From: an uncultured Eisenbergiella sp.
GTDB lineage: Bacteria; Bacillota; Clostridia; Lachnospirales; Lachnospiraceae
NCBI GenBank assembly: GCA_947626995.1
Contig: CANQUI010000015.1
Span: forward strand, 1-41,618
Length of the DNA stretch: 41,618 bases
Direction: 5' to 3'
Positions 1 to 41,618 of the stretch are shown here, piece after piece. Position numbers and translations under genes: made by a program. How positions within the stretch are numbered: position 1 is the stretch's first letter; every line of letters starts with the position of its first letter. Under the pieces are notes generated by a model, which saw nothing but the letters and a program-made list of their open reading frames with translations, was not told the DNA's origin and did no database searches.

Positions 1-406
1 CCGGTTCCGGGGTTGGGGTTTTTGCAGTCTGTTCCGCGGAGTTTGGCCGTTTGGTCAGCGCGAAAAAAGGTTCCTCCCAGACGGCCTGCAGCAGTCGTCT
101 GTCGGGCAGCCGTATGTAAATGCCGGTCATCGTCTCCTGTTGGGTACCCTCCGGCGCCGGCCGGTCCTTGTCCCAGACCATACAGCAGCCGCCGCTGCCG
201 CGGTTCAGGCTGATCTGGCCGATTTTTCCGCCGCTGTCGGTGCAAATCTCAAACGGTCCGGAAAATTGTTCGGGCGCGTTTTTGACGCGGAGCTCCAGTC
301 GGATGCGTCCCCCGTTTTCCTCCAGCTTCAGAAATCCGGCGTTTTTTATTTTCATGCCGTTTTCCAGATAATCCAGATATGCGATTTTTTTACAGTAGGC
401 AGCCAT
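1..406 (-). CDS. Hypothetical protein, 3' end cut off by window edge
   Basis: An open frame of 135 codons runs from an ATG at 406-404 off the left edge without a stop. The start is set by a strong AAAAGGAGGGA ribosome binding site ending five bases before it. The visible protein begins MAAYCKKIAYLDYLENG and is a soluble, beta-rich-looking sequence with no signal peptide or membrane segment. It contains a CC pair in a Gly/Ser-rich turn and a motif around GIYIRLPDRRLL. I cannot place it in a family. Its ribosome binding site is one arm of a perfect inverted repeat (411-446). It follows the CdaR-type regulator gene on the same strand after 87 bases, so it may be cotranscribed with it. Confidence 0.7.
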   Translation of the reverse strand, partial: MAAYCKKIAYLDYLENGMKIKNAGFLKLEENGGRIRLELRVKNAPEQFSGPFEICTDSGGKIGQISLNRGSGGCCMVWDKDRPAPEGTQQETMTGIYIRLPDRRLLQAVWEEPFFALTKRPNSAEQTAKTPTPEP

Positions 407-410
407 GTTG

Positions 411-446
411 TCCCTCCTTTTCTTTCATTGTATTCAAAAGGAGGGA
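411..446 (-). promoter_or_regulatory. Perfect inverted repeat covering a ribosome binding site
   Basis: TCCCTCCTTTT at 411-421 and AAAAGGAGGGA at 436-446 are exact reverse complements (11 bp) separated by 14 bases. On the minus-strand transcript the downstream arm is the Shine-Dalgarno sequence of the truncated gene starting at 406, so the hairpin would bury it. A TACAAT hexamer in the loop could instead be a -10 element, in which case the upstream arm would not be transcribed from that start. Confidence 0.6.
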
Positions 447-493
447 TCCGTATGCGCTGCAAATGCCGCAAACCGGTCCGGCGCCCTTAGGCG

Positions 494-1591
494 TTACAGC
501 TCTACGGAGTCCAGAAATTTCATATAATTGACCACCATCATGGCGATTTTAAAGGTCAGGGCGTCGTCAAAGGTGCGGATGTCCAGGCCGGTGAGCTTTT
601 GCAGCTTTTCAATCCGGTATACCAGGGTGTTGCGGTGGATGAAGAGCTGGCGGCTGGTTTCCGACACGTTCAGATTGTTTTCGAAAAATTTGTTGACCGT
701 GGTCAGCGTTTCGTCGTCGATGTCGTAAATCTGGCTGCCGTTGAAGATTTCTTCGATAAACATGCGGCAGAGATTCTGGGGAAGCTGATAGATCAGCCGG
801 CCGATTCCCAGGTTGGAATATGCCGTGACCTTTTTTTCCGCATAGAAGATACGGCCGACGTTGAGCGCCATGATCGCTTCCTTGTAGGACTTTGACACCT
901 CCCGCAGCTCGCGCACCACCGTGCCGTAAGAGACGCGGACGTTGAGAAGCGCCTCGCTGTTCATCATATCCACGATCATATTGGCGGTCTGCAAAAGAGC
1001 CTCCGGGGATTCGTCCCGGTCTACCGACTTGATCAGGATCAGATTCCGCTCGTCCACCGCGGTGATGAAATCGCCGTTTTGCATGGAAAAAAGACCCTGG
1101 AGCATTTCCACGGCCCCGTTGTCGTTTTCCGTCTTTGTCTCAATCACGTAGACGAGGCGGGGACACTCCACCTCGATATGAAGCTTCTGGGCCCGGTTGT
1201 AAATGTCTACCAAAAGAAGATTGTCCAGGATCAGATTCTGGAAGAAGTTGTTCCTGTCAAAGCGTTCCTTATATGCGATGATCAGGTTCCGGATCTGGCT
1301 TACCGCGATCCGGGCGATCATATACGCGTCCTCATTGGAACTGCGCGCCGCCAGGATGTAAGCGATTTCTCCCTCGTCCAGGATTTTGAGGAAATGATAT
1401 CCGCCGACCACCTGGCTGTCGGCCGGAGAACCGGCGAAGGAAGCGATCATATCCGGGGAAAACGTCATTTCGTCCGTCGTGGTGGCCGTGGAGGCCACTT
1501 CGGTCCCGTTTCGGTCAAAAACCGCAAGGTCCACTTTTGTGATGGCCCGCAGTTCGTCAATGCTGGTCTGGATCACCTGATTCGAAATCAT
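494..1591 (-). CDS. CdaR/PucR-type transcriptional regulator
   Basis: A 365-residue protein with the layout of CdaR (sugar diacid) and PucR-type regulators. The N-terminal ~110 residues resemble the diacid-recognition domain, there is a GGDEF-like central region around residues 130-270, and a C-terminal PucR-type helix-turn-helix lies near residues 310-350 (VSETSRQLFIHRNTLVYRIEKL). Family members act as cytoplasmic activators or repressors responding to small carbon compounds; the ligand here cannot be read from sequence. It lies downstream of msmK on the same strand, separated by a hairpin terminator, so it may be expressed partly by readthrough or from its own promoter. This pairing suggests a role in carbohydrate control, which is inference. 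The ATG is preceded by a modest GAGGAAAAAAG ribosome binding site. Confidence 0.85.
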   Translation of the reverse strand: MISNQVIQTSIDELRAITKVDLAVFDRNGTEVASTATTTDEMTFSPDMIASFAGSPADSQVVGGYHFLKILDEGEIAYILAARSSNEDAYMIARIAVSQIRNLIIAYKERFDRNNFFQNLILDNLLLVDIYNRAQKLHIEVECPRLVYVIETKTENDNGAVEMLQGLFSMQNGDFITAVDERNLILIKSVDRDESPEALLQTANMIVDMMNSEALLNVRVSYGTVVRELREVSKSYKEAIMALNVGRIFYAEKKVTAYSNLGIGRLIYQLPQNLCRMFIEEIFNGSQIYDIDDETLTTVNKFFENNLNVSETSRQLFIHRNTLVYRIEKLQKLTGLDIRTFDDALTFKIAMMVVNYMKFLDSVEL

Positions 1592-1636
1592 CTTTTTTCC
1601 TCACATTCTTAGATTTTCAGTGCAATGCGTCCTTAC

Positions 1637-1667
1637 GAAAAAAAGGGAGATGCCTTCCGCATCTCCC
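1637..1667 (-). terminator. Rho-independent terminator after msmK
   Basis: GGGAGATGC (1645-1653) pairs with GCATCTCCC (1659-1667) around a five-base loop. Reading on the minus strand, it is followed by a run of eight T at 1644-1637. It sits directly after the msmK stop and before the regulator gene. Confidence 0.88.
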
Positions 1668-1682
1668 TCCAAAAACAGCTTT

Positions 1683-2786
1683 TTAGTTGGTGATGGTCTG
1701 CTCGGTCTCTTTATCGAATACATGGATCTTATCGATATCGAAAGTGAACTTAACCGTATCGCCGGGTCTCGATGTCGTGCGGGGATCCACTCTCGCGGTG
1801 ATCGGGAACTCGCCGAGATCAAAATACAGGAACACTTCTGCGCCAAGCAGCTCGTATACTCTGATGGTGGAAGTGAAGGAAACCTTCGCGTTCTTAAGCG
1901 TTTCTTCATCATCGTAAACGTCTTCCGGACGGATGCCCATGGTAACGGTCTTGCCGTTGTAGCCGGTGAGCTTCTGCGCCTTTGCAGCGGGAAGCGGAAT
2001 GGACTGGCCGCCGACTTCCAGAGCTACGTCGCTGCCGTTTACTTTGACAACGGCATCCAGGAAGTTCATCTGCGGAGATCCCATGAAGCCTGCCACAAAC
2101 AGGTTGCCGGGTTTCTCGTAAAGGTTCTGAGGGGTATCCACCTGCTGTACCACGCCGTCTTTCATTACGACGATCCGGGTACCAAGGGTCATGGCCTCGG
2201 TCTGGTCATGGGTTACGTAGATGATGGTGGTGCCCAGTCTCTGATGCAGCTTGGCGATCTCAATACGCATCTGTACGCGCAGCTTCGCGTCCAGGTTGGA
2301 AAGAGGCTCATCCATCAGGAACACCTTAGGATTCCGAACGATTGCACGGCCCATGGCAACACGCTGTCTCTGACCACCGGACAGAGCCTTGGGTTTCCGA
2401 TCCAGCAGCTGGGTCAGGTCAAGGATCTTGGCGGCTTCTTTTACCATCTTGTCGATCTCATCCTTGGGAACCTTTCTCAGCTTCAGGCCGAACGCCATGT
2501 TATCATAAACGGTCATATGAGGATACAGCGCGTAGTTCTGGAAAACCATCGCGATATCTCTGTCCTTGGGCTCCACATCGTTTACAAGCCGGTCGCCGAT
2601 TCTCAGTTCGCCGGAGGAGATGTCCTCCAGACCTGCGATCATACGGAGCGTCGTGGATTTTCCGCATCCGGAAGGACCTACGAAGATGATGAACTCCTTG
2701 TCGGCGATCTCAAGGTTGAAGTTTTTCACCGCTTCAAAACCGTTGGGATAGACCTTGCAAATGTTCTTTAAAGATAAACTTGCCAT
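1683..2786 (-). CDS. msmK: Sugar ABC transporter ATPase, MsmK/UgpC family
   Basis: A 367-residue cytoplasmic ATPase of the carbohydrate importer class. It shows Walker A GPSGCGKST (residues 37-45), Q-loop VFQNYALYPHM (81-91), ABC signature LSGGQRQR (135-142), Walker B VFLMDE (155-160), and a C-terminal TOBE/OB regulatory region with the family motif MGIRPEDV. Full length for the family. No binding protein or permease lies beside it, as is typical of MsmX/MsmK ATPases that energise several sugar importers in Firmicutes. The window contains a MalF/MalG importer at 21959-25662 without an ATPase, a plausible partner by inference. It has its own promoter at 2846-2874 flanked by dyad sites and a terminator downstream, so it is probably monocistronic. 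Confidence 0.95.
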   Translation of the reverse strand: MASLSLKNICKVYPNGFEAVKNFNLEIADKEFIIFVGPSGCGKSTTLRMIAGLEDISSGELRIGDRLVNDVEPKDRDIAMVFQNYALYPHMTVYDNMAFGLKLRKVPKDEIDKMVKEAAKILDLTQLLDRKPKALSGGQRQRVAMGRAIVRNPKVFLMDEPLSNLDAKLRVQMRIEIAKLHQRLGTTIIYVTHDQTEAMTLGTRIVVMKDGVVQQVDTPQNLYEKPGNLFVAGFMGSPQMNFLDAVVKVNGSDVALEVGGQSIPLPAAKAQKLTGYNGKTVTMGIRPEDVYDDEETLKNAKVSFTSTIRVYELLGAEVFLYFDLGEFPITARVDPRTTSRPGDTVKFTFDIDKIHVFDKETEQTITN

Positions 2787-2837
2787 TGGATTTAGCCTCC
2801 CTTTTCTTTTTTATGTTGAGCAATTCCTCAACTGAAT

Positions 2838-2883
2838 CTATACCCAGTATATCGGATCGGCGTCTTTTTGCCTATACCAGTAT
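2838..2883 (-). promoter_or_regulatory. msmK promoter with two flanking dyad repeats
   Basis: On the minus strand, TAGGCA (2874-2869) and TATACT (2851-2846) are spaced by 17 bases and fit a sigma-A promoter. Two copies of a short dyad, CTATACCCAGTAT (2838-2850) and CTATACCAGTAT (2872-2883), overlap the -10 and -35 elements, 34 bases apart. Each has ATAC/GTAT half-sites, so both could be bound by one repressor. Confidence 0.55.
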
Positions 2884-3002
2884 TCCACAAACTTTTTCGG
2901 GCATGATGTTAAAAATGCCAAAAAAAGAGGTCGCTTTTCGGCCATTCTGACAAATTGTACAAAATATGGCGATTCGTGTAGGCAAAGTGCCCATTGGTGT
3001 TT

Positions 3003-3707
3003 TTACTGCGGGTCATCCTGTTTTTTCTTTTCTTCTTCCTCTTCCAGAATGAAGGAAAGCGTCGGCAGCTCGTCCGGATCGCCCTCCGGCTCCGGCTGCG
3101 GTTCGAACCGTCCGAAGATTTTTACAAACAGCAGGCTGGACAGGTAGGAGATCATGCCGATTCCCAGGCAGAACACCAGCGGGATCAGCCGCGGGCTGAT
3201 CAGCACCACCACGATGGGAAGCAGATGGATCAGCAAAATCAGGATGCTTTTGGGCAGGTTCAGGATGCTCATCAAAAACGCGTTTTTGATGGTCCGGAAA
3301 ATGGGATTTTCAAACCGCGACAGCGTCGGGAAAACATAGAGGCCGGTCATCAGCAGAAAAATTGTGATGGCCAGTATGGCCGCCATCATGATCCGCGCAT
3401 TTTTTCCTGTCATGATATGGAGGACGATGTGCCAGTCCGCCGCCAGAAGGAGGGCGGCCGCCAGCATAATCAGCCAGATCAGCGTCGCCTGCACGAAATT
3501 CTGCCGGAAGGATTTGAAATAGTTTTTGACGATATAGGGATCCTCCCCGTGGGCCATTTTGAGGGAGACGTAGTATAACGCCGTAATGGCCGCGCCGCCG
3601 GTGATCACCGGAAGACAGCAGATCAGCGTCAGGAAGGTCAGAATCATCAGGTTTGCCATTTTGGTCAGAAACATCATAAAAGGGCTGTCCAGATTAAAGA
3701 ATCTCAT
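3003..3707 (-). CDS. DUF624 (YesL-type) integral membrane protein
   Basis: A 234-residue membrane protein beginning MRFFNLDSPFMMFLTKMANL, the typical opening of DUF624/YesL proteins, with about five hydrophobic segments and the LICCLPVITGGAAITALYYV stretch in the first 50 residues. The C-terminus is a charged cytoplasmic tail with glutamate and lysine runs. YesL-type proteins occur next to carbohydrate ABC transporter genes, but their function is unknown. Here it is encoded just upstream of msmK on the same strand, 216 bases away, which fits that association. The start is the ATG at 3707, following an AAGGAAGAAGG purine-rich ribosome binding site. Confidence 0.85.
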   Translation of the reverse strand: MRFFNLDSPFMMFLTKMANLMILTFLTLICCLPVITGGAAITALYYVSLKMAHGEDPYIVKNYFKSFRQNFVQATLIWLIMLAAALLLAADWHIVLHIMTGKNARIMMAAILAITIFLLMTGLYVFPTLSRFENPIFRTIKNAFLMSILNLPKSILILLIHLLPIVVVLISPRLIPLVFCLGIGMISYLSSLLFVKIFGRFEPQPEPEGDPDELPTLSFILEEEEEKKKQDDPQ

Positions 3708-3748
3708 AGGAATACCTTCTTCCTTCTTTAAAAAAACGACGCAGAGGG

Positions 3749-4171
3749 TCAGGAGAACAGGTTTTTCAGAAAAGAGACCACGCTGGTTTTTAAATCGGAC
3801 CAGAAAGTTTTTGCGGTGTCTTTTGCGGCGTCTGCCGCGGCCTGCTGCATCGGTTCCACCACCTGTTTTTGCACCGTATCGGCAATCTGTTCCCGGACGG
3901 CGGTTTCGAGCTGTTTTTTCGCGTCGTCGGAAAGAGAGACGTCAAAGGACTGTTCGGCTTCTTCGATCAGCGCTTTGAGCGTTTCCTCATCGGGCAATCC
4001 GTTTTGGTCCCACTGGGAGCGGATAAAGGATAAAAATTCTTCCTGCTGCAGATCGTCGTCGGAGGGTTGTTCTTCCTTTGCAGCCGGCGGCGCCGTCTCC
4101 AGGGCGTAGGAGGGAAACGAAAAGGTCAGCAGCAGGAGGGAAAGAATCCCTCCCAGGACCCGCCGGTTCAT
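3749..4171 (-). CDS. Small secreted protein of unknown function
   Basis: A 140-residue protein with a signal peptide (MNRRVLGGILSLLLLTFSF, likely cut after PSYALE or nearby). It continues into an acidic stretch and a long predicted amphipathic helical region rich in Ala, Gln, Asp and Lys, ending in a hydrophobic helix (SVVSFLKNLFS). I recognise no catalytic motif. Its ATG overlaps the stop of the upstream hydrolase gene by four bases (ATGA), so the two are translationally coupled and probably work in the same compartment or pathway. It could be a secreted helical adaptor or surface peptide; that is speculation. Confidence 0.75.
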   Translation of the reverse strand: MNRRVLGGILSLLLLTFSFPSYALETAPPAAKEEQPSDDDLQQEEFLSFIRSQWDQNGLPDEETLKALIEEAEQSFDVSLSDDAKKQLETAVREQIADTVQKQVVEPMQQAAADAAKDTAKTFWSDLKTSVVSFLKNLFS

Positions 4172-5121
4172 TTCGCGCCTCCTGCCCTGGCCAGTATCCA
4201 GGAAAGGAGATCCGCTTCCACTTTTTGCGCCTCCCGTTCATGGAGCAGCTCATGGCGCATGCCCGGATAGATCTGCAGATCCACATGGCGCATGCCAAGG
4301 GCGGTAAAATCTGCCGCCAGACGGCGGACGGCTTCTCCGTAATCGCCCACCGGGTCCTCGTCGCCCGCCAGCAGAAACACCGGCAGCTCCGGCGGCATTT
4401 TCCGGAGGGATTCCGGATCGTGCAGGCGGTTGAGCAGTTCAAAAAGGGTCAAAAAGCCGTTGGCCGTAAACGGAAAGCCGCACAGAGGGTCGTCCACGTA
4501 TTTTTGCACCTCGCCCTCGTCATGAGACAGCCAGTCAAAAGGGGTGCGAGGAGACGGGATGCGTTTGTTGTAGCCGCCGAAGGACAGCCGGTCTAACAGT
4601 CCGGCGACTTTGCGGCCGCGGCCAACCAGGATGGACAGCCGCGCCAGCCCTTTGGCCAGCCTGACCAGCGCTTTGGGCTGCATCCCGCTGCCCATGATCA
4701 GGGCGGCGTCGATGCCTGTGCCGTAGCGGCAGAGATAATTGCGCAGGATAAAAGAACCCATGCTGTGCCCTAAAATCAGATAGGGCACGCCGGGATATTG
4801 CTCCTGAACCGTTTTTTTCAGGCGGTGTACGTCCCGCACCACCACCGTCGCCGGATCGTGGGCGCAAAAGTAACCGTAGGGAAGATCCGGCCCGCCGTCC
4901 TTTTGCCCGACGCTCAGGCCGTGCCCCAGATGATCGTTTCCCGTAACCAGTACGCCCGCCGATGCGAGCCGTTGGGCGAACGGTTCGTATCGGTCGATAT
5001 ATTCGGCCATGCCGTGTACGATCTGCAGGATACAGACCGGCGCCTCTTCCGGGATCCATTTGATCGCGTGGATCCTTGTGGCGCCGTCCCGGGAGTCATA
5101 GTAAAACGTTTCTTTTTTCAT
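4168..5121 (-). CDS. Alpha/beta hydrolase, lysophospholipase/monoacylglycerol lipase-like
   Basis: A 317-residue Hydrolase_4 (serine aminopeptidase S33-like) alpha/beta hydrolase. The nucleophile elbow is GHSMGS with Ser120; the acid is probably in LAGDEDPVG and the base is the His of GMRHELLHE near the C-terminus. The early HGMAEYIDRYEPFAQRL motif is characteristic of PldB/YtpA-type lysophospholipases and monoacylglycerol lipases. There is no signal peptide, so it is likely a cytoplasmic or membrane-associated ester hydrolase of lipid or small acyl substrates. It follows metG closely (24 bases) and overlaps the small secreted protein gene downstream by four bases, so metG, hydrolase and secreted protein may form one transcript. 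Confidence 0.88.
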   Translation of the reverse strand: MKKETFYYDSRDGATRIHAIKWIPEEAPVCILQIVHGMAEYIDRYEPFAQRLASAGVLVTGNDHLGHGLSVGQKDGGPDLPYGYFCAHDPATVVVRDVHRLKKTVQEQYPGVPYLILGHSMGSFILRNYLCRYGTGIDAALIMGSGMQPKALVRLAKGLARLSILVGRGRKVAGLLDRLSFGGYNKRIPSPRTPFDWLSHDEGEVQKYVDDPLCGFPFTANGFLTLFELLNRLHDPESLRKMPPELPVFLLAGDEDPVGDYGEAVRRLAADFTALGMRHVDLQIYPGMRHELLHEREAQKVEADLLSWILARAGGAK

Positions 5122-5145
5122 CGATTCGGTTCCTCTGCGGCCTTC

Positions 5146-7113
5146 TCAGCAGATGACGGCGCCGGAAGGCATTTCCGTTTCCGGGGTCATGAGCGCCAGA
5201 TTGCCGTCGGCGTCCTCCGCGCACAGCAGCATGCCCTCGGAGAGCACGCCGGCAAGCTTTGCGGGCTTCAGGTTTACGAGTACCATCACTTTTTTGCCCA
5301 CCATTTCTTCCGCGGTATAATACTGCTTGATGCCGGATACGATCTGGCGGATCTGACCGCCGATCTTCACCTGCGAGCAGAGCAGCTTTCTGGATTTGGG
5401 CACTTCCTCACAGGCGATGATTTCTCCCACCTGAAACTGTAACCGGGAAAAATCGTCGTAGGAAATCTCCGGCTTTTGTTCGGATTTTTCCACGGATTTT
5501 TCCGTGGGAGATTTTTCTTTTTCCTGCGCGGCCTTGCGCGCTTCAAACATAGCGTCCGCTTTTTCCAGAACTTCCTTTGCGTCCAGACGGGCGAAGAGGA
5601 TCTGCGGATTTTGGGTGACCCGGTTCCCGGAGGGGTACAGGCCGAAACGGCTGCAGTCGGAAAAATCGCGCAGCGTGGTATTGAGCTGTTCGGCAATGGC
5701 CCGGGCGGTGTAGGGCATGAAGGGCTCCAGCAGGGAGGCGCCTACGAGAATCCCTTCCACCAGGTGATAGAGCACCGTGGCCAGCCGGTCGGCCTTTTGG
5801 GGATCCCGGGCCAGGATCCAGGGCGTCGTCTCGTCGATATATTTGTTGCACCGCCGGAACAGGGAGAAGATCTCGGAAATGGCGTCCGCGACGCGCAGGG
5901 AATCCATCTTTTGTGCCACCCGGTCGTAACAGCCGGTGATGACGGCTGTTAAGTCGGAATCCACTTCTTCCCGGACGCCTTTATCGGCGACAATGCCGCC
6001 GAAATATTTGTTGCTCATGGAAACGGTCCGGTTCACCAGATTGCCCAGCGTGTTGGCCAGATCGGAATTCAGACGTTCCACCAGAAGCTCCCAGCTGATC
6101 ACGCCGTCGTTGTCAAAGGGCATTTCGTGCAGGACAAAATAGCGCACCGCATCCACGCCGAAAAACGTCACCAGATCGTCGGCATAGATCACGTTGCCCT
6201 TCGACTTGCTCATCTTTCCGTCGCCCTGTAAAAGCCAGGGATGACCGAAGACCTGTTTGGGCAAAGGCTCGCCCAGCGCCATCAGGAAAATGGGCCAGTA
6301 GATCGTATGAAACCGGATGATGTCCTTGCCGATCAGGTGCAGGTCGGCGGGCCAGAGCTTCCGGTACTGCTCCGTGCTGTCGCCGTCGGCGTCATAGCCG
6401 ATTCCTGTGATATAGTTGGTCAGCGCGTCGAGCCACACATAGACGACGTGCTTGTCGTCAAAGTCCACCGGGATCCCCCATCGGAAGGACGTCCTGGAAA
6501 CGCACAGATCCTGCAGGCCCGGCAGGAGAAAGTTGTTCATCATTTCGTTCCTGCGGGAGGGGGGCTGAATGAATTCGGGGTGGTTGTTGATGTGCTCGAT
6601 CAGCCGGTCCGCATATTTGCTCATCCGGAAAAAGTAGGCTTCTTCTCTGGCGGGCTTGACCTCACGGCCGCAGTCGGGACATTTGCCGTCCTTTAACTGG
6701 GATTCCGTCCAGAAGGATTCGCAGGGGGTGCAGTACATGCCCTCGTAGGCGCCCTTGTAGATATCGCCCTGCCGGTACAGCTTTTTGAAGATCTTTTGCA
6801 CCTGCTTTTCGTGGTCGGGATCGGTGGTGCGGATAAATTTATCATAGGAGGTTCCCATCAGATCCCAGATCCCCTTGATCTGGGCGGCGACTCCGTCCAC
6901 ATATTCCCTGGGCGTGACGCCCGCTTCGGCGGCCTTCTGCTCGATCTTTAAACCGTGCTCGTCCGTGCCGGTCTGAAAAAACACCTCGTAACCGTCTTTT
7001 CGTTTAAAACGCGCGATGCTGTCCGCCAGAACCGCCTCATAGGTGTTGCCGATGTGCGGTTTGCCGGAGGTATAGGCAATCGCCGTGGTGATATAATATT
7101 TCCCTTTGCTCAT
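5146..7113 (-). CDS. metG: Methionyl-tRNA synthetase
   Basis: A 655-residue class I aminoacyl-tRNA synthetase that charges tRNA-Met in the cytoplasm. The HIGH-type motif is HIGN (residues 20-23), followed by FFQTGTDEHG. A zinc knuckle uses C128/C131 and C145/C148, the KMSKS loop is KMSKS at 300-304, and a C-terminal tRNA-binding (EMAP/Trbp111-like) domain starts near residue 550 after a charged Lys/Glu linker. Length and domain order are complete. No T-box or SAM riboswitch is visible in the 194-base upstream region, although AT-rich TATATT/TATTAT sequence near 7145-7153 may supply a -10. Confidence 0.97.
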   Translation of the reverse strand: MSKGKYYITTAIAYTSGKPHIGNTYEAVLADSIARFKRKDGYEVFFQTGTDEHGLKIEQKAAEAGVTPREYVDGVAAQIKGIWDLMGTSYDKFIRTTDPDHEKQVQKIFKKLYRQGDIYKGAYEGMYCTPCESFWTESQLKDGKCPDCGREVKPAREEAYFFRMSKYADRLIEHINNHPEFIQPPSRRNEMMNNFLLPGLQDLCVSRTSFRWGIPVDFDDKHVVYVWLDALTNYITGIGYDADGDSTEQYRKLWPADLHLIGKDIIRFHTIYWPIFLMALGEPLPKQVFGHPWLLQGDGKMSKSKGNVIYADDLVTFFGVDAVRYFVLHEMPFDNDGVISWELLVERLNSDLANTLGNLVNRTVSMSNKYFGGIVADKGVREEVDSDLTAVITGCYDRVAQKMDSLRVADAISEIFSLFRRCNKYIDETTPWILARDPQKADRLATVLYHLVEGILVGASLLEPFMPYTARAIAEQLNTTLRDFSDCSRFGLYPSGNRVTQNPQILFARLDAKEVLEKADAMFEARKAAQEKEKSPTEKSVEKSEQKPEISYDDFSRLQFQVGEIIACEEVPKSRKLLCSQVKIGGQIRQIVSGIKQYYTAEEMVGKKVMVLVNLKPAKLAGVLSEGMLLCAEDADGNLALMTPETEMPSGAVIC

Positions 7114-7307
7114 CCTGACGCTCCTCTCGTTACCGTTATTCTAATAATATAACACAATCGGGCGGCGAATAAAATAACTTTTCCAACTTTTCCCCGGGGA
7201 ACGGACAAAAAGGAGGATTTCCGGACGAAAAGTTTTCGTGGATTTTTTCCGGGATCCGTGATACATTGAAAAAGACATGACTGTATACAAAGGGAGGAGA
7301 CAGTGGA

Positions 7308-8252
7308 ATGAACAAAAAGGTGACGGAGAATTATGAAAGGCTTGCCCAGAGGACGGGGCTTAAGCTGGATCGTGAGACGAACGCCTTATTCGGGGCGCGC
7401 GGCGGGTATGATCTGGTGGTATACGCCGCCGATTCCAACAGGCCGTATCTGTTTACGATCCTGCTGTCCGCCAAGCGGGACGCGGATCCGCTGGACAAAC
7501 AGGAGATTCGGGAATTTGTAAAGGCCAACGGCGCGATCCTTTCGCTGTCGCAAAAAGGGACGTCCATTCTTGCCCAGATGAAGGGGATCACCGACCAGGC
7601 CAGGCTGGGAGACGCCCTGGAAGAAGCCCTGCAGGCGCTGACCGCGTTTGTGCAAAGGCAGGGCTTTTTAAACTGCTGCCAGATGTGCGGCGAGGAAACG
7701 GAGCTGGGGAGTTATTTCATCGGCGGCAGTTATATGCACCTGTGCCAAAGCTGTTTTGATAAAAAGAAGGGAGAAATTTCCCTCAAGGCCCAGGGCAGGG
7801 CGCGCAAAAAGGAAAATCTGATCGGGGGCATCGCAGGAGCGCTGATCGGATCGGCCATCGGCGCGGTCATTATCGTGCTGCTGGGACAACTGGGGTATGT
7901 GGCCTGGATTTCCGGCGCGGTGATGGCGGTGTGCGCGCTGAAGGGGTACGAACTGTTGGGCGGCAGGCTTTCTGTCCGGGGCATTGTGATCAGCGTCGTC
8001 TGCATGATTCTGATGTGTTATCTGGGCAACCGCATCGACTGGGCGATTTTTGTCGCAAAAGAACTGGATGTGAGCTTTGCGGACGGCTATACGCTGATTC
8101 CCCTTCTGCTGGACGAGGACATTATCGCAGGGGGCAGCTATTACGGGAATCTGGCGGTGGTGTATCTGTTTTGCATCATAGGCGCGGTGCCTACCATTTT
8201 GGGGATCCTGTCGGGGCAGAAGGAGGCGGAGAAAATCCACACCATCAAATAA
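7308..8252 (+). CDS. Zinc-ribbon membrane protein of unknown function
   Basis: A 314-residue protein with three parts. An N-terminal alpha/beta domain of about 115 residues has no motif I know. A treble-clef or zinc-ribbon-like segment follows with C124xxC127 and C146xxC149. The C-terminal half has about four hydrophobic segments (glycine-rich first helix around GGIAGALIGSAIGAVIIVLL) and a short Lys-rich tail. The soluble part should face the cytoplasm. It is a single-gene unit with its own terminator, divergent from metG and convergent with copA. The start ATG follows AAAGGGAGGAGACAGTGGA. I cannot assign a function. Confidence 0.85.
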   Translation: MNKKVTENYERLAQRTGLKLDRETNALFGARGGYDLVVYAADSNRPYLFTILLSAKRDADPLDKQEIREFVKANGAILSLSQKGTSILAQMKGITDQARLGDALEEALQALTAFVQRQGFLNCCQMCGEETELGSYFIGGSYMHLCQSCFDKKKGEISLKAQGRARKKENLIGGIAGALIGSAIGAVIIVLLGQLGYVAWISGAVMAVCALKGYELLGGRLSVRGIVISVVCMILMCYLGNRIDWAIFVAKELDVSFADGYTLIPLLLDEDIIAGGSYYGNLAVVYLFCIIGAVPTILGILSGQKEAEKIHTIK

Positions 8253-8257
8253 AACAG

Positions 8258-8293
8258 GAGCCGGCCGTTTTGGATCACGGCCGGCTCTTTTTT
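8258..8293 (+). terminator. Strong terminator between convergent genes
   Basis: GAGCCGGCCG (8258-8267) pairs exactly with CGGCCGGCTC (8278-8287) over a ten-base loop, followed by TTTTTT. It ends the zinc-ribbon membrane protein gene. On the opposite strand only a TTTT follows, so termination of copA here is less certain. Confidence 0.92.
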
Positions 8294-8332
8294 GCCCAAA
8301 AGTCGTTTGCGCGGCTGGCGGGCGTTTCAGGA

Positions 8333-8536
8333 TCAGGCGATGCCGGTTACTTCATATCCGGCTTCCGTAATCGCCGCCGTCAGCGCCTCGTCTGTAGCGC
8401 TGCCCTCTACCACCGCCTGTTTGTCCTCCAGACTGACCTGGACCGCCGTGACGCCCTCTGTGGCGGCCAGCGCCTTTTCCACCGTTTTGGCGCAGTGCAT
8501 GCACATCATCCCTTCAATGGATATTGTTTTTTTCAT
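8333..8536 (-). CDS. Possible internally initiated CopZ-like copper chaperone
   Basis: An ATG at 8536, in frame with copA (its codon 792), lies seven bases after AGAAAGGAG, a good ribosome binding site. Translation from it would give a 67-residue HMA domain, MKKTISIEGMMCMHC..., with copper ligands C12 and C15, matching the size of free-standing CopZ chaperones. The segment before it in copA is low-complexity (Gly, Ser, Pro, Lys), as if a stop codon between adjacent copA and copZ genes had been lost. Independent synthesis is inferred from the retained site; the fused form is certain to be encoded. Confidence 0.5.
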   Translation of the reverse strand: MKKTISIEGMMCMHCAKTVEKALAATEGVTAVQVSLEDKQAVVEGSATDEALTAAITEAGYEVTGIA

Positions 8537-10909
8537 CTCTGTTTCTCCTTTCTTTTCCTTTCCTACGGATGGATTTACGGATTGGGATCCGGTTGTTTTT
8601 GGACCCCCGTTTTGTACGGCTTTTTGTCCCTCCGGCTTGAAAAAGCGAAGCCGGAGCGCGTTGCTGACCACTGAGACGGAGGAAAAACTCATGGCCGCCG
8701 CCGCGATCATGGGATTGAGCAAAATGCCGAAGGCCGGGTAGAGGATCCCCGCGGCGATGGGGATGCCCACGGCGTTATAGAAAAACGCCCAGAACAGGTT
8801 CTGCCGGATGTTTTTCATGACGGCCCGGCTCAGGGAAATGGCCGCGGGAACGTCCCGCAGGTCGCTTCTCATCAGCACGATGTCGGCGGATTCAATGGCG
8901 ATATCGGTCCCCGCGCCGATGGCGATTCCCACGTCGGCCCGGGCCAGGGCAGGCGCGTCGTTGATCCCGTCGCCCACCATCGCCACCTTTTTCCCCTGTT
9001 CCATAAGGGAACGGATCGTTGCCTCCTTATCCTGGGGCAGCACCTCGGCGATCACCGATTCCAGCCCCACCTGTTCCCGGATGGCTTCGGCGGTCCGGCG
9101 GTTGTCGCCGGTGAGTAGGATGACGTTAAGCCCCATCTTCCGCATTTGCAAAATCGCGTCCCGGCTGGTGGGCTTTACCACGTCCGCGGCGGCGATCAGC
9201 CCTAAAAATTCCTTGTTTCGGGCGAAAAACAAAGGGGTTTTGCCTTCCTTTGCCAGACGGCTTTCCGCCTCTGAAAAGCCGTCGGCAGAAATTCCTGCCG
9301 CCTCCATCAGCTTTTTGTTGCCCGCGTAACAAAGATCGCCGTCCAGGGTGCCGCAGATGCCCTGTCCGGGGATCATCCGGTAGTCCAAAACCGGCGCGGC
9401 GGCGATTCCAAGGGCATCGGCCTTTTGCAGGATCGGTTCGGCCAGCGGATGACTGGACATTTTTTCCAGGGAGGCGGCGACATAAAGCAGTCGTTTCGTC
9501 TCTCCTTGTGCAGCAGGGAGGATGTCCGTTACCACCGGTTTTCCTTCCGTTACGGTGCCGGTCTTATCCAGCACAATGGTATTGACGCTGTGGGCGGTTT
9601 CCAGCGCCTCCGCCGACTTGATTAAAATGGAATGGGCGGCGCCCCGTCCGGTGCCCACCATGATGGCGGTGGGAGTGGCAAGGCCCAGCGCGCACGGGCA
9701 GGAGATGACCAGGACGGAAATGGCGACAGTCAGTGAAAATTCCGGATCCTGACCGGCAAAAAGCCAGAAGATGGCGGCGGCCAGCGCAATGCAGATCACC
9801 GTCGGCACAAAGATCCCGCTGACCTTGTCCGCCAGCTTTGCGATGGGCGCTTTGGAGGAAGTGGCCTCGTCTACCAGCGCAATGATCCGGGAGAGGGTGG
9901 TGTTTTCCCCCACGGCGGTGGCCTCCATCCGAAAATAGCCCGTCCGGTTGACGGTGCCGCCGATGACGCTGTCGCCCGCCTGTTTTTGTACGGGGATGCT
10001 TTCGCCGGTGATGGCGGATTCGTCCAGGGAAGCGCAGCCCTCCAGAATTTTGCCGTCCGTGGGGACCGAAGCGCCGTCCTTGACGATCAGGATGTCGCCG
10101 TTTTGCACATCGGAGACGGGAATTTCCTCTTCCTGTCCGCTGCGCAGGCAAATCGCGGTTTTGGGCGTCAGATCCATCAGCTTTTCAATGGCCTGGGAGG
10201 TTTTGGATTTGGCGCGGGCCTCCATGAATTTCCCAAGGGTGATCAAAGTCAGGATCATGCCGGAGGATTCAAAGTACAGATCCATGGAGAAGCGATGCAC
10301 CAGTTCCATATCGCCGTGGCCCAGTCCCCAGGCGATTTTGTAGATGGCATAGACGCCGTACACAAACGCCGCGCCGGAGCCCAGGGCAATCAGCGAGTCC
10401 ATATTGGGGGCGCGCCGGATCAGGTTGGAAAATCCGTTTTTAAAATAGTGGCCGCCCGCCGCCAGGACCGGCAGAAGCAGCAAAAACTGAGTGAACGCAA
10501 AGATCATGGCGTTTTCCTGTCCCAGAAGAACGCCCGGCAGCGGCCAGCCGGCCATATGTCCCATGGAGATATAGAACAAAGGGACGGTAAACAGGGCCGA
10601 GACGATCAGCCGTTTTTGCATCTGCCGCATATTCTGCCGGGACAGATCACCCGGCCGCGCCTTTTTGCCGCCGGCGTTTCCTGCGGCGTCCGGGGCCGTA
10701 TGGGGCGCCGCCTGATAGCCCAGCGCCTCTACCTTGCGGACGATATCCGTATCGCAAAGCGTCTGCGGATCATACACCACGGTCATACTGTTTTTCAGAA
10801 GGTTGACGCTGACTTCCTTTGCGCCCTCCAGAGAGGAGACGCCTTTTTCAATCCGCGCCGCACAGGCGGAACAGGTCATACCCGTTACGTCGAACCGTTC
10901 TTTTTTCAT
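8333..10909 (-). CDS. copA: Copper-exporting P1B-type ATPase with C-terminal CopZ-like domain
   Basis: An 858-residue heavy-metal ATPase that pumps Cu(I) out of the cytoplasm. The N-terminal HMA domain carries GMTCSAC (C13, C16). The membrane metal site is SCPCALG, with the DKTGT phosphorylation motif, SSHPLAEPI (the HP signature) and GDGINDAPAL. A second HMA domain with GMMCMHC closes the protein after an unstructured ~40-residue linker. I choose the ATG at 10909, which has AAAGGAG six bases upstream, rather than an in-frame start eight codons earlier. An HMA domain at the extreme C-terminus is unusual for CopA and looks like a fused CopZ chaperone; an internal ribosome binding site precedes it. 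The gene is divergent from an HxlR-type regulator. Confidence 0.95.
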   Translation of the reverse strand: MKKERFDVTGMTCSACAARIEKGVSSLEGAKEVSVNLLKNSMTVVYDPQTLCDTDIVRKVEALGYQAAPHTAPDAAGNAGGKKARPGDLSRQNMRQMQKRLIVSALFTVPLFYISMGHMAGWPLPGVLLGQENAMIFAFTQFLLLLPVLAAGGHYFKNGFSNLIRRAPNMDSLIALGSGAAFVYGVYAIYKIAWGLGHGDMELVHRFSMDLYFESSGMILTLITLGKFMEARAKSKTSQAIEKLMDLTPKTAICLRSGQEEEIPVSDVQNGDILIVKDGASVPTDGKILEGCASLDESAITGESIPVQKQAGDSVIGGTVNRTGYFRMEATAVGENTTLSRIIALVDEATSSKAPIAKLADKVSGIFVPTVICIALAAAIFWLFAGQDPEFSLTVAISVLVISCPCALGLATPTAIMVGTGRGAAHSILIKSAEALETAHSVNTIVLDKTGTVTEGKPVVTDILPAAQGETKRLLYVAASLEKMSSHPLAEPILQKADALGIAAAPVLDYRMIPGQGICGTLDGDLCYAGNKKLMEAAGISADGFSEAESRLAKEGKTPLFFARNKEFLGLIAAADVVKPTSRDAILQMRKMGLNVILLTGDNRRTAEAIREQVGLESVIAEVLPQDKEATIRSLMEQGKKVAMVGDGINDAPALARADVGIAIGAGTDIAIESADIVLMRSDLRDVPAAISLSRAVMKNIRQNLFWAFFYNAVGIPIAAGILYPAFGILLNPMIAAAAMSFSSVSVVSNALRLRFFKPEGQKAVQNGGPKTTGSQSVNPSVGKEKKGETEMKKTISIEGMMCMHCAKTVEKALAATEGVTAVQVSLEDKQAVVEGSATDEALTAAITEAGYEVTGIA

Positions 10910-11010
10910 CCGAATCTCCTTTCTTTGGCACAAATTCCGGAAACAATCCGCGCATCGAACACCTTTCGCGCAGAGGAATCCTGTGCTTGTGAATCCTGCG
11001 ATCTGATGTT

Positions 11011-11065
11011 ATTATACCCATATACGGTGGAAAATGTAAGAATGTACTATTTTGTAAGATAGTAC
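11011..11065. promoter_or_regulatory. copA/hxlR divergent promoter region with palindromic operator
   Basis: On the minus strand TATAAT (11016-11011) is a good -10 for copA; the sequence 17 bases upstream (TTACAT) is a poor -35. GTACTAT (11044-11050) and ATAGTAC (11059-11065) form a perfect 7-bp inverted repeat with an 8-base centre, just upstream of the copA -35 and over a possible -35 (TTGTAA) of the plus-strand regulator gene. The TACT...AGTA form resembles operators described for YodB-like HxlR regulators. Confidence 0.6.
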
Positions 11066-11126
11066 CCAAAAGGATACTGTTATGCAAACGTGACACACGC
11101 AGCTGTGATACACAGGAGGGAAGGCC

Positions 11127-11489
11127 ATGACAGGAAATGAAAATTGCCCCGTATCCGTCACCTTACGTCTGATCGGCGGCAAATACAAGGCACTTTTATT
11201 ATGGCATCTGACGGGGCAGACGCTCCGGTTCCATCAGCTTCGCAAGCTGGTGCCGGAGGCGACGCCGAAGATGCTGACCCAGCAGCTTCGGGAACTGGAA
11301 ACAGACGGCCTGATCACGCGGACGGTCTATCCTGTGGTCCCGCCCCGGGTGGAGTATGCGCTGACGGAATCGGGACGAAGCCTCTTTCCGATCCTGAAAG
11401 CCATGTACGACTGGGGCAGCGATCTGATGCAGAAAGAAGGAAAGACGCCGTGCTGCTCCATGTCGAAAGAAAACAGTCAGCTTTCGTAA
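11127..11489 (+). CDS. HxlR-family winged-helix transcriptional regulator
   Basis: A 120-residue DNA-binding protein. The opening CPVSVTLRLIGGKYKALLLWHL, the helix-turn-helix ATPKMLTQQLRELETDGLITR, the wing YPVVPPRVEYALTESG and the end LFPILKAMYDWG are diagnostic of the HxlR/YodB/HypR family. Cys7 matches the N-terminal redox-sensing cysteine of that family, and an extra Cys pair (C109, C110) sits near the C-terminus. It is transcribed divergently from copA across a palindrome, so it probably regulates copA and itself. The gene overlaps the 3' end of the convergent degV-family gene by 13 bases. ATG preceded by AGGAGGGAAGGCC. Confidence 0.9.
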   Translation: MTGNENCPVSVTLRLIGGKYKALLLWHLTGQTLRFHQLRKLVPEATPKMLTQQLRELETDGLITRTVYPVVPPRVEYALTESGRSLFPILKAMYDWGSDLMQKEGKTPCCSMSKENSQLS

Positions 11490-12349
11490 AACAATACGCC
11501 CAGGGTTCCGGGGCCGCAATGGCTGGAAATGACGCCGCCGGCTCTGGTCACCTCGATCCGTTCAAAATGCGCCAGGCTTTCCAGGAAGGATTTTACCTGC
11601 GCCACCGTCTGCGGGCTGCAGCCGGAATGGGTGATAAACACCCGTCCGGGATCGGCGGCAAGAAGGGCCTCCCGCATGTCCTGCACATATTTGAGGATCA
11701 CTCTGTCCTGGGGGCCGCGGTATTTTTTGCCCACGGACATTTTGCCCTCATGGACCTCGATGCGGGGCTTCAGCTTCAGCGTGGCGCCCAGCAGCGCGGT
11801 CACAGAGGAGCAGCGGCCGCCCATGGCCAGATAGTCCAGACGCTCCACCACAAAGCTCGCCCGTACCTTCTCCCGGTCGCGTTCGATGTAGGCGACGATC
11901 TCTTCCGCCGGCAGTCCCTCTGCCGCCAGCTCGGCCGCCCGCAGCACCTGCAGGCCGATGCCGGTGGAAAGATTGCGGGAATCCACTACAAACATCCGGT
12001 CAAAGGAAAGCTCCTGCGCCACCATCCGCATGACGTTGCAGGTGGTGGACATTTCTTCGGAAATGCCGATAAAAATGGCGTCGCATCCCTCCTGCTGTAT
12101 GCGCTGCATCCCGTCAAGGGCGCGGTCGAAGCCGACGGCGGCGGTTTTGGGCGTGCGTTTGTTCTTTTCGGCCCAGGCATAAATCTCATCCGGGGTGATC
12201 TCCTCCCGGTCGCAGTAGCTCTCCATATCCAGCACGATATGCAGGGGCAGAACCATGATGTCGTATTGCTCCAAAAGCGGCTGGGACAGATCGCAGGTGC
12301 TGTCCGCCACGATCCGGACGCGGCGGGGATTTTGGCTCGTTTCTTTCAT
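11477..12349 (-). CDS. DegV family fatty-acid-binding protein
   Basis: A 290-residue DegV protein. It begins with the family motif RIVADSTCDLS, continues with TAAVGFDRALDGM, IFIGISEEMSTTCN and VVDSRNLSTGIGLQVL, and has the YLAMGGRCSS region and FITHSGC in the C-terminal domain. DegV (FakB-like) proteins bind a fatty acid and present it to the FakA kinase for phospholipid synthesis; no FakA is present in this window. I start at 12349 because AGGGAGG lies five bases upstream, eight codons inside the longest frame. It follows proS after 20 bases and probably shares its T-box-controlled transcript. Confidence 0.92.
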   Translation of the reverse strand: MKETSQNPRRVRIVADSTCDLSQPLLEQYDIMVLPLHIVLDMESYCDREEITPDEIYAWAEKNKRTPKTAAVGFDRALDGMQRIQQEGCDAIFIGISEEMSTTCNVMRMVAQELSFDRMFVVDSRNLSTGIGLQVLRAAELAAEGLPAEEIVAYIERDREKVRASFVVERLDYLAMGGRCSSVTALLGATLKLKPRIEVHEGKMSVGKKYRGPQDRVILKYVQDMREALLAADPGRVFITHSGCSPQTVAQVKSFLESLAHFERIEVTRAGGVISSHCGPGTLGVLFYES

Positions 12350-12369
12350 CTTTTCCTCCCTGTGCAAAA

Positions 12370-13800
12370 TCAATAGGCTTTTCCCCAGTAAACCATCTTC
12401 CGGGCGGGTTTGCCGCAGCAGACGCAGACGTCGGAAAGGGTTTCCTGTTCAAAGGGCATACAGCGGCTGGTCGCGGCAAAGCGTTCCTTGATCTGATCCT
12501 CGCACGCCTGCGAGCCGCACCACATGGCCTTGACAAAGCCGGGGGTCTCGTTCAGGATGCGTTCCATCTCATCCATATGATAGGCCGTGAAGGTGTGGGC
12601 GTCTCTGTGGGCCCGGGCGCGCAGGAGCATCTCGGACTGGATCTGATCCAGCAGCGCGCCCGTTCGGGTCTCGATCTCATCGAGCGCACATTCGATCTTT
12701 TCTCCGGTATCCCGGCGCACCAGTACGCATTTGCCTGCGGCAAGGTCCTTGGGGCCGATCTCTACGCGAAGCGGGATGCCGCGCATTTCGGCTTCGGCGA
12801 ATTTCCAGCCGGGGCTTTTGTCGGTGTCGTCTACTTTTACGCGGAAATGGCAAAGGCGGTCCTTAAGCTGCGCCGCTTTTTCCAAAACGCCTTCCTTGCG
12901 CTGCTGAATGGGGACGATGACCACCTGGGTGGGAGCCACTTTAGGAGGCAGCACCAGCCCGGAATTGTCCCCGTGCACCATGATGAGCGCGCCGATGAGC
13001 CGGGTGGTCACGCCCCAGGAGGTCTGATGCACGTATTTTAAGGTGTTGTCCCGGTCGGTATACTGGATGCCGAAGGCTTTGGCAAAGCCGTCGCCGAAGT
13101 CGTGACTGGTGCCCGACTGCAGGGCTTTTCCATCGTGCATCAGTGCCTCGATGGTATAGGTGGCCTTTGCGCCGGCAAATTTTTCCTTGTCCGTCTTACG
13201 GCCCCGGATCACGGGGATCGCCAGAACCTCCTCGCAGAAATCGGCGTAGACGTTGAGCATCTGAATGGTGCGCGCCTCCGCCTCATCGGCCGTAGCGTGG
13301 GCGGTGTGGCCTTCCTGCCATAAAAATTCCCGGGAACGCAGGAAAGGACGCGTCTCCTTTTCCCAGCGCACCACGGAGCACCACTGATTATAGACCCTGG
13401 GCAGGTCGCGGTAGGAGTGGATGTCGTTTTTATAGAAGTCGCAGAAGAGCGTCTCGGAGGTGGGACGCACGCAGAGACGTTCCGCAAGAGGCTGCAGCCC
13501 CCCGTGGGTCACCCACGCCACCTCCGGCGCAAAGCCCTCCACATGGTCCTTCTCTTTTTGCAGAAGGCTCTCGGGAATAAACATGGGCATGTAAACGTTT
13601 TGCACGCCCGTTTCCCGGAATCTGTCGTCAAGCTGCCGCTGAATCAGTTCCCAGATAGCGTATCCCGCGGGCTTGATCGCCATACAGCCCTTTACGCTGG
13701 TATAGCCGATCAGATCCGATTTGAGGACCACGTCCGTATACCATTGCGCGAAATCTTCCTCCATGGAAGTGATCTGTTCTACCAGTTTCTTTTCCGCCAT
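12370..13800 (-). CDS. proS: Prolyl-tRNA synthetase, short archaeal/eukaryote-like type
   Basis: A 476-residue class II synthetase that attaches proline to tRNA-Pro. It lacks the editing insertion of the long bacterial form and ends in the KMVYWGKAY tail with a CVCCGK cysteine cluster, both typical of the short ProRS. Motif 2 and 3 surroundings such as [25 protein letters not shown] and [13 protein letters not shown] are intact. A T-box leader sits directly upstream, so expression should rise when tRNA-Pro is uncharged. The gene is followed within 20 bases by the degV-family gene. Confidence 0.97.
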
Positions 13801-13816
13801 TTTGGTTTCCTCCCTT

Positions 13817-14050
13817 AAAAAAATACGCCGGATATCGGATCCTGATTAGGACCGGATGTCCGGCGGTACCACCTAACTTAGCGCGCAAAGCGCGCCCGCT
13901 CTTTTTCGTTAACGCCGAAAATACGCTGCTTTTGGGCAGGACTCCGAGGGTCGGTTCAAAATGTCCGCCGCGAACGCCTTCCACCGGCGGCGTCCTCTCT
14001 GGAGCGGGGATCCATTTCTACTATTCCTCATCCACGTCACTTACTGTATG
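13817..14050 (-). promoter_or_regulatory. T-box riboswitch (proline) ahead of proS
   Basis: Reading the minus strand, a Stem I-like region (GATGAGGAATAGTAG near 14031-14017, then AGAGAGGACGCC) is followed by a GAACCGACC segment, where CCG is a likely proline specifier codon. The T-box core AGGTGGTACCGCCG lies at 13874-13861; its TGGT bulge fits an ACCA tRNA end. The competing terminator is a long hairpin at 13865-13826 (CGCCGGA...TCCGGCG) followed by TTTTTTT at 13823-13817. Confidence 0.93.
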
Positions 14051-14056
14051 GTACTG

Positions 14057-14085
14057 ATCATAGGAGAAAACGGCGGGTTTGTCAA
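14057..14085 (-). promoter_or_regulatory. Promoter of the T-box/proS transcript
   Basis: On the minus strand TTGACA (14085-14080) and TATGAT (14062-14057) are separated by 17 bases. Transcription would start near 14050, just before the T-box Stem I. Confidence 0.85.
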
Positions 14086-14093
14086 CCGTTTCG

Positions 14094-15155
14094 TCAATTT
14101 TTTTCCCCGGTCTTTTCGGCGCGCCACAGCGTGACCGCGCCCTCCCGAAACAGCACCGCATACAGGGGGCCGGAAAAAATGCCGAAGATGCCGAACAGTT
14201 TTACCCCCGCATAGACAAAAAACAGCATGACCACGGGGAAAAGCCCCACCTGTTTCCCCAAAAGACGGGGTTCCAGAAGCTCCCGGAATACGATGCAAAA
14301 GACGAAGGCGATCACGGCGCCGCAGGCTCCGGGGATGTTGCCGGACAAAAGCTGCCAGAGGGCGGTGGGCAGCAGGACGATCCCGGAGCCAATAAAGGGG
14401 AGGGCGTCCAGGATCCCGGTAAGAAAGGCCAGCGGCAGGGCGCCCTGTACGCGCCCGATCAGCAGCCCCACAGCGGCGATCAGCATGATCAACAGCATCA
14501 AAATTCCCTGCGCCCGAAGGTACCCTCCGATGAGGGAAACGGTTTTCTGCCAGAATTTCCAGAGCAGGGAAAAGATCGGGTCGCCGTCCAGACGGCGCAG
14601 GATCTTTTCATAATCCCGGCAAAGCAGCAGGGAGGCGATAAAGCTGATCCCCAAAAAGGCCGCCGCCGCCAGGATGCTCCGGCAGCAGGCCAAAGACCGT
14701 CTGGCCGCTTCGGGCCCCATATTCTGGCGCATGTCCCGCGCCAGATCGTTCAGACGCTCCCACAGCATTTTTTCCGTTTGCGCCGCGTCCAGCCCCCAGT
14801 TTTTTTCCAGAAAAAGACAGCCGTCGTGCAGGGCGGTGTTCATTTTATCCTGCAAAAGGGTTACGCTTTCTCCCAGCTGCGCCGCGTGGACGGTGCCAAA
14901 GGAAAGCATCCCCCAAAGACAGCCGGCCAGAAGAGACAGCGCCAGGATCAAAAGGCCGCCCAGGAGGATCTCCCGGCGGATATGGGTGCGCTTTTGCACC
15001 TTTTTCAGGAGGGGATTGCACAGATAGACAATGAGCAGGGCGATCAGGAAGGGGGCCGTCAGGCCGAAAAGGTAGCGGAAGGCCAGATACAGGGCCGCCG
15101 CATAAAGCGCCGTGTATGCGATTTTTTTCCCGTATTTTCCCGCCAAAATATCCAT
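14094..15155 (-). CDS. AI-2E/YtvI-family membrane permease
   Basis: A 353-residue polytopic membrane protein of the AI-2E transporter (UPF0118) superfamily, with paired N-terminal helices, a long extracytoplasmic/soluble stretch (residues ~95-190) and a C-terminal bundle of helices. LPFIGSGIVLLPTALWQLLSGN and the FRELLEPRLLGKQVGL stretch are family hallmarks. The sporulation protein YtvI is the closest type by overall form, but the substrate is unknown; other members are Na+/H+ antiporters or AI-2 exporters. It stands as a single gene between the T-box promoter and a likely terminator. The ribosome binding site is GGAAAGGGG, about five bases before the ATG. Confidence 0.85.
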   Translation of the reverse strand: MDILAGKYGKKIAYTALYAAALYLAFRYLFGLTAPFLIALLIVYLCNPLLKKVQKRTHIRREILLGGLLILALSLLAGCLWGMLSFGTVHAAQLGESVTLLQDKMNTALHDGCLFLEKNWGLDAAQTEKMLWERLNDLARDMRQNMGPEAARRSLACCRSILAAAAFLGISFIASLLLCRDYEKILRRLDGDPIFSLLWKFWQKTVSLIGGYLRAQGILMLLIMLIAAVGLLIGRVQGALPLAFLTGILDALPFIGSGIVLLPTALWQLLSGNIPGACGAVIAFVFCIVFRELLEPRLLGKQVGLFPVVMLFFVYAGVKLFGIFGIFSGPLYAVLFREGAVTLWRAEKTGEKN

Positions 15156-15236
15156 ACCGCCCCTTTCCTGCGCGCGCGTTTCTTACGCCGCCCATGTTAA
15201 GAGTAGTATGGATATTCAAAAGCGGAACTATGTGAC

Positions 15237-15258
15237 AAAAAAACGGGTAATTTTTACC
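15237..15258 (-). terminator. Likely terminator after the acetyltransferase operon
   Basis: GGTAA (15246-15250) and TTACC (15254-15258) form a short stem with a three-base loop. On the minus strand it is followed by TTTTTTT at 15243-15237. The stem is weak, but its place directly after the stop of the acetyltransferase gene fits. Confidence 0.5.
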
Positions 15259-15269
15259 GCCGGATTCGC

Positions 15270-15878
15270 TCAGAAGTCGGTCACGTCAAATTCCCGGTCC
15301 TTATAATAAAATTTTCGATCCTGTTCCGTAATTTGCCGGAGGACCTTACAGGGATTGCCGGCGGCGATGACGTTGGCGGGAATGTCCTTTGTGACCACGC
15401 TGCCGGCGCCGATCACCGCATTGTCGCCGACGGTCACGCCGGGCAGGATCACCACATTTCCGCCGATCCAGACGTTATTGCCGATGGTAATGGGAAGCCC
15501 GTACTCATATCCGGAATTCCGGCTGTCGGGATGGACCGGATGCCCTGCCGTAAAAAGAGATACGTTGGGCGCGATCTGGACCGAATCGCCGATGGTGACC
15601 TTTCCCACGTCCAGGATCGTCAGATTGTAATTGGCAAAAAAATGATCCCCCACCTCGATATTCCATCCGTAATCGCAGTGAAAAGGAGGCTCAAGCCAGA
15701 CCTCTTCTCCCGTCTTTCCAAACAGCGCTTTCAGAAGTTCGGGGATCCGGTCCCTTTCGGCCGGCGGCAGGGTGTTTAACTGATAAATCTTTTGTTTGCA
15801 GGCCTCCCGTTCCTCCTCCAGGCCGTCCAGCCACGCTTTGTAGGGAAGACCCTGCAACATTCTCTCTTTCTGCGTCAT
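15270..15878 (-). CDS. Maltose/galactoside O-acetyltransferase (LacA/Maa) family
   Basis: A 202-residue acetyl-CoA-dependent sugar acetyltransferase with a left-handed beta-helix built from hexapeptide repeats (for example VGKVTIGDSVQIAPNV, ITIGNNVWIGGNVVILPG and DNAVIGAGSVV). The Maa N-terminal domain (KERMLQGLPYKAWLDGLEEER) is present, the active-site His lies in TAGHPVHP, and the tail GNPCKVLR is typical. Full family length. It overlaps the upstream O-antigen-ligase-like gene by four bases (ATGA), so its acceptor may be a sugar of the same surface-glycan pathway instead of free maltose; that is inference. Confidence 0.92.
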   Translation of the reverse strand: MTQKERMLQGLPYKAWLDGLEEEREACKQKIYQLNTLPPAERDRIPELLKALFGKTGEEVWLEPPFHCDYGWNIEVGDHFFANYNLTILDVGKVTIGDSVQIAPNVSLFTAGHPVHPDSRNSGYEYGLPITIGNNVWIGGNVVILPGVTVGDNAVIGAGSVVTKDIPANVIAAGNPCKVLRQITEQDRKFYYKDREFDVTDF

Positions 15879-17470
15879 TTTGTACCTCCCGGTATCGTTG
15901 ATTTTTCGGATTTATATTTCATCAGGTTTTCCGCAAGCCCCAGAATCAGGAAAAGATAGGGGGCGCAGCAGATCTGCTGATAACAGAAAAAGTTGTGGGC
16001 GGCATAAGCCAGCACCGCCAGGGCGCCCATCAGGGCGAGAGGCGTCTTTTGGCGCGCCCTGAAAAACCGGCAAAAGGCGACGGCCAGAAGAAGGCAAAAG
16101 GCCAAAAGGCCGACGATGCCCATACAGAACAAAAGATTTAAAAATTCGTTGTGGGCGTTGGTGAGCGTCTGATTCTGCCCGAAAAAGTGATGGAGCCGGG
16201 CGCCCAGCTGCGCATCGCGGTAGCAGTAGGCCGAAAAACAGTCGCAGCCCACGCCCACAAGCTTTCGGCCAAAGGGAAGCGCCCAAAAGGCCTGCAGGGT
16301 GAAGAACCAGATAAAGCCCCGGGAATTGCCCCACTGCCGGTCAAAAAGAAGATACTGATTCCGGCTTTGGAAGCCGAACCAGTCCTGCAGCAGGCCGGAG
16401 GTGTTGAAAAAAACCGCGAGCGGGTAGGCGGCCAGGAGAAAAAGGACGGCGGCGGCAGAGATTTTGCGCAGCCGTTTCCCTATAGAGGTCATGGACAGGT
16501 CCGGGCGGCGCAGGCGAAAATACAGAAACGCCGCGTACAAAAGGGCGACGGCCGCAAACAACAGCCAGGTCGCCGTACTCTGGGAAAAAAACTCGGACAC
16601 GGCGCCCAGTTTAACGGCCCGCTGCGGAAAGAAAAGCTGCAGGACGCCCATCAGCTTAAAGCTTCCCAGCATCAAAAGGACGGTCTCAAAAAAGCATTCC
16701 ATCCGGTCGGGATCGTCGCAGGAGGCCAGAAACAGTCCGAAAAACAAAAATCCAAGGGAGAAAAAAGCGCTGTCGCTGTTTTGCGTCACCGCGCCGGAAA
16801 ACCCCAGCACACAGTGAAGCCCGGCGAAAAACCGGACGACAGGGGAATGGCTGACAAAAAAGACGGTCACGCCCACCGTCAGGACGGTGCACAGATAACC
16901 GGAATACCAGGAGGCCTGCCCTACGGTGGATAAAAAGAGAAGGCGAAGGGAATCGTTCAGGCCGTCGTATACGCCCAGAGGATCTATGCCAAACCGGTTT
17001 AACAGGCCCAGAAGAAATACGAGGGAGGAGCCGAAAAAATGGCCGGCAAAAAGGAGCGTGCGGGGGAGAGGCAGCCGGGAGATCAGAAAGTAGGAAAGCA
17101 CGAACAAAAGCTGTGTGCCAAGCCCCATGAACCAGCCGTTCGCGCCGGTAAAGGCGCGGGTGCGGTCAACGGAAAAAACCCAGGATAAGAGGGCGGCGCC
17201 CAGATAAAGAAGCATGGCCAGATCCAGCGCGCCGAGTTTCCTTTCGGATCCGGCGCAAAGGAGCGTACCGCAGAAAAAAAGCGCGGCCGGAACCAGAAGC
17301 AGCAGGCCGGACCAGAGAAAAAACCCGTATTTTCCGTCGCCCAGCTTCACATAGTGGTCTTTCATATAAAGCGGGAAGACCGTCAGAATCAGAAAACACC
17401 AGATCCCGGTCAGCGCCCCGGCGATCGTTTCAGATCGTTTTGGGAAGTTCCATTTTTTCATCCAGTTCAT
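15875..17470 (-). CDS. O-antigen ligase/polymerase-like membrane protein
   Basis: A 531-residue integral membrane protein with about eleven to twelve hydrophobic segments and the Wzy_C/O-antigen ligase signature region near the C-terminus (TNAHNEFLNLLFCMGIVGLLAF), preceded by a large extracytoplasmic loop. Proteins of this family join or polymerise lipid-linked glycans outside the membrane. In a Gram-positive host it could act on a teichoic-acid-like or capsular glycan, or glycosylate proteins. Its 5' end overlaps the RluA-type gene by 41 bases and its 3' end overlaps the acetyltransferase gene by four, so it is in the middle of a coupled operon. The AAAGGATATGCT ribosome binding site supports the ATG at 17470. 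Confidence 0.8.
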   Translation of the reverse strand: MNWMKKWNFPKRSETIAGALTGIWCFLILTVFPLYMKDHYVKLGDGKYGFFLWSGLLLLVPAALFFCGTLLCAGSERKLGALDLAMLLYLGAALLSWVFSVDRTRAFTGANGWFMGLGTQLLFVLSYFLISRLPLPRTLLFAGHFFGSSLVFLLGLLNRFGIDPLGVYDGLNDSLRLLFLSTVGQASWYSGYLCTVLTVGVTVFFVSHSPVVRFFAGLHCVLGFSGAVTQNSDSAFFSLGFLFFGLFLASCDDPDRMECFFETVLLMLGSFKLMGVLQLFFPQRAVKLGAVSEFFSQSTATWLLFAAVALLYAAFLYFRLRRPDLSMTSIGKRLRKISAAAVLFLLAAYPLAVFFNTSGLLQDWFGFQSRNQYLLFDRQWGNSRGFIWFFTLQAFWALPFGRKLVGVGCDCFSAYCYRDAQLGARLHHFFGQNQTLTNAHNEFLNLLFCMGIVGLLAFCLLLAVAFCRFFRARQKTPLALMGALAVLAYAAHNFFCYQQICCAPYLFLILGLAENLMKYKSEKSTIPGGTK

Positions 17471-18107
17471 AGCATATCCTTTTTCGGGTCCGCGGATGGA
17501 GAAACGACAATTTTACCGCTTCCAGACAGATGGCGCCGGCGCTGCAGGGGGAATCAAAGGCCCCGTAGCGCGTGTCCCCCAGAATCGGCATCCCTGCATG
17601 GGAAAGCTGCAGCCGGATCTGATGATAGCGGCCGGTCTTTAACGAGATTTCAAGCAACGCAAGATTCCCCTCCCGCTGCAGGCAGCGGTAGGAAAGCTGT
17701 GCCAGTTTGGCGCCCGGTTCCTCGGGACGCGCGATGCGGGCCGTATTGTCCGCGTCCTTTTTTATATAGTCGGTCAGGGTTTCTTCTTTTACCGAAGCCC
17801 TCGGAAGGCCGGGATTTTCGGAAACGACGATGGCGCGATAGGTTTTCTCCATCTGACGGCTGCGGGACTGCGCGCTGAGATCGGCGGCGGCTTTTTTATT
17901 TTTGGCAAAGACCAGAAGACCGGATACGGGCCGGTCCAGCCTGTGAATGACGCCCAGGTAGGGAGACGGCCCGCCCTTTTGCGCCAGATAATTTTTCAGC
18001 TCGCTCACCATATCCGGTTCAAACGCGCGGCCGCTTTGCACCGCCAGCCCCGCCGGTTTGCGGCAGACAAAAAGATCCGAATCCTCATACAGGATGTTTG
18101 TTTTCAT
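17430..18107 (-). CDS. RluA-family pseudouridine synthase
   Basis: A 225-residue RNA pseudouridine synthase without an S4 domain. The catalytic motif is HRLDRPVSGLLVFAK with Asp58, and the later SLKTGRYHQIRLQLSHAGMPILGD block matches the RluA/RluD/TruC group. The RNA target cannot be read from the sequence; the short form resembles TruC or small RluD-like enzymes. It lies 20 bases after the response regulator gene and overlaps the O-antigen-ligase-like gene by 41 bases, an odd operon partner for both. Confidence 0.92.
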   Translation of the reverse strand: MKTNILYEDSDLFVCRKPAGLAVQSGRAFEPDMVSELKNYLAQKGGPSPYLGVIHRLDRPVSGLLVFAKNKKAAADLSAQSRSRQMEKTYRAIVVSENPGLPRASVKEETLTDYIKKDADNTARIARPEEPGAKLAQLSYRCLQREGNLALLEISLKTGRYHQIRLQLSHAGMPILGDTRYGAFDSPCSAGAICLEAVKLSFLHPRTRKRICYELDEKMELPKTI

Positions 18108-18127
18108 TTCGCAGACTCCCGGTAAAC

Positions 18128-18817
18128 TCAGATCTTGAAGCGGTATCCGACGCCCCAGATCGTTTCGATATATTGGGGGTGGGCGGTATCAAATTCCACT
18201 TTTTCCCGGATCTTTTTGATGTGGACGGTCACGGTGGCGATGTCTCCGATGGATTCCATATCCCAGATCTCCCGGAAGAGCTCCTCCTTGGTAAAGACAT
18301 GGTTGGGATTTTCCGCCAAAAAGGTCAACAGATCGAATTCCTTGGTGGTAAACGATTTTTCTTCCCCGTCCACCCAGACGCGGCGCGCGGTTTTGTCGAT
18401 TTTAAGCCCCCGAATCTCGATGATGTCGTTCGCCTTCTGGTGGCTGCTGGTCAGCCGTTCATAGCGGGCCATATGCGCTTTGACCCGGGCGACCAGTTCG
18501 CTGGGCGAGAAGGGCTTGGTCATATAGTCGTCCGCTCCCAGGCCCAGCCCCCGGATCTTGTCAATGTCGTCCTTTTTGGCGCTGACCATCAAGATGGGAA
18601 TGTTCTTTTCATCCCGGATCCGGCGGCATACCTCAAAGCCGTCGATACCGGGCAGCATCAGATCCAGCACGACCAGATCGAAGTCCTCTTTCAGCGCCCG
18701 CAAAAGACCGGTATCCCCGGCGTTTTCGATTTCCACCGAAAAACCGCTCAGTTCCAGATAATCCTTTTCCAGATCCGCAATCGCCACTTCATCCTCAATG
18801 ATCAATATCCTGCTCAT
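18128..18817 (-). CDS. OmpR/PhoB-family response regulator
   Basis: A two-domain DNA-binding response regulator of about 229 residues. The receiver domain has the acidic pocket IIEDE, the phosphoacceptor Asp in VVLDLMLPG (residue 52 from the chosen start), the conserved Ser in MVSAK and the KPFSPSEL lysine. The C-terminal winged helix includes FTTKEFDLLTFLAENPNHVF and TVTVHIKKIREKVE...GVGYRF. The ATG at 18817 follows AGGGAGGCAAGTGCGA; a GTG two codons earlier is possible but is too close to the ribosome binding site. It overlaps the 3' end of the kinase gene by 23 bases and is its obvious partner. Confidence 0.95.
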   Translation of the reverse strand: MSRILIIEDEVAIADLEKDYLELSGFSVEIENAGDTGLLRALKEDFDLVVLDLMLPGIDGFEVCRRIRDEKNIPILMVSAKKDDIDKIRGLGLGADDYMTKPFSPSELVARVKAHMARYERLTSSHQKANDIIEIRGLKIDKTARRVWVDGEEKSFTTKEFDLLTFLAENPNHVFTKEELFREIWDMESIGDIATVTVHIKKIREKVEFDTAHPQYIETIWGVGYRFKI

Positions 18818-20294
18818 TCGCACTTGCCTCCCTGTATTTTCGGATCACAAAGTGAAGGCAGGTGCCTTCGCCCTCTTTGCTGGTGGCCCAGATATAGCCG
18901 CCGTGATCCTCGATGATCTTTTTTACGATGGACAGCCCGATGCCGCTGCCGCCCTTTGTGGAATTGCGGGAGGCGTCCGTGCGGTAGAAGCGTTCGAAGA
19001 TGTTGGCCAGATCCTTGGCCGGGATGCCCTTGCCGTTGTCTTCGATCTCCACCCGGATGGAGTCCACCTCATCCAAAAGCCGGATGTCGATGATCCCCTG
19101 TTCCTTGTCCATATATTTGATGCTGTTGCCCACAATGTTGTTGATGACCTTTTTGAGCTGCTCCGGATCGGCGATGATCCGGGTCCCCGGCTCTACCAGA
19201 TTGGAGTAGTTGAGCCGGATATTTTTGGATTCCAGATCCAGTCCCACGTCCTCCACGCAGTCCCGGAAAAATTCCGCCACGTCCATCCGGTGAAAATTGT
19301 AGGGGATGCGGTTGTTGTCGATGCTGGAGTAGTAGGTCAGTTCATTGATCAGCCGGTCCATGTCGTTTGTCTTGGTATAGATCGTACGCAGATATTTCTC
19401 CCGGCGTTCGGGGGTGTCCGCGACGCCGTCTATGATGCCCTCCACATAGCCCTTGATGGCGGTGATGGGAGTCTTTAAGTCGTGGGTAATATTGCTGATC
19501 AGCTCCCGGTTCTGCCGCTCGTTGGAAAGCTTTTCCTCGGTGGATTCCTTCAGGCGCAGCCGCATGTCCTCATAGTTGCGGTACAGTTCGCCGATTTCAC
19601 TGTTGTCCCTGGATTCCAGCCGGTAGTCAAAGTTCCCTTCCGCAATCTTTTGCATCGCCAGGTTCAGCCGGTTGATGGGCAGGAACATACTCTGATGGAT
19701 CCAGCGGATCAGGATGACTGCCGTCAGAACCAAAATCAGGACGATGGCAAAGAACATATCCGTAAGGAAATGCCTGGAAAAGATGCTGGTGATCCGGGTG
19801 ACGATGAAAACGCTTCCCGGCGCGCCGTCCGAAAAACAAAAGTCGATCTGCTTGACCAGCTTGCGCAGGTCGTTCAGATAGTAGCCCGAATCCGCCCGTT
19901 TGCTCTGCCGCCCGTACTGGGGAAGGCGGTCGAAAATCAGAGCGGAGGCGGAGGCGTTGCCCGTATAGTACAGCGTGTTTTCCCTGCGGACAATCAGATA
20001 GGAAGATTTCTCCTCCGCCACGGCGTTGAGCTCGTTGAGATAATCCGGATCCTCCAGCCGGTCCGGCGCATTGTCGGCGTCGGCGGAGATGGTATGGAAC
20101 AGATCGTCTGTGCTCTGGCTGAAGGCGTCGATGGAGGCGGACATCATGCTCAGGTCCGTCGTCTCCAGCCCGGATTTCTGATCCGACGAACGGATCAGGG
20201 CCGTGCCGATGGTCATGAACGCGATCAGCACCAGAAGCGTGGGGAGCAATATGACGGCAAAAAAGGTAATGGTCAGCTTGGTCTTAAATTTCAT
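18795..20294 (-). CDS. Membrane sensor histidine kinase
   Basis: A 499-residue kinase with one N-terminal membrane helix (residues ~8-28), an extracytoplasmic sensor region of roughly 140 residues, a second helix (~178-197), a HAMP domain, and the catalytic core. The phosphoacceptor is His271 in ITHDLKTPITAIKGYVEG; the N box is NNIVGNSIKY, then DNGKGIP, FERFYRTD and GGSGIGLSI. It should phosphorylate the response regulator encoded immediately downstream with a 23-base overlap. The sensed signal is unknown; the downstream envelope-glycan genes suggest cell-surface conditions, which is inference. The start has AAAGGA eight bases upstream. Confidence 0.95.
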   Translation of the reverse strand: MKFKTKLTITFFAVILLPTLLVLIAFMTIGTALIRSSDQKSGLETTDLSMMSASIDAFSQSTDDLFHTISADADNAPDRLEDPDYLNELNAVAEEKSSYLIVRRENTLYYTGNASASALIFDRLPQYGRQSKRADSGYYLNDLRKLVKQIDFCFSDGAPGSVFIVTRITSIFSRHFLTDMFFAIVLILVLTAVILIRWIHQSMFLPINRLNLAMQKIAEGNFDYRLESRDNSEIGELYRNYEDMRLRLKESTEEKLSNERQNRELISNITHDLKTPITAIKGYVEGIIDGVADTPERREKYLRTIYTKTNDMDRLINELTYYSSIDNNRIPYNFHRMDVAEFFRDCVEDVGLDLESKNIRLNYSNLVEPGTRIIADPEQLKKVINNIVGNSIKYMDKEQGIIDIRLLDEVDSIRVEIEDNGKGIPAKDLANIFERFYRTDASRNSTKGGSGIGLSIVKKIIEDHGGYIWATSKEGEGTCLHFVIRKYREASANEQDIDH

Positions 20295-20416
20295 ATTCGG
20301 ATTCCTTTCGGCATATCCTGCGGGCCGTCGGCGGCACCCTATTCACAGTATATCATAAACTGCGCGCCATTTTATAAAATTGTAAAAATTATATTCTAAA
20401 ACTTTTCTAAAACCGT

Positions 20417-20472
20417 TTGACAGGGCGCAGCGTTTCTCCTATAATCAAAGTAAATTAGGAATGATTCTTGAT
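20417..20472 (+). promoter_or_regulatory. perR promoter with downstream palindrome
   Basis: TTGACA (20417-20422) and TATAAT (20440-20445) with a 17-base spacer form a consensus sigma-A promoter. A GAATGATTC palindrome (20459-20467) inside an AT-rich stretch lies a few bases after the expected start site, a plausible Fur/PerR-type autoregulatory operator. Confidence 0.8.
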
Positions 20473-20492
20473 TTTGAGACGAGGTATCCTGC

Positions 20493-20894
20493 ATGTCCGC
20501 CGTAAAGTACAGTCGTCAGAGGGAGGCAATCAAACGCTTTCTCACAAGCCGCCGGGACCATCCCACGGCGGATATGGTGTACTGCGCTGTCCGCAGCGAG
20601 TTCCCCCATATCAGCCTGGGCACCGTTTACCGCAATCTGGCGCTGCTGGCGGAGCAGGGAGAGATCGCGCGGCTGCGTCTGGGAGACGGGGTCGACCGGT
20701 TCGATCCCGACGTTTCGCCGCATCACCATTTTATCTGCAGCCAGTGCGGCGCCGTCCGGGATCTTGCGCTGGGCCAATACGCGGCCGCCATCGACGGCCT
20801 GTCGGGCAAACGCATCGACGGCAGCCTGGTCAGAGGCAGCGTGGCCTACTGCTACGGGATCTGCGCCGAATGTCTCGGTCAGGAGAAGGGTTGA
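20493..20894 (+). CDS. perR: PerR-type peroxide-sensing Fur-family repressor
   Basis: A 133-residue Fur-family regulator. Aligning it by eye to Bacillus PerR places all five regulatory metal ligands: H23, D71, H77, H79 and D90. The structural zinc site is C82/C85 and C124/C127. An Asp (D71) at the position that distinguishes PerR from Fur supports peroxide sensing by metal-catalysed oxidation. The helix-turn-helix is around FPHISLGTVYRNLALLAEQGE. It is followed 127 bases later by reverse rubrerythrin, a peroxide-reducing enzyme and a natural target. It sits under a consensus promoter with a palindrome that may be its own operator. Confidence 0.9.
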   Translation: MSAVKYSRQREAIKRFLTSRRDHPTADMVYCAVRSEFPHISLGTVYRNLALLAEQGEIARLRLGDGVDRFDPDVSPHHHFICSQCGAVRDLALGQYAAAIDGLSGKRIDGSLVRGSVAYCYGICAECLGQEKG

Positions 20895-20971
20895 GCAAAA
20901 CGCGTCCTTTTGTTCCTTATAGATAGGAAGAAGAAAAGGAGAAAAGGCGCGGACGGATGGACGTCAAGCTT

Positions 20972-20988
20972 CCGGGATCTGTTCCCGG
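20972..20988 (+). other. Intercistronic hairpin before reverse rubrerythrin
   Basis: CCGGGA (20972-20977) and TCCCGG (20983-20988) form a perfect 6-bp stem with a five-base loop, 33 bases before the rubrerythrin ATG. No T-run follows, so it is not a normal terminator. It may mark a processed or stabilised 5' end of the rubrerythrin message. Confidence 0.5.
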
Positions 20989-21021
20989 TTGAAATATTTT
21001 CATGAAAAGGAGAGAAGCAAT

Positions 21022-21561
21022 ATGAAATTCGTATGTCAGGTATGTGGTTATGTCCATGAAGGCGATGCGGCCCCCGCATCCTGCCCCATCTGCAAGGCGC
21101 CCGCGGAGAAGTTTACCGCGCAGGCGGAAGAGAAGGTCTGGGCGGCGGAGCATGTGGTAGGAGTGGCGCAGGGCGCGCCCGAGGATATCCTGGCGGATCT
21201 GAGAGCCAATTTTTCCGGCGAGTGCTCCGAGGTAGGCATGTATCTTGCCATGGCGAGAGTGGCGCATCGGGAAGGTTATCCGGAGATCGGACTTTACTGG
21301 GAAAAGGCGGCCTATGAAGAGGCGGAGCATGCGGCGAAGTTTGCGGAGCTTCTGGGCGAGGTGGTGACCGATTCCACCAAGAAGAATCTGGAGATGAGAG
21401 TGGAAGCCGAAAACGGCGCGACCGCCGGCAAGTTTGATCTGGCCAAGAGAGCGAAGGCGCTGAATCTGGATGCGATCCACGATACCGTGCATGAGATGGC
21501 AAGGGACGAGGCCAGACACGGCAAGGCCTTTGAAGGGCTGCTCAAGCGGTACTTTGGTTAA
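21022..21561 (+). CDS. rbr: Reverse rubrerythrin (NADH peroxidase component)
   Basis: A 179-residue rubrerythrin with the rubredoxin domain first: C5xxC8 and C21xxC24 bind one iron. The four-helix diiron domain follows, with [39 protein letters not shown] and [14 protein letters not shown] supplying Glu and His ligands. This order is the reverse form known in clostridia to reduce hydrogen peroxide with electrons from NADH. I start at 21022, where AAAAGGAGA lies upstream; an earlier in-frame ATG at 20989 has no good ribosome binding site. It lies downstream of perR and is followed by two hairpin terminators. Confidence 0.94.
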
Positions 21562-21582
21562 TCAAATAAGAGAAGGATCTGA

Positions 21583-21611
21583 AGCGCCGGGCTGTGTCCC
21601 GGCGCTTTTTT
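21583..21611 (+). terminator. Terminator after reverse rubrerythrin
   Basis: AGCGCCGGG (21583-21591) pairs exactly with CCCGGCGCT (21598-21606) over a six-base loop and runs into TTTTTT. Confidence 0.93.
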
Positions 21612-21628
21612 GTACAAAAACCGACCGG

Positions 21629-21662
21629 CGGCGCCCCCCTGTGAAACGGGGGACGCCGTTTT
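21629..21662 (+). terminator. Second, back-up terminator-like hairpin
   Basis: CGGCG-c-CCCCC (21629-21639) pairs with GGGGG-a-CGCCG (21648-21658) with one internal mismatch, followed by TTTT. It lies about 20 bases after the first terminator, so the two act in tandem. Confidence 0.65.
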
Positions 21663-21776
21663 ATGTTATTTTCCCAACTTTTTCATCATTTTCTCTTAGA
21701 TTTTGCACAACGTCTCCCTTTTCCGACAACGTTTTTTCAAACGGGATTTCATTTATGCTCAAAAACAGGGAAAGAT

Positions 21777-21799
21777 ATTTGTGTACATTGTACACAAAT
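21777..21799. promoter_or_regulatory. Perfect 11-bp palindrome upstream of the sugar operon
   Basis: ATTTGTGTACA (21777-21787) and TGTACACAAAT (21789-21799) are exact reverse complements around a single base. It is centred about 77 bases before the expected transcription start of the sugar transport operon, in the AT-rich 397-base gap between rubrerythrin and the binding-protein gene. The position suits an activator or a distal operator. Apart from the terminators, this palindrome and the promoter, I see nothing else in the gap. Confidence 0.7.
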
Positions 21800-21829
21800 T
21801 GAGAAAAAATTTCTTGTGATATTTTACTA

Positions 21830-21881
21830 TTGCAAATAAGATTACAAGTTGATAAGATTTAGGCAAGACGGTTACCGTCTT
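21830..21881 (+). promoter_or_regulatory. Sugar operon promoter with operator over the start site
   Basis: TTGCAA (21830-21835) and TAAGAT (21853-21858) are 17 bases apart, a plausible sigma-A promoter. AAGACGGT (21865-21872) and ACCGTCTT (21874-21881) form a perfect 8-bp palindrome around one base exactly where transcription would begin. Its size and placement are those of a LacI-type repressor operator; no LacI gene is in the window. Confidence 0.65.
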
Positions 21882-21958
21882 ATTTTATCCTGTTTATTAG
21901 TATTCTATTCCAATAGAGTATCTAATAAAAATATAAAACAAAAAGGAGAGGATACATC

Positions 21959-23272
21959 ATGAAAAAGCGTGTACTGGCATTGCTGATGACAGCCGCTATG
22001 GTTTCCACCATGTTGACCGCCTGCGGCGGCAGCGGATCCACCAGCACAGACACAACCACACCCGCAGCAGATGAGACGACTCCCGCTGCCGAGACCGAAG
22101 CGGCTACGCAGGCCCCTGAGGACATCGACTACGGCACCGGCGAGATCATGGTTTGGGTCGCAGAGAACGTGCAGGACTTTACCGAGGATCAGATCGCTGC
22201 ATTCCAGGAAGCAAACCCTCAGTTTGCCGGCTATACCGTAACGGTTCAGCCCGTAGGCGAAGGCGATGCTGCCAACAACATGCTCACCGACGTAGCAGGC
22301 GGCGCTGATATCTATGGTTTCGCACAGGATCAGCTGGCCCGTCTGATCAGCGCAGGCGCGATCGCACCTGTTACCGGTGACTATGCGACCTTTGTAAACG
22401 AGCAGAACGATGCAGGCGCAGCTGCGGCGGCTACGGTAGGGGATACCGTTTATGCGTTCCCTATTACCTCCGACAACGGCTACTTCCTGTATTATGACAG
22501 CAGCGTTGTAACCGATCCCACTTCTCTGGACGCCATCATCGCGGACTGCGAAGCGGCGAACAAGGGCTTCTACATGGAGATCAACTCCGGCTGGTATCAG
22601 CCTGCGTTCTTCTTCGGCGCCGGATGTACTCTGACCTATGAAGCGGATGCGGAAGGCAACTTCACCTCCTGCAATACCGACTATGCTTCCGAGAATGGTC
22701 TGGCAGCTCTGAAGGCGATGATCGCACTGCACAAGTCTCCTGCATTCACCAACGGTTCTGATCTTAGCAAAGCTACCAACCCTGGCGCTATCGTAGACGG
22801 CACCTGGGATGCGGGCGTAGCACAGGAGAAATTCGGCGACAATTACGCCTGCGCGAAACTGCCTTCCTTCACGGTAGACGGCAAGACCTATCCTCTGGGC
22901 GGCTTCGGCGGATTCAAGCTTATCGGCGTGAAGCCTCAGGAAGATGCCAACAAGTATCAGGTTTGCCTGGCTATGGCGCAGTTCCTGTCCAACGAAGAGA
23001 CGCAGCTGGCTCGTTATGAAGAGGCAGGCTGGGGTCCTTCCAACGTAGCGGCACAGCAGAGCGATGCGGTTAAGGCTGACGAGGCTCTGTCCGCACTGGC
23101 TGAGCAGCTGGCCAACACGATCCCTCAGGGTCAGTACCCGAACGACTACTGGTCATTGGCTACTTCCCTGGGCGATTCCATTATCGCCGGCGACTATGAC
23201 AACGCTTCCGATGACGACCTGATGAAGGTTCTGGAAGAGTTCCAGGCGACCTGTGAGTCTTACGCTCAGTAA
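21959..23272 (+). CDS. Sugar ABC transporter substrate-binding lipoprotein (family 1)
   Basis: A 437-residue extracellular solute-binding protein of the maltose/oligosaccharide group. The signal peptide ends in a lipobox LTAC (Cys22), followed by a Ser/Thr/Ala/Glu linker of about 40 residues that tethers it to the membrane. The mature fold shows typical motifs: GEIMVWVAENVQDF, YAFPITSDNGYFLYYD and GPSNVAAQ. Its codon use is visibly different from its neighbours (many GCA, GTA, CCT, GCT), as expected for a highly expressed binding protein. It opens an operon with two permeases, and a hairpin just after its stop could keep its message more abundant. Substrate cannot be fixed; maltodextrin or galacto-oligosaccharide are the best guesses from nearby enzymes. 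Confidence 0.93.
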   Translation: MKKRVLALLMTAAMVSTMLTACGGSGSTSTDTTTPAADETTPAAETEAATQAPEDIDYGTGEIMVWVAENVQDFTEDQIAAFQEANPQFAGYTVTVQPVGEGDAANNMLTDVAGGADIYGFAQDQLARLISAGAIAPVTGDYATFVNEQNDAGAAAAATVGDTVYAFPITSDNGYFLYYDSSVVTDPTSLDAIIADCEAANKGFYMEINSGWYQPAFFFGAGCTLTYEADAEGNFTSCNTDYASENGLAALKAMIALHKSPAFTNGSDLSKATNPGAIVDGTWDAGVAQEKFGDNYACAKLPSFTVDGKTYPLGGFGGFKLIGVKPQEDANKYQVCLAMAQFLSNEETQLARYEEAGWGPSNVAAQQSDAVKADEALSALAEQLANTIPQGQYPNDYWSLATSLGDSIIAGDYDNASDDDLMKVLEEFQATCESYAQ

Positions 23273-23323
23273 AATGGAATATTGACAGTAAGAAACACGG
23301 GATTTCTTATTATCATGAATGTG

Positions 23324-23350
23324 ACAGGGGGAAATCTTTTCCCCCTGTTT
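23324..23350 (+). terminator. Intercistronic hairpin after the binding-protein gene
   Basis: ACAGGGGGAAA (23324-23334) and TTTCCCCCTGT (23338-23348) form a perfect 11-bp stem over three bases, followed only by TTTCATT. It lies between the binding-protein and permease genes, where attenuation or 3' end stabilisation commonly sets a high binding-protein to permease ratio. Confidence 0.75.
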
Positions 23351-23386
23351 CATTATAAAAACAAATGTCTGGAGGGGTAAGTAACT

Positions 23387-24790
23387 ATGAGCAAAGACAA
23401 AAAGCCCTCCGGTGCGGCGGGGAAGGTAACAGGCTTTTTTAAGTGGCTTGGGGCGGATCTGGCCGACATCGGAACAACATTTACCAAGGGCGACTGGAAA
23501 ACGAAGGTCTCCTTCCTTATCATGGGTTTCGGCCCGCTGATGAGAAAACAGTTCCTTCGCGGCGCGGCGTTTCTGCTGCTTGAGATTGCCTTTATTTATT
23601 ACATGGCGGCTTTCGGCATCGGATACCTGAAAGATATCACGACGCTGGGTACGTCGGGGAGAGGGTTTAATCCTGACGGAACCGTATCCTATGGCGACAA
23701 CAGCTTCCTGATCCTGTTGTTTGGTGTGCTGAGCATTATCCTGATTCTTTTGTTCCTGTATGTGTGGCGCCTTAACGTATACCAGAACAAGATCGGCGAG
23801 CAGATGCTCAGGGAAGGCAAAAAGCTTCCCTCCTCCAAGCAGGATTTCATGTCTCTTTTGGATGAAAACTTTGACAAGACCCTGATGGCGCTGCCTATGC
23901 TTGGCGTTTTCCTGTTCGTCATGCTGCCGATCATCTTCATGATCTGCGTGGCCTTTACGAACTATGACGCGAATCATCAGGCGCCGGCCAAGCTGTTTAC
24001 CTGGGTGGGATTTTCCAACTTTGCGAACCTGTTTTCCTTCGGTTCGACAGGCTTTGGCAAAACGTTTGTGTCGGTATTGATCTGGACGTTGGTCTGGGCG
24101 TTCTTTGCTACCTTCCTGAACTATTTCCTGGGGATGGCGGTTGCGATCCTGATCAACAAAAAAGGGATCAAGTTCAAAAAGCTGTGGCGTACCATCCTGG
24201 TTATGACCATCGCGGTGCCTCAGTTTGTATCCCTTTTGTATGTCGGTAAGATGTTCGCCGCGGACGGCCTGATCAACGGGTACCTGATGAAATGGGGGCT
24301 GATCAGTTCCGCCATTCCGTTCTGGGAGAATGCGACGCTGGCGAGGATCCTGGTCATTATTATCAATCTTTGGGTCGGAATTCCGTACGTGATGCTGATC
24401 TGTACGGGACTTTTGATGAACATTCCGGAGGATCTTTATGAGAGCGCCAAAATCGACGGCGCCAATCCCATCCAGATGTTCATTAAGATCACACTTCCTT
24501 ATATGCTGTTTGTAACGGGACCGTTCCTGCTGACGCAGTTTACCGGTAACCTGAACAACTTCAACGTCATCTTCCTGCTGACAACAGGAAAACCGCAGTC
24601 CATGAATCTGACGGGCGGCGCGGGGTACACCGACCTGCTGGTGACCTGGCTGTACAAGATGACGCTGGATCAGACCGACTACAAGATGGCGGCAGTCATC
24701 GGTATTATGGTCTTCATTGTGACAGCAGTCATTTCGTTGGTAGTATATAACGTCCTACCTTCAGTAAAAGATGAGGAGGGATTCCAATAA
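23387..24790 (+). CDS. Sugar ABC transporter permease, MalF type
   Basis: A 467-residue membrane subunit with an N-terminal extension of about 170 residues containing two extra hydrophobic segments, then a six-helix binding-protein-dependent transport domain. The EAA loop that docks the ATPase is visible as YESAKIDGANPIQMFIKITLP. Related to MalF, MdxF and GanP. It forms the channel with the MalG-type protein whose ATG overlaps its stop by one base (TAATG). No ATPase is encoded in the operon; MsmK at 1683-2786 is the likely partner. Start set by GGAGGGG ahead of 23387. Confidence 0.93.
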   Translation: MSKDKKPSGAAGKVTGFFKWLGADLADIGTTFTKGDWKTKVSFLIMGFGPLMRKQFLRGAAFLLLEIAFIYYMAAFGIGYLKDITTLGTSGRGFNPDGTVSYGDNSFLILLFGVLSIILILLFLYVWRLNVYQNKIGEQMLREGKKLPSSKQDFMSLLDENFDKTLMALPMLGVFLFVMLPIIFMICVAFTNYDANHQAPAKLFTWVGFSNFANLFSFGSTGFGKTFVSVLIWTLVWAFFATFLNYFLGMAVAILINKKGIKFKKLWRTILVMTIAVPQFVSLLYVGKMFAADGLINGYLMKWGLISSAIPFWENATLARILVIIINLWVGIPYVMLICTGLLMNIPEDLYESAKIDGANPIQMFIKITLPYMLFVTGPFLLTQFTGNLNNFNVIFLLTTGKPQSMNLTGGAGYTDLLVTWLYKMTLDQTDYKMAAVIGIMVFIVTAVISLVVYNVLPSVKDEEGFQ

Positions 24791-25662
24791 TGGCGAAAGA
24801 ACCGAAAGTGCATATGCAGCATAAAAAACTGAGCAACGCAATCGCATACGTCGTATTGATCCTGATCAGCATTATCTGGCTGTTCCCGTTCGTATGTCTG
24901 GTATTGCAGAGCTTCCGTTCCTATATCCTGGAGAGTGGCGGTATGGTAAATTATCTGCTGCCCAAGACCTTCTCCCTGGATTCCTATAAGTTCCTTTTCA
25001 GTAAGGACTGTCAGTTCTTCAGATGGTATGGCAATACCTTTATCATTGCGTTTTTTGTCACGATCTTTCAGACCATTTTCATTCTGAGCGTGAGTTACGC
25101 GCTGTCCAGGATGCGTTTTAAAGGCAGAGAGCTGCTGATGCGTCTCTGGCTCGTTCTGGGCATGTTCCCCGGATTCCTGAGCATGATCTGTCTGTACTTC
25201 CTGCTCAAAGAATTCGGCCTGACGCAGGAGGGCGCGATCCCCGGCCTGATCCTGATCGGATTTGCCAGTTCCGGCATGGGCTATTATGTATGTAAGGGAT
25301 ACTTCGATACGATCCCCAAGTCTCTGGACGAGGCGGCCCGGATCGACGGCGCCAACAGGGCGCAGGTATTTACCATCATGCTGATTCCGCTGTCCAAGCC
25401 CATCATCATTTATACCGCGCTGGTAGCCTTCATGGCTCCCTGGTGCGATTATATCTTCGCCTCTTACGTGGCCTTCGGTTATTCCGACAGCTACAACGTA
25501 GCGGTGGCTTTGAGACGTTGGGTATGGACAAACGACTATCAGGGGTATTTCACAAGATTCTGCGCAGGCGGCGTATTGGTGGCGATTCCCATTACGATTC
25601 TGTTCATGTGTCTGCAGAAATACTATGTGGAAGGCGTTACCGGCGGCGCTGTAAAGGGCTGA
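24790..25662 (+). CDS. Sugar ABC transporter permease, MalG type
   Basis: A 290-residue permease with six predicted membrane helices and the EAA motif LDEAARIDGANRAQVFTIMLIPLSKP. It pairs with the preceding MalF-type subunit, whose gene it overlaps by one base. Related to MalG, MdxG and GanQ. A terminator-like hairpin follows 15 bases after its stop, so the enzymes downstream are probably made at a lower level by readthrough. Confidence 0.94.
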   Translation: MAKEPKVHMQHKKLSNAIAYVVLILISIIWLFPFVCLVLQSFRSYILESGGMVNYLLPKTFSLDSYKFLFSKDCQFFRWYGNTFIIAFFVTIFQTIFILSVSYALSRMRFKGRELLMRLWLVLGMFPGFLSMICLYFLLKEFGLTQEGAIPGLILIGFASSGMGYYVCKGYFDTIPKSLDEAARIDGANRAQVFTIMLIPLSKPIIIYTALVAFMAPWCDYIFASYVAFGYSDSYNVAVALRRWVWTNDYQGYFTRFCAGGVLVAIPITILFMCLQKYYVEGVTGGAVKG

Positions 25663-25676
25663 TACGGTTCACAGGA

Positions 25677-25708
25677 AAAGTCGGCGGTCATTTGGCCGCC
25701 GACTTTTT
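25677..25708 (+). terminator. Terminator between transport and enzyme genes
   Basis: AAAGTCGGCGG (25677-25687) pairs with CCGCCGACTTT (25696-25706) over an eight-base loop and continues into TTTTT. It stands between the MalG-type gene and the GH13 gene, dividing the locus into transport and enzyme parts unless readthrough occurs. Confidence 0.85.
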
Positions 25709-25742
25709 AGGTTAACATAAAACTCCTTGAAGGAGGAAAGGT

Positions 25743-27314
25743 ATGAGAAAGAAAAGATACCGTCTTTTGGCGGCGTTTCTGGTATTTGTGATCCTGTGTG
25801 GCTGCAGTGCATGCAAAAGCCGCACGTCTGCGCCGGACGACAATTACAGAAATTACTATGAGATCTTCGTTTACTCCTTTTACGATTCCAATCAGGATGG
25901 GATCGGGGACTTAAACGGGGTGACGCAGAAGCTGGATTATATCCGGGATATGGGATTTAACGGAATCTGGCTGATGCCCGTCATGCAGTCTCCCACCTAT
26001 CATAAATACGATGTGGCGGATTATTATTCCATTGACCGGGAATACGGAACAAACGAGGATTTCCGGAAGCTGTTGAAGGAATGTCACAAAAGAGGGATCC
26101 GGGTGCTGATGGATTTTGTAATCAATCATACCTCTTCTCAGAACCGGTGGTTTCTGGACGCCTGCGATTATCTGGAACAGCTTCCTGCAGGAAGCGAGCC
26201 GGACGCGTCGGTCTGTCCGTATGTGAATTATTATCATTTTACCAAAGAAAAAAAGGACGGAACCTATTATCCGGTGGGCCAAAGCGGCTGGTATTACGAG
26301 GGCTCCTTCTGGTCTGAGATGCCCGATCTGAACCTGGCCGACGAAAGGCTGCGCGCGGATCTGGAGGCGATCGCAAAATACTGGATCGACATGGGAGTGG
26401 ACGGATTCCGCATGGACGCGGCGCTGCACTTTGAAGAGGGGGATACGGCGTTTAATACCGAAACGCTCCGGTGGCTTTATCGCTATTGCAGGGAACTGAA
26501 CCCGCAGTTTTATATGGTTTCCGAGGTCTGGGCCAATGAGAACACCATTGCCGATTATTACGCCAGTATGACGCCCAGCATGTTCAATTTTGATGTGGCA
26601 GATGCGGAAGGCAAGCTGATCCGGGCGGCCCGGGGTAAGTACAAGGCCGAGATGTTTGTGGAGAGTATGCTCCGTTACCAGACGGATTTCGGACAGGCCA
26701 ATCCGGATTATATCGACGCGCCCTTCCTCACCAATCATGATATGGGACGGGTTTCCAATGTGCTGATGAAGGATCCCGACGATCTGAAAATGGCCTGCGG
26801 CCTGCTCATGACAATGAGCGGAAGCCCGTTTGTTTATTACGGCGAGGAGATCGGCCTGTGCGGTTCCGCAAAGAAGGATGAGGACAAACGGCTGCCCATG
26901 ATCTGGTCCGACACGGACAAAACGGGACAGACCGTGGGCCCTGTAGACGCCGACCCGGATATCGAGCAGTCTTTTCCCGGCGTCGAACAGCAGCTGGCCG
27001 ATCCGGATTCCATTCTGAACTATTATAAGAGGGCGCTGCGGCTCAGGAACGAAAATCCGGAGATCGCCCGGGGAATCATCGAGCCGGTGGAGTCGCTGAC
27101 CCTTGCGCATCAGGCGGCGATCCTCAAAACCTATGGGGAGGACAGGATCGGAATCGTCTATAATACCTCCGACGAAGTCATCGAGGTTGCGCTGGCCGGC
27201 AGTGAACTGGAGACGATGTCGGTGCGGGGCTATCTGACGCCGCACGACGATGCCGTCACCTTAAAAAACGGCGTGCTGACCCTGCCCGCCCAGTCGATAT
27301 GTGTCTTAAAATGA
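25743..27314 (+). CDS. GH13 alpha-amylase-family lipoprotein
   Basis: A 523-residue glycoside hydrolase family 13 enzyme anchored outside the cell: the signal peptide ends LCGC with Cys21 as the likely lipidated residue. All conserved regions are present: DFVINHTS (region I), GFRMDAALHF with nucleophile Asp225 (II), SEVWA with acid/base Glu261 (III) and FLTNHD with Asp333 (IV). A small C-terminal beta domain ends the protein. It should cut alpha-glucosidic bonds in starch-like oligosaccharides; subfamily and product are not clear. The ribosome binding site AAGGAGGAAAGG is strong. It follows the permease genes after a terminator and precedes the unassigned 610-residue protein by 22 bases. Confidence 0.92.
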   Translation: MRKKRYRLLAAFLVFVILCGCSACKSRTSAPDDNYRNYYEIFVYSFYDSNQDGIGDLNGVTQKLDYIRDMGFNGIWLMPVMQSPTYHKYDVADYYSIDREYGTNEDFRKLLKECHKRGIRVLMDFVINHTSSQNRWFLDACDYLEQLPAGSEPDASVCPYVNYYHFTKEKKDGTYYPVGQSGWYYEGSFWSEMPDLNLADERLRADLEAIAKYWIDMGVDGFRMDAALHFEEGDTAFNTETLRWLYRYCRELNPQFYMVSEVWANENTIADYYASMTPSMFNFDVADAEGKLIRAARGKYKAEMFVESMLRYQTDFGQANPDYIDAPFLTNHDMGRVSNVLMKDPDDLKMACGLLMTMSGSPFVYYGEEIGLCGSAKKDEDKRLPMIWSDTDKTGQTVGPVDADPDIEQSFPGVEQQLADPDSILNYYKRALRLRNENPEIARGIIEPVESLTLAHQAAILKTYGEDRIGIVYNTSDEVIEVALAGSELETMSVRGYLTPHDDAVTLKNGVLTLPAQSICVLK

Positions 27315-27336
27315 TTGCTGAAAAGGAGAAAGAGAC

Positions 27337-29169
27337 ATGAGCGAATTTATTCTCAACGTGATCCATCGTCCGGAGATGGTGCCGGAATACTCGGCCACCG
27401 TGACGGGACATGGCAAGGAAGAGGATATCGGAAACAAGAAGCTGCTGACGGAATCGTTGGATATTTTTAAGACGCAGCAGCGGTTGGCGCATGAAAACGG
27501 CTTAAAAACCACGATCCAGATGACCTATGCGTCGTTGTTCAACGAAGAAGCCATACAGCTTGCCAAGGACGACCATGAAACGTACGGCGACGAAATCGCC
27601 CTGTCCCTGCTGGGACTTCCCTGCGAGCAGTTTCGGGAAAAATATAAGACGAAGGACTTCTGTATCTGGATGTTTTCCATGGAAGACAAGAAGCGGATCG
27701 TGGACGATGTGTTCGGGAAGTTCTATGAGATTTTCGGATTCTATCCGGAATCTACCGGTTCCTATTATCTGGATGCCGATCTGATTAGCTACATCAAGAC
27801 CGCCTATCCGTCCGTCAAATGCGCCGTGGCCACCTGCTGGGAGGAAGGGCCCAAAGCCTACCATACCTGCAACAATTCCTGGTATACGCTCTTTGACGGC
27901 GGCCCGTGGGCGCCGTGGATCCCGTCGAAGCAAAACACCCACGCACCGGCGGCCAACCGGGAGGAGGACAGCGGCATCGTGGCGATCCCGCATCTTTCCC
28001 GGGATCTGCTGGCCTGTTACGACGGAAACGGTTCCAATTTCGGCACGCATCCGCAGAATGTTCTGCGCGGCATGATCTACGACTCCAAGACCTGGGAATA
28101 TCCGTATTTGTATAACCTGATCGATCAGTACCGGGCGCAGGAAAAATATAACAACGGCTACGCCTACAACATGATGTTCGTAGGTCCCGGCTGGATGAAC
28201 AAGATGGGCCGCTGGGAGGCGCCGTATGAACTTCTGGAGAAATCCTATTCCGACGGATGCAAATATTACGGTCAGCTAAAGCGCGAGGGCAAGCTGATCG
28301 ATATGACCATGTCCGAATTCGCGGATTACTACCGGCAGAAAAAGAGCTATACGGAGCCGGAGTGCGCGCTGTGGCGGGATATTCTTTACGGATCCGACAA
28401 ACAGCTGTTCTGGTATACGGATCCGTATATGCGCGTAGGCGTCAATATGGATCAGGGCGGCGCCATCGTGGATCTGCGGCCTTACGCGGCGAAGCTGCGC
28501 TGGGAGGTGGGGATCGGCACAAAGCATGTGCAGGACGCTTCCTATCCGTTTTTGATCCAGGAGAAATACCGCGCCGGGTATTTTACCCACTATGCCGGAG
28601 AAGGAACCGTCCGCAGCGCCAAGCTGTGCTATCAGGGAGAAGAAGTGGATCTGTGTCTGTGCCGGACAAAGGCGCATTTCTCCCGGGAAGGCAATACCCG
28701 CGTGCTGACCCTGGATCCGGTGACCATTGAATTTTCGGATCTGACGGTACAGCTGCAGACGAAGGAATTCTTCGAGGAGGGTTCCGGTTCGGTGAAGATA
28801 GAGCGGACCATCCTTTCCATGAGCGATCCTGCGGCAGAGGTGGAGTTAAACGAGTACATGGTTGCCTGTTACGGGACCACCGAGTATCCCGAGGATATGA
28901 CCGGCATTTTGCTGACCTGCGAGGGAGAGACCAAAAAGAGCATTGTCTACGAGTACAAGTGCAGGGAAGAAAGCCTGGCGGACGCCAGCGTCGTATCGGC
29001 GGTGGTGCCGCCCATTGAGACGAAGGTTTCCATGACCCAGACCGGCGGCGGAACGGGATATGTCCGGGAAGGGTATGCGTTTTCTCCGATGTTTACGCTG
29101 GGATTCAAAAAGAAGGTTACGGATAAGGAGGTGTACGCCACATGGCTCAATCTGGAAAGGGCAAATTAA
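27337..29169 (+). CDS. Uncharacterised 610-residue protein, possible carbohydrate enzyme
   Basis: A large cytoplasmic protein with no signal peptide. The first ~330 residues look like a beta/alpha-barrel of the NodB or GH57-like kind: KTTIQMTYASLF, DEIALSLLGLP and FGFYPESTGSYYLDADLISYIK are spaced like barrel strands and helices, and PWAPWIPSKQNTHAP is an aromatic-rich loop. The remaining ~270 residues appear beta-sandwich-like. I do not recognise the family, and catalytic residues are unproven; conserved-looking acids include E143 and D149 of the FYPESTGSYYLDAD stretch. It lies between a GH13 and a GH53 gene and its 3' end overlaps the zinc-ribbon gene by 28 bases, so a role in handling imported oligosaccharides is likely. 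Start has AAAAGGAGAAAGAGAC upstream. Confidence 0.75.
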   Translation: MSEFILNVIHRPEMVPEYSATVTGHGKEEDIGNKKLLTESLDIFKTQQRLAHENGLKTTIQMTYASLFNEEAIQLAKDDHETYGDEIALSLLGLPCEQFREKYKTKDFCIWMFSMEDKKRIVDDVFGKFYEIFGFYPESTGSYYLDADLISYIKTAYPSVKCAVATCWEEGPKAYHTCNNSWYTLFDGGPWAPWIPSKQNTHAPAANREEDSGIVAIPHLSRDLLACYDGNGSNFGTHPQNVLRGMIYDSKTWEYPYLYNLIDQYRAQEKYNNGYAYNMMFVGPGWMNKMGRWEAPYELLEKSYSDGCKYYGQLKREGKLIDMTMSEFADYYRQKKSYTEPECALWRDILYGSDKQLFWYTDPYMRVGVNMDQGGAIVDLRPYAAKLRWEVGIGTKHVQDASYPFLIQEKYRAGYFTHYAGEGTVRSAKLCYQGEEVDLCLCRTKAHFSREGNTRVLTLDPVTIEFSDLTVQLQTKEFFEEGSGSVKIERTILSMSDPAAEVELNEYMVACYGTTEYPEDMTGILLTCEGETKKSIVYEYKCREESLADASVVSAVVPPIETKVSMTQTGGGTGYVREGYAFSPMFTLGFKKKVTDKEVYATWLNLERAN

Positions 29170-29360
29170 ATTACCGGTGTCCGTCCTGCTTTATGCGGGA
29201 TCTGGATATCGACATGTTTTACGATAAGGAAAAGGGAGAATATTATTGCCTGCGCTGCCAGTTTACGGGAACGGAGGAAGAGGTTTTAGCCGGCAATGAA
29301 ATGGTGCGTACCAAGTATAAGGCGATGCGGAAACGGTTTACAAAATTTGACTTTGACTGA
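29142..29360 (+). CDS. Small zinc-ribbon protein in the carbohydrate operon
   Basis: A 72-residue protein with C13PSC16 and C36LRC39, the four ligands of a zinc ribbon, followed by a basic helical tail (MVRTKYKAMRKRF). It overlaps the 3' end of the 610-residue protein gene by 28 bases and has its own strong site, AAGGAGG, eight bases before the ATG. Translational coupling suggests it acts with that protein. It may be a nucleic-acid- or protein-binding accessory; the exact function is unknown. Confidence 0.8.
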   Translation: MAQSGKGKLNYRCPSCFMRDLDIDMFYDKEKGEYYCLRCQFTGTEEEVLAGNEMVRTKYKAMRKRFTKFDFD

Positions 29361-29377
29361 AAAGGCGGAAGACTGAT

Positions 29378-30484
29378 ATGGACTTTGTAAAGGGAATGGA
29401 CGTTTCCACCATGATCGAGCTGGAACGTCTGCATGCCAGATACTACGACGGCGGGCAGGAGAATACGCTGTTGGCCATTTTGAAAAAATACGGCGTGAAT
29501 ATGATTCGGGTCCGTCTCTGGAACGATCCGTACTCCGAGATGGGTGAGTCCTACGGCGCCGGCGGAAATGATTTTCCCACCAGCCTGGAGATTGCCAGAA
29601 GAGCCACGCAGGAAGGGATGGAAGTGCTGCTGGATTTTCATTACAGCGATTTCTGGACGGATCCCCAAAAGCAGTTTAAGCCCAAAGCGTGGCGGAACCT
29701 GAGCGTGGAGGGACTGGAACGGGCGGTATATGAATATACCCGCGATACCGTCGCCGCCTTTTTGGAAAACGGCGTGAACCTGACGATGGTTCAGGTGGGC
29801 AACGAGCTGACCTTCGGCCTTCTGTGGCCGGAGGGGAAAACGCCCCATTACGACAACATCGCCCGGTTTGTAAACGCCGGGATCCGCGGCGTAAGAGACG
29901 GGGCCGGACAAAAGGACATCCGCGTGATGCTCCATCTGGACAACGGCGGCAACAACGCGCTTTACCGTACCTGGTTTGACGAATTCACAAAACGGGGAGA
30001 GGATTTCGACCTCATCGGATTGTCCTATTATCCGCTCTGGCACGGCAAAATGGGACAGCTTCAGGCGAATATGGAGGATATCGCAAAGCGTTTCGATAAG
30101 GATCTGATCGTTGTGGAAACCTCGGCGGGCTTTTCCATGGAAGATTACAGCGCGTATGAAAAGCTTTCTCCCAAGGAGAGAAAAGGCTATGCCTCCAGGC
30201 CGCCGCTGACCGAAACGGTGGAATATCCGCTGACCAGACAGGGACAGTCGGATTTTATCCGGGATCTGATCCGGGTCATCCGGGGGATCGAAAACGGACG
30301 CGGCAAAGGATTCTTCTGGTGGGAGCCGGCCTGGATCCCGGTGCCCGGAAGCGGCTGGGCGACGCCCGCCTCCCTGCGTTACATGAACGATCCGGGCCCC
30401 TGCGGAAACGAATGGGCCAACCAGGCGCTCTTCGATTATGAAGGAAACGCGCTGCCGGCCCTGGAACAAATTCGGGAAGGATAA
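29378..30484 (+). CDS. GH53 endo-beta-1,4-galactanase, apparently cytoplasmic
   Basis: A 368-residue glycoside hydrolase family 53 enzyme. MIRVRLWNDP, VLLDFHYSDFWTDP and MVQVGNELTFGLLWP are family hallmarks; Glu143 is the predicted acid/base and Glu247 in LIVVETSAG the nucleophile. It should cleave beta-1,4-galactan or arabinogalactan I side chains. Unlike most GH53 enzymes (for example Bacillus GanB/GalA) it has no signal peptide, starting directly MDFVKGMDVSTM, so it probably acts on oligosaccharides brought in by the upstream transporter. It ends the operon and is convergent with ahcY, 13 bases away. Confidence 0.94.
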   Translation: MDFVKGMDVSTMIELERLHARYYDGGQENTLLAILKKYGVNMIRVRLWNDPYSEMGESYGAGGNDFPTSLEIARRATQEGMEVLLDFHYSDFWTDPQKQFKPKAWRNLSVEGLERAVYEYTRDTVAAFLENGVNLTMVQVGNELTFGLLWPEGKTPHYDNIARFVNAGIRGVRDGAGQKDIRVMLHLDNGGNNALYRTWFDEFTKRGEDFDLIGLSYYPLWHGKMGQLQANMEDIAKRFDKDLIVVETSAGFSMEDYSAYEKLSPKERKGYASRPPLTETVEYPLTRQGQSDFIRDLIRVIRGIENGRGKGFFWWEPAWIPVPGSGWATPASLRYMNDPGPCGNEWANQALFDYEGNALPALEQIREG

Positions 30485-30497
30485 AAAACAGAACGGT

Positions 30498-31748
30498 TTA
30501 TTCGGTCAGTGACCGGTTCAGGTAGGCCTCCTGTTCCGGCGTCAGGACGTCGATGTGTTTGCCCAGGAACGCGAGCTTTCGGGCGGCGACGTCCTGATCC
30601 ACGGACCGGGGCACGTCGATCAGCTTTTCTTTGAGCGTATCGCCGTGCTCCACCAGATATTTGGCGGAAAGCGCCTGGATCGCAAAGCTCATGTCCATGA
30701 TCTCCGCCGGATGTCCGTCGCCGCAGGCCAGATTGACCAGACGGCCCTCGCCCAGCACAAAGATCCACTGTCCGGCGGGGAGCCGGTATCCCATAATATT
30801 GCGCCGCATCTCTTTGGTCTCCACCGCGATCTGCCGAAGGCGCGCCATGTCGATCTCGCAGTCGAAATGCCCGGCGTTGCTTAGAATCGCGCCGTCTTTC
30901 ATCACCGCAAAATCTTCTTCGTCGATCACCTTGTCGCAGCCTGTTACGGTGACAAAAAAATCTCCTCTCTTAGCCGCTTCCTTCATGGGCATCACTTCAA
31001 ACCCATCCATTACGGCCTCGATGGCCCGAACCGGATCGATCTCGGTCACGATGACCTTGGCGCCCAGCCCCTTGGCGCGCATGGATACGCCCTTGCCGCA
31101 CCAGCCGTAACCGGCCACCACCACGGTTTTGCCGGCCACGATCAGATTCGTGGTCCGCATGATGCCGTCCCAGACGGATTGCCCCGTGCCGTACCGGTTG
31201 TCAAAAAAGTGCTTACAGTCCGCGTTGTTGACACGGATCATGGGAAAGCGCAGCTGTCCGGCCCGGTTCATGGCCTCCAGACGGATGATGCCGGTGGTGG
31301 TCTCCTCGCAGCCGCCGATGATATCGGGGATCAGGTGCTGCATCTTCGTATGAATCATGTGAACCAGGTCTCCGCCGTCGTCAATGATCAGATTGGGCCC
31401 GCCTGCCAGAGCCGCCCGGATATGCTGTTGATATTCCTCCGGGGTGGCGCCGTACCAGGCATGCACCTCCAGCCCCGCCGCCGCCAGCGCCGCGGCCACG
31501 TCGTCCTGGGTGGAAAGGGGGTTGGAACCGGTCACAAACATGGTGGCGCCTCCCGCGGCCAGCACCTTGCAAAGATATGCGGTCTTTGCCTCCAGGTGCA
31601 CGGAAAGCGTGATCTTTTTCCCCAAAAAGGGTTTGGTTTTGGTAAACTCCTCTTCCAGCGTACGCAAAAGGTCGCAGTTCCTTTTGACCCATTCAATCTT
31701 CTGCTCGCCGGATCCGGCCAGACGGATGTCTCTGATTTCGCTGCTCAT
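30498..31748 (-). CDS. ahcY: S-adenosylhomocysteinase
   Basis: A 416-residue enzyme that hydrolyses S-adenosylhomocysteine to adenosine and homocysteine, clearing the product of methylation reactions. It contains HLEAKTAYL, the KHFFDNRYGTGQSVWDGI NAD/substrate block, the Rossmann motif GYGWCGKG, and the C-terminal GDGHPAEIMDMSFA. The compact form lacks the insert found in many proteobacterial enzymes and resembles archaeal and clostridial SahH. It is a single gene with a plausible own promoter (31808-31836). No other methionine-cycle gene is adjacent. Confidence 0.95.
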   Translation of the reverse strand: MSSEIRDIRLAGSGEQKIEWVKRNCDLLRTLEEEFTKTKPFLGKKITLSVHLEAKTAYLCKVLAAGGATMFVTGSNPLSTQDDVAAALAAAGLEVHAWYGATPEEYQQHIRAALAGGPNLIIDDGGDLVHMIHTKMQHLIPDIIGGCEETTTGIIRLEAMNRAGQLRFPMIRVNNADCKHFFDNRYGTGQSVWDGIMRTTNLIVAGKTVVVAGYGWCGKGVSMRAKGLGAKVIVTEIDPVRAIEAVMDGFEVMPMKEAAKRGDFFVTVTGCDKVIDEEDFAVMKDGAILSNAGHFDCEIDMARLRQIAVETKEMRRNIMGYRLPAGQWIFVLGEGRLVNLACGDGHPAEIMDMSFAIQALSAKYLVEHGDTLKEKLIDVPRSVDQDVAARKLAFLGKHIDVLTPEQEAYLNRSLTE

Positions 31749-31807
31749 ACGTTTTCCTCCTGCCGCCGCGCTGCCGACGCCGCGTCTTATTTTTCATTTC
31801 ACGCAAC

Positions 31808-31836
31808 ATGGTATCAAATGCCGGCTTTTTTTGCAA
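31808..31836 (-). promoter_or_regulatory. Possible ahcY promoter
   Basis: On the minus strand TTGCAA (31836-31831) and TACCAT (31813-31808) are spaced by 17 bases. Each matches the consensus at four of six positions, so the call is tentative. Confidence 0.4.
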
Positions 31837-31927
31837 TATTTTCTCTCCGGAAAGGGAAGAAAAAATAGAAGAAGGAAAGGATATATGATAGAATAAGTAA
31901 AGAGAAAATCCAAAAGGAGGAGTCAAA

Positions 31928-32902
31928 ATGTGCACAGCAGCCATTTATCAAACAAAAGACCGGTATTTCGGACGCAGTCTGGACTATGATTTTTCCTATC
32001 AGGAAACCGTGACGATTATGCCCCGGAATTTTCCGCTGCATTTTCGCAAGGCGCCGGCGGGGAAAAATCGCTACGCCATGATCGGGATGGCGTTTGTTCT
32101 GGAGGACTATCCGCTTTATTATGACGCCATCAACGAAAAGGGACTGGGGATGGCGGGGTTGAACTTCCCGGAGCATGCGGACTATAAGCCGTATCAGGAG
32201 GGGCTTTATAATGTGGCGCCCTTTGAGTTTATTCCGTGGATTTTGAGCCAGTGCGCCGACCTGCAGGAGGCCAGGGCGCTCCTTTCGCGTCTCAATCTGG
32301 TGCAGATTCCGTTTAGTGAAAAGATGCCCTTATCGCCGCTGCACTGGATCATTTCCGACGGCGTGCGCTCCCTGACCGTGGAGTCTGTCAAAGAGGGGCT
32401 TAAGATCTACGATAACCCGGTGGGGATTTTGACCAACAATCCTCCGTTTGATATGCAGATGTATTTCCTGAATAATTATATGGCGCTGAGCGCGGACCCG
32501 CCCGCGGATCTTTTTTCAAAGGATTTAAAGCTGCACGCCTACAGCAGAGGGATGGGCGCGCTGGGACTGCCCGGAGACCTTTCTTCCGCCTCCCGTTTTG
32601 TCAAGGCGGCCTTTACAAAGCTGAATTCCGTTTCCGGGGATTCGGAGTCGGAAAGCATCAGTCAGTTTTTCCATATCCTCGGTTCGGTGACGCAGCAGAG
32701 GGGATGCGTCCACATGGGAGACGGAAAATATGAGATCACCATTTATACTTCCTGCTGCAATCTGGATAAAGGCATTTACTACTACACCACGTATGAAAAC
32801 AGTCAGATTACGGGCGTAAATCTGCATCATGAGGACCTGGACGGAGAGACGCTGATCTCCTATCCGCTGATCGAAGGCCAGCAGATTTGTATGCAGAACT
32901 GA
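31928..32902 (+). CDS. bsh: Bile salt hydrolase (choloylglycine hydrolase)
   Basis: A 324-residue N-terminal nucleophile hydrolase that splits glycine or taurine from conjugated bile acids in the cytoplasm. Cys2 becomes the N-terminal nucleophile after Met removal. R16, D19, N79, N170 and R223 align with the catalytic set of Clostridium perfringens BSH, and YTSCCNLDKGIYYYTTYENSQI matches that enzyme closely, separating it from penicillin V acylases. The loop before LPGD reads S206-R207-G208; an S-R-X loop has been linked to preference for glycine conjugates in Lactobacillaceae, so the same may hold here. Strong AAAAGGAGG ribosome binding site. The NimA-like gene follows after 22 bases. Confidence 0.94.
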   Translation: MCTAAIYQTKDRYFGRSLDYDFSYQETVTIMPRNFPLHFRKAPAGKNRYAMIGMAFVLEDYPLYYDAINEKGLGMAGLNFPEHADYKPYQEGLYNVAPFEFIPWILSQCADLQEARALLSRLNLVQIPFSEKMPLSPLHWIISDGVRSLTVESVKEGLKIYDNPVGILTNNPPFDMQMYFLNNYMALSADPPADLFSKDLKLHAYSRGMGALGLPGDLSSASRFVKAAFTKLNSVSGDSESESISQFFHILGSVTQQRGCVHMGDGKYEITIYTSCCNLDKGIYYYTTYENSQITGVNLHHEDLDGETLISYPLIEGQQICMQN

Positions 32903-32924
32903 TAAAAAGGCGGATGAGAAAGAG

Positions 32925-33422
32925 ATGGAAACAGAAAACGGATTTCGGAAAATGAGACGGAACCGGCAGCAGCTGTCCGAGGCGGCGTGTGAGGAGATTT
33001 TAAAAAGAAATACCGCCGGGACGCTGGCCGTGTCGGGGGATATGGGCTATCCGTATGCCGTGCCCCTCAGTTATGTATACGAGGCGGGGAAGCTGTATTT
33101 TCACTGCGCCAAAAGCGGACATAAGCTGGACGCCATTCGCTGCTGCGACAAGGTTTCCTTTTGCGTCATTGATCAGGATCAGGTGGTGGCAAAAGAGTAT
33201 ACCACCTATTACCGCAGCGTGATCCTGTTCGGCCGCGCGCGGATTTTGGAGGAGGAAGAAAAGATCCGCTCTGCCATTCGGAAACTCGCCGATCGGTATG
33301 CGCCGCAGGAAAGCCCGGCCCATCGGGACGCCGTCATAGAGGACGCGCTTTTCCGGCTGTGCGTCGTAGAGGTGACAATCGAGCAGATCAGCGGGAAAGA
33401 GGCGCGGGAACTAAGCCAATAG
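32925..33422 (+). CDS. NimA-like pyridoxamine 5'-phosphate oxidase-fold protein
   Basis: A 165-residue flavin-reductase-like split-barrel protein of the NimA/5-nitroimidazole-resistance group within the PNPOx superfamily. The pattern GTLAVSGDMGYPYAVPLSYVYEAGKLYFHCAKSGHKLDAIRCCDKVSFCVI is typical, with the conserved His in the SGHKLD turn. Members bind FMN or related cofactors and reduce small molecules; actual nitroimidazole resistance cannot be assumed. It follows the bile salt hydrolase gene by 22 bases and is probably cotranscribed. Its 3' end overlaps the convergent M20 gene by 35 bases. Confidence 0.9.
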   Translation: METENGFRKMRRNRQQLSEAACEEILKRNTAGTLAVSGDMGYPYAVPLSYVYEAGKLYFHCAKSGHKLDAIRCCDKVSFCVIDQDQVVAKEYTTYYRSVILFGRARILEEEEKIRSAIRKLADRYAPQESPAHRDAVIEDALFRLCVVEVTIEQISGKEARELSQ

Positions 33423-34590
33423 AACCCATATCCGCCAGCAGCAGATTTGCCAGATATTCTGCGGCCGGCCGGATCGCCCGTTCGTCGACGCAAAACGCCG
33501 GATGGTGGATCTGGGGGCCTACGCCGGTGCCGATTTTGAAATAGCATCCCGGAATCTCTTTTCCCACCGCAGCCGGGTCTTCATAATAGGAAAAATCGTC
33601 TCCGCCCATGGAAGGGGCCTGGGGCGCGGTTTTTTGCCGGGTTTTTTTGGCGATTGTTTCACACAGCGCCGCCATGCGGCCGTCGTTGTGCGTCGCCGGG
33701 GGGCCCGGGATCCATTCCGTCTGCGCGCTGACGCCGTATGCGGCCGCCGTTTTGTCCGCAATCTCACGGACCCTTGTTTCATACAGCAGGCGGTCTTTCG
33801 GTTCCATGGTGCGGACGGTTCCTTCCAGAAGGGCGTCGGGCGAAATCACATTCCAGGCAGCGCCCGCCTGTACTCTGGTCACGCTCAGCAGCGCCGGATG
33901 GAAAGCGTTGATATTGCGGCTGACAATCGTCTGCAATCCCTGTATGATGGCCGCTGCCGCAGGGATCGGGTCTTTTCCCTCATCGGGGTGGGCGCCGTGG
34001 CACCCTACGCCGTGAAGACGGATGATAAAATGATCCACGGCGGCCGTCACATAGCCTTCCCCGACGGCGATTACGCCCGCCTCCTGAGACGGATCGGCAT
34101 GGAAGCCCCATATCCGGTCCACATCGCACATTACATGGGCGTCGATGATCTTTCGGGCGCCGTGGGATTCTTCTTCGCCGGGCTGGAAGATCACCTTCAC
34201 TGTGCCGCCAAAGTCCGCCCTCTGATTTTGCAGCAGGATGGCGGCGCCGATTCCCGCCGTAATATGAAAATCATGACCGCAGGCGTGCATGACGCCGGGG
34301 TTTTTGGAGGCGTAGGGAAGATGCGTTTCTTCCTGAATCGCCAGGGCGTCGATATCGCAGCGCAGCGCTGCGGTTCTGCGGTCGCCGCCGGGTTTGGTTC
34401 CCCGGATGACCGCCACCAGACCGGTATCCAGCGGATAGGGCATAAGCTCGATGTTTGCTTTTGTCAGAAGCGCCCGTATTTTCGCCGTTGTCTCTTTTTC
34501 CGCATAGGAAAGCTCCGGATGACTGTGAAACCATTCAAACTGTCGGATCAGGTCGGATTCCCATTGCCCGTTTTTTGCTGATAAATCCAT
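33388..34590 (-). CDS. M20-family amidohydrolase (HipO/AbgB type)
   Basis: A 400-residue M20D metallo-amidohydrolase. The metal site includes MHACGHDFH (C104, H106) and GEEESHGA (E139, E140), plus the His of GFHADPS; the dimerisation domain lies roughly between residues 185 and 300. Relatives release amino acids from N-acyl conjugates such as hippurate, acetylated amino acids or indole-acyl amino acids. It is the last gene of the peptide ABC operon, 15 bases after the DppC-type gene, so its substrate is probably what that transporter brings in. It is convergent with, and close to, the bile salt hydrolase unit. Confidence 0.92.
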   Translation of the reverse strand: MDLSAKNGQWESDLIRQFEWFHSHPELSYAEKETTAKIRALLTKANIELMPYPLDTGLVAVIRGTKPGGDRRTAALRCDIDALAIQEETHLPYASKNPGVMHACGHDFHITAGIGAAILLQNQRADFGGTVKVIFQPGEEESHGARKIIDAHVMCDVDRIWGFHADPSQEAGVIAVGEGYVTAAVDHFIIRLHGVGCHGAHPDEGKDPIPAAAAIIQGLQTIVSRNINAFHPALLSVTRVQAGAAWNVISPDALLEGTVRTMEPKDRLLYETRVREIADKTAAAYGVSAQTEWIPGPPATHNDGRMAALCETIAKKTRQKTAPQAPSMGGDDFSYYEDPAAVGKEIPGCYFKIGTGVGPQIHHPAFCVDERAIRPAAEYLANLLLADMGSIGLVPAPLSR

Positions 34591-34605
34591 TTTTTCTCCT
34601 TTTCC

Positions 34606-35508
34606 TTATTTTCCCCCATTGGGATCCAGCGCATCCCGAAGCGCATCGCCGATAAAATTGATCGCGATGACAATACAGATGATAATAAGGCCGGGCGGAA
34701 GCCAAAGCCACGGCTGTGTGGTGAGTACGGTGAGGGACTGCGCGCCGTTTAACATATTTCCCAGACTTGCCGTAGGCGGCTGTACGCCCTGTCCCAGAAA
34801 GCTCAGCGCCGCCTCGTCCAGAATTGATAACGCCAGAACGGAAGTGGCATACACCAGGATCGGCGCCACGGTATTGGGCAGAATCTCCGAAAAAAGAATG
34901 TGCCGCAGCGGCATGCCCGCCACAAGGCTGCCCTTGACAAAGTTGGTTTCGCGAAGCCCCAGGACGTTGCCCCGCACCAGTCTTGCGATTCCCGGCCAGT
35001 CCACAAAGCCGAGGATCAGGATAATGCTGACCAGTCCCGGCCGGAAGATGGCGGCTGCCACCAAAACCAGCAGGATATAGGGGAAGGACATGACCATGTC
35101 GGTAAAGCGCATGATGATCATATCCGCCGCGCCGCCAAAATAGCCCGCAATCAGCCCGAGCAGCACGCCGATGGCCGTGGAGATGGCCGTTGCCATGACG
35201 CCCACCAGAAGGGAGATCCGGGTGGCGTATAAGAGGCGGCTGAGCATGTCTCTGCCGATCTGGTCCGTACCAAGCCAGAAGCTGCCGGAGGGCGGCTGCG
35301 CGAAGGGCCCGGCAATGTCCTGGGGATCATAGGGCGCGATTATAGGGGCAAGCAGCGCGGCGCTCACGATGACGCCAAGCACGATCAGGCTTACCGCCGC
35401 CAGCCGGTGATGCACAAATCGGCGGAACACCAGCCGCAGATAGCTTTCGTCTGCCGGGTGGCGCGCGGGCTTATGTTTCTTTTTTTCAGAGAGGGTATCT
35501 TTTTTCAA
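34606..35508 (-). CDS. dppC: Peptide ABC transporter permease, DppC type
   Basis: A 300-residue inner permease of the oligopeptide/dipeptide importer family, with an N-terminal cytoplasmic stretch, a conserved first helix followed by LLAPIIAPYDPQDI, and five further helices. GTDQIGRDMLSRLLYATRISL and the EAA-type loop around RGNVLGLRETNFVKGSLVAGMPLRHILFSEILPNT are diagnostic. It pairs with the DppB-type subunit encoded 12 bases upstream. Full length. Confidence 0.94.
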   Translation of the reverse strand: MKKDTLSEKKKHKPARHPADESYLRLVFRRFVHHRLAAVSLIVLGVIVSAALLAPIIAPYDPQDIAGPFAQPPSGSFWLGTDQIGRDMLSRLLYATRISLLVGVMATAISTAIGVLLGLIAGYFGGAADMIIMRFTDMVMSFPYILLVLVAAAIFRPGLVSIILILGFVDWPGIARLVRGNVLGLRETNFVKGSLVAGMPLRHILFSEILPNTVAPILVYATSVLALSILDEAALSFLGQGVQPPTASLGNMLNGAQSLTVLTTQPWLWLPPGLIIICIVIAINFIGDALRDALDPNGGK

Positions 35509-35520
35509 CGGTTCTTTCTC

Positions 35521-36468
35521 CTAGTCCAGTTGAATCGTGGGATCGGCAAACGCGTACAAAATATCCGTGACCAGATTCCCGATCAGCACTACGACGGCGG
35601 ACAACAGACATACGCCCATGATCACGGGATAGTCCCGGCTGCTGATCGCGCTCATGGTCATCAGCCCAAGCCCCGGCCAGGAAAAGATCTGTTCCACGAT
35701 CACCGCGCCGCCAAACAGCACCGGGATTTCCATGCCGATCACCGTGATAATGGGGATCAGCGCGTTGCGCAGGGCGTGTTTATAGATCACCTTGAAACGT
35801 CCGATTCCCTTGGCTTTTGCCGTCCGCAGGTAATCCTGGTGCAAAATTTCCAGCACCGCGCTTCTGATGTAACGGATATTGCTGCCTGCCATGGAAAAGG
35901 AAAGCACCATCACGGGCATGACCATGTGCCGGGCGACATCCGCCGCGCCGCCTGCCGTTCCCAGCGTGGTCATACCGCCGGAGGGCAGCCATCCCAGCCG
36001 GACGGTAAACAGGTCGATCAGCAGAAGCGACAGAAAAAATCCCGGTACGCTGCTGCCCAGAAAAGAAACGGTGACCACGGCGTAATCCCCTTTGGAATAC
36101 TGGTGTATGGCGCTGTAGATTCCGGCGGGAACCGCCAGGAACAGGCTTACGAGCAGCGATACGCCCATAAGCAGGAGCGTGGGCCCGATATGCCGGCCGA
36201 TGAGAGAGCTGACCGACTGAAAGGATTTGATGGAATAGCCCAGGTTACCGTGCAGCAGTTGTTTCAGCCAGAGAAAATACTGCACCCAGACGGGCTGATC
36301 CAGGCCCAGGGCGATCTCTTTTGCCTCGATGGCCGCTTCGGATACGCGGGGGCCCTGGAGCATGGCCAACGGACTGCCGGCCATGCACATAATCGCATAG
36401 TCGATCACCGTAATGCCGATCAGGACGGGGATCGCAATCAGAATTCTTTTCAGGATATATTTTCCCAT
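35521..36468 (-). CDS. dppB: Peptide ABC transporter permease, DppB type
   Basis: A 315-residue permease beginning [21 protein letters not shown], the typical DppB/OppB opening, with six helices and the EAA-type loop YLRTAKAKGIGRFKVIYKHALRNALIPIITVIG. I start at 36468, nine bases after AAGGGAG, not at an upstream in-frame ATG; the gene then overlaps the 3' end of the dppF-type gene by 19 bases. It forms the membrane channel with DppC. Confidence 0.94.
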   Translation of the reverse strand: MGKYILKRILIAIPVLIGITVIDYAIMCMAGSPLAMLQGPRVSEAAIEAKEIALGLDQPVWVQYFLWLKQLLHGNLGYSIKSFQSVSSLIGRHIGPTLLLMGVSLLVSLFLAVPAGIYSAIHQYSKGDYAVVTVSFLGSSVPGFFLSLLLIDLFTVRLGWLPSGGMTTLGTAGGAADVARHMVMPVMVLSFSMAGSNIRYIRSAVLEILHQDYLRTAKAKGIGRFKVIYKHALRNALIPIITVIGMEIPVLFGGAVIVEQIFSWPGLGLMTMSAISSRDYPVIMGVCLLSAVVVLIGNLVTDILYAFADPTIQLD

Positions 36469-37496
36469 TCGCTCAGGCTCCCTTCCTGTCCGTACGGACA
36501 TGCGGTATCATGCGAAAACGCGCTCTGTTTTGCCGGGTCGGAGCACACCTTTTGCAGCGGCGGCCTGGTATTTTTGCATTGGGGGCGCGCCCAGGGACAG
36601 CGGGGATGAAAGCGGCATCCGTCAGGCGGGGCGGCGCTGCTGCCGATCTCTCCCTGCAAAAGCTGACGCGGCCGGTTCTTTTCCGCCGGATCGGGGATTG
36701 GCACGGCGTCCAAAAGCGCCTTTGTATAGGGGTGGGCGGGGTGGGCGAAAAGCTCCTGCGCATCCCCGTATTCCACGATCCCGCCAAGATACATGACCGC
36801 GATCCGTTGGCTGACGTAGCTGACCGCGCCGAGGCCGTGTCCGATAAAAAGCAGCGTAAGCTTCAGCTCTGCCTGCAATTCCTTTAAAAGGTTGAGGATC
36901 TGCGCCTGGATCGACACGTCCAGCGCGCTGACCGGTTCGTCGCAGACAATGAATTCCGGATGCAGGGAAAGCGCCCGGGCAATGCCGATCCGCTGCCGCT
37001 GTCCGCCGGAAAATTCATGCGGATATTTTCCCAGAACCGTCTCCGGAAGCCCGACCATGTCCAGCAGCCGGCGAAGATCCCGATGGATCGTATCCCGGCG
37101 CGAGATTTCGTGGTACAGCATCGGCTGCGCCAGGATTTCATAGATCTGTTTTCGGGGATTCAGGGACGAATAGGGATCCTGGAAGATCATCTGCAGCCGC
37201 GTCCGGATCCGGCGCATTTCCTTTGGATTTTTCCGGAGCGTGGAAAGATCGCGGCCCTGATAGAAGATCCTGCCTTCCGTCGGCTCCTCCAGTCCCACTA
37301 ACAGCCTGCCGATGGTGGATTTCCCGCAGCCCGATTCCCCCACCAGTCCCAGCGTCTCACCGCGCATCATGGAAAAGCTGACGTCGTCCACCGCCCGGAC
37401 CCATCCTACCGTATGCGGAAGGATCCCTCCTTTTACCGGGTAATATTTTTTTAAATTCCGGATCTCAATGAGAGGAATATTCTGCGTATCCTGCAT
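36450..37496 (-). CDS. dppF: Peptide ABC transporter ATPase, DppF/OppF type
   Basis: A 348-residue ATPase with Walker [11 protein letters not shown]-loop [15 protein letters not shown], signature [15 protein letters not shown], Walker B FIVCDEP, and the C-terminal oligopeptide domain with the [14 protein letters not shown] cysteine cluster that in this family can bind an iron-sulfur or metal centre. One of two nucleotide-binding subunits of the peptide importer. One residue departs from the usual D-loop/H-loop text: [15 protein letters not shown] has GHGL where most relatives have SHDL, so the Asp after the switch His is replaced by Gly. Confidence 0.93.
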
Positions 37497-37508
37497 GGTG
37501 TGTCTCCT

Positions 37509-38483
37509 TTATGCCGGACTGTTTGCCGCAGCCGCGCATCTGACCGTGTGTCCGGCGCTTAAGGCATACAGCTTCTGCGGGGCGCTGCAGGCGTCTGTAC
37601 GGTACGGGCAGCGGTCCGCAAACCGGCATCCGGTGATTTTGTCGTATCGTTCCGGCACAATGCCCGAAATGGCCTGCAGTTTTCTCCTGTCCCTGTCCCG
37701 GATGGTGGGGACGGTATTTAAAAGGGCCCGGGTGTAGGGATGCTTCGGTTGTGCGAAAAGCCGGTCTGCAGGAGCATCCTCGATGATCTGCCCCGCATAC
37801 ATGACCAGAACCCGGTCCGCCATATTGGCTACCAGGCCGATGTCGTGGGTGATCAGGATCATGGACATGTTCCTGTCCTGCCGCAGTTTTTTGAGCAGCT
37901 CCATAATCTGCGCCTGGATCGTCACGTCCAGCGCCGTGGTCGGTTCGTCTGCAATCAGCAGCCTGGGGTTGCAGGAAAGCGCGATGGCGATCATGATCCG
38001 CTGCCGCATCCCGCCGGAAAGTGTATGCGGATATTTCTTCATGGTTTCCTTAGCGTCCGGCATCCCCACCTGCGAAAGCAGCCCAAGGGCCCTTTCCTTT
38101 GCCTCTTTTTTGGAAAGGCCCGTATGGGCGCGGATGCTTTCCGTAATCTGGTTTCCCACGGTAAATACGGGGTTGAGCGACGTGAGAGGATCCTGGAAAA
38201 TCATCGTCAGTTCGTTTCCGCGAATCCGGTCCAGCTCTGCCTGCGGCATCCGCAAAAGATCTTTGCCTTCAAAGAAGACAGAGCCGTCGATGACAGCCCC
38301 GCCTTTTCCCAACAGTCCCATCAGGGACAGCGATGTAACGCTTTTTCCGCAGCCCGATTCGCCCACAAGGCAGACCACCTCGCCCTGATCCACATAAAAG
38401 GAAACATGGTCAACGCTGATACTGGCTCCCTGCTCCTGCGCAAAGGCGGCGGTCAGATTTTGCACTTCCAATAAATGGGACAT
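37509..38483 (-). CDS. dppD: Peptide ABC transporter ATPase, DppD/OppD type
   Basis: A 324-residue ATPase with Walker [10 protein letters not shown]-loop MIFQDPLTSLNPVF, signature LSGGMRQRIMIAIAL, Walker B LLIADEP, H-loop ITHDIGLVANMADRVLVMYAGQI, and the C-terminal CRFADRCPYRTDAC cluster. It partners DppF. The ATG at 38483 follows AGGAGGGATTG and overlaps the stop of the binding-protein gene as TGATG, giving tight translational coupling. Confidence 0.94.
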   Translation of the reverse strand: MSHLLEVQNLTAAFAQEQGASISVDHVSFYVDQGEVVCLVGESGCGKSVTSLSLMGLLGKGGAVIDGSVFFEGKDLLRMPQAELDRIRGNELTMIFQDPLTSLNPVFTVGNQITESIRAHTGLSKKEAKERALGLLSQVGMPDAKETMKKYPHTLSGGMRQRIMIAIALSCNPRLLIADEPTTALDVTIQAQIMELLKKLRQDRNMSMILITHDIGLVANMADRVLVMYAGQIIEDAPADRLFAQPKHPYTRALLNTVPTIRDRDRRKLQAISGIVPERYDKITGCRFADRCPYRTDACSAPQKLYALSAGHTVRCAAAANSPA

Positions 38484-40174
38484 CAATCCCTCCTGTCTGC
38501 AGACCCTTCCTCTGTCACATCCCAGTTCTGCACGTCGTTAAAGAATCCGTATACGCTGGGTTCTGCGCCGATCACGCGGTCGTTTACCGCACCCTGGGCG
38601 CTGATGATATAAACGGAGAACATGGGGACGTCCTCCTGCATTTTTTGGTCCACAATCGAATAGAGACGGCTGATTTCATCCGGATCGCTGGTCTGCTGCG
38701 TTTTTTCCAAAGCCGCCGTGACCTCGTCGTCGCTGTATCCGGTCCAGCTTCCTTCGCCGCCCAGCAGCCATGTCACGTCCGGATAGGGGTCCACCGGGGC
38801 GTAGGTATACTGTACCGCCATAATATCATAGTCCGTGGTGCCGGCGATGGTCATGAGCGTAGCAAGATCCACCGTTGTGATTTCCACGTTGATTCCCACC
38901 GCTGCCCACTGCGCGGCAATGACCTGTACGCCGTTGACAAAGGTGCTGTCGCCGGAATTTACATAGAAACGAAGCGTCCGGGAACTATCCCATCCGGCCT
39001 CCTCTAAAAGCTCCCTGGCCCGATCCGGATCGTAGGGAATCGACTGTATGGACGGGTCAAAGAACGGGCTGGCGGAGGATAAAAAGCCGTCCACCACTTC
39101 GCCGTGCCCTTTCAGCAGCTGATCCACCAGCTGCTGTCTGTCTATGGCATAGACAAGCGCCTGACGCACCCTCTTATCGGGAAGGTTTGCCGTCTGGATA
39201 AAGGCGGACTGATTCGTAATGGGAGAACCGTAGACGACCTTTACATGATCCAGCGCTTCGATGCTTTCGTAATCCTCCTGCGGAATCGCCGTCATGGTGT
39301 GGTGGGTAATGTCGATCTCGCCCGACTGAAGCCCGGCGTAGATCTGGCTCCCGTCCACCACCCGGATATTGAGCCGGTCGATCTTGGGCGCGCCCTTCCA
39401 GTAGTTTTGGTTCGCCGTATAGGAAACGTAATGATCCAGATCGTAGTCGGTGAGAAAATAGGGGCCGCTGATCACGTCGGGATGGTTGAACCAGTCGTTG
39501 GAGGTCAGTTCCTCCTCGCTGAAGTTTTCAATGACATGCTTCGGCAGGATATGCAGGTACCGTGCATAGCTGTTTTGGAAGGTGGTCAGCGCCATGGGGC
39601 TTTTGGCGGTAAACTGCACCGTCTTGTCATCCAGCGCGGTCACACCCTCTATGGACGTGGCGCCCTCTTCTACAAAGCCGGTTTCATCGTCCGTCCCGAC
39701 AAACGCATATAAGAGCAGCGTGGTATTGCCCACCACCGGGCTTGCATAGCGAAGCACCGAATATTCCACGTCCGCGGCGGTCACCGGCGTACCGTCGGAC
39801 CATGTGGCGTCATCGTCGATATGTACGATAAAGTGAAGGTTGTCCTCCGTGGTGATGGAATCCGCCAGCATACCCTGGAAATTCAGATCCTTATCCAGCT
39901 CCATCAGCGGCAGAAAAATAAGATCCATGGCGTATTTGTTGATTTCCGTCTGGTCGATGGAAAACGGATTGATGCCGCCAAGACTGTCCGTCACGCCGAT
40001 ATTGAGAATTTTTTCTCCCTCTGCGGCGGCGGGAAGAAGATCGCTGTCCTGCGCGGTGTCGGAATCCGCGGGCAAAGAAGCGCTTACGTCGTCTGCAGAT
40101 TCACAGGCCGCTGCAGTCAAAGTCAGCGCAAGGATCAGCAGCAGGCTCAGTATTTTTTGTTTCATTGTTTTCAT
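38483..40174 (-). CDS. Peptide ABC transporter substrate-binding lipoprotein (family 5)
   Basis: A 563-residue extracellular SBP_bac_5 protein of the DppA/OppA type. The signal peptide MKTMKQKILSLLLILAL ends in a lipobox TAAAC with Cys24. Family blocks include NIGVTDSLGGINPFSIDQTE, TWSDGTPVTAADVEYSVLRY, LPDKRVRQALVYAIDRQQLV and EEISRLYSIVDQKMQED-like text near the end. I start at 40174, seven bases after GGAGG, not at an ATG nine codons earlier. It heads a six-gene operon (binding protein, DppD, DppF, DppB, DppC, M20 amidohydrolase) under a consensus promoter. The ligand may be a peptide or an acyl-amino acid. Confidence 0.94.
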   Translation of the reverse strand: MKTMKQKILSLLLILALTLTAAACESADDVSASLPADSDTAQDSDLLPAAAEGEKILNIGVTDSLGGINPFSIDQTEINKYAMDLIFLPLMELDKDLNFQGMLADSITTEDNLHFIVHIDDDATWSDGTPVTAADVEYSVLRYASPVVGNTTLLLYAFVGTDDETGFVEEGATSIEGVTALDDKTVQFTAKSPMALTTFQNSYARYLHILPKHVIENFSEEELTSNDWFNHPDVISGPYFLTDYDLDHYVSYTANQNYWKGAPKIDRLNIRVVDGSQIYAGLQSGEIDITHHTMTAIPQEDYESIEALDHVKVVYGSPITNQSAFIQTANLPDKRVRQALVYAIDRQQLVDQLLKGHGEVVDGFLSSASPFFDPSIQSIPYDPDRARELLEEAGWDSSRTLRFYVNSGDSTFVNGVQVIAAQWAAVGINVEITTVDLATLMTIAGTTDYDIMAVQYTYAPVDPYPDVTWLLGGEGSWTGYSDDEVTAALEKTQQTSDPDEISRLYSIVDQKMQEDVPMFSVYIISAQGAVNDRVIGAEPSVYGFFNDVQNWDVTEEGSADRRD

Positions 40175-40227
40175 GTCTGTTCCTCCGTTTTGCCGGCGCA
40201 TCCGGGAGCCGTCGGCAGGATTTTAAT

Positions 40228-40246
40228 ACCTATTTATCATATAGGT
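40228..40246. promoter_or_regulatory. Inverted repeat just after the dpp promoter
   Basis: ACCTAT (40228-40233) and ATAGGT (40241-40246) are inverted with a seven-base centre and lie immediately downstream of the peptide operon's expected start site, a typical place for a repressor site. Confidence 0.5.
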
Positions 40247-40255
40247 TTATGTGGA

Positions 40256-40284
40256 ATTATACTTTCCTTTTGGGAGAATGTCAA
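40256..40284 (-). promoter_or_regulatory. Promoter of the peptide ABC operon
   Basis: On the minus strand TTGACA (40284-40279) and TATAAT (40261-40256), both perfect, are spaced by 17 bases. Transcription would begin near 40249. Confidence 0.9.
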
Positions 40285-40312
40285 CCGTATTTCACACAAA
40301 GCGGCCCAAATC

Positions 40313-40341
40313 TTGACAAAAGAAGGACGGCGCGGTATATT
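40313..40341 (+). promoter_or_regulatory. Promoter of the C39-like gene
   Basis: TTGACA (40313-40318) and TATATT (40336-40341) with a 17-base spacer, about 47 bases before the ATG of the cysteine-protease-fold gene. It is back to back with the peptide operon promoter. Confidence 0.85.
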
Positions 40342-40388
40342 TTATCGCAAATAAAACGGATCAGGCAAGTTCCATAAAGGAAAAAACC

Positions 40389-41030
40389 ATGAAAAATTTA
40401 CTGAACTATCAATCCAGCGAGTATGATTGCGGGCCCACGTCCCTGACAAACGCCATTCGTTATCTTTTTGAACGGGAGATGATCGATCCCGATATCATCA
40501 AGTATATCATGCTTTACTGTATGGACACCTATAATGAGAAAGGGGAAAGCGGCAAGCATGGGACTTCCGCCTCCGCCATGATGTTTTTAAGCAGCTGGCT
40601 CAATCAGTTCGGGCAGGTGAAGCATTTCCCGATCCAATGTGAATTTCTGGCCGGTGAGGACGTCTATCTGTCCAAAACCAGCCGGATCGTAGCCGCCCTG
40701 CAGCAGGGCGGCGCCGTGGTCCTGCGGCTGTTTTTGGAGGTGGGCCATTATGTCCTTCTTACCGGCATCCGGGAGGACGAGGTCTTTTTATTCGATCCCT
40801 ATTATGAGGAAACGGACGATCCGAAGCTGGATGCGCAGTTTCGGGAAGAGGGGATCGCTTTTGTGTCTGACCAGCCAAAGCGCGCCAACCGGATCATATC
40901 CCTGCAGCGTCTGAACCGCCGGTCCAAAGGCTTTTATGAAATGGGGCCGTATGAGACCCGGGAGGCGCTGATCCTTTTTAACCGTCAGACGCGTCTGCTT
41001 CCGGAGAAGACCATCGATTATATTATTTAG
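40389..41030 (+). CDS. C39-like papain-fold cysteine peptidase or related hydrolase
   Basis: A 213-residue protein without signal peptide or membrane segment. SSEYDCGPTSLTNAIRYLF gives the nucleophile Cys14, VGHYVLLTGI gives His120, and FLFDPYY gives Asp136: the triad spacing of the peptidase C39-like superfamily. There is no ABC domain, so it is not a bacteriocin exporter; a cytoplasmic amide or peptide hydrolase is more likely. The start follows AAAGGAAAAAACC. It is divergent from the peptide transporter operon, so it may act on imported peptides (inference). It overlaps the convergent GNAT gene by eight bases. Confidence 0.82.
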   Translation: MKNLLNYQSSEYDCGPTSLTNAIRYLFEREMIDPDIIKYIMLYCMDTYNEKGESGKHGTSASAMMFLSSWLNQFGQVKHFPIQCEFLAGEDVYLSKTSRIVAALQQGGAVVLRLFLEVGHYVLLTGIREDEVFLFDPYYEETDDPKLDAQFREEGIAFVSDQPKRANRIISLQRLNRRSKGFYEMGPYETREALILFNRQTRLLPEKTIDYII

Positions 41031-41460
41031 GAAGGCAGGGCGAAAGCGTTTTCTGCATCCAGATGTGAGGGCAGCCCTCCTCATCGTCCGGGTCGCCAAA
41101 CGCAGAGAACCCCAGTTTCTGATAAAAAGAGCCGGCCCGGCATTGCGCGTGTAAAAGGATGCGGGTTCCGCCGTTTTGCCGGACATATTTTTCCGCTTCC
41201 AAAACGAGGACAGAGCCGATCTGCCTGCCGCGATACGCCTTTCGCACGGCGAGCCTTCCCAGTACAAAAGCGTTTTGTTCCGCATCCCAAAAGACCCGGC
41301 AGGTGGCCACGGGCAAATTCTCATCCTCGAAAACCACAAAATGCACGGCGGTTTCGTCGATTGTGTCAAATTCTTCACAAAATCCCTGCTCGCATACAAA
41401 TACGGTGCTGCGGATTTCCTTCGCGGCATCGGGAATTTCCCGGTAGATTTGCGTTTTCAT
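41023..41460 (-). CDS. GNAT-family N-acetyltransferase
   Basis: A 145-residue acetyltransferase. VFVCEQGFCEEFDTIDETAVHFVVF, VLGRLAVRKAYRGRQIGSVLVLEAE (acetyl-CoA-binding motif with RGRQIG) and LHAQCRAGSFYQKLGF match the ElaA/YjcF-like GNAT group. Substrate unknown. AAAGGAGCAGGCGAA precedes the ATG, and a good promoter lies 36 bases upstream. Confidence 0.93.
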   Translation of the reverse strand: MKTQIYREIPDAAKEIRSTVFVCEQGFCEEFDTIDETAVHFVVFEDENLPVATCRVFWDAEQNAFVLGRLAVRKAYRGRQIGSVLVLEAEKYVRQNGGTRILLHAQCRAGSFYQKLGFSAFGDPDDEEGCPHIWMQKTLSPCLPK

Positions 41461-41495
41461 TTCGCCTGCTCCTTTGACGGGTTTTTGTTTTGCTC

Positions 41496-41524
41496 ATTAT
41501 ACTCTATCTTTCCGGGTTTATCAA
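41496..41524 (-). promoter_or_regulatory. Promoter of the GNAT gene
   Basis: On the minus strand TTGATA (41524-41519) and TATAAT (41501-41496) are spaced by 17 bases. The remaining sequence up to the right edge shows no gene or structure I can support. Confidence 0.85.
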
Positions 41525-41618
41525 CCGTGACAGAGACGCTGCGTATGTGTCAAGTATTCATTGGCACTTTTCCGGTTTTTCTTTATGAGTCTTCTTTCGG
41601 TTTTAAAAAAACGCTGTC

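Follow-up and report, generated by a model that had tools for sequence, protein, structure and literature searches.

The window, by which we mean the whole analysed stretch of 41,618 nucleotides from an uncultured Eisenbergiella sp., contains a gene for a 610-residue protein without a family name, lying among genes of sugar uptake and hydrolysis (Table 1). The earlier note had described the surroundings as a glycan operon, and indeed the large gene is surrounded by genes for a GH13 protein, a GH53 protein, an ABC sugar-binding protein and two open reading frames that read as sugar permeases. The large gene does lie between the GH13 and GH53 genes, as placed earlier, but it is not directly next to GH53, since an overlooked open reading frame for a zinc-ribbon protein intervenes. 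The galactan system GanSPQ-GanB of Bacillus subtilis combines ABC-type uptake of galacto-oligosaccharides with a GH53 enzyme, and the window resembles it in both respects; its binding protein is weakly GanS-like (43.5 bits with the NCBIfam GanS model, cut-off 700). To our knowledge, the genes for the 610-residue and zinc-ribbon proteins are an addition not known from the Bacillus galactan system. The same genome has a LacZ-type gene and a further GH53 gene at other places. Despite the galactan locus, the C-terminal domain of GalT (PF02744) was not found in this genome, which is 95% complete, consistent with either an assembly gap or another galactose route. The lipoprotein-like GH13 gene directly upstream of the pair is odd in a galactan locus; outside any systematic count, a GH13 gene next to the large gene was observed only in the window and at one divergent locus (L166), where it likewise lies upstream.

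Table 1. Genes and features around the 610-residue protein in the window
Feature	Position	Strand	Basis
ABC sugar-binding protein, weakly GanS-like	21959..23272	+	PF13416, E 5.8e-22
Putative ABC sugar permease	23387..24790	+	ORF; same-cluster relatives at other loci
Putative ABC sugar permease	24790..25662	+	ORF; same-cluster relatives at other loci
GH13 protein, lipoprotein-like N-terminus (lipobox by eye)	25743..27314	+	PF00128, E 1.3e-83
610-residue protein without family name, large partner of the pair	27337..29169	+	ORF; 324/610 positions invariant (81 rows)
AAGGAGGTG, predicted ribosome-binding site of the zinc-ribbon gene	29125..29133	+	Within the 610-residue coding sequence; putative role
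72-residue Cys4 zinc-ribbon protein (CPSC...CLRC)	29142..29360	+	Sequence; 28 nt overlap with the 610-residue gene
GH53 endo-beta-1,4-galactanase-type protein, no signal peptide	29378..30484	+	PF07745, E 1.4e-115; N-terminus read

With 610 uninterrupted codons, the large gene is a real one, as the earlier note had it, and its product is still unassigned, as searches of Pfam, NCBIfam and PDB sequences gave no match over the cut-off. The top Pfam match, to GIDE (E 0.2), fell below the cut-off and was judged to be due to chance, while NCBIfam, and phmmer against PDB with the protein as a single sequence, returned nothing at E ≤ 10. Among 14 diverse members of the family, Pfam recognized chitobiase C-terminal-type domains in three and gave otherwise sub-threshold matches only, and NCBIfam matched neither four homologues nor the zinc-ribbon partner. 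The cytoplasmic location proposed earlier is reasonable because the protein lacks a strongly hydrophobic stretch, with a peak 19-residue hydropathy of 0.92 and no sign of export.

Relatives of the large protein are encoded in at least 586 of the 592 pattern-matched stretches listed from genome_contigs, and the best 80 of these relatives, with 77–92% identity in the best segment, were kept. The invariant positions given in Table 1 extend across the whole protein; together with the number of stretches that encode a relative, they exclude a chance open reading frame. Over 84 rows, including two remote homologues, fourfold-degenerate sites differed from the window at a median of 59%, while amino-acid identity had a median of 85%. 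Since the silent sites have diverged and the protein has been kept, the gene is old and under strong purifying selection. The large protein was also more conserved than GH53 at 49 of 49 loci with a clear GH53 (medians 84.8% vs. 62.5%). Alignment A2 joined 62 of the 80 retrieved loci with the window.

The zinc-ribbon gene begins in the last codons of the large gene, in another frame and 8 nt behind AAGGAGGTG, and relatives have purine-rich sites at the equivalent position. We compared 82 homologous loci, namely the best 80 of the at least 586 from genome_contigs and two from other genomes. The partner was present at 80 of them, always starting with ATG and sharing exactly 28 nt with the large gene; at the remaining two the contig stops soon after the large gene, 64 nt past it in L049 and 7 nt in L075. 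A fusion of the two genes by a -1 frameshift, considered by eye, was rejected because in 80/80 the small frame has an ATG and a ribosome site to itself. The small protein is under purifying selection of its own (median identity 81%). Its two CxxC knuckles (C13, C16, C36, C39) are invariant in 12 diverse rows, as are R12, P14 and D22, and a basic C-terminal stretch is conserved. The cysteine pattern suggests that it binds zinc; among known zinc-ribbon models, the top Pfam match was under the cut-off (E 0.09) and NCBIfam had none.

The two genes also occur together across genomes. In 299 Lachnospiraceae genomes, sampled at one per genus, the large-protein profile matched 42 genomes and the small protein 41, with both present in 40. 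The two large-protein matches left out of the pair count (G015 and G384) are remote, partnerless homologues of another clade, and the extra zinc-ribbon match (G411), with E 9e-4 and lying inside an 892-codon frame, was set aside as chance. Hence, all 40 genomes with a window-type large protein also carry the zinc ribbon. Taken together, the sequence comparisons argue strongly for a pairing of the two proteins and, as their genes overlap and co-occur, the proteins probably work as one unit. In 299 genomes of the phylum, profile A1 matched only the genome of the window itself, but the more diverse profile A3 matched 15 of 245 genomes of the class, so the phylum result with A1 understates the spread. 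Among close relatives the pair is patchy, since none of 12 genomes of the same genus (G001–G012, some incomplete) had a full-length orthologue; four of these genomes (G001, G005, G010, G012) have remote homologues only. In one genome (G537:C3:172270-175469), both the large gene and the adjoining GH53 gene are in two pieces and the zinc-ribbon gene is whole, the splits reflecting either sequencing error or decay.

With a broader search, divergent members also emerged from other families within the class. Window-type large proteins down to 32–38% identity had an overlapping zinc-ribbon frame in every row, and in these divergent pairs the overlap is 19–34 nt, with a purine-rich site ahead of the zinc-ribbon frame; at one locus (L172), an additional ATG further upstream has no such site. 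In a tree of 25 rows, one branch with support 100/100 separates the 12 rows that have the partner from 13 that lack it, each of the latter having no less than 1,760 nt available for a zinc-ribbon frame. One row (L100), whose contig ends 2 nt past the gene, was excluded from the tree and the counts, and L170 is a long branch whose placement inside its clade is unsure. Profile comparison shows homology between the two clades (hhalign probability 99.6%, E 7.8e-25, 415 columns). The sister clade (L092–L097, L138–L140, L163–L165, L167 and a Parabacteroides homologue) has N7, E86, D146, C167 and D223 in common with the window family, but differs from it in lacking the zinc ribbon and, in some members, in having chitobiase C-terminal-type domains. 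Rhamnosidase, GH2 and GH3 genes are among its neighbours. Three sister-clade proteins (L092, L093, L095) are approximately 800–930 residues long, with chitobiase/Fn3-type domains at the C-terminus and N-terminal halves without a Pfam match.

The five common residues are invariant over 14 diverse rows of both clades, although D146 is replaced by S in one row of the zinc-ribbon clade. They include three acids (E86, D146, D223); the earlier note had named a conserved acidic pair as a supporting sign. The zinc-ribbon clade additionally keeps H52, E169, E170, H219, R222, H238, D263 and R381. The conserved residues are compatible with a putative enzyme pocket; the NodB/GH57-like barrel and beta-sandwich of the earlier note are likewise putative. 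Models of GH57 and GH38-like enzymes in Pfam were matched by neither the 610-residue protein nor the 14 members.

Profile searches, which the earlier note had proposed as a check, did point to a family with a solved structure, DUF3863, from a Bacteroidota sugar-uptake locus. Searching PDB by hmmsearch with the A3 profile, built from 14 diverse rows, we found 3LM3 at E 9e-5; the A1, A5 and A6 profiles gave insignificant values (E 0.25, 0.79 and 0.16, respectively), and with A5 it ranked below designed repeat proteins. The designed propellers matched in the A5 search were judged to be chance, as no single stretch passes alone. The 3LM3 protein is the DUF3863 protein of Parabacteroides distasonis (phmmer E 0, residues 30–477). 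When this protein was compared by hhalign, the 14-row profile gave a probability of 93% and the zinc-ribbon clade alone 85%, against 0.4% for GH53, the one control used. Profile similarity between the 610-residue family and DUF3863/DUF3864 (PF12979, PF12980) covers approximately 230 columns, in which YGDE (E86), D223 and N..RG (N241, R244, G245) align, whereas 3LM3 lacks both D146 and the CxEE motif. On a P. distasonis plasmid (NZ_OY725801.1), a sister-clade homologue overlaps the DUF3863 gene in a SusCD/GH2 locus (L174:5812-8935), so that DUF3863, too, adjoins a homologue of the 610-residue family in a sugar-uptake locus; unlike in the window, no zinc-ribbon frame was found in this stretch. 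The P. distasonis homologue has a lipoprotein-like start, and with the DUF3863 gene it looks like a tandem of distant relatives; searched alone, it had no PDB relative. The PF12979 model (cut-off 27 bits) gave no row at E ≤ 10 for the 610-residue protein or any of the 14 A3 members. A PF12979 scan of 41 relatives also gave no match, but is uninformative because the model was equally silent in 14 controls. We therefore regard the family as a remote relative of DUF3863 with a homologous core region, rather than a member, as judged from the profiles and the missing PF12979 match. A literature search for DUF3863 found no paper and, judging by titles, one for 3LM3 or BDI_3119 found none about the protein.

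The neighbourhoods of the pair bear on its possible substrates. In the 82 clustered loci, where cluster representatives were typed by Pfam, GH53 occurs at 54, LacZ-type GH2 at 33 and GH42 at 13 plus another 3 where the name rests on similarity; genes for GalT (16), AraC (27) and LacI (27) also recur. At least 66 of the 82 loci have GH53, LacZ-type GH2 or GH42 near the large gene, a lower bound because simple gene calling missed GH53 in the window and at L076; L003, whose own large gene was missed, was left out of these counts. Among the sampled Lachnospiraceae, GH53 was over the cut-off in 35 of the 40 pair genomes and in 35 of 259 others (Fisher p 7e-21), four genomes with matches under the cut-off having been dropped. 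Five pair genomes lack GH53; in four of them the pair adjoins other sugar genes, namely GH2-type LacZ relatives (G390, G592), a melibiase-like gene (G481) and an alpha-L-fucosidase gene (G363); in the fifth (G027), no sugar hydrolase was identified nearby. Divergent pairs similarly adjoin melibiase/raffinose-synthase-type (GH36-like) genes (L169, L170) and GH29 fucosidase genes, which likewise act on galacto-configured sugars, or have GH2, GH35 and GH53-like genes (L161) or GH13 and GH53-like genes (L166) nearby. No sugar hydrolase was identified next to the pair at L099 and L168, and no typed one at L171/L172. Galacto-configured sugars are mostly the common theme of the pair loci, with these exceptions. 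Of the galactan- or glucan-derived substrates proposed earlier, the gene neighbourhood favours galactans and galactosides over glucans.

Our preferred reading, to which we assign a probability of roughly 45%, is that the 610- and 72-residue proteins form a translationally coupled unit, probably a stable complex, and that the large one is an intracellular carbohydrate-active enzyme, most likely a glycosidase of galacto-oligosaccharides; its fold, catalysis and substrate, like the physical complex and zinc binding, we infer from sequence. The overlap would couple translation, so that both products would be synthesized in proportionate amounts and then assemble. Galacto-oligosaccharides would be imported by the ABC transporter and then acted on by the pair in the cytoplasm, where GH53 and beta-galactosidases would work too, with the zinc ribbon as a structural or regulatory subunit that may stabilize or complete the large enzyme. 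Somewhat more tentative is the fuller proposal of a two-component enzyme, in which a new glycosidase family, deeply related to DUF3863, would depend for its activity or assembly on a dedicated zinc-ribbon subunit from an overlapping gene and would serve many gut Lachnospiraceae in the use of galacto-configured glycans. Several observations fit the preferred reading less well: the link to 3LM3 is weak for some profiles and absent in the single-sequence PDB search, D146 is not kept in DUF3863, five of 40 pair genomes lack GH53, and the pairs at L099 and L168 have no identified hydrolase as neighbour.

The main rival, which we regard as unlikely, is that the large protein binds galacto-oligosaccharides without turnover and the zinc ribbon signals to RNA polymerase, DNA or an enzyme. 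Binding to nucleic acids or proteins is common among zinc ribbons, and such a role would suit both the conserved basic C-terminal stretch of the small protein and the spread of invariant positions over the whole of the large one; however, 27 of the 82 loci already have an AraC-type regulator and 27 a LacI-type one, and the sister clade keeps E86, D146 and D223 even without a zinc ribbon. Another alternative to a glycosidase is a sugar isomerase, epimerase or mutarotase whose substrates would be galactose-type sugars after their release. The neighbours act on galactose and L-fucose-type sugars, as might be expected around a step common to several pathways, and the sister-clade gene at L097 adjoins a GH78-type rhamnosidase gene, but neither Pfam nor NCBIfam gave a match to a known isomerase family, and we consider this improbable. 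A third rival, the deacetylase option of the earlier note, is a NodB-kind deacetylase or esterase removing acetyl groups from imported oligosaccharides. The depositors of 3LM3 reportedly labelled it a putative glycoside hydrolase/deacetylase (the database entry reads 'uncharacterized protein'), and H52, H219 and H238, which bear on the Asp-His-His metal site of NodB-type enzymes, are invariant within the zinc-ribbon clade. Against this, no histidine position is conserved throughout the 14 rows of the two clades, and the Pfam deacetylase models, including NodB-type ones, matched neither the 610-residue protein nor the 14 members. We consider it the least probable of these readings.

Butyrate-producing gut bacteria feed to a large extent on galacto-oligosaccharides and on the galactan side chains of pectin. 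GH53/GH2 arabinogalactan loci of Roseburia and Eubacterium rectale are listed in one paper (PMC5320581), where uncoloured hypothetical genes are mentioned for the figures. The 610-residue family has no name in Pfam or NCBIfam and is present in 40 of 299 Lachnospiraceae genomes and in at least 586 of the genome_contigs stretches. If the preferred reading is true, it would be unusual for a sugar enzyme to have an obligate zinc-ribbon partner encoded by an overlapping gene, and the large gene expressed alone may yield an inactive protein.
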